From: a virus
Direction: 5' to 3' (one strand)
DNA length: 32,847 nucleotides
Virus record (IMG/VR): IMGVR_UViG_3300045611_000098
Coordinates: 1 to 32,847 of that record
In this document: piece after piece, positions 1-32,847 of the stretch
Layout: every line of letters starts with the position of its first letter
How positions within the stretch are numbered: the first letter of the stretch is position 1
Made by a program: the position numbers and the translations under genes
The notes under the pieces: model-generated
The model's input: only the letters and a program-made list of their open reading frames with translations
Database searches by the model: none
Told to the model about the DNA's origin: nothing

Positions 1-11
1 CGCAAACGAAA

Positions 12-707
12 GTGTATGACCTGATCGGCGCTACGGCAGTCATCCCGGTCGAGGGCGTGATCGGACGGAAATTCTCCTCAATGCTCTACGATTCTGGGGT
101 CACAAGCATTGACGTGCTCGACCGGATGATTCGGACGGCAGCGGATGATAAGGAGGTGGAGAGTATTCTGCTGATGTTCGATTCACCGGGCGGGTTGGTC
201 ACGGGCGTCCCCGAAACGGCGCAGACGATCCGCAATGCGCGCGCGCAGAAACCAGTCATGGGTTATGCGGATGGTCTGGTCTGCTCTGCTGCGTATTGGC
301 TCGCATCTCAGTGTGATGCGATCTACGCGACACCCTCCGCGCAGGTTGGAGCAATCGGCTGTTACCTGGCGCTGCTTGATGAATCGCGGGCCTTTGAGAT
401 GCAGGGCTACAAGGTCGAACTGCTGCGGGACGGGAAATACAAGGGGATGGGCGTACCGGGCACGGCGCTTGATGAGGCGCAACGCGCTTGGCTCCAGAAC
501 AGCGTGAACGAGATCGGAAATCAATTTCGAGTGGCGGTAACAACCGGGCGAGGTACGGTGCAGGTGCCGGATCACGCCATGCAAGGGCAGACTTTTGGAG
601 TCCATGATGCCCTGGCTTACGGATTGGTGGACTCCATCACAACGGCGCAGGAGGCGTTGCTCGACCTCGATGCGTTGCAACAAATACGAGCAGGGAGAGT
701 GAAATGA
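12..707 (+). CDS. S49-family (SppA/lambda gpC-like) prohead protease
   Basis: Serine peptidase of the SppA/ClpP-like superfamily, expected to cleave scaffold and portal proteins during head maturation. Visible signature: a CSAAYWLAS block with the likely nucleophile Ser92, followed 52 residues later by Lys144 in DGKYKGMG, the Ser-Lys spacing of bacterial SppA. An upstream LLMFDSPGG strand-turn (53-61) fits the oxyanion region. At 231 residues it lacks the C-terminal scaffold extension of lambda gpC (439 aa); a separate coiled-coil gene at 1181 may replace it. Starts at GTG 12, overlapping the stop (17-19) of the gene that enters from the window end. It lies directly after portal in the circular order, as in lambda. 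Confidence 0.88.
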   Translation: MYDLIGATAVIPVEGVIGRKFSSMLYDSGVTSIDVLDRMIRTAADDKEVESILLMFDSPGGLVTGVPETAQTIRNARAQKPVMGYADGLVCSAAYWLASQCDAIYATPSAQVGAIGCYLALLDESRAFEMQGYKVELLRDGKYKGMGVPGTALDEAQRAWLQNSVNEIGNQFRVAVTTGRGTVQVPDHAMQGQTFGVHDALAYGLVDSITTAQEALLDLDALQQIRAGRVK

Positions 708-1177
708 GGAAGTGCATTGGTAGTTTGTTCGCCGCGTTGCTCGCGGTGAGCATCGCATGGGCCGACGTGACGCCTGTAGTCACGGTCAGTGTTGCGAAGA
801 ACACGACCAACTACAGTGACGCAATTGCGTGTCCGGGCTGGATCGACAAGATCGAGGTCACGGAAGCGAACCTGATGACGAACACGTTGGAGGTCTGCAC
901 ATTCGACGGCACCAACATCGTGGACAAACTGGTGTACGTGTCGGGTTGGTTCGGGATTACCAACGTATTTCGCCCGCGTGCATTGGCGACGGATAACACG
1001 GGCGGGACGTTGACCTACTCAACGAACAGCGCAACGGTCATCACCACTCAGATCGGGCTACCCTATGAGCGCATCATGGGCGGTGGCAATCTGAAACTCA
1101 AGGTGACGGGTGTTGGCGTTGCAGCCAGCATGACGAATACGGTCAACGCCAGAATCTTCTACGAACCGAAGAGGTGA
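704..1177 (+). CDS. Exported-looking protein in the head decoration-gene position
   Basis: Protein of 157 aa. Residues 1-20 look like a Sec signal peptide: Arg-Lys start, hydrophobic core FAALLAVSIA, small residues before AWA-D. The rest is Thr/Asn/Val-rich and probably beta-structured, with no motif I recognise. It overlaps the protease stop by ATGA and precedes scaffold and capsid, the place of lambda gpD. A capsid decoration protein is therefore the simplest guess, but a signal peptide on such a protein would be strange. The role is inferred from position only. Confidence 0.6.
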   Translation: MRKCIGSLFAALLAVSIAWADVTPVVTVSVAKNTTNYSDAIACPGWIDKIEVTEANLMTNTLEVCTFDGTNIVDKLVYVSGWFGITNVFRPRALATDNTGGTLTYSTNSATVITTQIGLPYERIMGGGNLKLKVTGVGVAASMTNTVNARIFYEPKR

Positions 1178-1180
1178 GCG

Positions 1181-1633
1181 ATGCCCAAGACGGTAGTGCA
1201 GGAACTTGTCGAAGCGCGGCAGATGATTGCCGCGCATGAGGCAACCATCGCGGAGCACATCGCCGCGGTCGGCAATCTGACTGCGAATCTGGATGCGGCG
1301 GCCAAGGAGATCACGGCGTTGCGTGAGCAGATCGCGCAGATGGACAAGGCGAAGTGCATTGCGGTCGATGCGTTGGCTGCGGAACAGTCGGCGCACGCGG
1401 CGACAAAAGCCGAACTCGACAAAGCGAAAAACGCCTTGGCGAATCCAGCATTTGTTGACGCAGGCGCACGCGGTCAGGCGTCACCGACGCCAGAGGGCGG
1501 AAGTTCGGCGGATGTGAAAACACCGGAACAGGCACAGGAGGAATACAGGAAATTACAGCGCGGGGGCGCTGATGCGAAAACGCTGGAGGCATACCGCAAC
1601 CAGCACGCGAGAGAATTGGGTCTGCTCGCTTGA
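1181..1633 (+). CDS. Putative head scaffolding protein (coiled coil)
   Basis: Protein of 150 aa. Residues 1-90 are a heptad-rich Ala/Glu/Lys helix with long alternating hydrophobic spacing. A Gly/Pro/Ser linker (about 92-110) and a short charged C-terminal helical part ending in HARELGLLA follow. Such a helical, acidic, low-complexity protein between protease and capsid is typical of phage scaffolds, which are removed by the protease before packaging. Starts at ATG 1181, three bases after the preceding stop. No sequence signature proves the function. Confidence 0.65.
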   Translation: MPKTVVQELVEARQMIAAHEATIAEHIAAVGNLTANLDAAAKEITALREQIAQMDKAKCIAVDALAAEQSAHAATKAELDKAKNALANPAFVDAGARGQASPTPEGGSSADVKTPEQAQEEYRKLQRGGADAKTLEAYRNQHARELGLLA

Positions 1634-1657
1634 GCCGACTCACAACGGAGATGAAAC

Positions 1658-2560
1658 ATGGCAACAACGGTTAGTACGATCAACGAGGCCCTGGTTGATA
1701 ACAGGGTCGTAGCGGCTTTGCGGACGGTAGTGCCGCTGCTGAAATTCTTTTCGTACCAGATCGACCTGGGCGAGAAGACGACAAGCGATGTGGTCTATGT
1801 GCCCATCGCTACTGATCCGAGCGTGGGCAACAAGACTGCCGGGACGTTCGTCACGGCTGGCGGCACGGTCGCGGGAACGTCGGTCACACTGTCGCGGTTC
1901 CGCGGCGCGGCCTGGGACGCCACCGAGGGTTCGATGCGGTCTGAATTGCTCGCTTCCTACTGGGCGGATAAGGCCGCTGGCGCGGTCTATGTGTGCGCGA
2001 AGGACGTGATTGACTACGCCCTCACGCTCGTCTTGAAGGCGACCTACGGGGATGCGGATGCGGACAAGCTGGTCATCGCTCCTGGTGATTTCGGCCAGGA
2101 GGATTTGGCCTCGCTGTGGGGCAAGGGCGTTGCGAAGATCAAGAACCAGACTCGCAATGTGTTGCTCAACACGGCCTATGCGCAAAACCTATTCGGGACG
2201 TCCCAGATCGCGCTGATCTATGCCAATGCGGGCAACAATTTCCTATCAACGGGGATTTTGCCTCAGATGCTTGGCATGAACGTCGCGCATTACACGGACA
2301 TCCCCACGAACTCCGAAGACCTCGGAGGCATGGTCATTGGGCGCGCGGCGATTCTGATAGCCACTGCGAAGCCGTCGCAGTTGATGGCGAGCGGCGAGGG
2401 CAACATCAAGGAACGCCGGTTCATCACGGATGCCGATTCCGGTCTGACGGTCCAGTACACGGTCAAGGCCGATGCGGGCGGCACGCTGTCTGGTGAGTGC
2501 GCTATCCTTTACGGATGCGCAGCCGGGCAGAATGCTATTGTGCGGTTGGTCAATGGCTGA
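1658..2560 (+). CDS. Major capsid protein (HK97-fold type)
   Basis: Protein of 300 aa, the expected size for an HK97-fold coat protein. The N-terminus (MATTVSTINEALVDNRVV) and the internal segment LNTAYAQNLFGTSQIALIYANAG followed by the ILPQMLGMNVAHYTDIP strand region resemble coat proteins of siphophages. It follows the scaffold, with a purine-rich site (GGAGATG) seven to eight bases before ATG 1658. It should form the icosahedral shell. The assignment rests on position, length and general sequence character. Confidence 0.78.
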   Translation: MATTVSTINEALVDNRVVAALRTVVPLLKFFSYQIDLGEKTTSDVVYVPIATDPSVGNKTAGTFVTAGGTVAGTSVTLSRFRGAAWDATEGSMRSELLASYWADKAAGAVYVCAKDVIDYALTLVLKATYGDADADKLVIAPGDFGQEDLASLWGKGVAKIKNQTRNVLLNTAYAQNLFGTSQIALIYANAGNNFLSTGILPQMLGMNVAHYTDIPTNSEDLGGMVIGRAAILIATAKPSQLMASGEGNIKERRFITDADSGLTVQYTVKADAGGTLSGECAILYGCAAGQNAIVRLVNG

Positions 2561-2580
2561 GCCTGGAGGGAACAGGAGAA

Positions 2581-2835
2581 ATGAAGAGCGCTGTACTCGT
2601 AGTGAGCGATGCGGCAGGGCGGCATCATGCCGTGACCTGCGGGCCGAGTTTGGCCCCCGTGTTGGCGGCTGCGCGAACCGTGAAGCACGCTGGCACGGTT
2701 CAGATCGGCGGCGAGATCATGGGTGTGACGGATGGAATCGTGCAAGCATCATGGCGACCGTTTCCCGTGATGCGGTTCCATTGCGGTTCGACCGTCCCAC
2801 CGATAACCGAGTCGCCGCGGCGCAAAGGGAAGTGA
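2581..2835 (+). CDS. Small protein after capsid, unknown function
   Basis: Protein of 84 aa. Start chosen at ATG 2581 because GGAACAGGAGAA lies just upstream and because an earlier in-frame start at 2497 would overlap the capsid gene by 64 bases. The first half is hydrophobic and mixed alpha/beta (AVLVVSDAAGRHHAVTCGPSLAPVLAAAR); the C-terminus is basic. The place between capsid and neck genes suggests a head-completion or connector role, but no family is recognised. Confidence 0.6.
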   Translation: MKSAVLVVSDAAGRHHAVTCGPSLAPVLAAARTVKHAGTVQIGGEIMGVTDGIVQASWRPFPVMRFHCGSTVPPITESPRRKGK

Positions 2836-2942
2836 GCATCAAGCCGGCGAGGGTCGAGACAGGCGGCATGTCCTCCTATGCTGCCCGGCTCGGCCCAAGG
2901 CCGGTGAAAGTACGCAATGCCTACTTTCGCTGTTATGTCTGA
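2832..2942 (+). CDS. Possible very short gene (36 aa)
   Basis: GTG at 2832 overlaps the preceding stop (GTGA junction, as used elsewhere in this genome). It opens a 36-residue basic frame that ends inside the start of the next gene. Without it there is an 81-base gap in an otherwise gapless late operon. No clear ribosome binding site beyond AAAGG, no family, and too short to judge coding bias. It could equally be untranslated spacer. Confidence 0.25.
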   Translation: MSIKPARVETGGMSSYAARLGPRPVKVRNAYFRCYV

Positions 2943-3231
2943 GACCGATCTGAAGGCGGTGATTGCCGACTTGCCTGCGACACTTGTATTTCGGGCGGTC
3001 ACTCTGAGCGTGGCGGCCACTGAAATCAGCAAGTCGGAAGCGGCGGAGTTGCCCGGCATTCTCCGAACGGCAAACGCGCAGGTCGTTGGTGTGGTCAGCG
3101 AATTTACGGGCGGTGTGCCGGACGTGGGGGATAAATTGCAACTCGGCGGCGTATGGAAACGGGTGATTGCAAAACAGGAATCTCCCGACGCCGTAAGCGT
3201 GACGCTGACACTGGATGATACGGGGCATTGA
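2917..3231 (+). CDS. Putative head-tail joining protein
   Basis: Protein of 104 aa. The C-terminal half (PDVGDKLQLGGVWKRVIAKQ, then a final beta-strand VSVTLTLDD) resembles the small beta-barrel head-closure proteins of siphophages (lambda FII/gp6-like), which present a short domain that joins portal or connector to tail. Start ATG 2917 has a weak GGTGAAA upstream; ATG 2935 is an alternative with no better site. Position after capsid and before tail-completion genes agrees. Assignment tentative. Confidence 0.5.
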   Translation: MPTFAVMSETDLKAVIADLPATLVFRAVTLSVAATEISKSEAAELPGILRTANAQVVGVVSEFTGGVPDVGDKLQLGGVWKRVIAKQESPDAVSVTLTLDDTGH

Positions 3232-3232
3232 C

Positions 3233-4111
3233 ATGGCGACGGCGACAACAGTTCGACGTGGAGATTCTGGAGATTCAGTCTTTACGGTGCACACTGAAGA
3301 CTTCAAGCGGCATGTGAAGGCGTTTGCGCGGCGCTATGGATTGAACGTCGGGAAAATTCTCCGCTGGCAATTCGGCATTTGGGGCGAGGATCTCATCCGG
3401 CGCACTGATCCGCTAGGCACGAGCGAGCGAACGAAACGATTGATTTCGCGGGCCGTCAAGTCTGACGTGATGAAACTGTTTAGGGTCTTCAAGCCCAGCT
3501 ATGAGTGGTGGGAGATGGACCCGCGCAAGAGCGGGGCAACCGGCATCGCCGTGGAGATCGCCGACCTGTCTGGTGCGCGGCATCCAGAAGCCGGAGGTCG
3601 CAAAGTCGTCTATGGCGTGGAGAAACATCTGTTTCGACCTGATGCAACGATCGGAACCATGCGGCGGCATCATCTGCGGTTTCGAAATGCGCAAAGCGGT
3701 CATGTGCCGAAGACGGACGAATGGGCGACCGTGGGGCGCTGGAAATTCCTGGACAAGATGCACGTGCGACCGAGGACTATGGATGATTATGTACGGTGGG
3801 CGCTGGGCCATGTCGGGAAGGTCAAGGCCGGTTGGCTCCCGATGTGTACGAAATTCAAAGGCCGTCCGCCGCCGGAATGGATCGCCCGGCACGGACAACG
3901 ATACGGCACGGTCACGGACAATTTGCGGGATACCGGTCAAGGGCATCTCGATGCGGAAAACAAAGTCTCCTACGCCTCGCAAATGTGTCGAGTGCGGACC
4001 TTGGCGAGCACGGCCAAGGCGCGGGAAAAGGCGATCCAGAAATTGATTGATGGGGATATCGAAAAGACCTGGAAGAAAATACATCGCGCACAGAAGAAAG
4101 GGCTGCTCTGA
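3233..4111 (+). CDS. Putative neck/tail-completion protein
   Basis: Protein of 292 aa, very basic (many Arg/Lys/His) and rich in Trp. ATG 3233 begins two bases after the previous stop, so the in-frame ATG 3215 is not preferred. The N-terminal helix-rich part (FKRHVKAFARRYG) resembles gp10/gpZ-like minor tail components. The long central part with YGVEKHLFR and HVRPRTMDDYVRWALGHVGKVKAGWLP is unlike anything I can name. The C-terminus is a charged helix. Neck function is inferred from its place between the joining protein and the terminator-like gene. Confidence 0.45.
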   Translation: MATATTVRRGDSGDSVFTVHTEDFKRHVKAFARRYGLNVGKILRWQFGIWGEDLIRRTDPLGTSERTKRLISRAVKSDVMKLFRVFKPSYEWWEMDPRKSGATGIAVEIADLSGARHPEAGGRKVVYGVEKHLFRPDATIGTMRRHHLRFRNAQSGHVPKTDEWATVGRWKFLDKMHVRPRTMDDYVRWALGHVGKVKAGWLPMCTKFKGRPPPEWIARHGQRYGTVTDNLRDTGQGHLDAENKVSYASQMCRVRTLASTAKAREKAIQKLIDGDIEKTWKKIHRAQKKGLL

Positions 4112-4112
4112 C

Positions 4113-4622
4113 ATGGCAGCGCCGTATCACAAGGCCAAGCGCAAAAGCGAAGACGCGATAGAGGCGCTCATCAATCGCAATCGGGGCGATCTGCTTGTCT
4201 ATGTCGATGAGGCTGGGGCCACGCAGGAGCTTCCGATTTTCAAGGGGCTTTCAGGTGCGGACTTGACCGTGCCGCGCATTCAGATAGTCGCGGAGAAAGC
4301 GGCGCCAGAAGTTTTCGGCGAGGGCGATATCGGCGGAGTAGCAACGGGCAATATGTTCGTCACGGTCCATATCGCCGTGATCGGGAACGCACACGACCTG
4401 ACATCGACCAGCAACGACAAGGACACGTTTGTAGTATGGTGCGGCGTCGTGGAAGATGCGTTGATGAATCGGGACGTGGCTGACAAGTTGAATCAATCGG
4501 GGGTGCAGGATTTCCGCGCCTACACCTGGCGACCGGAGGAATCCGAAGACGCGATTGATGAGGACCGCGTTGTCTGCACGTATAGCGGCGTCCTCTACAT
4601 GGCCCCATCGGGCGGAGGTTGA
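4113..4622 (+). CDS. Putative tail terminator protein
   Basis: Protein of 169 aa. Start ATG 4113 sits two bases after the previous stop; an upstream in-frame ATG 4047 would overlap that gene by 65 bases. An N-terminal helix (EDAIEALINRN) is followed by beta-strands containing FVTVHIAVIG and ending in VVCTYSGVLYM, the alpha/beta layout of tail-terminator proteins (lambda gpU-like) that cap the tail tube. Position just before the tail-tube genes supports this. No sequence motif is decisive. Confidence 0.45.
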   Translation: MAAPYHKAKRKSEDAIEALINRNRGDLLVYVDEAGATQELPIFKGLSGADLTVPRIQIVAEKAAPEVFGEGDIGGVATGNMFVTVHIAVIGNAHDLTSTSNDKDTFVVWCGVVEDALMNRDVADKLNQSGVQDFRAYTWRPEESEDAIDEDRVVCTYSGVLYMAPSGGG

Positions 4623-4623
4623 T

Positions 4624-5025
4624 ATGAAGAGAATTGCGGTCATAACATGTCTGCTCGCTTTGTCAGCGATTGCGGCTGACGAGATCAACGTCACGGCAGT
4701 CCTGAAGGTCGAGAATGCCAATTTCTCCCTGACCCGGCAGGTCAGCGCGTACCAAGTGACACAACAGGGGAAATCAGCGGACTATGGGATTCAGTTCGTC
4801 ACGACTACTAATTCCCTGGTCAATGCGCCGAACCTGAACGCGGAGGGGCTGACGCCGCGTTACTCATTTTGGCGCAACCTTTCGACGAACAACAACGTCT
4901 ATGTAACCGTGACGATGTTACTGAGATCGAATGACGTGGCGGTTCTGCCGATCGCCTCAACGAACGTCATGCTGATGACGACGGGCGGAACGGCGCGTCT
5001 GGAATACTGGCTCAACGCCCAGTGA
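4624..5025 (+). CDS. Signal-peptide-bearing protein in tail module
   Basis: Protein of 133 aa. MKRIAVITCLLALSAIA followed by AD is a textbook short Sec signal peptide (basic start, hydrophobic core, AXA cleavage). The mature part is beta-rich with many Thr/Asn/Val. Length and layout recall the protein at 704, which has the same kind of leader, mature size and ending. No family recognised. It starts one base after the previous stop in the tail operon, so it is co-expressed with tail genes; whether it is part of the virion is unknown. Confidence 0.6.
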   Translation: MKRIAVITCLLALSAIAADEINVTAVLKVENANFSLTRQVSAYQVTQQGKSADYGIQFVTTTNSLVNAPNLNAEGLTPRYSFWRNLSTNNNVYVTVTMLLRSNDVAVLPIASTNVMLMTTGGTARLEYWLNAQ

Positions 5026-5040
5026 GGCGGGGAGGGCAAT

Positions 5041-5424
5041 ATGGCTGCTGGCGATGCGATTGAAGTCGGGACAGCAATGAAGTACGGATTCGGTAGTTTT
5101 GCAGTGACGAATCCGACCTATGTGTATATCGAAGAGTCACTGGACATTTCGCAAGAGGCTGATGTCACGGTGATCAAGGACGAGAACGGCGCTACGGTGC
5201 AGAAGCTGGTGCAGGACCGGGCCAAAATCTATCGCGTGGCATTGATATTGGACAACACCAATTCGACGCTCATTCCGCCAATCCCGGGGACCATCATCAC
5301 GTTGACCACAGTGGACAATGCGAGTGCTCAGAAATTCATGGTTCAGTCTTCATCGGCACCATTCAGTAGCGGTGCAACGAGATGGAACCTTGAATTGGAA
5401 CAGAAGGAAGCAATGACTTACTAA
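5041..5424 (+). CDS. Tail tube-like protein, paralog 1
   Basis: Protein of 127 aa. It is clearly homologous to the next gene: both carry EADVT-IKD-GATV-QD-YRV in the middle and end in a SG-TRW-L-L-motif-AMTY/SMTY block. Size and position (after the terminator, before the chaperone and tape measure) fit the major tail tube protein, which polymerises as hexameric rings. GGGGAGGGC precedes ATG 5041. One of the pair may be the main tube subunit and the other a variant, adaptor or decorated form. Confidence 0.6.
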   Translation: MAAGDAIEVGTAMKYGFGSFAVTNPTYVYIEESLDISQEADVTVIKDENGATVQKLVQDRAKIYRVALILDNTNSTLIPPIPGTIITLTTVDNASAQKFMVQSSSAPFSSGATRWNLELEQKEAMTY

Positions 5425-5436
5425 GGGGAGCCGACC

Positions 5437-5829
5437 ATGAGCGATGCGGCAATTCAGATGGGTCAAACGCTGAAGATCGCCTTCGGCAATTTCGCCCTGG
5501 CGATGACGGACATAACGATTGGTCACGTCCTGGAATCAGTCGAGTTGAGTCCAGAGGCCGATATCACGGGGATCAAGGACAAACGCGGCGCGACAGTGAC
5601 GCAGATCATCCAAGACCCGCGCACCCGTTACAGGGTAACGATTGCGTTGATGGCGACCACGACAACCATAGAGCCGCCGGCCAAAGGAGAGGTGATGACG
5701 GTCACGCCCGTAAGCGGTGCGGCTGCGGCCTATTTTGTGGACGCATCCAGCTCTGCCGTCAACTCCGGCGTGACGCGCTGGACACTTGACCTGATCAAAG
5801 AGGCGTCCATGACGTATGTGGATGCGTAG
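5437..5829 (+). CDS. Tail tube-like protein, paralog 2
   Basis: Protein of 130 aa, sister of the gene ending at 5424, 12 bases downstream with its own GGGGAG site. Conserved core: PEADITGIKDKRGATV, then QDPRTRYRV and a C-terminal TRWTLDLIKEASMTYV. The pair arose by tandem duplication and has diverged at roughly half or more of its residues. The role as tail tube or tube-associated subunit is inferred from order and size. Confidence 0.6.
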   Translation: MSDAAIQMGQTLKIAFGNFALAMTDITIGHVLESVELSPEADITGIKDKRGATVTQIIQDPRTRYRVTIALMATTTTIEPPAKGEVMTVTPVSGAAAAYFVDASSSAVNSGVTRWTLDLIKEASMTYVDA

Positions 5830-5844
5830 GGGTGGGGGGATGAA

Positions 5845-6420
5845 ATGGACGTGTGGCAGGAATCGCAACTCGCGCAGAATAGGCGAATAGCGGGCCTGAC
5901 CATCCGGCCATTTGCATTTCATCATGCCTTTGCCCTGATGATGTTGGACTCGCCGCTTCTCACCGAAAAACCGTGCTCATGGTCCGATTACCTGACGCTG
6001 CTCCTGATCTGCCATGACGATTATGCGCGGCGGCTCGTGACCCTTGACAGGTTTGGCCGGTCGCGCTGGCTACGGTTCCGGGTCGGCTGGCACTCATGGC
6101 ATGAGCGACAACGCCTGAGCATCGCGCTGCAATGCGCTGACTATCTGGCGACCTACCTCAGAGCGCCGGAAATCTGGAGGACCAAGGACGCACGGCGCAG
6201 CAAGGTGCCCTGGCCGTTTCGCGTCGTCTATAATCTTGCGACGGCGATTCCGTCGTTGTCGCTGGCGGAGGCATGGGATATGCCGATCAATGAAGGTGCC
6301 TGCCTTTGCGCCTGTACTGCCGAAGAGCAGGGGCGCGAACTAGTCGGCAATGAAGTCGAGGATGCGAAGAAGGCCATAGCAGAGGCGAAGCTGAAATTCG
6401 CGCAAGCGGAGCGCAACTGA
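5845..6420 (+). CDS. Putative tail assembly chaperone
   Basis: Protein of 191 aa directly before the tape measure gene, where phages place their tail assembly chaperone(s). It is helical with many Trp/Arg, a central WPFRVVYNLAT segment, and a C-terminal charged helix (EVEDAKKAIAEAKLKFAQAE). I see no obvious slippery heptamer for a programmed frameshift and no second frame of useful length. The stop overlaps the tape-measure start by one base (TGATG). Assigned by position. Confidence 0.5.
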   Translation: MDVWQESQLAQNRRIAGLTIRPFAFHHAFALMMLDSPLLTEKPCSWSDYLTLLLICHDDYARRLVTLDRFGRSRWLRFRVGWHSWHERQRLSIALQCADYLATYLRAPEIWRTKDARRSKVPWPFRVVYNLATAIPSLSLAEAWDMPINEGACLCACTAEEQGRELVGNEVEDAKKAIAEAKLKFAQAERN

Positions 6421-7529
6421 TGGCGACCATCAAGACAACCTCCTCGCTCGATTCGACCGGCTTCACGGCAGGGTTACAGCGGATGGCCGCCGAAGCCAAG
6501 ACCTTTCAGGGCAAAATGGAAAGCATTGGCAAGTCGATTCGGGGTGTTGTCGGTGCTCAGCTTGCCCTTCAGATCGCGGAAAGGGTTTGGGAAGAGGCTA
6601 AGAAGGGATCGGCACTGCTGGCGGGCATGGCTGATGAGGCCGAGCAACTAGGTACGACCGTGGACAAATTGAATGCCCTACAGGTTATGATGGCGGAGGC
6701 TGGCATCAGCGCAGAGCGGCTCGCAGGGGCGTTGCAAAAAGTCGCGCAGGCGCAGAATGAGCTAAATAGCGGCGATGCAACACCGAAATTGACGGAAGCG
6801 ATGGAGAGGCTCGGCATCTCATTGTCCGACATCGAGACGAAGGATACCGCCGAGTTGTTCACGATGATGCTGCGAGGGGTGCGTTCGCCGCACGCGGCAG
6901 CAGCTTTATCCGAAATTGTAGGCGAGAAAATCGGGCCTCGCCTCGCCGGGGTAGCGGGGACACAGAAATGGGAATTGCCTCAATCGACCGAATTGGAACG
7001 CCGTGCGCGGCTCTACGATCTGACTAATGATAGGCTGGAACGGTGGGAACGGCAGTTGGCTCTCAACACCGCATGGGCCGATGTCAGGCAAGGGATGTTT
7101 CGGGAGAAGGGCGATGAGGCTCGGATTCAGCGGGATATGGAGAGGCGCGACCAGGCACGACTCGATGCAATCCGCGTTGCCCGTGAGGAACGCGAAGCGA
7201 CGGAAAGATACGCAGCGGACAGGAAGGAACAAGTCCTTGTCGATAAAGCCGCGCACGCAATCAACAAATCGTTTCTCGCAGAGGCGCGGGCGGTGGAAGC
7301 AGCACGAGCAGAAACCCGTGGCGGCGCGGGTGGTTTCACCCCATTGACCGATGCTGCCGCAAGTTTGGGCTACATGATCGGTGGCGCTGGTGGCCGCATG
7401 AACCAGGCGCTCAGCGTGGCGGAGCGCAGTCTGCGGGTCGAGGAGGAAATGAACAAGGCCCTGCAAGACATACGGAAGCAAGGCGCTGAGGAACGCGAGA
7501 CCGCTGGAACGGTTATCCTGGAGGATTGA
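6420..7529 (+). CDS. Tail tape measure protein (short)
   Basis: Protein of 369 aa, mostly long alpha-helix. The opening (AGLQRMAAEAKTFQGKMESIG followed by a hydrophobic helix and GMADEAEQLGTTVDKLNAL) is the standard start of tape measure proteins, where a fold-rich N-terminus precedes coiled coil. Residues 190-280 are an Arg/Glu/Ala coiled coil. A Gly-rich segment (LGYMIGGAGGRM) could be a membrane-active element. Using the usual rule of about 0.15 nm per residue this predicts a tail of only about 55 nm. Starts at ATG 6420. Confidence 0.7.
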   Translation: MATIKTTSSLDSTGFTAGLQRMAAEAKTFQGKMESIGKSIRGVVGAQLALQIAERVWEEAKKGSALLAGMADEAEQLGTTVDKLNALQVMMAEAGISAERLAGALQKVAQAQNELNSGDATPKLTEAMERLGISLSDIETKDTAELFTMMLRGVRSPHAAAALSEIVGEKIGPRLAGVAGTQKWELPQSTELERRARLYDLTNDRLERWERQLALNTAWADVRQGMFREKGDEARIQRDMERRDQARLDAIRVAREEREATERYAADRKEQVLVDKAAHAINKSFLAEARAVEAARAETRGGAGGFTPLTDAAASLGYMIGGAGGRMNQALSVAERSLRVEEEMNKALQDIRKQGAEERETAGTVILED

Positions 7530-7530
7530 C

Positions 7531-8382
7531 ATGGCGACAGCCGACCCCATCATTCTAGGCGCGACGGGCCTGACGCTTGTCTCGCGGAAATATCGCTACT
7601 CCGCAAAGGATGGCGAAACCTGTGTTGAGACCTGGGAGGGGGCCGAGACGCAAGCGCTAGCTGCTTACGCGACCTACAAGACGGACACGCAATGGGATAG
7701 CGTCGAACTTGACCAGGCTGGCGGCACTGCCAAACGCACAGTGACGTTGACCAAACTCATCACGGACTCGTTTACCAATTTCACCAATTTGGATAACACG
7801 ACCTGGGAATTGTTGCCATGGGACAACGTCAGGGATTTGCGTCAGCATCCGTATTTTGCGCAGTCGATCTCACTCGCTACCGAGTATGCAGTTTGTGATC
7901 AGATGCTCGCCAGTGGAATGCGGTATAACGGGAGCGATGGACCCATGCCCGAGATTGTGGCACGTTACTACGCGATGCGCAGCAATGGCATCGAGAACTA
8001 TATCGAGAGCGGGGCAATACTCCGTAACACAATCGTTACCGATAGCCGCTCGACTCTCCAAGTGAGTTGGAAGCGAGTGAATCGAATCATCAGCCTGAAC
8101 AAGACTGATGCGAATGCGACGGACCCGGCGATTGACCCGCCTACGAACTTGGTAAAAACGATCAACAGTCTGCAACGGCTCAAGCGAAACATCGCGTTGA
8201 CGATCCCTTATACCGATGATGTGTACGAGGCTGGGAAATGGGAATGGGTAAAGCGGATGCCCACGATTCGGGCAATCAGTGGCACACGGAAATATGAAGT
8301 CGCCTACGATTATTACGGAGGCGAGCACGTCAGCGCAGTGTTGTTCGGCGGAACGTGGGATCCCCACTCATGGTCAGCGTAA
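7531..8382 (+). CDS. Putative distal tail protein
   Basis: Protein of 283 aa, mixed beta, aromatic-rich, beginning MATADPIILGATGLTLVSRKYRYS. It directly follows the tape measure, where the distal tail (Dit-like) or minor tail protein is normally encoded, and ends in GGTWDPHSWSA. ATG 7531 begins one base after the previous stop. No motif beyond position supports the call; an adhesion-platform subunit is the likely role. Confidence 0.45.
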   Translation: MATADPIILGATGLTLVSRKYRYSAKDGETCVETWEGAETQALAAYATYKTDTQWDSVELDQAGGTAKRTVTLTKLITDSFTNFTNLDNTTWELLPWDNVRDLRQHPYFAQSISLATEYAVCDQMLASGMRYNGSDGPMPEIVARYYAMRSNGIENYIESGAILRNTIVTDSRSTLQVSWKRVNRIISLNKTDANATDPAIDPPTNLVKTINSLQRLKRNIALTIPYTDDVYEAGKWEWVKRMPTIRAISGTRKYEVAYDYYGGEHVSAVLFGGTWDPHSWSA

Positions 8383-8825
8383 GACAGATCAGACGCATCA
8401 GTGAAAGCGCACGGGCGAGTCGCCCTCTTGGTCCGTTCACCCGGAGTCCACGCGGCTCCGTCTTCACGCCGCGGCGGTCTGATCATCCATATTCGGTCCC
8501 GTTGCAGCTTCAAGCATTCGGTTTCCGGCTGGAAGGTGCGGGCCTGCTCACGATCTATGAAGGGGTGGTCGAACTGGGCGAAATCGGAACCTACGTTGTG
8601 CCGGAGGCGGAGTTGACACTGATAGGTGACACGGAATATGTGTTCGCCTTCTGCGCGAAGCAGCCGCCAGTGCTCTTCGGCGTTGACCGACAGACTACGC
8701 TCCCCACGAGCGGCGGCGGCTATGCACGCATGTTACTATACAAGTTCGTCAAGGTCACCGATCTGCCGCACTGGGAACTCTCCCGTGATTACCGGATGGG
8801 ATTCCACATCCATGCGGTGTTCTGA
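8370..8825 (+). CDS. Tail-associated protein, unknown
   Basis: Protein of 151 aa. ATG 8370 lies inside the 3' end of the preceding gene (13-base overlap). The N-terminal 50 residues are Arg/Ser/Pro-rich and look disordered. The remaining part is beta-rich (FGFRLEGAGLLTIYEGVVEL and VFAFCAKQPPVLFGVD). Its stop overlaps the next start (TGATG). Probably a small baseplate or tail-tip component by location; family unknown. Confidence 0.5.
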   Translation: MVSVRQIRRISESARASRPLGPFTRSPRGSVFTPRRSDHPYSVPLQLQAFGFRLEGAGLLTIYEGVVELGEIGTYVVPEAELTLIGDTEYVFAFCAKQPPVLFGVDRQTTLPTSGGGYARMLLYKFVKVTDLPHWELSRDYRMGFHIHAVF

Positions 8826-10672
8826 TGCGACACATTCCACTATTGGCGTTGATGGTGTTGCTCATGCTGAGTATCGGGGCTGAGAGCGCCTGGTACAAAT
8901 TGCCCTTGGGGACAAACGATGTGGACCCCGTTTCGATGGGGACGGATAATCTCTTTTTCGCACAGTTCATCACGAGCTTCAACGAACGGGTCTGGTGCAG
9001 CGGTGCCGCTGTAAGCGGGCTATGCGCCGTGAAGACTGAGCGGAATGTGTATGTCGGGAGGGATGCGGCGACAAATAATGCATACACCAATGTCACTGTG
9101 ACCAATGCGTTTTACGGGGCGTGGACGCTCACCGGAATTGATGGCAAAACCTGCACGAATTTTCATCGATTCAGCTTTGTGGATTATCTGAGCCTGTTGC
9201 ATGAGGTCGGATTACTCTATGCCTCGGGCGTATGGGTGATGACAAATCTCGTGACGGCGGATACCTCGAACTGGTGGACGCGCACTGACGGCGCTGGACA
9301 CTATCCAAGCAACTATCCGATCCTGACGTTGATCAATGCCATGCACTACAAAAAATTCGGGCGCGTACTGAATCCATCAACGAACAAGTGGGGCGAACTG
9401 ACGAACGGCGAAGCCTTTTGGCTGGTGCAATCGAAGCGGACGAACGCTCCGGTCGAAATGTTCACCTGGTCATATCCAAGTTCTAATGATTACCACAACG
9501 ACGCCGTGTATGCTTGGCCGTACTGGGGCAGCGAGGGATTCGCTGGGCCGCTAGTTGGGCAGTACTCCAATCCGCCGAGCTGGCACCATCCGCCGCTGTT
9601 CGGGATTATCGAGGATTCCGATTTCCCGGTCTGGCAGTACGCGCAACGCGGGACCAACTACAACCTCGCCACGGTGGGGATTACGCCATACGGTTGGCGG
9701 TACATAACGAACGGGACATGGACCTACGCGACTGGCAGCGTGATCTACCTGTCGAGCAATGAGGACGGGGCGGCGCCCACGAATGAAATCTCCACGGAAC
9801 GCTGGTACAGGCTCGCGGATGTCGTCATTACGAACTGCATCGGAGTGCCGCAAACGGGTGATATTGTGCGTCTGCTCTGGACAAACTCACCAGCGATCTA
9901 CACGCGAGATTCGCTGCTCAACCTATATGACCCTTTTTTCGGTGGGTCGATTTCCACAACTCCTTACGCGACTCCGAGCACCGCGCTGTTTGATCAACTC
10001 CATACGGCCATCGACGCGCTGCGATGGACCGTCAAGCCGCTCGACCTCTACACCAATGACGACGCGGTAATGAGCAACGTATGGGTGGGTGGGTGGATGG
10101 GCGGGGATAGCATACAATGGACGGATACCTGGCAGCACGCGCAGGACTACGTGACGGCAACTTGGAGCGGGCGCGTCGCACGGAGCGGAGCATTGAATAT
10201 GGACCCACACCTCTTTTATTACTGCGCGAGCAATGCAGGGGTTCAAGAATTTCAGGGGCAGGCATACGCGACAGCATGGAAACCAGCGATGAACTGGGCA
10301 ACCAATTTGATCGACTCAAAGGCGGCAGAGGTTTCGATATGGGCATATAGCGGATTCATCGGCAGCGGACATCGCATCTGGGACAGCAACGCGCTACCTT
10401 ACGTTGCGAGCAACGCATGGCAGACGGCTGGCACAATCGCAACGAATCCAGCGGGTGATTATTTGATCTGGCCTAACGCGCTCGGAGGGGTTGACGAGCC
10501 GAACGCGCCGCCTGATCCATCTGAATCCGCGGACGGCATGTGGTATCGCGGCTTTCCGGGCGGACCGGCTCTTGACTCATACTACGGATTTTCATGGGGG
10601 CGCAATGGGCGATTGTGGTTTTTGCTCAAATGGGATAGTGACAAAAAGAATGGATTGCAGTACGTTGACTGA
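8825..10672 (+). CDS. Large tail-tip protein with signal peptide
   Basis: Protein of 615 aa. Residues 1-22 form a Sec-type leader (LLALMVLLMLSIG then AESA). The mature chain is exceptionally rich in Trp, Tyr, Asn, Thr and Gly (for example YAWPYWGSEGFAGP, GGWMGGDSIQWTDTW), typical of extracellular beta-structured or carbohydrate-contacting proteins. No catalytic motif recognised. Gene order (between distal tail and fibre genes) suggests a tail-tip, central-fibre or receptor-binding part. It could instead be an exported protein unrelated to the virion. Confidence 0.55.
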   Translation: MRHIPLLALMVLLMLSIGAESAWYKLPLGTNDVDPVSMGTDNLFFAQFITSFNERVWCSGAAVSGLCAVKTERNVYVGRDAATNNAYTNVTVTNAFYGAWTLTGIDGKTCTNFHRFSFVDYLSLLHEVGLLYASGVWVMTNLVTADTSNWWTRTDGAGHYPSNYPILTLINAMHYKKFGRVLNPSTNKWGELTNGEAFWLVQSKRTNAPVEMFTWSYPSSNDYHNDAVYAWPYWGSEGFAGPLVGQYSNPPSWHHPPLFGIIEDSDFPVWQYAQRGTNYNLATVGITPYGWRYITNGTWTYATGSVIYLSSNEDGAAPTNEISTERWYRLADVVITNCIGVPQTGDIVRLLWTNSPAIYTRDSLLNLYDPFFGGSISTTPYATPSTALFDQLHTAIDALRWTVKPLDLYTNDDAVMSNVWVGGWMGGDSIQWTDTWQHAQDYVTATWSGRVARSGALNMDPHLFYYCASNAGVQEFQGQAYATAWKPAMNWATNLIDSKAAEVSIWAYSGFIGSGHRIWDSNALPYVASNAWQTAGTIATNPAGDYLIWPNALGGVDEPNAPPDPSESADGMWYRGFPGGPALDSYYGFSWGRNGRLWFLLKWDSDKKNGLQYVD

Positions 10673-10684
10673 GGGGAGCGAAAC

Positions 10685-13252
10685 GTGAAACGAAGATTGC
10701 TGATCATCATGGGCTTGATTCTTCCCTGGGCAGCAAGCGCGGGGCTTGTGCCGCGCCAGGACTACACCAGCAACGTCAGCCTCCCGGCGGCGCGTCGGTC
10801 GCTCACCATGATGCAGAACTCCTCGCAACTGCTCGGATGGCGCTTCATGCAGGGCGCGTCCTCGTTGGACCTGACCGGGGCCACTGACGTGACATTCACG
10901 TATTCAGCGCCGACCGGCAATCTCTGGAAGGTCACGGCCACGGGCGCACTGGAGACCGCGACCAACGGCGCTGTGCTGTTCAGCCTGACGCCGACCCACT
11001 TGGCGACGAATAGCGGGACGCGGTCCTGTGAATTTATCATTCGGGTAGCCAATATGACCAGCACCCTGGCCTATGCGTTCGGCGACCTAGTGCTCCTGAA
11101 AGACATTTCCATTCAGGGGCAACTGGCCTTGGCGACGGGAACGAATATCAACTGGGCCGCATACTCCAACCATCAGAACCTTGCGACCGCGGGGCCTTAC
11201 ACGGCCGGGAGCAACATGGCATTCCATGCGGGGACCGCCGGGCGCGTCGTGTTGGACGTGAGCCTGAGCACCAATGGGCTGGCCTCAACGAACTTCGTTG
11301 ATGTGACTATTGCGGCCCGAACGGGGACGCTGGCGAGTACGGCCTTCACGACCAGTGGGATACCATGGGAGGCCAACGGGCTGGCGAGCACCAATGGCCT
11401 CGCCTCGACCAACTTCGTTGACGTGACGATAGCCGCTCGGACCGGGACGCTGGCGGCCACGGCGTTCAGCACCAACGAGATTCCGTGGGAGGCCGACCAA
11501 ACGAACGGGCTGGCGGGGCTGGGCGGCCATAACTGGTTCGGCGGTACGAACGCCATTACCAATACATTCCAATCCACCGTCATCATCAGCAATCCAGCCA
11601 CTTTCGGCTGGTATGCCGCTTTTGGAATCGACCCAGAAGGACAAAACCTGACGTATCACGGCATTGGTGTGCATGAGTGGAACGATGCAGACCAGGCTAG
11701 CTCCCAGACAGAGGTAAAAATGATGGATAGCTATTGTCTTCTCGCCTGGCCGAAACGCTGGGGGCCAAATGACGTGTGCCATACGATACTTGGGATGAAC
11801 TACGCTGATCCGCTGGGGGGACCACGCCTACTCGATGTTCAAGACCTCGCAAGGGACGGAACTATGGATCAGTGCTTCATGGTCTGCCCATCCAATTTCG
11901 AGTATCTCGTCAGTGCGCGACAGTGGGATTTGATCAACACACCGCCGACGAATATAGACAGAACGTTTTATCTGTTTCGCACAAACAGCCCATTCGAGTT
12001 GGAGGTGTATGGTGGAACGTCATTTTTCACGTCGGTAGCGTGTACGAATCTTGTTGCCACCAACCTTGAAGCGCAGACCCTCACCTCCGGCGGAACGAAC
12101 ATCCTGGCACAGATCACGGCGCAGAGCGGGGGGTCTGTGTCATTGCCAGAAAGCAACAACTGGAACTGGGCAACGCAGAAGGTTCAGGATGTGGAGGCGT
12201 CCGGTCAGTCTATCAGCAACAACTTCGTCGCATTCACGAACGCGGTTGATTCGCCCAGTTTGGCGTCCGGCGGCACCAACATCCTGGCCCAGATCACGGC
12301 GGAGGCGGGAACGAACGGCCTGGCCTCGACGAACTTTGTGGATGAGGCAGACTTGCAGGTGTCCAACCAAATCTACTGGATCGTCTCCGCGACCAACACG
12401 GTCACGACCAACTGGGCCGACGAGGCCATGCTGATCATCAGCAACCTGATCGTGGCCGGCGGGTCCTCGACCGACACCGTGGCGCGGGCCACTGGGGCCG
12501 TGGCCCTGGCCGTTGCGGAATGGTCCAGTAACGGGGTCTGGAACGTGAGCAACCAGGTCGCGCTGCTCGATCTGCACTTCGGTTCCGTCACCGACACCGT
12601 GGCCCGCACGACCGGCACGACGGCCTACGTGATCGCAGAGTGGTCTAGTAACGGTGCCGTGAACGCAGCGAGCGAGACCAATCAGTATGCCAAAACGAAT
12701 GATGCGCGATCCATCAATTTCGGACAGTATCCGCAAGTTTTGAGCACCAACGTGCTCACGCAGGCCGACACCAATTCCTTTGTCCTGGGCGGTGGCGGGG
12801 CCTCGACCAACAGCCAAGCCATGATCCTCTACGCTGTTGATCCGGTGTCGCGCCTGACTCCGGGCGCACCGACCAATACGGCCCTCCAGCCGACGACCAT
12901 AGTGGTCAACGCTGGCTGGAACTGGAGTGCGGCGGAGACTGGTTGGTTCCCGTCTGTGCGGTGCCGTGGCTACGCCTCGGCGTCCGTGCGCGTCAGTGAC
13001 CCCCTCGCCTCGACATGGCACTCAGGCGCAATCTGCGCCTACAAGACGGGCGGGGTGGTAGTGTCAACGGGGACCAATTTCTCCTACCCTATCGCGGCGG
13101 GGTATGGTGTACCTGTCACATCGCAGATGCTACCGTTCGATTTCCCGGCAACGAACTCCTACTTGATGTGCGTTGCGACTGGGGCCAAGACGAACAACAC
13201 GAGCACAAGCACGGCACCATGCTCCATCAGTGTTTCAGCATCGAGTTATTGA
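10685..13252 (+). CDS. Putative tail fibre with internal repeats and signal peptide
   Basis: Protein of 855 aa, the largest in the genome. It has a signal-like N-terminus (KRRLLIIMGLILPWAASA-G), an N-terminal beta domain, then degenerate repeats. A tandem 120-base (40-residue) unit with NGLASTNFVDVTIAARTG starts at 11272 and again at 11392. GGTNILAQIT appears at about 12088 and 12268. DTVAR-TG with AEWSSNG appears at about 12473 and 12593. Such repeats suit a trimeric, elongated fibre shaft; the unique C-terminal 170 residues could be the receptor-binding tip. GGGGAGCG precedes the ATG at 10685. Confidence 0.65.
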   Translation: MKRRLLIIMGLILPWAASAGLVPRQDYTSNVSLPAARRSLTMMQNSSQLLGWRFMQGASSLDLTGATDVTFTYSAPTGNLWKVTATGALETATNGAVLFSLTPTHLATNSGTRSCEFIIRVANMTSTLAYAFGDLVLLKDISIQGQLALATGTNINWAAYSNHQNLATAGPYTAGSNMAFHAGTAGRVVLDVSLSTNGLASTNFVDVTIAARTGTLASTAFTTSGIPWEANGLASTNGLASTNFVDVTIAARTGTLAATAFSTNEIPWEADQTNGLAGLGGHNWFGGTNAITNTFQSTVIISNPATFGWYAAFGIDPEGQNLTYHGIGVHEWNDADQASSQTEVKMMDSYCLLAWPKRWGPNDVCHTILGMNYADPLGGPRLLDVQDLARDGTMDQCFMVCPSNFEYLVSARQWDLINTPPTNIDRTFYLFRTNSPFELEVYGGTSFFTSVACTNLVATNLEAQTLTSGGTNILAQITAQSGGSVSLPESNNWNWATQKVQDVEASGQSISNNFVAFTNAVDSPSLASGGTNILAQITAEAGTNGLASTNFVDEADLQVSNQIYWIVSATNTVTTNWADEAMLIISNLIVAGGSSTDTVARATGAVALAVAEWSSNGVWNVSNQVALLDLHFGSVTDTVARTTGTTAYVIAEWSSNGAVNAASETNQYAKTNDARSINFGQYPQVLSTNVLTQADTNSFVLGGGGASTNSQAMILYAVDPVSRLTPGAPTNTALQPTTIVVNAGWNWSAAETGWFPSVRCRGYASASVRVSDPLASTWHSGAICAYKTGGVVVSTGTNFSYPIAAGYGVPVTSQMLPFDFPATNSYLMCVATGAKTNNTSTSTAPCSISVSASSY

Positions 13253-13293
13253 GGACACCGCGGAAACGAAACGGAAATGAGTGGAGAAACGAA

Positions 13294-13797
13294 ATGAGTG
13301 GAATCGTCAATAACCTATCCCGATGGCTCGGCCTGGTGAAAGGCAAGACAATTTCGGCCGGCCCGGATGCGGACCCTCCTGACCCGACCACGACAGCGAC
13401 CAACGCCGCTTCGGGCCGGCCACCTGATCCGGGCGGGACTCCGGCCCTGGCGGTCAGCGGCCAGCCGGATGCGTGCGACCGTGGGGGCGAGGTGTCCATG
13501 AAGTTCGGGTTCGACTGCCGGGCCCTGTGCGGCGACGTGACGTCGGAGGGCAAGAAGACAAACGACGGCAAGTTCATCACGGAGTTGGCGATGGACTGGA
13601 TCACGGGCGTTCGGAACGCGGACGGGACCATGACCTTCACGGCCCCGGAGATCATCGGGCGGGCCGGTCGGCGGTACTGGCCGCTGTGGTATTGCCAACC
13701 GAACAGCACGAGCACGCCCGTTGCAATCAAGCGCGGCGTGGCCTTCACGGCGCCGCGCAAGGATACGCTGAGGTTCCACTACTGGCCGGAGGCATGA
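13294..13797 (+). CDS. Unknown protein with Pro-rich linker
   Basis: Protein of 167 aa. ATG 13294 chosen for the GGAGAAAC site 5-10 bases upstream. Residues 18-66 are a Pro/Gly/Ala/Thr linker. Residues 67-167 form a compact aromatic domain (MKFGFDCRALCGDV, RYWPLWYCQPN, LRFHYWPEA). An internal ATG at 13498, preceded by GAGGTG, would give the compact domain alone (99 aa). Composition is GC-richer than the fibre gene before it. Lying between fibre and lysis genes, it may be a fibre accessory or decoration protein. Function unknown. Confidence 0.55.
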   Translation: MSGIVNNLSRWLGLVKGKTISAGPDADPPDPTTTATNAASGRPPDPGGTPALAVSGQPDACDRGGEVSMKFGFDCRALCGDVTSEGKKTNDGKFITELAMDWITGVRNADGTMTFTAPEIIGRAGRRYWPLWYCQPNSTSTPVAIKRGVAFTAPRKDTLRFHYWPEA

Positions 13798-13807
13798 GGA
13801 GGGCGAC

Positions 13808-13921
13808 ATGACGATGCTGGAGTACGCGCTGACCGTCCTGCTGCTGCTAGCCCTGGCTGCTGTCTCGGCACTTGTGGTCTATGCGATCAGCAGGGCCTCT
13901 GAGCGAGACATGGAGGGGTGA
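13808..13921 (+). CDS. Tiny single-span membrane protein (holin-module candidate)
   Basis: Protein of 37 aa. A continuous hydrophobic stretch (LTVLLLLALAAVSALVVYAI) spans the membrane, followed by a short charged tail. GGAGGGC lies 5-9 bases before ATG 13808. With the two following membrane proteins and a hydrolase it makes a lysis-like cassette, so a small holin, pinholin or regulator is possible. Too short for firm assignment. Confidence 0.5.
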   Translation: MTMLEYALTVLLLLALAAVSALVVYAISRASERDMEG

Positions 13922-13925
13922 CGGC

Positions 13926-14231
13926 ATGACTCCATACGTGGCCAAACCTATACGGGAGGTCTTGACCGATCTGACCGTCCAGGTCGCCCGGCTTGAGGAG
14001 CGCGTGGCGCAGCAACTCACCGCTTCGTCAAAGCGCGTGGACGATATAGCTGCGGCGATACTGAGCATCGAGACAAAGGTTGCCAAACGCTGTGAGGCGC
14101 ACTTTGAGCGGACGAGGGCGCTAGAAGTCCGCATGGCTGGAGCAACGGCAATCGCTGGACTGATAGGCGTGGTGACGGGGTGGGTCGGCGCGGCCTTGTT
14201 GCCAGTGCTGTTTCAGAGGTTGACAAGATGA
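13926..14231 (+). CDS. Coiled-coil, C-terminally anchored membrane protein (XhlA/holin-like)
   Basis: Protein of 101 aa. Residues 8-70 form an amphipathic coiled coil (VQVARLEERVAQQL, then VDDIAAAILSIETKV). Residues 75-95 are a single membrane span (AIAGLIGVVTGWVGAALLPVL) before a basic end. This layout is that of hemolysin XhlA-like and holin-accessory proteins. ATG 13926 is five bases after the preceding stop. Likely part of lysis timing; exact role inferred. Confidence 0.55.
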   Translation: MTPYVAKPIREVLTDLTVQVARLEERVAQQLTASSKRVDDIAAAILSIETKVAKRCEAHFERTRALEVRMAGATAIAGLIGVVTGWVGAALLPVLFQRLTR

Positions 14232-14515
14232 GCCTAACCGAAAAGGACAAGCAAGCGATACGCGCCATTGTCCACGAAGAAACGCGCAAGGCTGTGGCGA
14301 ATCGGCCAAGCTCGGCATACCAGCGGCGCATGTCGCTCGTCAACTATCTGCAACTGCTTGGCATCGTCGGCACTGTCGCGGGCAGCGTAACCGCTGTGCT
14401 CGTGGGCAAGGGCAACGCGATGAAGTTGAGCGATGCGGAGTCCAAGTTGGCGCAGGTGCAGACGGTTGTGACGAATGTTGTGGGCAAGGTGGACTTGATC
14501 ACGGACGCGCTGTAG
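14228..14515 (+). CDS. Small membrane protein of lysis cassette
   Basis: Protein of 95 aa. A charged N-terminal helix (TEKDKQAIRAIVHEETRK) is followed by one membrane span at about 37-59 (LQLLGIVGTVAGSVTAVLV) and a C-terminal amphipathic helix. It overlaps the preceding gene by ATGA and precedes the hydrolase. It could be the holin itself or a spanin-type partner. No family signature seen. Confidence 0.55.
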   Translation: MSLTEKDKQAIRAIVHEETRKAVANRPSSAYQRRMSLVNYLQLLGIVGTVAGSVTAVLVGKGNAMKLSDAESKLAQVQTVVTNVVGKVDLITDAL

Positions 14516-14526
14516 GGAGGTCGTCA

Positions 14527-15108
14527 ATGTACGCGCTGATCCAGGGGCAGGCTTGCATCAGCAAGACAATCAAGTGGTTCGAGGGCCTGGGCGATAAATG
14601 GTCGCACGGGAAATGGCTGGACATCGAACGCCATGAGAGTTGCGATTCCACCTGGGCGTTTCGCGGTCGCAAGTGCGTTGGCAAGGATGCGGACATCGGC
14701 CACGGCTACAAGGACGGAACCAAGATTGACCTGTTCCATGTGCCAGAGGAGACGCCAGACGTTGTTCACCTGATGCGCCGGTTCTACGAGAAGACGAAGG
14801 GACACAAGTACGATCTGTCGGCGCTGTTCAACTTCATCGGGCGGCGGGATTGGTTCGTCAACAGCAACAAGTGGTTTTGCTATGAGTGGGTCTTTTCCTG
14901 TTACCAGGAGGCGGGCGTGAACCTGCTGGAACGGATCAAGCCCTACCACGTCACGGGCAAAATCCTGGCGACCATCGCCCGACCGAAAGTGTACTACGCC
15001 GGTCAACTCACGGTTGGCGGCGATCCTGAATTGCTGTGGCTGGCCGCCGAGCAACTGGACAACGGGGCGCGGGCCTTGGCCGCACGGCCTAGACCAGACC
15101 CGACCTAA
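14527..15108 (+). CDS. Permuted papain-like hydrolase (NlpC/P60-YiiX type), candidate endolysin
   Basis: Protein of 193 aa. Order of motifs matches permuted NlpC/P60-like enzymes: an N-terminal IQGQACISKTIKWF followed by WSH (His27), a central GHKYDLSALFNFIGRRDWF, then KWFCYEWV with Cys118 as probable nucleophile and Glu120. Family members usually read W-C-S-E; here Tyr replaces the Ser. Such enzymes cleave peptide, amide or ester bonds; in phages they sit near lysis or tail genes. Following three small membrane proteins, it may be the cell-wall hydrolase. An AGGGAGG site precedes ATG 14527. Confidence 0.6.
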   Translation: MYALIQGQACISKTIKWFEGLGDKWSHGKWLDIERHESCDSTWAFRGRKCVGKDADIGHGYKDGTKIDLFHVPEETPDVVHLMRRFYEKTKGHKYDLSALFNFIGRRDWFVNSNKWFCYEWVFSCYQEAGVNLLERIKPYHVTGKILATIARPKVYYAGQLTVGGDPELLWLAAEQLDNGARALAARPRPDPT

Positions 15109-15211
15109 TTCACGGCCGACCAGATCACGGCCACAATCGTACATTCCTGCTCCATATTGGTACGGGGTTTGCTGTGGGGCGAAATCCCTACCGGATTTGT
15201 CCATATTCCCG

Positions 15212-15387
15212 CTTGCGGCGCAACGGGTTACAAAGAAGTGTAAAGTTTTCCAGAAAGTGTAAAGAAAACCGACACTTGCAGCGCAACGACTTACGAAAAA
15301 AGTGTAAAGAAAACCGACACTTTTACGCCCCACCGCGCAAAAAACAGTGTAAAGTTTTCCGACAGTCCTTGCAACGCAACGACTTAC
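15212..15387 (+). repeat. Iteron set A: three copies of a 20-base repeat
   Basis: Three direct copies fit CTTGCRRCGCAACGRSTTAC: 15212-15231, 15275-15294 and 15368-15387, spaced 63 and 93 bases. Copies 2 and 3 differ at one position in this consensus; copy 1 differs at three. Directly repeated, same-orientation sites of about 20 bases are typical of Rep-protein iterons or clustered repressor operators. Confidence 0.7.
15238..15366 (+). repeat. Iteron set B: four copies of GTGTAAAG plus TTTTCC/AAAACC
   Basis: GTGTAAAG occurs at 15238, 15257, 15302 and 15347. Copies 1 and 4 continue TTTTCC; copies 2 and 3 continue AAAACC. Copies 2, 3 and 4 go on to GACA. Copies 2, 3 and 4 are exactly 45 bases apart, close to an integral number of helical turns, and alternate with set A. 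The TTTTCC/AAAACC swap makes neighbouring copies partly inverted relative to each other. Confidence 0.7.
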
Positions 15388-15467
15388 AACTGCTTCGCTG
15401 ACTTGGCACACCTTATGCTTCCTCTGAGGATTTGTGAGCAGCGAAAACATTGAAAGAGGAGGGCGAA

Positions 15468-15722
15468 ATGACAGCAAACAAGGAGCAACTCTTACAAAAG
15501 ATGCAATCGCAGCAGAGCTATCAGATTGCCAAGCGCATGCGGCTTGACTGGGAGCGAAGCGAGTACGCCAAGCTCGTTGGCCGCACAGTGTCAAAGGTTG
15601 TGCGGCATGATCCTTTCTTTGGGCTGGAGTTCTCTGATGGTACAGTTGCATGGATACAGTGTGACGAGGAGGGCAATGACGGCGGGTTCCTGAGGATACT
15701 GACACCCAAGGGGGCACAATGA
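15468..15722 (+). CDS. Early small protein, unknown
   Basis: Protein of 84 aa. First gene after the repeat region, with a strong AAAGAGGAGGG site 5-15 bases before ATG 15468, so probably an early, well-translated gene. An N-terminal polar helix (LLQKMQSQQSYQIAKRMRLDWE) is followed by a small beta-like domain (GRTVSKVVRHDPFFGLEFSDGTVAWIQCD). The beta part resembles short single-domain phage proteins of unknown role. No family named. Confidence 0.6.
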   Translation: MTANKEQLLQKMQSQQSYQIAKRMRLDWERSEYAKLVGRTVSKVVRHDPFFGLEFSDGTVAWIQCDEEGNDGGFLRILTPKGAQ

Positions 15723-15952
15723 CCGACTTACGCGAAACGGTTCGGCGGCGCACCGTGGGCCAGTGCCAGAGCGTCCGCCGCCGCCTAGTGGTCGCCCTGG
15801 AGCCGGGGGACGTGATCTCATTCAGAGAGGAGGGCCGTCGCCGGTGGTACTCCGCGCCGTTAGCGCGGGTGTTCATGCAGGTCGCCCGGTGGAACGCGGA
15901 TGCGGAGGCCGCCGCACGGAAGGCCGCAAGGAAGGCACGGAGGGCGCAATGA
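15719..15952 (+). CDS. Small basic protein, unknown
   Basis: Protein of 77 aa overlapping the previous stop (ATGA). Very rich in Arg (VRRRTVGQC, SVRRRLVVALEPG) with a C-terminal Ala/Lys/Arg helix (AEAAARKAARKARRAQ) that looks nucleic-acid-binding. The stretch ALEPGDVISFREEGRRRWYSAPL recalls a short conserved phage domain of unknown function. Base composition becomes GC-richer from here. Confidence 0.5.
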   Translation: MTDLRETVRRRTVGQCQSVRRRLVVALEPGDVISFREEGRRRWYSAPLARVFMQVARWNADAEAAARKAARKARRAQ

Positions 15953-16158
15953 ACCAACAGAACCGCACGTACACCCTGGGCCTGGCCTGCGGTTGCGTCG
16001 TGGCCTACGATCCGGCGACGGGTCGGACTGGGCCGGTGACGCTGGCCTGTCGGCGGCATCACCGGCGGGGGACGGCCTGGCGGGCCGGGGACTGGCTGTT
16101 CGCGGGGGTCGTGTTGGTCCTGGTCACGGTGCTCGTGATACTGGAGGTGACACGATGA
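15949..16158 (+). CDS. Small membrane protein with Cys-rich start
   Basis: Protein of 69 aa. ATG 15949 overlaps the previous stop (ATGA). N-terminal half has Cys at GLACGCVVAYD and LACRRHHRR. The C-terminal half is a membrane span (DWLFAGVVLVLVTVLVILEV). Function unknown; an early membrane protein such as a superinfection-exclusion factor is possible but unsupported. Confidence 0.5.
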   Translation: MNQQNRTYTLGLACGCVVAYDPATGRTGPVTLACRRHHRRGTAWRAGDWLFAGVVLVLVTVLVILEVTR

Positions 16159-16355
16159 GACTAGTCCTGTACTGCCGCAAGCGGCCATGTATCTTTTCGA
16201 CGGTCTGGACGGTGGCGGTCTTTGACGTGGTGCCGGGATTCCGTGTCGAGATGGAAAGCAGTGACCAGAGGCTTCCAGTGGAGGAGGTTCTGTGTTTTCT
16301 GAAGGACGCGAACGTGACGCATATCACGGTCATAAAGGAGGAGAAGAGAGGATGA
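16155..16355 (+). CDS. Small protein, unknown
   Basis: Protein of 66 aa. ATG 16155 overlaps the preceding stop by ATGA, with CTGGAGG upstream. Beta-alpha-beta pattern (WTVAVFDVVPGFRVEM, then VEEVLCFLKDANVTHITVI). No recognised family. Part of the early operon of overlapping small genes. Confidence 0.5.
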   Translation: MRLVLYCRKRPCIFSTVWTVAVFDVVPGFRVEMESSDQRLPVEEVLCFLKDANVTHITVIKEEKRG

Positions 16356-16963
16356 ACGAGAAGCGGAACAGTGCGGAGGTCGGGATTCAAACCATCGAGT
16401 TGAAGCTGCGGGGTCGGAACGGATCACCATTGGTGATTCACGCCTTTGCGGAAAAGGCGAAGCAGGAGATCAGAGACAAGCAGCAGAAGAAGGCCAAGAA
16501 AGCCAAGGAGCAACGCGATCCGACAGCGGAGTTTCTCGCGGCCCGTTACGTGGACGGTGAGGGCCGGGAGTGTGCGCCGATTACGGCGCTGAAGAAGTCC
16601 ATCATCAGCGCGGCGACGGCCTTTGATGACATCACCAAGGTCGGCTTGCGGCAAGCGGTCTTCGTGGACAGTGTTGCGTCTCCTGGGTCGGCCTTAGTGC
16701 CGATTGAGGATCACGACGGCAAGCCTGCGGTGGGCGAGATGCGTGAGGACGCCGTGACAATCGGGATCAACACGCGGGGTCTGACCTATCGGCCAGAGTA
16801 CAAGACATGGCAGTTGCGGGTGCGGATCGAGTACAACCCGCGCATCGTGAGCCGTGAGCAACTGCTCGCCCTGGTGGATCAGGCAGGGTGGGGCGTGGGG
16901 ATATGCGAGGGGCGGCCTGAGCGGTCGAGCGCGTTGGGTTGGGGCCGGTTCGAGCGAGTGTGA
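16352..16963 (+). CDS. Conserved-looking phage protein, unknown function
   Basis: Protein of 203 aa. ATG 16352 follows GGAGGAGAAGAGAGG. A Lys-rich helix (about 33-53) separates an N-terminal strand region from the main domain. The C-terminal pattern GWGVGICEGRPERSSALGWG resembles the G-x-G-x-x-x-WRPE...GxFGRF ending I associate with a family of siphophage early proteins of unknown role. It lies upstream of an SSB-like protein and immediately before the pentanucleotide tract, so a recombination or replication role is possible. Confidence 0.5.
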   Translation: MNEKRNSAEVGIQTIELKLRGRNGSPLVIHAFAEKAKQEIRDKQQKKAKKAKEQRDPTAEFLAARYVDGEGRECAPITALKKSIISAATAFDDITKVGLRQAVFVDSVASPGSALVPIEDHDGKPAVGEMREDAVTIGINTRGLTYRPEYKTWQLRVRIEYNPRIVSREQLLALVDQAGWGVGICEGRPERSSALGWGRFERV

Positions 16964-17540
16964 CCAAGGGTCTGACCGGGCTCGGCACGGCCTGATTGGG
17001 TCGGGCCTGGTTGGTCGGGTGAGGCGGGGCCTGGTTCGGCAGGTGAGGCGAGGTGAGTCTTGGCGCGGCGAGGCACGGTATGGTCGGGTTCGGCAGGCGC
17101 GGCTTGGCTTGGCACGGCGTGGCTGGGTGCGGCATGGTAAGGCGCGGTGAGGCAAGGCATGGCAGGTGTGGCAGGCCCGGCGGGGCGGGGCAGGGCGGGG
17201 CGGGGCCTGGCATGGTAAGGCATGGCAGGTAAGGCACGGCGTGGTCTGGCGCGGCTTTGCCAAGCCTGGCGGGACGTGGTTCGGCGTGGTTAGGCAGGCG
17301 GGGCGGGGCCGGGTGCGGCGCGGCGCGGCGTGGCCTGGCGGGGCGGGGCTCGGCAGGTGAGGCTTGGCGTGGCTAGGCGCGGCTGGGTGCGGCATGGTAA
17401 GGCGCGGTGAGGCAAGGCATGGCAGGTGTGGCACGGCACGGCAGGGCAAGGCTGGGTGCGGCCCGGTACGGCAGGTGTGGTACGGCAAAGCAAGGTTCGG
17501 TTTAGTTAGGTGGGGTACGGCGTGGCAGGCAAGGCGCGGT
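16964..17540 (+). repeat. Pentanucleotide GGYNN tract
   Basis: About 577 bases in which GG recurs every five bases, the third base is nearly always C or T, and the last two vary (for example GGCAC GGCGT GGCTG GGTGC GGCAT GGTAA). The register is shifted repeatedly by four-base GGCA units. One interruption, GGCTTTGCCAAGCC (17253-17266), is a small inverted repeat. The strand is extremely G-skewed. Open frames on either strand here are artefacts of composition. The tract starts at the stop codon of the preceding gene and ends about 30 bases before the next. Confidence 0.9.
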
Positions 17541-17569
17541 TGTGATAATCAAGGGGGGGACAAACGACC

Positions 17570-17764
17570 ATGACGGTCATCTGCGAGTGCTGTCGGTGCG
17601 GAGAAGAGGTCATTGTGTCGGTGGACACATCGGAGGGCATCTTCGACGCCACGGGCGAGCTATGCCGGGACTGCCTGACGGCGGAACGGGACAGGGAGCA
17701 CGCCATCGAGCGGGCCATTCAGCGGGACAGGGACATGGCGGCATGGGCCGCCAGTGACGAGTAG
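17570..17764 (+). CDS. Small C4 zinc-finger protein
   Basis: Protein of 64 aa. Cysteine pairs CECCRC (near 5-10) and CRDC (near 32-35) would bind one zinc ion; the C-terminal half is a charged helix. It follows the repeat tract with AAGGGGGGGAC upstream of ATG 17570. Small zinc-ribbon or DksA-like proteins are common in phage early regions. Target unknown. Confidence 0.6.
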   Translation: MTVICECCRCGEEVIVSVDTSEGIFDATGELCRDCLTAERDREHAIERAIQRDRDMAAWAASDE

Positions 17765-17789
17765 GAAACACACACAGGAGGGAATAGAC

Positions 17790-18653
17790 ATGCTGCTACA
17801 GATCACATCAATCCACGCACAGATCGAGAACGCGCCCCGTGCCACAACGGGCAGGACGTTCTCCCTTTACAAGTGGACGGTCTCCGGCTTCCTCGACGGC
17901 GAGCCAGTCGAGAACATCACGTTCGGGACGCTCTCGGACACGGCGGCCAAGTGGGTCAGACCGGGCCTGGAAATCGAGGTCGAGGCCGATGTCCACAAGG
18001 GCAAGACGGCCTACATGATCCCCAAGGCCATCGCCACGCAGCGGGGCTACACGCCGAAGTACAGCCCCGACGCCGCGCCTGCGGCTCCCACGGCCAGACC
18101 AGCAGGACCGGCCAAGCCGCCGGTTGCGGCGGGGACGGGGCCGATCATGGCCGGGTCGAGCCAGGATGTGCGCGTCAGCCGGGACGTGAGCATCGAGGTT
18201 CAGCATTCGGTCAACGCGGCCATCGCGCTGCTTCACCACAACCGAGCCGCTCAAATCGACTTGCCCCAGGTCAAGGCCGAGGCCGAGGCCATCCTGCTCA
18301 TGGAGTACAGCCTGAAGGCGTACATCGCCAGCGGCCAACTCGCCCGCAAGGTCGCGGCCCAGGAGGAGGCCGGGATCAGCGACATCCTCAATCAGACCTT
18401 GTTGCCAGCCATCGGAGGCACACTCAATCACGCCCGTATCCAGGCCGGCGTCAGCAATTTACGCCTTGTCCAGATGTGGGACAGGGCTGGGAAGAACGTG
18501 GACCGACTCCGTGAACGGTTGCTTGGCCTGTGCGAGGACTACATGCCCGAACCGGCAGTGGGGCAAGACCAGACGGACGGCTCGATTGCCTGTACGGAAG
18601 TGGACATGTCCGGGTGCGGGACGGTCACGGAGAACGACAAGCTGCCGTTCTGA
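17790..18653 (+). CDS. SSB-like protein (OB-type N-terminus, acidic-aromatic C-terminal tip)
   Basis: Protein of 287 aa. ATG 17790 is chosen over an in-frame ATG 17754 because CAGGAGGGAA lies just before it. Residues 1-80 look like an OB-fold (LLQITSIHAQIENAP, FSLYKWTVSGFLDG, then IEVEADVHKGKTAYMIPKAI). A Pro/Ala linker follows (about 92-122), then a helical domain of about 140 residues. The last residues NDKLPF mimic the D-D-I-P-F partner-binding tip of bacterial SSB. It probably binds phage single-stranded DNA and recruits replication or recombination enzymes. The helical domain is not typical of SSB. Confidence 0.6.
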   Translation: MLLQITSIHAQIENAPRATTGRTFSLYKWTVSGFLDGEPVENITFGTLSDTAAKWVRPGLEIEVEADVHKGKTAYMIPKAIATQRGYTPKYSPDAAPAAPTARPAGPAKPPVAAGTGPIMAGSSQDVRVSRDVSIEVQHSVNAAIALLHHNRAAQIDLPQVKAEAEAILLMEYSLKAYIASGQLARKVAAQEEAGISDILNQTLLPAIGGTLNHARIQAGVSNLRLVQMWDRAGKNVDRLRERLLGLCEDYMPEPAVGQDQTDGSIACTEVDMSGCGTVTENDKLPF

Positions 18654-18689
18654 GGCCAGTCATGCAGCGAAAAAAATATCAAACTCCTG

Positions 18690-18718
18690 TTGACACCGTG
18701 CCAAGAATACGACAGACT
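18690..18718 (+). promoter_or_regulatory. Candidate promoter P1
   Basis: TTGACA (18690-18695), 17-base spacer, weak CAGACT (18713-18718). A run of A's (CGAAAAAAATATCAAA, 18667-18682) upstream could act as an UP element. CCTGTTGAC plus CGTG (18686-18700) is the inverted partner of CACGGTCAACAGG (18752-18764), with two extra bases, so the -35 lies in a possible operator or cruciform. The -10 is poor. Confidence 0.4.
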
Positions 18719-18932
18719 CTTGAGCGTGAAGACGAGCTTAGGAACTGTCATCACGGTCAACAGGCAGATGGACATACAAAATGCCCGGCTGCCCTTGTCC
18801 GTAAGGCTGGGGGCACCAAGTACCGCATGGTATCTTGGTTTCCTAACAGCCGGGCATTTTCTCCGTTCGATCCGATCCGCGTAGTCACCGGACATCGAGT
18901 TTGTCGGGCCGCTGACGAAGGAAGGTGCAGGG

Positions 18933-18989
18933 ATGAGGCGCAACCCGCCCTGCTCAATGCAATGCTTCCCGCTGCATGGGGAAGTGTGA
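18933..18989 (+). CDS. Possible 18-residue peptide or gene remnant
   Basis: ATG 18933 after GAAGGAAGGTGCAGGG opens 18 codons (MRRNPPCSMQCFPLHGEV). The frame is open upstream to 18881 and reads SPDIEFVGPLTKEGAG, which looks protein-like although it has no start codon. It may be the end of a decayed gene, a short real peptide, or chance within an RNA element. Confidence 0.2.
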   Translation: MRRNPPCSMQCFPLHGEV

Positions 18990-19092
18990 CCGACCAGCCC
19001 GCGAGAGAAGGCAAGCGCAGCAACGGGGAACACCTTGCGCGAGGGTCGGTACTCCAAGCGAGACGACGGCGACAGGGCCAGCACTCACTCGG

Positions 19093-19130
19093 AAGGACAC
19101 TCCCGGCTTCTACGCTGGGGGTGTCCTTTT
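19093..19130 (+). terminator. Intrinsic terminator
   Basis: Stem AAGGACACTCCCGGC with GCTGGGGGTGTCCTT (15 bp, two G-U pairs), six-base loop, ending in CTTTTCG. Good rho-independent form on the + strand. It closes the non-coding interval 18654-19197. Confidence 0.75.
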
Positions 19131-19197
19131 CGCTCAACTCAGGCTCTAGGGCTATCCCTCACGGAACGGCCCAGCAAGACCGAAAGGACGCCGATCA

Positions 19198-20115
19198 ATG
19201 CCACTGACCAGATTCATTTGCCCGGACGGCGCCGAGATCGACACGACGGCCTGCCTGACCAGCGGCGGGTGTCGCATGGCCGAACGGTGCTGCACGTTGC
19301 CGACCTTGCGCCTCATGGCGACCGAACGACCGTGGACTGGGCGACCGTCCACGACGCAACTGCTCAAGGGGACAATGGAGGCGTTCTTGCGGATCACGCA
19401 TGACTACGCCGTGTCGCCAGACGATTGCGCCTTCCGGCTGGCCGGGACGCTGTCGCACGGCCAGATGGAGCGGTTCGCCGTTCCGAACGAACTGGCCGAG
19501 GAGTCGCTAGGAGATGACTCCATGACCGGCGTGGCCGACCTGCTCACCGAGAGCGAGACGGTCCCGAACGCCTACGATCTGACGGACTACAAAACAAAGG
19601 GGGCCTATGCGGTCAAGCTGATGCTGGGCGGCGTCCGTACTGACCCAGTGCTTGACGAGGCCGGGCAACCCGTACTGTACCAGCGCGGGCCGAACAAGGG
19701 GCAACCGAAGGTCACAGAGGAGTCCGTGTACGATCCGGCCAAGAGCGACACGCACGACGAGACGTTGCAACTGAATCGTTACCGAATCTGGTTGGAGGCC
19801 GCTGGCTTCCGTATTGACCGGATGCAGTGTGAGGTCCGGGTCCGGGACGGTGGCCTCAAGACCGCGGCCATGTACGGGATCAGGCGGAAGATTTACATGA
19901 TCCCGATCCCGCGTCTGGCCGACGCAGACGTGCTGGCCTACTTTGAGCGCAAAACGGGGTTGCTCTTGGCGGCCTTGGCTACTAGGTCATGCTCCGTACC
20001 GTGCAATGACCGCGAGTGCTGGGCGGGGCGCAAGTGCCGAACGGCCTGCCCCGTGGCCCAATGGTGCGAACGGGGTCAGGCGGTCGGATCGGGCGAACAG
20101 GAGCCGGAGCAATAG
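19198..20115 (+). CDS. PD-(D/E)XK exonuclease with Cys cluster (Cas4/RecB-like)
   Basis: Protein of 305 aa. Nuclease signature in order: GTLSHGQMERF (possible motif with His), MTGVADLL (Asp), LTDYKTKG (D-x-K core), then LQLNRYRIWLE (QxxxY-like helix). N-terminal cysteines (CLTSGGC, CC) and a C-terminal cluster (CSVPCNDREC, CRTACPVAQWC) suggest an iron-sulphur cluster as in Cas4/AddB nucleases. Likely digests DNA ends in phage recombination or host-DNA breakdown; next to an SSB-like protein this fits a recombination module. ATG 19198 follows AAAGGACGCC. Confidence 0.7.
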   Translation: MPLTRFICPDGAEIDTTACLTSGGCRMAERCCTLPTLRLMATERPWTGRPSTTQLLKGTMEAFLRITHDYAVSPDDCAFRLAGTLSHGQMERFAVPNELAEESLGDDSMTGVADLLTESETVPNAYDLTDYKTKGAYAVKLMLGGVRTDPVLDEAGQPVLYQRGPNKGQPKVTEESVYDPAKSDTHDETLQLNRYRIWLEAAGFRIDRMQCEVRVRDGGLKTAAMYGIRRKIYMIPIPRLADADVLAYFERKTGLLLAALATRSCSVPCNDRECWAGRKCRTACPVAQWCERGQAVGSGEQEPEQ

Positions 20116-20118
20116 GCC

Positions 20119-20493
20119 ATGCTGATAGCCCACATCTACTACTCGGAACGCCGGACCTGGCGACGGTGCGCCGAACTGCACCATCACTTCCGGGCCGGCT
20201 GGTCACAGGTGATCGTACCGGCCTGGTCGGTGCTGCATGTCGGGCCGTGGGTCGGGCGGCTGGCGGCTGAATTCCGCGAGACTGGCCTTGAGCCGCCGTA
20301 CCTGGCCGGCGACGTGCTCTCATGCGGCAAGCGGCAGGGGCTTCCCGTGTGGGTCGGGTTCGTCAGCACGAGGCTCAAGGCCGGCGACGTGTTTGAGGAC
20401 TACACGGGCTTGTTCACCCTGGCGGTCGGGGCCGGGGCGGATAAGCGGATTCTCCCGATAATCGAAGGGGAACACAAGGAGGAGGGACGATGA
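20119..20493 (+). CDS. Unknown small protein
   Basis: Protein of 124 aa starting three bases after the nuclease stop. Trp/Arg/His-rich start (YYSERRTWRRCAELHHHFRAGW), hydrophobic middle, acidic C-terminus. No motif recognised. Its tight linkage to the nuclease suggests shared expression, nothing more. Confidence 0.5.
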   Translation: MLIAHIYYSERRTWRRCAELHHHFRAGWSQVIVPAWSVLHVGPWVGRLAAEFRETGLEPPYLAGDVLSCGKRQGLPVWVGFVSTRLKAGDVFEDYTGLFTLAVGAGADKRILPIIEGEHKEEGR

Positions 20494-20702
20494 CTACCGC
20501 TGCGACGACCGACCGCCATCCCGCAGACCGGGCCGCGTTACAGGTCGGGGCTTGGAAGACGCCGGAGGTGCTGCTGACGGCCTGCGCCCTAGTGCGCCTC
20601 GGCCTGGCCGAGTCCTTCCTGACCCGGCACGGGGTCGCGGCGCAACCAGCGCAAGGGGAATTATTTGGTGTTGACAAACCTAGCGATCCTGTTCTAGTGT
20701 GA
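20490..20702 (+). CDS. Unknown small protein
   Basis: Protein of 70 aa overlapping the previous gene by ATGA, with GGAGGGACG upstream. One amphipathic or hydrophobic helix (EVLLTACALVRLGLAESFL), then a C-terminal LFGVDKPSDPVLV. The sequence of promoter P2 overlaps its last 30 bases. Function unknown. Confidence 0.5.
   Translation: MTTAATTDRHPADRAALQVGAWKTPEVLLTACALVRLGLAESFLTRHGVAAQPAQGELFGVDKPSDPVLV
20671..20700 (+). promoter_or_regulatory. Candidate promoter P2
   Basis: TTGACA (20671-20676), 18-base spacer, TAGTGT (20695-20700), with AATTATTT just upstream. It would start transcription near 20707, just ahead of the pseudoknot-forming leader of the replication initiator gene. Confidence 0.5.
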
Positions 20703-20706
20703 CCGC

Positions 20707-20870
20707 GTGAATGGGAAATGTGCCCCAAGCGAAAGGCAGTTTGATGGACCGCAAAGAGCCATTTCGTTCTAGTCCGCTTGTCAGTGCCGTTCGTGTGGAA
20801 TCATGCCGACAGGCAAGAAACTGCGCCACGGGGCACACACTGACAAGCGGGTTAGAGCGAAAGGATCACC
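20707..20870 (+). ncRNA. Candidate pseudoknotted 5' leader RNA 2
   Basis: Helix b: 20762-20786 pairs with 20838-20862, 25 continuous base pairs including three G-U pairs. Helix a: TGTGCCCC (20719-20726) with GGGGCACA (20830-20837). Helix a2: GCAGTTT (20736-20742) with AAACTGC (20818-20824). Hairpin c: TGCC-gaca-GGCA (20804-20815). Order a-a2-b-c-c'-a2'-a'-b' is a pseudoknot. Strand b' ends in GCGAAA and runs straight into GGA, the ribosome binding site of the gene at 20871. Probably a cis-acting translational control element. The G-U pairs argue for RNA-level structure. Confidence 0.6.
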
Positions 20871-21692
20871 ATGAGTAAGCGATTCTTCGACACCGAGATA
20901 TTCGGACGCGCTTGGTTTAGAGGACTCTCACCGCCACTCAAATGTTTCTGGCTCTATCTCCTGTGCCGCTGCGACATGGCGGGGGTCATTCACGATTTCG
21001 ATTGGAACCTAGCATGGTATCACATCGGCGGCGGCAAACACCCAAGCCCAGCAGATTGCCTACTTGCCATGAATGGGAATGTGATTCAACTTCCGGATGG
21101 CAAACTGTTTGTGCCTAAGTTCATCACCTTTCAGTACGGTCATCTCTCAGACATATCGAAGGTGCATATTGCCGTTAGGGGAATCTTGAATAGGCTATCC
21201 ATACCCTATCCATATCCTATTGATAGGATACAAGACAAAGACAAGGATAAGGATAAGGACCAAGGGGGGAGTGTGAGGGGGGGCGCGACCGGCCCCCAGG
21301 ATGACGAGTCCGCTTGGCTCGCCACGCTCAAGGCCGAGTACGCCAAGGTCGGCGTGGACGTTGACCGTGCCCTAGTCGATGCGCGGGCTTGGCTGACCAG
21401 TCCGAAGGGCCGGGGTCGCAAGTTCACGCGACAGTTCTTCGTGAACTGGCTCAAGCGGTGTGACCGGAACGTGACGGCCACGGCCCCGGTGGATCAGGAC
21501 AAGCTCCGCGCTCGGTACATCAGGGAGTGCGTGGATGCGCTCTGGACATACAAGGATGATGACGAGCAGTTTCCACGGACACTATCGGCCCTAAACGACA
21601 AGTACCGTGACATCCCGAAGGACAAGAACGGTGAAACGGTCGTGGACAACGCGCTGGAGATCATCAAGCTCCGGCGCAAGGGATTGCGGTAA
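20871..21692 (+). CDS. Putative replication initiator / replisome organiser
   Basis: Protein of 273 aa. The N-terminal domain (FFDTEIFGRAWFRGLSPPLK, then LLCRCDMAGVIHDFDW and FITFQYGHLS) matches the winged-helix start of lambda O/DnaD-like phage replication proteins. A repetitive Lys-Asp linker (DKDKDKDKD) separates it from a helical C-terminal domain with Trp/Phe. Such proteins bind the origin and load the host helicase. Expression is probably controlled by the leader just upstream. The two repeat families at 15212-15387 are candidate binding sites. Confidence 0.65.
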   Translation: MSKRFFDTEIFGRAWFRGLSPPLKCFWLYLLCRCDMAGVIHDFDWNLAWYHIGGGKHPSPADCLLAMNGNVIQLPDGKLFVPKFITFQYGHLSDISKVHIAVRGILNRLSIPYPYPIDRIQDKDKDKDKDQGGSVRGGATGPQDDESAWLATLKAEYAKVGVDVDRALVDARAWLTSPKGRGRKFTRQFFVNWLKRCDRNVTATAPVDQDKLRARYIRECVDALWTYKDDDEQFPRTLSALNDKYRDIPKDKNGETVVDNALEIIKLRRKGLR

Positions 21693-21693
21693 C

Positions 21694-21765
21694 ATGATCG
21701 AGGCGGCCATCGAGCGGGAGGAGGCCAAGGCCAGGACGGTCGGGAGGGGCCATGACGCGGATTGA
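21694..21765 (+). CDS. Possible 23-residue peptide
   Basis: ATG 21694, one base after the initiator stop, opens 23 codons (MIEAAIEREEAKARTVGRGH then DAD) overlapping the methyltransferase start by 14 bases. It may be a translational coupling peptide or chance; no separate ribosome binding site beyond AAGGGA. Confidence 0.2.
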   Translation: MIEAAIEREEAKARTVGRGHDAD

Positions 21766-23197
21766 ACAGGGGGACGCGGCGACCGTGCTCAGGACGCTGC
21801 CGGAGGCGAGCGTGAACTGCATTGTGACCTCTCCGCCCTACTGGGGCCTGCGGGACTACGGCGTACAAGGCCAGATCGGGCTTGAGCGGGTGCCAGAGGA
21901 ATACGTCGCCAATCTCGTTGCCGTATTCCGAGAGATCAAGCGGGTACTTCGTGATGACGGAACATGCTGGATCAATCTGGGACCGACTTACACAGCCTGC
22001 GTTTTGCGTGATAACTCTGCCAACCGGTCTCCCCTGCTGTGGCGTGCTCTCTCATGTGGCACCGATGGCAAAGCACGTCAAGATTTTCAAGGCGATGGTC
22101 GTGCTTGTCTCGGTTACGATGATGGATGCCAAGGCGCGAGTCTGTCCCGTCATGCTGACACCGTTCACAATGACCGATCCGTTTTACAAGGCGAGCCGCA
22201 GACTTCGCGGATAAGCCGTGATAGCGGGCATTCGGATTACGACCAAGCATCTCCTGACGCTTCGCTTCGCGGCGTTCAGGTGTCCACCATGCTGCAATCT
22301 TTCGACCGACCTCTGGACGCTTCCTGCCCTGAAGCCACGGCTTCGGCTTCCCGGCCTGAGCCGCAGACATTTTTGCCCGCGTCTCATCTGTGCGCTGATA
22401 CGTCGGGTGGCACTCCCGGCAACCCGTCGATGTCGCCCCCATTGGTCGTCCGCACTTCGGGCAAGGAATCTTTTTTCTCGGCATGTGGCTCTCCTGATTG
22501 TCACGGCATAGGCCGCTGTGGTTTATGTTGGTGTAGATTAGCCATTCCGTCCCTGAATGTCAAGGCCAAGGACCAGGTTTCTATTCCGCACCTTGTCGCG
22601 CTCGCACTTCAGGCGGACGGCTGGTATCTGAGACTGGACAACATCTGGCACAAGCTGAACGCGATGTGCGAGAGCGTGAAGGACAGGCCAACGCGGGTGC
22701 ATGAATATGTGTTCCTGATGAGCAAGTCGGAGCGGTACTTCTATGACCAAGAGGCCGTCCGGGAACCGCAAGCGGAGTCATCCAGGGCCCGGGCCCAGTA
22801 CGGTTGGCGCGGTCGGACCGACGACGGGAGTGGGGGCGCAAGGACTGGTTCGGGCTTTCGCCGATGCGCGACTGAAGGACTGACGACTGGCGAGGCTGGT
22901 TTCTTCCCAGCCGATGGCCTACGGAACATGCGGTCGGTCTGGACAGTGGCGGTCGCCCGGTCCAAGGACGGCCACTTTGCCACGTTCCCACCCGCTTTGG
23001 TGCGGCCCATGATCCTGGCGGGGTGTCCGGTGGGCGGGACGGTGCTGGATCCGTTCGCGGGGTCGGGCACGGTGGGCGAGGTGGCCGAGGAGGAGGGGCG
23101 GAACTCGGTCTTGATCGAACTGAGGCCGGAGTACGTGGACATGATCAAGGCCCGGACGCGGCAGGCCGGGCTGTTCTGCGGGGAGGAGCGAGGATGA
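21752..23197 (+). CDS. Beta-class DNA (N4-cytosine/N6-adenine) methyltransferase with a 187-residue insertion
   Basis: Protein of 481 aa. Catalytic motif IV SPPY (27-30) in TSPPYWGLRDYG precedes the SAM-binding DPFAGSGT near the C-terminus, the permuted beta-class order. The core is interrupted between LGPTYT (to 81) and NVKAKDQ (from 269). The intervening 187 residues read as composition-driven, non-domain-like protein and coincide with an antisense HNH gene. The frame stays open, so a full fusion could be made. After it, IPHLVALALQADGWYLRLDNIWHK and HEYVFLMSKSERYFYD are standard. It methylates phage or host DNA, probably against restriction. Confidence 0.8.
   Translation: MTRIEQGDAATVLRTLPEASVNCIVTSPPYWGLRDYGVQGQIGLERVPEEYVANLVAVFREIKRVLRDDGTCWINLGPTYTACVLRDNSANRSPLLWRALSCGTDGKARQDFQGDGRACLGYDDGCQGASLSRHADTVHNDRSVLQGEPQTSRISRDSGHSDYDQASPDASLRGVQVSTMLQSFDRPLDASCPEATASASRPEPQTFLPASHLCADTSGGTPGNPSMSPPLVVRTSGKESFFSACGSPDCHGIGRCGLCWCRLAIPSLNVKAKDQVSIPHLVALALQADGWYLRLDNIWHKLNAMCESVKDRPTRVHEYVFLMSKSERYFYDQEAVREPQAESSRARAQYGWRGRTDDGSGGARTGSGFRRCATEGLTTGEAGFFPADGLRNMRSVWTVAVARSKDGHFATFPPALVRPMILAGCPVGGTVLDPFAGSGTVGEVAEEEGRNSVLIELRPEYVDMIKARTRQAGLFCGEERG
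21972..22484 (-). CDS. HNH homing-type endonuclease, antisense inside the methyltransferase gene
   Basis: Protein of 170 aa, the only convincing minus-strand gene. A zinc knuckle (CPKCGRP...CRECH) comes first, then NUMOD3-like DNA-binding repeats (DETRAKMSAAQAGKPKP, RRPEVGRKIAAWW-type), then an HNH fold (CERCQHDGT, LGIHHRNRDKHDH, LENLDVLCHRCHMREH). On the minus strand, CAGGAGAG lies 5-12 bases before its ATG at 22484. Free-standing HNH enzymes spread by cutting alleles that lack them. It occupies most of the insertion in the methyltransferase gene. Confidence 0.85.
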   Translation of the reverse strand: MPRKKIPCPKCGRPMGATSTGCRECHPTYQRTDETRAKMSAAQAGKPKPWLQGRKRPEVGRKIAAWWTPERREAKRQEMLGRNPNARYHGLSAKSAARLVKRIGHCERCQHDGTDSRLGIHHRNRDKHDHRLENLDVLCHRCHMREHATAGETGWQSYHAKRRLCKSVPD

Positions 23198-23937
23198 GCA
23201 CGACTAAGATCGAATGGGCCGACCGGGTGTGGAACCCGGTCACGGGGTGTCCGCCGGACGGGGCGCAGACCGAGGGGTGCCGGAACTGCTACGCCCGGCG
23301 CATGGCGAACCGGCTGCGGGGGCGGTGCGGATACAAGAAGGATGATCCGTTTGCCATCACGCTGCGCGATTACCGATTGGATGAACCCTACCGTCGGAGA
23401 AAGCCGAGCCGCGTGTTCGTGTGCTCGATGGGGGACTTGTTTCATGGCCAAGTGCCGTGGCAGAGACAAGTGTGGAGACATGGGCCAAGAGAAACATGGA
23501 TAATTCTGCAAGTTATTCGTGAGTGTCCGCAACACACTTTCCTTCTGCTCACGAAGCGGCCTTGTCGTATGCGACTGATTCTGGGCGAATATTACCACAG
23601 CATAGGCATAGAGCACTTGCCGAATGTCTGGTGCGGCGTGAGCGTCCACGACAACGACGCGGCCTGCTCGTTGATCCCTCTGCTCCTGGAAGTCCCGGCG
23701 GCGGTCCGGTTCCTGTCGGTCGAGCCGATGCTGGGTCCGGTTGACCTGAGACCGTGGCTCGGCAGGATCGACTGGGTGATCTGCGGGCCGGAGACGGGGC
23801 CGGGGGCGCGGCCCTTTGATCCGGCCTGGGCCAAGGCTTTCTACGGCCAGTGCCGGGAGGCCGGGGTGCCGTTCTTCCTGAAGCGCCGGACGATTGACGG
23901 GCGGGAGGTCAGGGAGTTCCCGAGAGGGGGCAAGTGA
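23194..23937 (+). CDS. Phage Gp37/Gp68 family protein (DUF5131-like)
   Basis: Protein of 247 aa. Start ATG 23194 overlaps the methyltransferase stop (ATGA). The opening STTKIEWADRVWNPVTGC, the CRNCYARRMANRLRG block, and later VFVCSMGDLFHGQVP and LLLTKRPCRM, WCGVSVHDN are hallmarks of the Gp37/Gp68 (DUF5131) family, whose Cys pattern hints at a radical-SAM-like ancestry. The C-terminal GPETGPGARPFDPAWAKAF and VPFFLKR complete the match. The biochemical role is unknown; the gene is frequently found beside DNA methyltransferases and other DNA-modification genes in phages. Confidence 0.8.
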   Translation: MSTTKIEWADRVWNPVTGCPPDGAQTEGCRNCYARRMANRLRGRCGYKKDDPFAITLRDYRLDEPYRRRKPSRVFVCSMGDLFHGQVPWQRQVWRHGPRETWIILQVIRECPQHTFLLLTKRPCRMRLILGEYYHSIGIEHLPNVWCGVSVHDNDAACSLIPLLLEVPAAVRFLSVEPMLGPVDLRPWLGRIDWVICGPETGPGARPFDPAWAKAFYGQCREAGVPFFLKRRTIDGREVREFPRGGK

Positions 23938-23946
23938 GGGAGAGCG

Positions 23947-24153
23947 ATGAGCAAGAAGAGACGTTGCTGTATCTGGCGACGAGATGAGAATACGCCTGTG
24001 GACAAGTTTTGGCGGGGGGGGTGTGGCACGGCAGGCTGGTGGTTCCCCCACGATGTCAAGCAGTTGTCAGAGAAAATGCGGTTTTGTCCGAAATGCGGGA
24101 AGCCGATCCGAGTGAAGAAGGACGCTTCTGACCATGCGGGAACAACGGGATGA
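23947..24153 (+). CDS. Small zinc-ribbon protein
   Basis: Protein of 68 aa. Cysteines at the N-terminus (RCCIWRRD) and a clear knuckle MRFCPKCGKPIRV. A Trp-rich middle includes GGCGTAGWWFP. ATG 23947 is nine bases after the previous stop, with GGGAGAGCG upstream. Typical of small phage accessory proteins; function unknown. Confidence 0.55.
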   Translation: MSKKRRCCIWRRDENTPVDKFWRGGCGTAGWWFPHDVKQLSEKMRFCPKCGKPIRVKKDASDHAGTTG

Positions 24154-24293
24154 CGACGCGACCTGAACTCAAGGCCCCGTTCCCGTGGTTCGGCGGGAAG
24201 CGCCGGGTGGCGCCGGTGGTCTGGGCCGCGTTCGGCGACCCGGCGGCCAATGAGACGCGCCCGCTGTGGCCGGAGGACGGAGGGGGCCAATGA
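24150..24293 (+). pseudogene. Truncated Dam-type (D12) adenine methyltransferase remnant
   Basis: ATG 24150 overlaps the preceding stop. LKAPFPWFGGKRRVAPVVWA then FGDP is the N-terminal signature (including the FxGGK SAM-binding turn) of D12-class N6-adenine methyltransferases, which normally continue into N-Y-V-E-P-F-A-G-S. Here the match stops after about 33 residues and the frame ends at 24293 after 47 codons; full enzymes exceed 200 residues. The break lies next to the left copy of an 18-base direct repeat, so it was probably lost by recombination. Confidence 0.65.
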
Positions 24294-24301
24294 CCGGGCC
24301 G
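24284..24301 (+). repeat. Left copy of 18-base direct repeat
   Basis: GGGCCAATGACCGGGCCG, identical to 25994-26011, with a looser match further left (GAGGA-CGG and GAGGATCGG). It contains the start codon and first codons (MTGP) of the gene that is intact at 26000; here that frame ends after nine codons. Confidence 0.75.
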
Positions 24302-24302
24302 C

Positions 24303-24331
24303 TTGACATCATGCCATAATTCTGCGATGCT
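24303..24331 (+). promoter_or_regulatory. Candidate promoter P3
   Basis: TTGACA (24303-24308), 17-base spacer, GATGCT (24326-24331) with TGC in front (extended -10 form). Predicted start near 24338, exactly at the first base of pseudoknot helix a. It sits immediately right of the direct repeat. Confidence 0.55.
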
Positions 24332-24337
24332 GATAGC

Positions 24338-24438
24338 GCGATGAACGGAAACAGAAACAACTTGCCCGCGTCCTGGGAACCCATGCCGTCAGGCATCCGT
24401 TCATCGCAACCAGGCGCGGGCATTGTCTTGGAGACGCA
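24338..24438 (+). ncRNA. Candidate pseudoknotted 5' leader RNA 3
   Basis: Helix a: GCGATGAACGG (24338-24348) with CCGTTCATCGC (24397-24407), 11 perfect pairs. Helix b: TGCCCGCG-t-CCTGG (24363-24376) with CCAGGCGCGGGCA (24410-24422), 13 pairs and one bulge. Hairpin c: ATGCC-gtca-GGCAT (24383-24396), abutting a'. Order a-b-c-c'-a'-b' is a pseudoknot with an A-rich 14-base linker between a and b and a two-base linker between a' and b'. GGAG of the next gene follows within ten bases. Hairpin c shares TGCCG-x-CAGGCA with RNA 2. Confidence 0.6.
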
Positions 24439-25431
24439 ATGAAGATTCACCCTGTCACTCAATGCTGGCCTATCATGGGCGAAGATGACTATGCCGAACT
24501 CATCGAAGACATCCGCGCCAAGGGGTTGCTGCATCCGCTTGTGATGCAGGGCGACGTTCTGCTCGATGGGCGTAATAGGCTGAAGGCGTGCGAGGAATTG
24601 GGCATCAAGCCAGATATGGTGCAGTACGTTGGCGATGATCCTGCTGGCTACATCATCAGCACGAACCGGCGGCGCAATCTCACGCCTGGGCAGCGGGCGA
24701 TGGTGGCGGAGAAGTTGGCGGGGCTGAAGCATGGCGGGGACCGGAAGCACGAAGTTATCAAGGGCTCAAAAGAGCCCTTGATATTGAATCAGGAACAGGC
24801 CGCCGAGACGATGGGGGTGTCCGAGGCTTCTCTCAAAAGAGCCCGCGAGATCAGACATACTGCGCCTGACTTGGCGGCGAAGGTAGAGTCCGGCGAGATG
24901 ACGCTTTGGGCCGCGCACAAGGTGGCGAAGCCCCACGTCGCACAGAACTCCGGTGATAACGAGTGGTACACTCCGAAAGCCTATGCAGAGTCGGCGCGGG
25001 TGGTGATGGGGAAGATTGACATTGATCCAGCGAGCAGCGAAACGGCGAATAAGATCGTGAAGGCTGGTAAGATATTCACGCAAGACAATGACGGGTTGAA
25101 GCAGGACTGGAGCGGAAAGCTGTGGTTGAATCCACCATATTCAACGGGCCTGATTGACAAGTTCGCTGCCAAGACCGTGACGGAGTATGAGCAAGGGCAC
25201 ATAAGCGAGGCTCTGGTGCTTGTCAACAATGCTACGGAAACAAGGTGGTTCGCCCGGTTGTGTTCGGTGGCGACAGGCTTCTGCTTCCCAACAGGTCGTG
25301 TCAAGTTCTGGCATCCGCGCAAGAAGGCCGCGCCGCTCCAGGGGCAAGCAGTAGTGTACTTTGGAAAACACTGGCAGCGGTTCGCAAACGAGTTCAGGCA
25401 ATACGGCATTGTGGCGAAGATCGAAAAATGA
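24439..25431 (+). CDS. ParB-type nuclease/DNA-binding domain fused to DNA N6-adenine methyltransferase
   Basis: Protein of 330 aa. ParB/Srx domain at 1-70 (YAELIEDIRAKGLLHPLVM, LLDGRNRLKACEELG), then a helix-turn-helix region (LNQEQAAETMGVSEASLKRA, 117-136). From about 173 comes a phage Dam-type methyltransferase domain (DNEWYTPKAY, IDIDPASSETAN, LKQDWSGKLWLNPPYS with the NPPY catalytic motif, FPTGRVKFWHP). Known phage architecture; it methylates adenine, with the ParB part perhaps guiding site choice. A 12-bp perfect palindrome lies in its own coding sequence. GGAG precedes ATG 24439. Confidence 0.85.
   Translation: MKIHPVTQCWPIMGEDDYAELIEDIRAKGLLHPLVMQGDVLLDGRNRLKACEELGIKPDMVQYVGDDPAGYIISTNRRRNLTPGQRAMVAEKLAGLKHGGDRKHEVIKGSKEPLILNQEQAAETMGVSEASLKRAREIRHTAPDLAAKVESGEMTLWAAHKVAKPHVAQNSGDNEWYTPKAYAESARVVMGKIDIDPASSETANKIVKAGKIFTQDNDGLKQDWSGKLWLNPPYSTGLIDKFAAKTVTEYEQGHISEALVLVNNATETRWFARLCSVATGFCFPTGRVKFWHPRKKAAPLQGQAVVYFGKHWQRFANEFRQYGIVAKIEK
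24756..24783 (+). repeat. Perfect palindrome inside the ParB-methyltransferase gene
   Basis: TATCAAGGGCTC, AAAA loop, GAGCCCTTGATA. Its inner part CTCAAAAGAGCCC recurs at 24832-24844. No U tract follows, so termination is unlikely; a protein-binding site or mRNA hairpin is possible. Confidence 0.75.
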
Positions 25432-26003
25432 ACTTTGCGGACGGTTACGCAACCGGAAAAGCTGGTGAGTCTGCGATTGCGCGATGGCTGATAGAGCGCG
25501 GGGCAAGCATCTTGCCCGTGTACGAAAAGCTCATTGACGAGGGCAAGGGGCCGCAGGTCTTCCAAAAAGGACACTCTCTGATTGCGCCTGACTTCTGTGT
25601 TTTCGGCAGGAGTGGCGTTATATGGATCGAGGCGAAACACAAGGCGGCCTTCACTTGGTGGAGGCAAGGGGGCGTTTTTGAGACGGGCATTGATAGGCGA
25701 CACTGGCGCGACTATTGCACGATTCGGGATAGTATCGGATTGCCAGTCTGGCTCTTGTTCCTGCACCGTGGCGGGCAAGCCAAAGACTCGCCGCCTAGTC
25801 CATCAGGACTGTTCGGGGCTGAGATAATGGAGTTGCGCCAGCGTCCATCGCACCGTAGCGATAAGTGGGGACTATCGGGGATGATATACTGGACGCGCAC
25901 CGATGATGGAGGGCCGTTGCGCCTGCTTGCGGCGTACGAGGAGGTAATGCGTACCATGATCCCGGTGGGCGTCAAGAGCACTGAGGATCGGGAGGGCCAA
26001 TGA
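25428..26003 (+). CDS. PD-(D/E)XK endonuclease (resolvase/restriction-like)
   Basis: Protein of 191 aa. ATG 25428 overlaps the methyltransferase stop (ATGA). Core motif: APDFCVF followed by GVIWIEAKHKAAF, the D...(E)xK strand pair of the nuclease fold. A helix GKAGESAIARWLIERG at the start resembles Holliday-junction-resolvase/VRR-type enzymes that begin with G-x-x-x-E. Pairing with the upstream methyltransferase could make a restriction-modification-like couple, or it may simply be a resolvase. It ends within the right direct repeat. Confidence 0.65.
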   Translation: MNFADGYATGKAGESAIARWLIERGASILPVYEKLIDEGKGPQVFQKGHSLIAPDFCVFGRSGVIWIEAKHKAAFTWWRQGGVFETGIDRRHWRDYCTIRDSIGLPVWLLFLHRGGQAKDSPPSPSGLFGAEIMELRQRPSHRSDKWGLSGMIYWTRTDDGGPLRLLAAYEEVMRTMIPVGVKSTEDREGQ

Positions 26004-26011
26004 CCGGGCCG
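25994..26011 (+). repeat. Right copy of 18-base direct repeat
   Basis: GGGCCAATGACCGGGCCG, 1710 bases right of its twin at 24284. It joins the end of the nuclease gene to the start of the next gene, exactly as the left copy joins the Dam remnant to a dead copy of that start. Confidence 0.75.
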
Positions 26012-26371
26012 GGCCACAGGGACACGGCGGGCCGCGTGGACACGTGGGCTAGTTGCACGCGCAAGCTGGCCGTAGGCGAGGTCTCCGTGTACCTGACGGT
26101 CGTACAGGACGAGACGGGTCGCGCCGTGAACCTGATCGGCAAGACGAACGACAAGAACCTAGCATGGTTCCCGATTCTCTGCCTGAGCGTCTCGCCGATC
26201 CTTCGGCTGGACCCTGAGCACGGCCTGAGCACGATCATCCGCAAGTGGCTGCATCACCAGTTTGAGCCGCACGGTGGACCCGGCCAAGGCCGGTCGGTCA
26301 CGGACGCGGCGGCGGGGTGGCTGGAGGAACACAGACAAACGAGAAAGGAGGCGACAGAAAAGAAGGAATGA
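26000..26371 (+). CDS. TSCPD-domain-like phage protein
   Basis: Protein of 123 aa. ATG 26000 overlaps the nuclease stop. GEVSVYLTVVQDETGRAVNL then LSTIIRKWLHHQFEPHG resembles the stand-alone TSCPD domain found in phages (ribonucleotide reductase C-terminal type), which carries YLTV-x-DGR-x-E and L-x-x-K-x-FEP-x-G patterns. The function of such free domains is unknown. The C-terminus is a charged helix (EEHRQTRKEATEKKE). Confidence 0.5.
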   Translation: MTGPGHRDTAGRVDTWASCTRKLAVGEVSVYLTVVQDETGRAVNLIGKTNDKNLAWFPILCLSVSPILRLDPEHGLSTIIRKWLHHQFEPHGGPGQGRSVTDAAAGWLEEHRQTRKEATEKKE

Positions 26372-26429
26372 ACGGACTGGAGGAAAGGGGCGGAGTGAAC
26401 GGACGGAAGGAAAAAGGAGGAAAGACAAG

Positions 26430-27002
26430 ATGAACAGGACAGAGGTAATCACGCGGTATGTGAGTCAATTCAGAGCGGCATTCAAGGAGGGGGTTGACGG
26501 GATTGTAAAGGCGGCGGGGATTTACGTTCGGGCACTGGATGACAACCCGCGCAATGCCGATCTGTTCCACAAGGAGTTCAAGAATCAGATCTCCGAGGCG
26601 ACATGGAGCCAGTTGGAGGCACTGGGCCGGAAGTGGATACACCCGAAACTGATGTTGACGCCATTTGACGAGCCAAGGCGGGCGGACATTATCCGGGGGC
26701 TTTCGTACAGCCTTCAGGAGCGGGTGATGAATCGGGAGAAGTTTGATTTCATGACGCGGGAGGGGGAGAGCCGCAAGATTGATCTGCTGGAGGCGCCGAT
26801 TCGGGCGGTGGAGCAGGTTTGCGCGAAAACATCGGTGCGAAATGTGGAGGAGCAGAAGGCATGGCTGGAGGCTATCGACGCCAGAAATGCACAGTATGCG
26901 GAGCAACCCGCCTATATGGTGATCGGGAACAAGGTCTATTTCAAGCGGGGTTGCGTTCTGAGCGGGGCGGAGATGCAGAAGATTCTGGAGCAGATCAAGT
27001 GA
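26430..27002 (+). CDS. Unknown early protein
   Basis: Protein of 190 aa, mostly helical. ATG 26430 preceded by AAAGGAGGAAAG; the 58 bases before it are almost all purine. A central segment FHKEFKNQISEATWSQLEAL then ADIIRGLSYSLQERVM and a C-terminal PAYMVIGNKVYFKRGCVLSGAEM are distinctive, but I know no family. Its stop overlaps the GTG start of the repeat protein, so the two are translationally coupled. Confidence 0.55.
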   Translation: MNRTEVITRYVSQFRAAFKEGVDGIVKAAGIYVRALDDNPRNADLFHKEFKNQISEATWSQLEALGRKWIHPKLMLTPFDEPRRADIIRGLSYSLQERVMNREKFDFMTREGESRKIDLLEAPIRAVEQVCAKTSVRNVEEQKAWLEAIDARNAQYAEQPAYMVIGNKVYFKRGCVLSGAEMQKILEQIK

Positions 27003-27664
27003 CACGCGCTGCGGACAGAGCCCAGAATGCGGAATATCAGCGCACCTATCGCGCTGCACACAGAGTGCAGATTGCGGAAAGGATGCGAGCCTATCGTGCC
27101 GCGCACAGAGAGCAGGTTGCGGAAAGGATGCGAGCCTATCGTGCCGCGCACAGAGAGCAGGTTGCGGAAAGGAAGCGAGACTATCGTACTGCGCACAGAA
27201 CACAGATTGCGGAATACCAGCGAGCCTATCGCGCCGCGCACAGAACACAGATTGCGGAATACCAGCGAGCCTATCGCGCCGCGCACAGAGTGCAGGTTGC
27301 GGAAAAGGAGCGAGCCTATCGCGCCGCGCATAGAGCGCAGATTGCGGAAAAGGGCCGAGCCTATTACGCCACGCACAGAACACAGATTGCGGAAAGGGGT
27401 CGAGCCTATCGTGCTGTGCACAGAGTGCAGGTTGCGGAAAAGGAGCGAGCCTATCGCGCCGCGCATAGAGCGCAGATTGCGGAAAGGGATCGAGCCTATT
27501 ACGCCACGCACAGAACACAGATTGCGGAAAGGACGCAGCGTTATCGAAAAAATCGGATGGCTAGGCACAGAGAGGCAAGATGGACATGGTTGAGGATGAT
27601 GGCGGCGGCTGATCTGATAGGGCAGATGAACGCGGGGGACAGAACCAAGGGGGCAACACAATGA
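26999..27664 (+). CDS. Protein of twelve 15-residue repeats (AHRxQxAExxRAYRA)
   Basis: Protein of 221 aa. GTG 26999 (GTGA overlap) chosen because the frame upstream lies wholly inside the preceding gene. Residues 5-184 are twelve uninterrupted 15-residue units, consensus AHR-x-Q-(I/V)-AE-x-x-RAYRA, predicted as continuous positively charged helix. The last 37 residues are basic and end in a Met/Ala-rich helix. Similar Arg/Tyr repeat proteins occur in phages, some next to HNH domains; the repeats probably bind nucleic acid. No catalytic domain here. Confidence 0.65.
   Translation: MTRAADRAQNAEYQRTYRAAHRVQIAERMRAYRAAHREQVAERMRAYRAAHREQVAERKRDYRTAHRTQIAEYQRAYRAAHRTQIAEYQRAYRAAHRVQVAEKERAYRAAHRAQIAEKGRAYYATHRTQIAERGRAYRAVHRVQVAEKERAYRAAHRAQIAERDRAYYATHRTQIAERTQRYRKNRMARHREARWTWLRMMAAADLIGQMNAGDRTKGATQ
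27011..27550 (+). repeat. 45-base tandem repeat array (12 units)
   Basis: Twelve consecutive 45-base units coding the 15-residue repeats. Units vary mainly at residues 4, 6 and 9-10 while GC(C/T)-TATC-G and GCGCACAGA cores are kept at DNA level. No spacers, so not CRISPR. Several other frames are open through it only because of its composition. Confidence 0.85.
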
Positions 27665-27891
27665 ACGGTCCGAGCGCACAGAACGAAGGCCAGCCAGACT
27701 TCCCGGACACATGCCGCTACTGCGGGGACACGGCCACGTATGACGTTGAGAACCGACTAGGAACAGGCACCGAGCGGTACGCGACATGCGCACATCATAG
27801 GGCCAAGCCAGCGGATACTACGCAACGGCTAGTCTCCTGTCGGCAGCGGGGCGCATGGGCGTTGGCCCTGGGCAGGCTGGCGGGACTATGA
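27661..27891 (+). CDS. Small zinc-finger protein
   Basis: Protein of 76 aa overlapping the repeat protein by ATGA. CRYCGDTATYDVENR followed by YATCAHHR gives a CxxC...CxxH zinc site, as in small phage zinc-ribbon proteins. The remaining C-terminus is Ala/Leu-rich. Function unknown. Confidence 0.55.
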   Translation: MNGPSAQNEGQPDFPDTCRYCGDTATYDVENRLGTGTERYATCAHHRAKPADTTQRLVSCRQRGAWALALGRLAGL

Positions 27892-27904
27892 GGAGGAACA
27901 AGCC

Positions 27905-28339
27905 ATGAGCAGAGCACCGAGGATGACGCAAGCGGAATATGACAGCTACATGCAACGGCTCAGACCGGGGGCCGCCGACCAACCGGCCAAGTCAGCGCGC
28001 GCGCGCCGCCTGTTCGGGTCCAAGACCGAGGCCCTGTTCTGGCGCGCATGGGTCGAGCCAGCGCTACGGGCTGGTTACTACAAGGCCGCCTTCCCGAATG
28101 CCCTCACCCTTGACTTCGGGGACGGCACGAGCTACCGGCCAGACGTGTTCGCTATCCGAAAGGACGGTACGCTTGTCCTGATCGAAGTCAAGGGCGGACA
28201 TGTCGGCAAGGTCGCATGGTCACGACACGGGATCGAACGGTTCCGGCGGGCGCGGGACAAGTGGGGCAGTCTGTTCGACTTCCAGATGCGGAGACGGAAT
28301 AAAATTATGGGCTGGGTTCGGGCTTGGTGGGAGGAGTAA
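27905..28339 (+). CDS. PD-(D/E)XK endonuclease (DUF1064-like)
   Basis: Protein of 144 aa. SKTEALFWRAWVEPALRAG, then LDFGDGTSYRPDVFAIRKDG and LVLIEVKGGHVGK: Glu in the first helix, Asp in YRPDVF, and E-x-K in IEVKGG form the nuclease core. Downstream ERFRRARDKWGSLFDFQM is typical of the small phage nuclease family (DUF1064-like), often a Holliday-junction or packaging-related enzyme. GAGGAACAAG precedes ATG 27905. Location just upstream of the terminase genes fits a role in resolving replicated DNA before packaging. Confidence 0.7.
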   Translation: MSRAPRMTQAEYDSYMQRLRPGAADQPAKSARARRLFGSKTEALFWRAWVEPALRAGYYKAAFPNALTLDFGDGTSYRPDVFAIRKDGTLVLIEVKGGHVGKVAWSRHGIERFRRARDKWGSLFDFQMRRRNKIMGWVRAWWEE

Positions 28340-28362
28340 GGAAGCGCGAAAGGAGAAAGTCA

Positions 28363-28608
28363 ATGATCGCCTGTCTGATCCTTGGCCTCTGGCTGGCCCA
28401 CTGCTGCTACGTGCTCACGCGCCGCCGTCAGTCCGATCTAGGGGCCGAACTCTGGTCTTGGTTTGCCACGGTGATCTTGTCCCTCGCCCTGATCGCGGCC
28501 TACTACGGCCTCGACCTGGACAAGCGGCAGCAGGCCAAGGTCACGCGGATCGAGGTCGGGGCCGGGGGCGGGGGTGTCCCGGTAGGTTCTTCGCAGAGGG
28601 GGGGATGA
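28363..28608 (+). CDS. Small two-span membrane protein
   Basis: Protein of 81 aa; ATG 28363 after AAAGGAGAAAG. Two hydrophobic segments, LILGLWLAHCCYVL and FATVILSLALIAAYYGL, separated by RRRQSDLG, then a Gly-rich tail. The form suits a holin or other inner-membrane protein; its distance from the 13808-15108 lysis genes leaves the role open. Confidence 0.55.
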   Translation: MIACLILGLWLAHCCYVLTRRRQSDLGAELWSWFATVILSLALIAAYYGLDLDKRQQAKVTRIEVGAGGGGVPVGSSQRGG

Positions 28609-28618
28609 TCGAGGGTTG

Positions 28619-29002
28619 ATGGACTTTGCTTTGTGCGCAAAAATGAGGGGAAAAACAAAAAATCGTGTGACGAAAACGGCGAAAGGTAACACTGGCAGGC
28701 CCAGAAAGCCCGAAACCGCGTGGCATAGACTGTGCCGTTTGCGGGGCGACGCTATCGCCTTGCGGTTACGGCGCGAGCGCGGCGAGCTTGTGTCGCGTTC
28801 GGACGTGGTTGCCGCGGCCAAGCAGGATGCGGAGGTGATTCGTTCTGATCTTTTCTCCATTGGGACGCGGCTTGCGAGCGTACTTAGCGGCAGAGCGTTT
28901 TCGCCCGTGGAGGTCCGCACGATCATAGACGCGGAGATACGCTCGATTGTTGAGCGTTGGTGCAAGGTCGGGATCACGACTGAGGAGGCGCTAGAGAAAT
29001 GA
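28619..29002 (+). CDS. Terminase small subunit
   Basis: Protein of 127 aa ending in an ATGA overlap with the large subunit. A basic Gly/Lys/Thr start (KTKNRVTKTAKGNTGRPRKP) is followed by RRERGELVSRSDVVAAAKQD, a helix bundle with SIGTRLASVL and IDAEIRSIVERW, as in Nu1-like phage small terminases that recognise the packaging site. ATG 28619 is assumed; TTG 28616 or ATG 28646 are possible since GAGGG is very close to 28619. Confidence 0.7.
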   Translation: MDFALCAKMRGKTKNRVTKTAKGNTGRPRKPETAWHRLCRLRGDAIALRLRRERGELVSRSDVVAAAKQDAEVIRSDLFSIGTRLASVLSGRAFSPVEVRTIIDAEIRSIVERWCKVGITTEEALEK

Positions 29003-30756
29003 GCCTTCAGGAATTGCGGCGGTTGCCCTACTGTCGGCCCTCGCCGATCCTGAGCACGGTCACATGGGCGACTGAGTTGGTCTATCTGGCTCCGCCGTTT
29101 CCGACCAGCGAGCCGGGGCCGTGGAGGGTTGAGCATGTGGCCGCGTTCGCCCGACCGGGCGGACCGATTGAAGCTCTGGATGATCCGGCCTGTGAGACCG
29201 TCGTGATGGTGAAGGGGTCGCAGACCGGATGGACAACAACGAGCTTGTGTTACCTGGCGAAGGAAATGACCGTTGACCCGTCCAGCGCGATGGTCGTGAT
29301 GAACTCGTCAAGCGATGCCCGTGAGAAGTCAACGGAGAGTTGGTTGCCGCTCTGGGAGGGGTCGCCGGGGCTTCAGAAATTCCTGCCGATCAATCGACGG
29401 CGCGACTGGACAAAGCTGCATCAGAGGATCGGGGGCGGGACCGTGTTCTGGATTGGCGCGAACTCGCCGGGCAAGCTTGGAGGCAAACCGATCCGGCGGT
29501 TGATCCTGGACGAAGTGGAAAAGTACCCACAGCAATCGAAGGGCGAGGCCGGCGCCGCCGCGCTTGCGCGACAGCGCACAAAGGCATTCCGCAAAAAGGG
29601 CCTGGCGAAAATCATCGAGGGCAGCACGCCGACCGATGATCAAGGCGAAATCTGGTTGCAATGGCTGAACGGAGACCAACGGAAATTGTCAGTGCCATGT
29701 TGGTCGTGCGGCGCGGAACAGATTATGACATGGAGCCAGTTCCGGGTTGACATGAAGCTCGCACAGACAAATCCCAGTGGCGCGTGCCTAGGGGCGCACT
29801 ATGAATGTGCGGCGTGCCGGGTTCCCTGGACGGACGCGCAGCGGTGGGGGGCGGTAGATCGGGGGACATGGCGGGCAACGTCTCAGGCTAAAGACCCGAA
29901 GATGCGGAGCTTTCACTGCCCATCATGGTTGTCGAAATTCGTCACGCACTCTTATCTGGCCGCCCAGTGGATCAAGGCGCAGGAAAGCAAAAGCGCGTTG
30001 CAGGATTTCATCAATGCGGAATGCGGCGAGCCGTATGTGCATTACGAAAATCTGCTGCGCTCATCCGTGTTCGCCGAACTGGAAGGACACTATGACGGGG
30101 GGCAATGCTTCGCCGATGTCGAACCGTACAGATCAGAGTACGCTGAAACGGAGCGTTGCGTCTTCGGAGGGGCGGATGTCCAGAAGGGTTATCTTGTGGC
30201 CGTGTTCAGGCAGTTCATTCAGGGGGGCGATAGCGCCTTGATCTGGGCGGGCGACGTGTCGAGTTTCGCGGCGCTGGATGAACTCGCGGCCAAGTTCGAT
30301 GCGCGGTTCATCTTGGTCGATCAACGTTACCGGACAAGCGAGGTCCAAGAATGGTGCGCCACGCACACGGGATATGTTCCGTGTCTAGGTGTTGGACGGC
30401 GCGGGCGGTCCCTCTTTGCGGTCAATCATTTCGATCTGAACGAGGGTCGCGCCCGAAGCGAGCGGACAGGTGTGGCGCGTATCATCGAAATCCTGGAACA
30501 CGATCCCGACATGCTAAAAGACATGCTGGCCCGCCTGATCCAGAAGGGCGAAGGGGCGCGCCGTTGGCTCGTGCCGCGAGGGCAATCAGCGGACAGGGCC
30601 TATTGCGACCAGATGACCGCCGAACGGAACGTCAACGGCCGTTGGATCAATCCGACACACCGACCAAATCACTATTGGGACGCCGAGTGTCTGGCACTTC
30701 TGGCGGCCAAGCGGTACGGGGTATTTCAGGAAATCGGCGAAGAAACGTCCACATGA
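28999..30756 (+). CDS. Terminase large subunit (lambda GpA family)
   Basis: Protein of 585 aa. ATPase domain: Walker A-like KGSQTGWTT (72-80), Walker B LILDEVEKYP (Asp171, Glu172), coupling segment IIEGSTPTD. A zinc site typical of GpA follows (CWSC at 234-237, CAAC at 270-273), then the RNase H-like nuclease domain with FGGADVQKG and later FILVDQRYR and YWDAECLALLAA. It cuts and pumps DNA into the prohead. Lambda-type GpA often makes cos ends, so a cos site near 28600 or elsewhere is possible, though none was identified. Confidence 0.92.
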   Translation: MSLQELRRLPYCRPSPILSTVTWATELVYLAPPFPTSEPGPWRVEHVAAFARPGGPIEALDDPACETVVMVKGSQTGWTTTSLCYLAKEMTVDPSSAMVVMNSSSDAREKSTESWLPLWEGSPGLQKFLPINRRRDWTKLHQRIGGGTVFWIGANSPGKLGGKPIRRLILDEVEKYPQQSKGEAGAAALARQRTKAFRKKGLAKIIEGSTPTDDQGEIWLQWLNGDQRKLSVPCWSCGAEQIMTWSQFRVDMKLAQTNPSGACLGAHYECAACRVPWTDAQRWGAVDRGTWRATSQAKDPKMRSFHCPSWLSKFVTHSYLAAQWIKAQESKSALQDFINAECGEPYVHYENLLRSSVFAELEGHYDGGQCFADVEPYRSEYAETERCVFGGADVQKGYLVAVFRQFIQGGDSALIWAGDVSSFAALDELAAKFDARFILVDQRYRTSEVQEWCATHTGYVPCLGVGRRGRSLFAVNHFDLNEGRARSERTGVARIIEILEHDPDMLKDMLARLIQKGEGARRWLVPRGQSADRAYCDQMTAERNVNGRWINPTHRPNHYWDAECLALLAAKRYGVFQEIGEETST

Positions 30757-30910
30757 TTTTCGCCATTTGCGCTTGACATTTCCCGCGGAATCTCAAAGGA
30801 TTTCTTCAACCAAAGATGGGGTCGCGCCTAGCTAGCGCGATCCGACGTAAGTCAAGAGCCGTGTGGGGCCACATCTCCGCACGGCTCTTTTTCTTTGGCG
30901 CGGGGAATGT
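30757..30910 (+). promoter_or_regulatory. Promoter-hairpin-terminator interval between terminase and connector
   Basis: TTGACA (30773-30778), 17-base spacer, AAGGAT (30796-30801) as a promoter candidate. A hairpin GGGTCGCGC-7-GCGCGATCC (30819-30843) and a U-tailed terminator hairpin follow. CCAAAGA (30810-30816) can also pair with TCTTTGG (30892-30898), enclosing both. The layout could yield a short RNA of about 85-100 nt, or insulate terminase from head genes. Confidence 0.45.
30854..30894 (+). terminator. Intrinsic terminator
   Basis: AAGAGCCGTG (30854-30863) with CACGGCTCTT (30880-30889), extendable by UGG/CCG to 13 pairs, followed by TTTTTCTTT. Strong rho-independent form on the + strand. 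An unusual place inside the packaging/head operon. Confidence 0.75.
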
Positions 30911-31222
30911 ATGTCGAACTTGTCTGATCTCAAGGCCGCGCTGATCACGGCGGCGGCCAGCCTCACCGATACCGTTGACCGGCTGGAAGTCCTGAGTGAT
31001 ATTGATGAATGGTATCTATGCCGGACGGCACTCTCGGCATTGACCGCGACGGACATTCAGGCGTACTCGATAGCGGGCCGGTCAATCACACGAGCGCAGA
31101 TTCCGCAACTGCGTGACCGCGAGGGTGAAATCTACGAACGCATCAAATCACGGCTCTATCTCCGGGGGATCGGCTATATCGACTTCCGCTCTCCCATAGA
31201 TGAGGGGTCTGTCACGCCATGA
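30911..31222 (+). CDS. gpW-like head-tail connector
   Basis: Protein of 103 aa. ATG 30911 after GGGGAATGT. The segment IQAYSIAGRSITRAQIPQLR then EGEIYERIKSRLYLRG is the characteristic pattern of gpW/Gp10-type small connectors between terminase and portal (Y-S-I-x-G-R-S-x-T-x-A). It probably plugs the portal after packaging. Overlaps the portal start (ATGA). Confidence 0.75.
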   Translation: MSNLSDLKAALITAAASLTDTVDRLEVLSDIDEWYLCRTALSALTATDIQAYSIAGRSITRAQIPQLRDREGEIYERIKSRLYLRGIGYIDFRSPIDEGSVTP

Positions 31223-32691
31223 CTCTGCGCGGGAAAATCGGCAATGCGATGCGGTCGCTGGGTGAGCGTTTGGCCCTGGGCTACGATGCGGGCGATTCGA
31301 TTCGATTCCGGCGTGACCTTGGCTGGGACCGGGCAACGCCGCGTGACGAAGACTCGCTAACGAGTCGAGACCTAACGCTTGAGACGATCCGGCTCAAGGC
31401 CGCTGATATGAGGCGCAACGATGCGGTCATTGCGGGCCTGTGCGACCGACTCGCCTCGCACGTCGTGGGGACGGGGATATTGCCGCAAGCGAAAACGTCT
31501 GACCGGAATTGGAACAAACAGGCAGAAGCTTGGTGGTCGGAGTGGAGCAAGGTCTGTGATGTCCGGCAGCGAGTGAATCTATGGGCATTGTGCTGGCAGG
31601 CTGTGTCGTTGCGGCCCACGCACGGGGGACTGTACCTTGAATTGCTGGAAAATGGTCAAGTGCGTCCCATCGAGTGCGAGCGCATTCGCGTCCCCACGGA
31701 GCCAGAGAAGGCCAAGGCGTTTCCGTTCGGCGTCAAACTGGATCGCGGCACGGGAATCGTTTTGGGCTATTGGGTGCACGGGCGCGATGAGAACGGGACT
31801 TTCTGGGGCGAGCACCAGGAAGGATTTGTGCCGCGAGAGAACATGGTGCCCGTGATCCGTCCCGCGTGGCGACCAGACCAGGTGCGGGAAATTCCTGATC
31901 TGGCACCAGTCGTGCCAGTCATGCAGGACGTGCATGACATGTCCTTGTACACGCTGAACACGGCGAAAGCGCAGTCGATGGTAATTGGCGTGTTGCAAAA
32001 GATGGGCGGCGCTGGACTCAACGCGCTACCACGCGGCAGCACGACGCAGACTGTCGGCGCTCGGCAGACCTATAAAATGGATTGGGGACAAATTTATGAG
32101 ACGCGGCCTGGCGAGGGGCTGGACCTGAAAGCATCGCCGGTCCCTGGCGCGACTCACATTCCCTACATGAAACTCAACTTGATGCTTGCCTCCGCCGCGC
32201 TCGATTTGCCCTATGAGTTCTTCACGCTCGATTTTTCGTCTGCGGATTTTTCGCGGATGAAAGCAGTCTTGCTGCTCACCAACCGCACAATGCGGAACTG
32301 GCAGCGTTGGCTCATTGATACGATGTTGCAACGGTTGTGGAACTGGCGCATCGCCAAGGCCATCAAGCACGGGGATTTGCCGCCGGCGCCGACCGAGCGG
32401 CGCAATGGGTTTGCGGTTAGCGAGTGGTATAAGGTTGACTGGCAGGCCCCGGAAGAGCCGTGGGTAGATCGCCAGGAAGCGAATCAGGCCGATATGCTTG
32501 AATGGCAACTCGGTCTTGTACCGCTTTCCGCTTCGGCCAAACGACGTGGGCGCGACCTTGAGGAATCGCTGAGAGAGAAAGCCGCGAACCTGCAACTGGC
32601 AATGGACATCGAAAAGGAAATGGGCCTTGCGGAAGGCACATTGATCAAGGCGCAGATTCCCGGACAGACGGAGACCAAACCGGATGCCTAA
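31219..32691 (+). CDS. Portal protein (lambda GpB family)
   Basis: Protein of 490 aa. The N-terminus has LTSRDLTLETIRLKAADMRRND then AGLCDRLASHVVGTGI. The central part has GTGIVLGYWVH and VPRENMVPVIRPAWRPDQVREI then DLAPV. The C-terminal domain has YMKLNLMLASAALDLPYEFF and DFSSADFSRMKAVLL followed by TNRTMRNWQRWLID; together these are typical of GpB portals. Twelve copies form the DNA channel at one capsid vertex. Length agrees with the family (about 500). It is followed in the circle by a small gene and the protease, as in lambda. Confidence 0.92.
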   Translation: MTLRGKIGNAMRSLGERLALGYDAGDSIRFRRDLGWDRATPRDEDSLTSRDLTLETIRLKAADMRRNDAVIAGLCDRLASHVVGTGILPQAKTSDRNWNKQAEAWWSEWSKVCDVRQRVNLWALCWQAVSLRPTHGGLYLELLENGQVRPIECERIRVPTEPEKAKAFPFGVKLDRGTGIVLGYWVHGRDENGTFWGEHQEGFVPRENMVPVIRPAWRPDQVREIPDLAPVVPVMQDVHDMSLYTLNTAKAQSMVIGVLQKMGGAGLNALPRGSTTQTVGARQTYKMDWGQIYETRPGEGLDLKASPVPGATHIPYMKLNLMLASAALDLPYEFFTLDFSSADFSRMKAVLLLTNRTMRNWQRWLIDTMLQRLWNWRIAKAIKHGDLPPAPTERRNGFAVSEWYKVDWQAPEEPWVDRQEANQADMLEWQLGLVPLSASAKRRGRDLEESLREKAANLQLAMDIEKEMGLAEGTLIKAQIPGQTETKPDA

Positions 32692-32847
32692 CGTCAACAG
32701 AGCGGCCCCTGCTGGCAAGACGCACACCCAGAGTATGCGTTTTCTGAAAGACGAAGGCTGGACAAAGGACAAGTCGAAAACATGGGTCAAGGAACATGAC
32801 GGATACACGGACGGATATGACGAGAGCGAGAATGAACACCGCTGGCG
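32684..32847 (+). CDS. Small protein cut by the window end (continues at bases 1-19)
   Basis: ATG 32684 overlaps the portal stop by eight bases and opens 54 codons to the window end. It contains MRFLKDEGWTKDKSKTWVKE then EHRW, a short W-x-x-x-x-A-x-x-W-x-x-x-H pattern common in small phage proteins or at the start of prohead proteases. Joined to base 1, the frame reads on for six residues (RANESV) and stops at 17-19, giving a 60-residue protein. That continuity is the main evidence that the window is circular. Role unknown. Confidence 0.6.
   Translation, partial: MPNVNRAAPAGKTHTQSMRFLKDEGWTKDKSKTWVKEHDGYTDGYDESENEHRW

Follow-up and report, generated by a model that had tools for sequence, protein, structure and literature searches.

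The window, a stretch of 32,847 nucleotides of viral DNA (IMG/VR record IMGVR_UViG_3300045611_000098, positions 1 to 32,847), very probably carries a tailed-phage locus of the VIPR (Viral Interference Programmable Repeat) system, consisting of a Vipr gene and a guide-RNA array. VIPR is a phage RNA-guided DNA-binding system, reported in April 2026 in a preprint that is not yet peer-reviewed (PMC13142463), and proposed there as a CRISPR ancestor. According to this preprint, Vipr is a RAMP protein of about 20 kDa, with an RRM core and a G-loop, and the guides (vrRNAs) comprise 9-16 YNNGG repeats, in which GGY is constant and NN hypervariable. The NN bases pair with double-stranded DNA, one target base being skipped per step (NNxNNx), with the skip at the codon wobble (PMC13142463). 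An accessory vap gene is 'typically' present, and a structured, invariable 3' tail is described on each vrRNA of the SUSP1 clade. Some of the published VIPRs are cellular (PMC13142463) and being virus-encoded is, therefore, typical of the system without being required. The present locus is virus-encoded, as the IMG/VR record contains terminase, portal, and tape-measure genes. The tract described below almost certainly holds about ten guide RNAs, serving the single protein encoded beside it.

The original prediction had singled out this tract for its GGYNN units and 5-base period, which are borne out by counting. Between positions 16964 and 17540, 109 GGY triplets are found, and 90 of the 108 successive spacings are exactly 5. 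Eleven spacings are 4, corresponding to ten GGCA tetramers and one GGTT; the shortening of units to GGCA, as first described, thus holds for all tetramers except one. The remaining seven spacings (10 or 15) are due to degenerate units, and the register is kept across them. A shuffled sequence showing equal periodicity had been named as grounds for refutation, but 300 dinucleotide shuffles gave a lag-5 GGY autocorrelation of 7.6 +/- 2.6 (maximum 16), against 90 in the tract. Each of the 105 units scored has C or T at its third position, which agrees with the earlier impression of a selected pyrimidine rule. Over the same 105 units, entropies reach 0.26 bits for each of the two G, 0.92 for Y, 1.90 for N1, and 1.98 for N2. 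Eight units are degenerate, each having lost one G, and the pyrimidine is retained in 8/8. Neither a reversed control pattern, searched across the whole record, nor the GGYNN pattern on its minus strand gave a single match.

The tract takes up all of the DNA from a stop codon (TGA, 16961-16963) to the ATG of the next gene (17570), as had been stated, while the limits of the array proper differ slightly from those first given (Table 1). With its near-constant GGY, its variable NN, and eight tetramer-bounded blocks of 9-13 units each, it contains the guide of 9-16 GGY/NN repeats that is expected in a VIPR. Among the functions initially listed for the tract, an untranslated RNA scaffold comes closest, since the array matches VIPR vrRNA guides. 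No Rfam RNA, ribozyme, or tail was detected in positions 16000-18600 of the window, nor in 12 other array loci. Scans for promoters and terminators did not rise above shuffles, with the exception of one weak promoter-like site at the 3' end of the array.

Table 1. Parts of the vipr-array locus, in window coordinates (blocks are given as their successive NN dinucleotides).
Feature	Position	Strand	Basis
vipr, Vipr-family RAMP protein, 203 aa, phrog_4652, C-terminal G-loop GWGVGICEGRPERSSALGWGRF	16352..16963	+	profile, structure model, alignment
vrRNA array, about 117 in-register GGYNN units, blocks parted by eleven 4-nt units	16969..17542	+	spacing, parsing, entropy
First array units, 8 + 5, split by atypical tetramer GGTT (17009-17012), with degenerate units	16969..17037	+	parsing
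Guide block, 10 units: GA GA GA TT GC GA AC AT CG TC	17042..17091	+	parsing
Guide block, 13 units: GC TT TT AC GT TG GC AT AA GC GA AA AT	17096..17160	+	parsing
Guide block, 10 units: CC GG GG AG GG GG CT AT AA AT	17174..17223	+	parsing
Guide block, 13 units: AA AC GT CT GC TT CA CT GG GT TC GT TA	17228..17292	+	parsing
Guide block, 11 units: GG GG CG GC GC GC GT CT GG GG TC	17297..17351	+	parsing
Guide block, 13 units: GA TT GT TA GC TG GC AT AA GC GA AA AT	17356..17420	+	parsing
Guide block, 9 units: GT AC AC AG AA TG GC CC AC	17425..17469	+	parsing
Guide block, 10 units: GT AC AA AA TC TT TA GG AC GT	17474..17523	+	parsing
Terminal GGCA and three units, no structured tail apparent	17524..17542	+	parsing

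The first units of the array possibly represent one or more worn-out or leader guides. A 1-unit block (GGTGT), flanked by two GGCA, stands ahead of the block starting at 17174.

The tract had been considered non-coding, and a period of 5 with 4-nt slips indeed breaks any reading frame. A protein-coding repeat gene could be suspected because long ORFs span the tract by chance and some phage records annotate a protein at such places, but given the destroyed frame and the hypervariable NN, the probability of this reading is negligible. The A/R/G/H/Q-rich mistranslations that the original prediction mentioned, with some uncertainty, for other phage entries do exist. Mycobacterium phage Donkeykong gp48 ('...ARHGKGVGMARRGMARLG...'; L137:3426-3812) and Gordonia phage Pipp gp43 (L138:4602-4871) are arrays that were recorded as hypothetical proteins, and each lies beside a Vipr homologue.

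The gene upstream of the array ends 5 nt before it. A family profile, built from the array-neighbour homologues of this ORF and leaving SUSP1 out, matches the Vipr of Escherichia phage SUSP1 (ALH47069) with an E-value of 4e-51. In SUSP1, the gene coding for ALH47069 sits between GGYNN tracts, which are the published upstream and downstream vrRNAs of this phage. The AlphaFold2 model of the window protein, obtained with 59 relatives, has a pLDDT of 91 and a pTM of 0.85. When the model was submitted to Foldseek, the top matches were nearly all Csm3/Cas7/Cmr RAMPs from CRISPR type III and type VII systems, and VIA comparison with RAMPs yielded Z values of up to 11.3 (rmsd 3.6 over 152 residues). 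A C-terminal loop (G-x3-G..RP..G-x-F) is conserved in the family, and the alignment reveals five invariant residues (R147, W153, G183, R188, and G198). The length of the protein, its profile match to SUSP1, its RAMP-like model, and its G-loop are, thus, those of a Vipr protein. All of the 60 aligned family members are covered by phrog_4652, annotated as 'unknown function', and the family has neither a PADLOC model nor a fitting one in Pfam (one weak match among 60 members).

The array and vipr are found together well beyond this window. Scanning IMG/VR with the DNA pattern (GGYNN)10 alone retrieved at least 120 loci, and among the 120 loci listed, 87 contain a homologue of the upstream ORF. 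As to the strand, a point raised at the outset, the array lies on that of vipr in 86 of the 86 loci measured. The median vipr-array distance is 16 nt, and it is below 500 nt in 79 of the loci listed. In a phage collection, a DNA search with the tract and a tblastn search with the protein returned nearly identical sets of 30-odd records, for the most part Mycobacterium and Gordonia phages. The guides can differ even where the protein is similar: in L083, Vipr is 77% identical to that of the window and the NN of the array are wholly different. Beyond vipr and the array, no gene order is common to close relatives, and the two, thus, seem to be transferred together from phage to phage. No accessory (vap) gene conserved beside vipr was found in the close clade, in which the large non-vipr clusters are spurious ORFs crossing vipr or the array. 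Neither the SSB-like ORF nor the 64-aa CxxC ORF that starts at 17570 is common to close relatives.

This linkage bears on the DNA-level roles that had first been envisaged. Downstream of the array lie a phrog_2139 exonuclease gene and an SSB-like ORF, and a protein that forms filaments could be accommodated by the 5-bp pitch. On this view, the tract might be an array of protein-binding sites, or a modulator, Chi-like or for packaging, tied to SSB-like and RecB-like genes. Both genes are, however, absent from the examined flanks of relatives with a 67-87% identical Vipr, in which array and vipr stay paired. The variable NN and the punctuated blocks are left unexplained as well, which makes a DNA-acting array highly improbable. 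The other candidate was a G-quadruplex or G-rich structural element, two-tier, pausing polymerases or serving as a replication signal. It would account for the recurrence of GG at 5-nt intervals along 570 nt of a single strand, and the folding of the array RNA is slightly better than that of shuffles (z -2.5). It predicts neither the pyrimidine in all units, nor the spacing of GGCA, nor the codon-like NN, and the companion of the array is an upstream RAMP-like gene, adjacent at the 87 independent loci mentioned above. A quadruplex is, consequently, very unlikely, and a packaging or replication signal is disfavoured by the same companion gene.

Arrays also change by internal duplication. In the window, a 53-nt duplication begins inside a block: the block at 17356..17420 ends with the same eight units as the block at 17096-17160, down to the Y bases. 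Rearrangement of the array, thus, ignores block limits. The near-identical L150 and L151 differ by a duplicated two-block module. Such duplications of tens of bases indicate that recombination shapes the arrays, and they are also what a functionless pentanucleotide repeat grown by slippage would display. Slippage, however, copies all five bases, whereas here only GGY is nearly constant and NN approaches full variability. As the same rule is common to at least 120 unrelated contigs and tied to one protein family, slippage can be regarded as extremely improbable.

Within the VIPR reading, the tetramers constitute a further feature of the array. In the window, they are not scattered, and most of them part blocks of 9-13 units, the successive inter-tetramer stretches counting 5, 10, 13, 1, 10, 13, 11, 13, 9, and 10 units. 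Statistics were computed on the 58 arrays having at least three tetramers, in which 254 of the 278 tetramers are GGCA. Stretches of 8-13 units represent 66% of the total, versus 21% (maximum 27%) when the unit order is shuffled. Together, these values suggest that GGCA probably punctuates the guides. A border role is proposed on the grounds that the 5-nt register is interrupted by a 4-nt unit, and GGCA tetramers would, in this case, probably delimit consecutive guides, each 9-13 units long. In 111 of 127 clean contexts, N1 is a purine in the unit directly following GGCA. In the clade, arrays often end with a tetramer and a few units, and no shared tail was seen by eye between blocks or at array ends. 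The comparison of orientation and GC correlation within and across tetramers (half-blocks) has no power to separate guides. One candidate target backs GGCA as a guide border: a ten-unit block of L017, located between two GGCA, matches coding sequence in contig L125 at 19/20 bases, with the skip at the wobble. This match, a single case, does not extend past the bounding tetramers.

The NN dinucleotides carry a codon-like signal, irrespective of any target. With a codon model derived from the window's own genes, they resemble codon positions 1-2, the KL divergence being 0.029 in the sense phase versus at least 0.11 in every other phase. Codon positions 1-2, sense or antisense, are the best fit for 387 of 506 guides (76%; 264 sense and 123 antisense), compared to the 33% that six equal models would give. 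A control with N1 and N2 swapped gives a lower share (240/506), from which it follows that part of the signal is base composition. The NN composition agrees with the published wobble-skip rule.

Targets of the window guides were sought with the NN codes of the blocks, one base skipped, by exact matching, a procedure that misses mismatched targets. Six exact pattern scans of IMG/VR found none. In GTDB genomes, a first scan found none, and a second one gave three 9-unit matches, which fail to extend to the other four units and remain below the 7 or so expected by chance (an estimate). When all arrays were compared with the pooled loci at a threshold of at least 19/20, a skip of one base gave three matches (first pool), skips of 0 and 2 none, and a skip of 3 two matches, both of them array self-matches. 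At the looser 17/18 threshold, a skip of 1 gave 14 matches, versus 9, 5, and 4 for the other skips. This excess is suggestive only, in favour of a one-base skip.

Among the known systems close to it, the locus shares with the VIPR of phage SUSP1 (type II; PMC13142463) a Vipr homologue, an intergenic GGY/NN guide on the vipr strand, and a phage-borne location. In SUSP1, a vap1 gene is present and the vrRNAs are individual RNAs, about 100 nt long, that all have a conserved structured tail, whereas the window has one continuous array with GGCA tetramers, in which no tail was seen, and no conserved vap. Mycobacterium phages (e.g. Donkeykong gp48-49) and the Gordonia phages Pipp and UmaThurman have a Vipr homologue (33-38% identity) and an adjacent array, with different guides. 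The arrays of Donkeykong and Pipp are GGCA-punctuated like that of the window, although the Donkeykong array precedes vipr. In Pseudomonas aeruginosa phage LESphi2 (L139:4010-5082), a Vipr homologue is followed by a gene that resembles, by eye, the putative SUSP1 vap, near a CI repressor. Class 1 CRISPR-Cas systems share the RAMP fold (Csm3/Cas7) and an adjoining RNA array. They rely, however, on contiguous spacers, while the window has a 5-nt alternating code, with no direct repeats of at least 21 nt separated by unique spacers, and no Cas family was found among the neighbours by a Pfam and PHROGs scan.

Other layouts were observed. In L095 (4600-5047), blocks of 10-13 units are parted by a constant GGCTAATGG element, with a pitch of 50-70 nt. 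In L063 (76-800), GGYNN blocks are parted by a conserved non-array spacer (TTCTTCTCAACGG..TTTTCGAGG) without any Rfam match. The preprint (fig. S18) names 'staggered arrays with overlapping vrRNAs', which are probably the same architecture as that of the window, namely uninterrupted arrays whose boundary units could be common to neighbouring guides. These staggered arrays may be the GGCA-punctuated ones. A GGCA tetramer does not figure in the main text of PMC13142463.

Elsewhere in the window (21752-25431), a DUF5131 gene (phrog_2045) lies between two genes for DNA methyltransferases, one of them a fusion with a ParB-like domain; DUF5131 is also found less than 2.5 kb from vipr in L144 and L157. 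A 45-base repeat (27005-27533; 11.7 copies, 82% matches) within ORF 26819-27664 encodes a 15-aa repeat. A 120-base direct repeat (11266-11494; 1.9 copies, 79% matches) is located in an ORF of 855 aa, which is situated downstream of the tape-measure-like gene.

By analogy with the other members described in the preprint, the locus could operate as follows. The upstream gene would provide Vipr, a small Cas7-like RAMP, and the tract would be transcribed on the vipr strand, probably jointly with vipr, and processed into guide RNAs. Vipr subunits would line the RNA to form a ribonucleoprotein, each occupying a 5-nt unit, holding its constant GGY and leaving the NN exposed. The exposed NN would pair with double-stranded DNA as NN-x-NN-x, the skipped base normally being the codon wobble, and the bound complex would shut down the transcription of genes that belong to rival phages or satellites. 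Borders between guides of 9-13 units are probably set by the GGCA tetramers. It is plausible, and proposed here tentatively, that GGCA punctuation breaks the register of the Vipr filament every 9-13 units and delimits guides, perhaps as a processing site, in continuous tail-less arrays that constitute a distinct, compact VIPR architecture. If so, over 20 guides would fit on one transcript of up to 1.1 kb, with neither a vap gene nor individual tails.

The window offers a clean VIPR member from an uncultivated phage, reached by an independent route, from a raw sequence pattern to a protein. While the locus is a further member of a described system, its GGCA punctuation may be the part that is new. 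All the family members seen here belong to PHROG 4652, until now of 'unknown function', and VIPR arrays can be mis-annotated as proteins. Finally, the regular occurrence of GGCA in many arrays suggests where guides start and end, which is needed for decoding their targets.

Follow-up and report, generated by a model that had tools for sequence, protein, structure and literature searches.

Leader RNAs closest to the module

Gene 32 of phage T4 is subject to autogenous repression by its own protein, and its leader holds a pseudoknot controlling translation; neither a leader ORF nor a layout of antisense type is known to us there. In the IncI plasmid ColIb-P9, a leader peptide (repY) and a block of the Shine-Dalgarno site precede the replication initiator gene repZ. 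The pseudoknot of this leader is stated to be required for repZ translation, and an antisense RNA originating from the opposite strand to block this activating pseudoknot (PMC8383071). Two phage arrangements are outlined in statements of PMC4825925: the IsrK/orf45/anrP pairing of Gifsy-1, and P4, where replication genes are blocked by RNA-dependent termination (seqA/CI RNA). As for C4, the immunity RNA that acts on an antirepressor operon, passages of PMC5320573 describe a role in lysogeny and superinfection immunity in which b′ covers the RBS of the target and a′ sets the specificity, the RNA being cut out by RNase P, which cleaves at its 5′ end at a site with a GGW feature.

Here we compare with these systems the leader of a putative replication initiator gene. 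The window is the whole stretch of DNA analysed, 32,847 bases of the uncultured virus record IMGVR_UViG_3300045611_000098; labels such as L086 designate the loci of compared leaders. An earlier note on this DNA had described a structured leader with a long stem and crossing helices that looked like a control of the initiator. This part was supported, while three things had been overlooked: a 5′ hairpin carrying one of the paired segments in its loop, a leader ORF that traverses the stem and reaches into the start of the initiator, and the match of the whole layout to the phage P1 c4 locus. We estimate at about 0.6 the probability that we are dealing with a diverged antisense module of C4 type whose target lies in this very leader and which controls the initiator via the coupled leader ORF; that a C4-like layout controls this operon we regard as likely. 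The layout known from C4 on an antirepressor operon would here front a replication initiator, and the Rfam models are blind to it.

Architecture of the leader

The positions of all features are given in Table 1. The stem described earlier was found as claimed: B and B′ paired at 25 of 25 positions, with 22 Watson-Crick and 3 G-U pairs, and its last base adjoins the GGA of the initiator Shine-Dalgarno site. Among inverted repeats within 500 nt it ranks first across the window; the three others of at least 18 nt are only 73–83% complementary. Folding of the 220-nt leader gave z = −3.76, none of 200 shuffles being equally good, and unpaired probabilities of 0.12, 0.11 and 0.37 were predicted for the three GGA bases, so that the stem is able to bury this site. 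An exact search of viral contigs with the stem core returned no match.

The two helices said to cross the stem were both present. In helix A, TGTGCCCC pairs with GGGGCACA and in helix C, GCAGTTT pairs with AAACTGC. From 5′ to 3′ the module comprises a 4-bp hairpin with A in its loop, followed by C and B and, in close succession, by C′, A′ and B′. Pair probabilities of 0.77–0.89 were predicted for the stem of the 5′ hairpin, TGGG[AAATGTGC]CCCA, its loop being unpaired with at least 0.92. In the predicted fold the last six bases of A′ were unpaired (0.67–1.0) and the first two mostly paired.

Table 1. Features of the initiator leader and of a possible second site in the window
Feature	Position	Strand	Basis
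Possible promoter TTGACA-18-TAGTGT, about 12 nt 5′ of the hairpin	20671–20700	+	sequence only
5′ hairpin, 4-bp stem and 8-nt loop, a1-hairpin counterpart	20712–20727	+	pair probabilities, Rfam consensus
Segment A (a1-like), partner A′	20719–20726	+	descriptor scans; duplex −15.1 kcal/mol
Segment C (b1-like), just 5′ of leader ORF start, partner C′	20736–20742	+	pairing test, p = 0.012
Leader ORF of 44 codons, with a further in-frame ATG at 20711	20744–20878	+	ORF recurrence among elements
B, 5′ strand of stem (C4 closing-stem counterpart)	20762–20786	+	pairing, fold, inverted-repeat ranking
C′ (b′-like), 5 nt 5′ of A′	20818–20824	+	helix C test
A′ (a′-like), gap 0 to B′ on its 3′ side	20830–20837	+	descriptor scans
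B′, 3′ strand of stem, abuts Shine-Dalgarno GGA (20863–20865)	20838–20862	+	pairing and fold prediction
Putative replication initiator/helicase-loader homolog, 273 aa	20871–21692	+	homologs, PHROG names of relatives
Possible second, more divergent module copy before ParB-like/Dam gene at 24439	24338–24442	+	helix, stem, ORF

The gene behind the leader

The earlier note had called the downstream gene a replication initiator. We found 36 viral homologs of its product. The PHROGs that relatives match bear the names replication initiation protein or DnaD-like helicase loader, and a DnaB helicase lies downstream of the initiator relative in both L086 and L045. The name is thus backed by the annotation and neighbours of relatives, and by the homologs we take the gene as a putative initiator; for the window protein itself, Pfam, PHROGs and NCBIfam contained no matching family at E ≤ 0.01, the only others being two sub-threshold Pfam matches (E 0.043–0.057). 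A fold search of its model against the PDB gave nothing at E ≤ 0.001, nor did its profile match any PDB sequence.

As a separate observation, a Q-D-K-D-K-D-K linker (21229–21261 in the window) was near-invariant among initiators otherwise little alike, an invariance inflated by the use of this pattern as search seed. Its conservation may concern DNA repeats (origin iterons) rather than protein.

Recurrence in other phage leaders

The leader set consisted of 203 loci, giving 199 usable leaders in 105 clusters. Leaders of distant initiator homologs have no sequence similarity, yet some repeat one pairing plan: a long hairpin ends just 5′ of the gene, and the bases immediately 5′ of its 3′ strand can pair with a segment close to the 5′ end. 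This A-B-A′-B′ plan scored at least 44 in 9 of the 105 initiator-leader clusters versus 14 of 1117 other gene starts on the same contigs, several of the latter being module copies preceding other genes. Most initiator-homolog clusters are devoid of the module, 96 of 105 scoring below 44. With a strict descriptor placing A in the loop of a small hairpin, scores of at least 52 were reached by seven of the 105 clusters versus 0.15 per shuffled set; sequence-unrelated copies therefore exist upstream of homologous initiators, where the earlier note had suggested looking for the leader. In other phages, the copies stand before initiators or before the first gene of replication operons.

A full descriptor comprising A, C, B and the leader ORF was then applied to both strands of 1,497,205 bases, from a non-random sample of contigs with loci cut at 14 kb. 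Scores of at least 70 were obtained for 10 distinct matches versus none in shuffled sequence. At 50 or above there were 21 distinct matches versus 9 in shuffled sequence, hence weak matches cannot be taken as evidence. The scan newly revealed L030 and L240, the latter copy preceding a small ORF upstream of an initiator of unrelated type. The unrelated initiator type supplied 48 leader clusters, and at 56 or above these yielded only two cases, both already known. No convincing element was seen in Pan5 (L129) or in six loci of named phages having the other initiator type (L230–L235), where the scores were of a kind that GC-rich background also gives. L214 looks by eye like a further copy and is outside all counts. 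A literature search found no account of this module before a replication gene, which does not prove that none exists.

Pairing in helix C was assessed over 14 elements (L169, with no ATG entered between its A and B, was omitted). It was significant overall (Fisher p = 5e-8) and singly below 0.05 for 7 of the 14, and the gap between C′ and A′ was 1–7 nt in 13 of them.

A U run follows B′ in most relatives and is missing in the window, L177 and L173, where control would thus be translational. Such terminator-like tails in relatives, together with the long near-perfect duplex, could also mark the 25-bp stem as mainly a site of RNase III or other processing, or as the plain terminator of an upstream operon. 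We hold this to be very improbable: A, C, the 5′ hairpin and the leader ORF would be left unexplained, and the window and the two other leaders are without a U run.

Leader ORF and candidate promoter

The leader ORF of the window crosses the stem and overlaps the initiator start. An ATG between A and B, with a frame open through the stem to the next gene start, was present in 14 of 15 elements, six of which had been chosen from a list already displaying a leader ORF, versus 2.62 expected. Among the nine elements chosen by structure alone it was found in eight, L004 being the exception. Module order and leader ORF thus recur in sequence-unrelated phage leaders. Ten leader peptides compared with PHROGs gave nothing below E 0.19, and against Pfam the sole match was a sub-threshold one, of the window leader ORF to DUF5541 (E 0.0071); one leader peptide searched in named phages had no match.

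In 5 of the 15 elements TTGACA lay in the 75 nt preceding A (about 0.26 expected). A promoter consensus scan passed nothing on either strand, and the forward candidate listed in Table 1 was missed too because its second hexamer matches at 3 of 6 positions.

Covariation and strand bias

Four leaders (L218, L040, L030 and L217) are mutually alignable. In their alignment 90.5% of 168 cells were paired, versus 40–50% with the partner slid by 1–3 columns. Both sides had changed in 9 of 42 pairs, two in A, two in C and five in B, and none of 500 shuffles reached any of five covariation measures. All three helices are thus maintained by compensatory change in this homologous subset, as the earlier note had expected of leader homologs; the covariation covers these four relatives, the window leader having no close one.

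The B stems of seven clusters contained 17 G-T versus 2 A-C combinations under a detection that scores the two alike. This excess favours selection on RNA of this strand, in line with what had been deduced earlier from the three G-U pairs of the window, which by themselves prove little. We conclude that what follows the leader is probably controlled at the RNA level. A feature acting as DNA, be it a palindrome of a replication origin or a repressor site, would suit a position adjoining the initiator gene but is scarcely credible, given the 17:2 ratio and the covariation of three crossing helices in relatives; the shuffle controls argue against it as they do against chance.

Comparison with phage P1 c4 and other systems

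In the P1 c4 leader (NC_005856), a1 (TTGACAG, 48255–48261) pairs with a′ (48393–48399) and b1 (48268–48275) with b′ (48380–48387), while the C4 stem is formed by 48342–48359 and 48400–48417. In the window A is equivalent to a1, C to b1, A′ to a′, C′ to b′ and B/B′ to the C4 stem. At both loci a′ or A′ adjoins the stem with no gap, and b′ or C′ lies 5 nt before it. The a1 hairpin of Rfam c4-a1b1 (RF03163), CGGG[UUUGGCAG]CCCG, has a 4-bp stem and an 8-nt loop holding a1, as does the window hairpin. Similarly to a′ of C4, A′ is a segment predicted to be largely single-stranded directly 5′ of the 3′ strand of the stem, and C′, like b′, is located upstream of it and is complementary to the start of the target. 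The closing stem of about 17 bp and RNA length of about 77 nt in C4 (RF01695) have counterparts of 25 bp and 101 nt in the window; the stem-enclosed RNA measures 60–86 nt in 11 relatives and 76 nt in P1. Inside C4 there are also two hairpins, P2 and P3, the loop of the latter holding b′, and in c4-a1b1 the a1 hairpin is immediately preceded by another one. In the window, a fold was predicted for the inner region between B and B′, as was a hairpin 5′ of the a1-like hairpin, overlapping the putative promoter.

The comparison also points to a leader ORF through the P1 c4 region itself. It comprises 66 codons (48267–48467; locus L319, 468–668), with its ATG (48267) at b1, and ends 2 bases before icd, which starts at 48470; it is unannotated in the examined record, and icd and ant1 overlap. 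P1 obtained a descriptor score of 73, only after relaxing the A-B spacing and the stop distance: this spacing is 80 nt in P1 versus 23–42 nt in the elements described here. The control targets differ as well, replication genes here and icd-ant in P1, and so does the U run after the stem of most relatives, unlike the C4 of P1 and P7.

Both Rfam models matched the P1 control (68.8 bits for C4), and neither matched the window (E ≤ 5) or 20 element-bearing loci (gathering threshold); Rfam scans of the window and relatives at gathering and permissive thresholds returned nothing relevant. No second target resembling P1 a2/b2 was found in the window besides its own A and C, by the same search that recovers a2/b2 in P1, and the RNase P-site GGW is absent from the 5′ foot of the window stem, where TTTCG begins the stem and is preceded by GCCA. 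With the Rfam match, a2/b2 and the RNase P GG missing, we name the module C4-like and not a member of the Rfam family. It is C4-like in layout and likely so in its working.

That a second target and an Rfam match are lacking would also suit a leader attenuator acting in cis only, kinetic or translation-sensing, for which no trans RNA would be needed and the likeness to C4 would be one of layout merely. Such an attenuator would comprise the leader ORF, the pseudoknot and a terminator or Shine-Dalgarno block, and the U runs directly after B′ in most relatives and the overlap of the leader ORF with the gene start could be read in this way. We consider it unlikely, while taking it seriously. The match to P1 is a detailed one, from the 4-bp/8-nt a1 hairpin and the zero a′-stem gap to the position of b′ 5 nt upstream and the leader ORF, and A, B and C vary by lineage with pairing kept, as for immunity specificities.

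Other systems resemble the module in part. ColIb-P9 has a pseudoknot in the leader before a replication initiator, where this pseudoknot activates and an antisense RNA blocks it, unlike what we propose for the module here, and its leader fails to satisfy our descriptor. An attenuator of the ColIb/pT181 type was our first reading and was replaced after the comparison with P1. In Gifsy-1, a prophage leader RNA (IsrK) pairs with a small ORF in its 3′ part, and the stop of this ORF and the start of the following gene overlap in AUGA, comparable to the leader ORF described here; IsrK differs in that a terminator precedes the ORF and that it activates in trans. For P4, the minus strand (alpha operon) contained no descriptor match and the other strand one weak match, with a score of 58. 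The parallel with T4 gene 32 that had been drawn earlier, a phage-leader pseudoknot controlling translation, found no support.

A model of control by the C4-like module

A transcript would start near 20707. Ribosomes that enter the leader ORF while A′ and C′ are still to be transcribed would traverse B–B′ and hand over to the initiator. Without early entry, A:A′ and C:C′ would form and shut the leader start, and the initiator Shine-Dalgarno site would be hidden by the 25-bp stem; in relatives with a U run, the B:B′ stem would also terminate transcription. With a self-pairing RNA switch directly before the initiator, replication can probably be held off at the RNA level.

A trans-acting step is a possibility that we advance with reserve. 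As in P1, the B to B′ part might be released from other transcripts, such as prophage ones, and act in trans by pairing with A and C. The RNA of a resident prophage would in this manner keep the replication gene of an incoming phage switched off, which would amount to immunity at replication. If the module works as in P1, a short RNA would gate initiation of phage replication with a specificity that shifts with few paired bases, linking prophage immunity to plasmid-style incompatibility.

More speculative still is the idea of a large unrecognised class of C4-type modules, a portable switch before replication operons of several phage lineages conferring immunity at DNA replication, with P1 c4 as a specialised offshoot. 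Sequence models would be blind to such a class because A, B and C diversify freely. If it exists, the immunity it confers would be RNA-based and akin to incompatibility.

Sporadic distribution of the module

One and the same element stands in front of an HNH gene in L040 and of an unrelated initiator in L218. L045/L131 and L132/L133 have upstream DNA in common, while elements and initiator N-termini differ; L023 and L036 are divergent upstream and near-identical from the start of the 5′ hairpin onward. L139, the closest initiator relative of L086 (82% identical initiator), is without the module. These mixed neighbours and the patchy presence indicate that the module is a sporadic cassette.

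They also bear on the ligand- or protein-sensing leader proposed in the earlier note, for instance autogenous repression by the initiator as with T4 gene 32. A structured leader with a buried Shine-Dalgarno site would be expected of such a switch, which we nevertheless find improbable and did not retain: there is no conserved binding core, unrelated sequences having the pairing plan alone in common, and an element found before such differing genes as in L218 and L040 is not tied to one protein.

Upstream of the element, L045 and L131 carry an inverted repeat with paired changes (AGCCC..GGGCT versus AGCCT..AGGCT), possibly an operator or a hairpin.

Other sites in the window

A possible second copy precedes the ParB-like/Dam gene (Table 1). 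It would consist of a 12-bp helix (24338–24349/24396–24407) that includes the leader ATG, a 13-bp stem (24363–24376/24410–24422) and a 33-codon leader ORF (24341–24442) overlapping the start of the gene, and the region 24303–24442 also contains TTGACA. Its fold was unexceptional (z = −0.98), hence we regard this copy as tentative.

Two further stretches of the window drew our attention. Degenerate GGC-rich tandem repeats, strongly strand-asymmetric, extend over 17003–17487, with no clear gene. The DNA methyltransferase ORF at 21752–23197 contains, in antisense orientation on the minus strand, another ORF (21972–22484) with a NUMOD3 motif, as in homing endonucleases; the methyltransferase ORF is open throughout this region.
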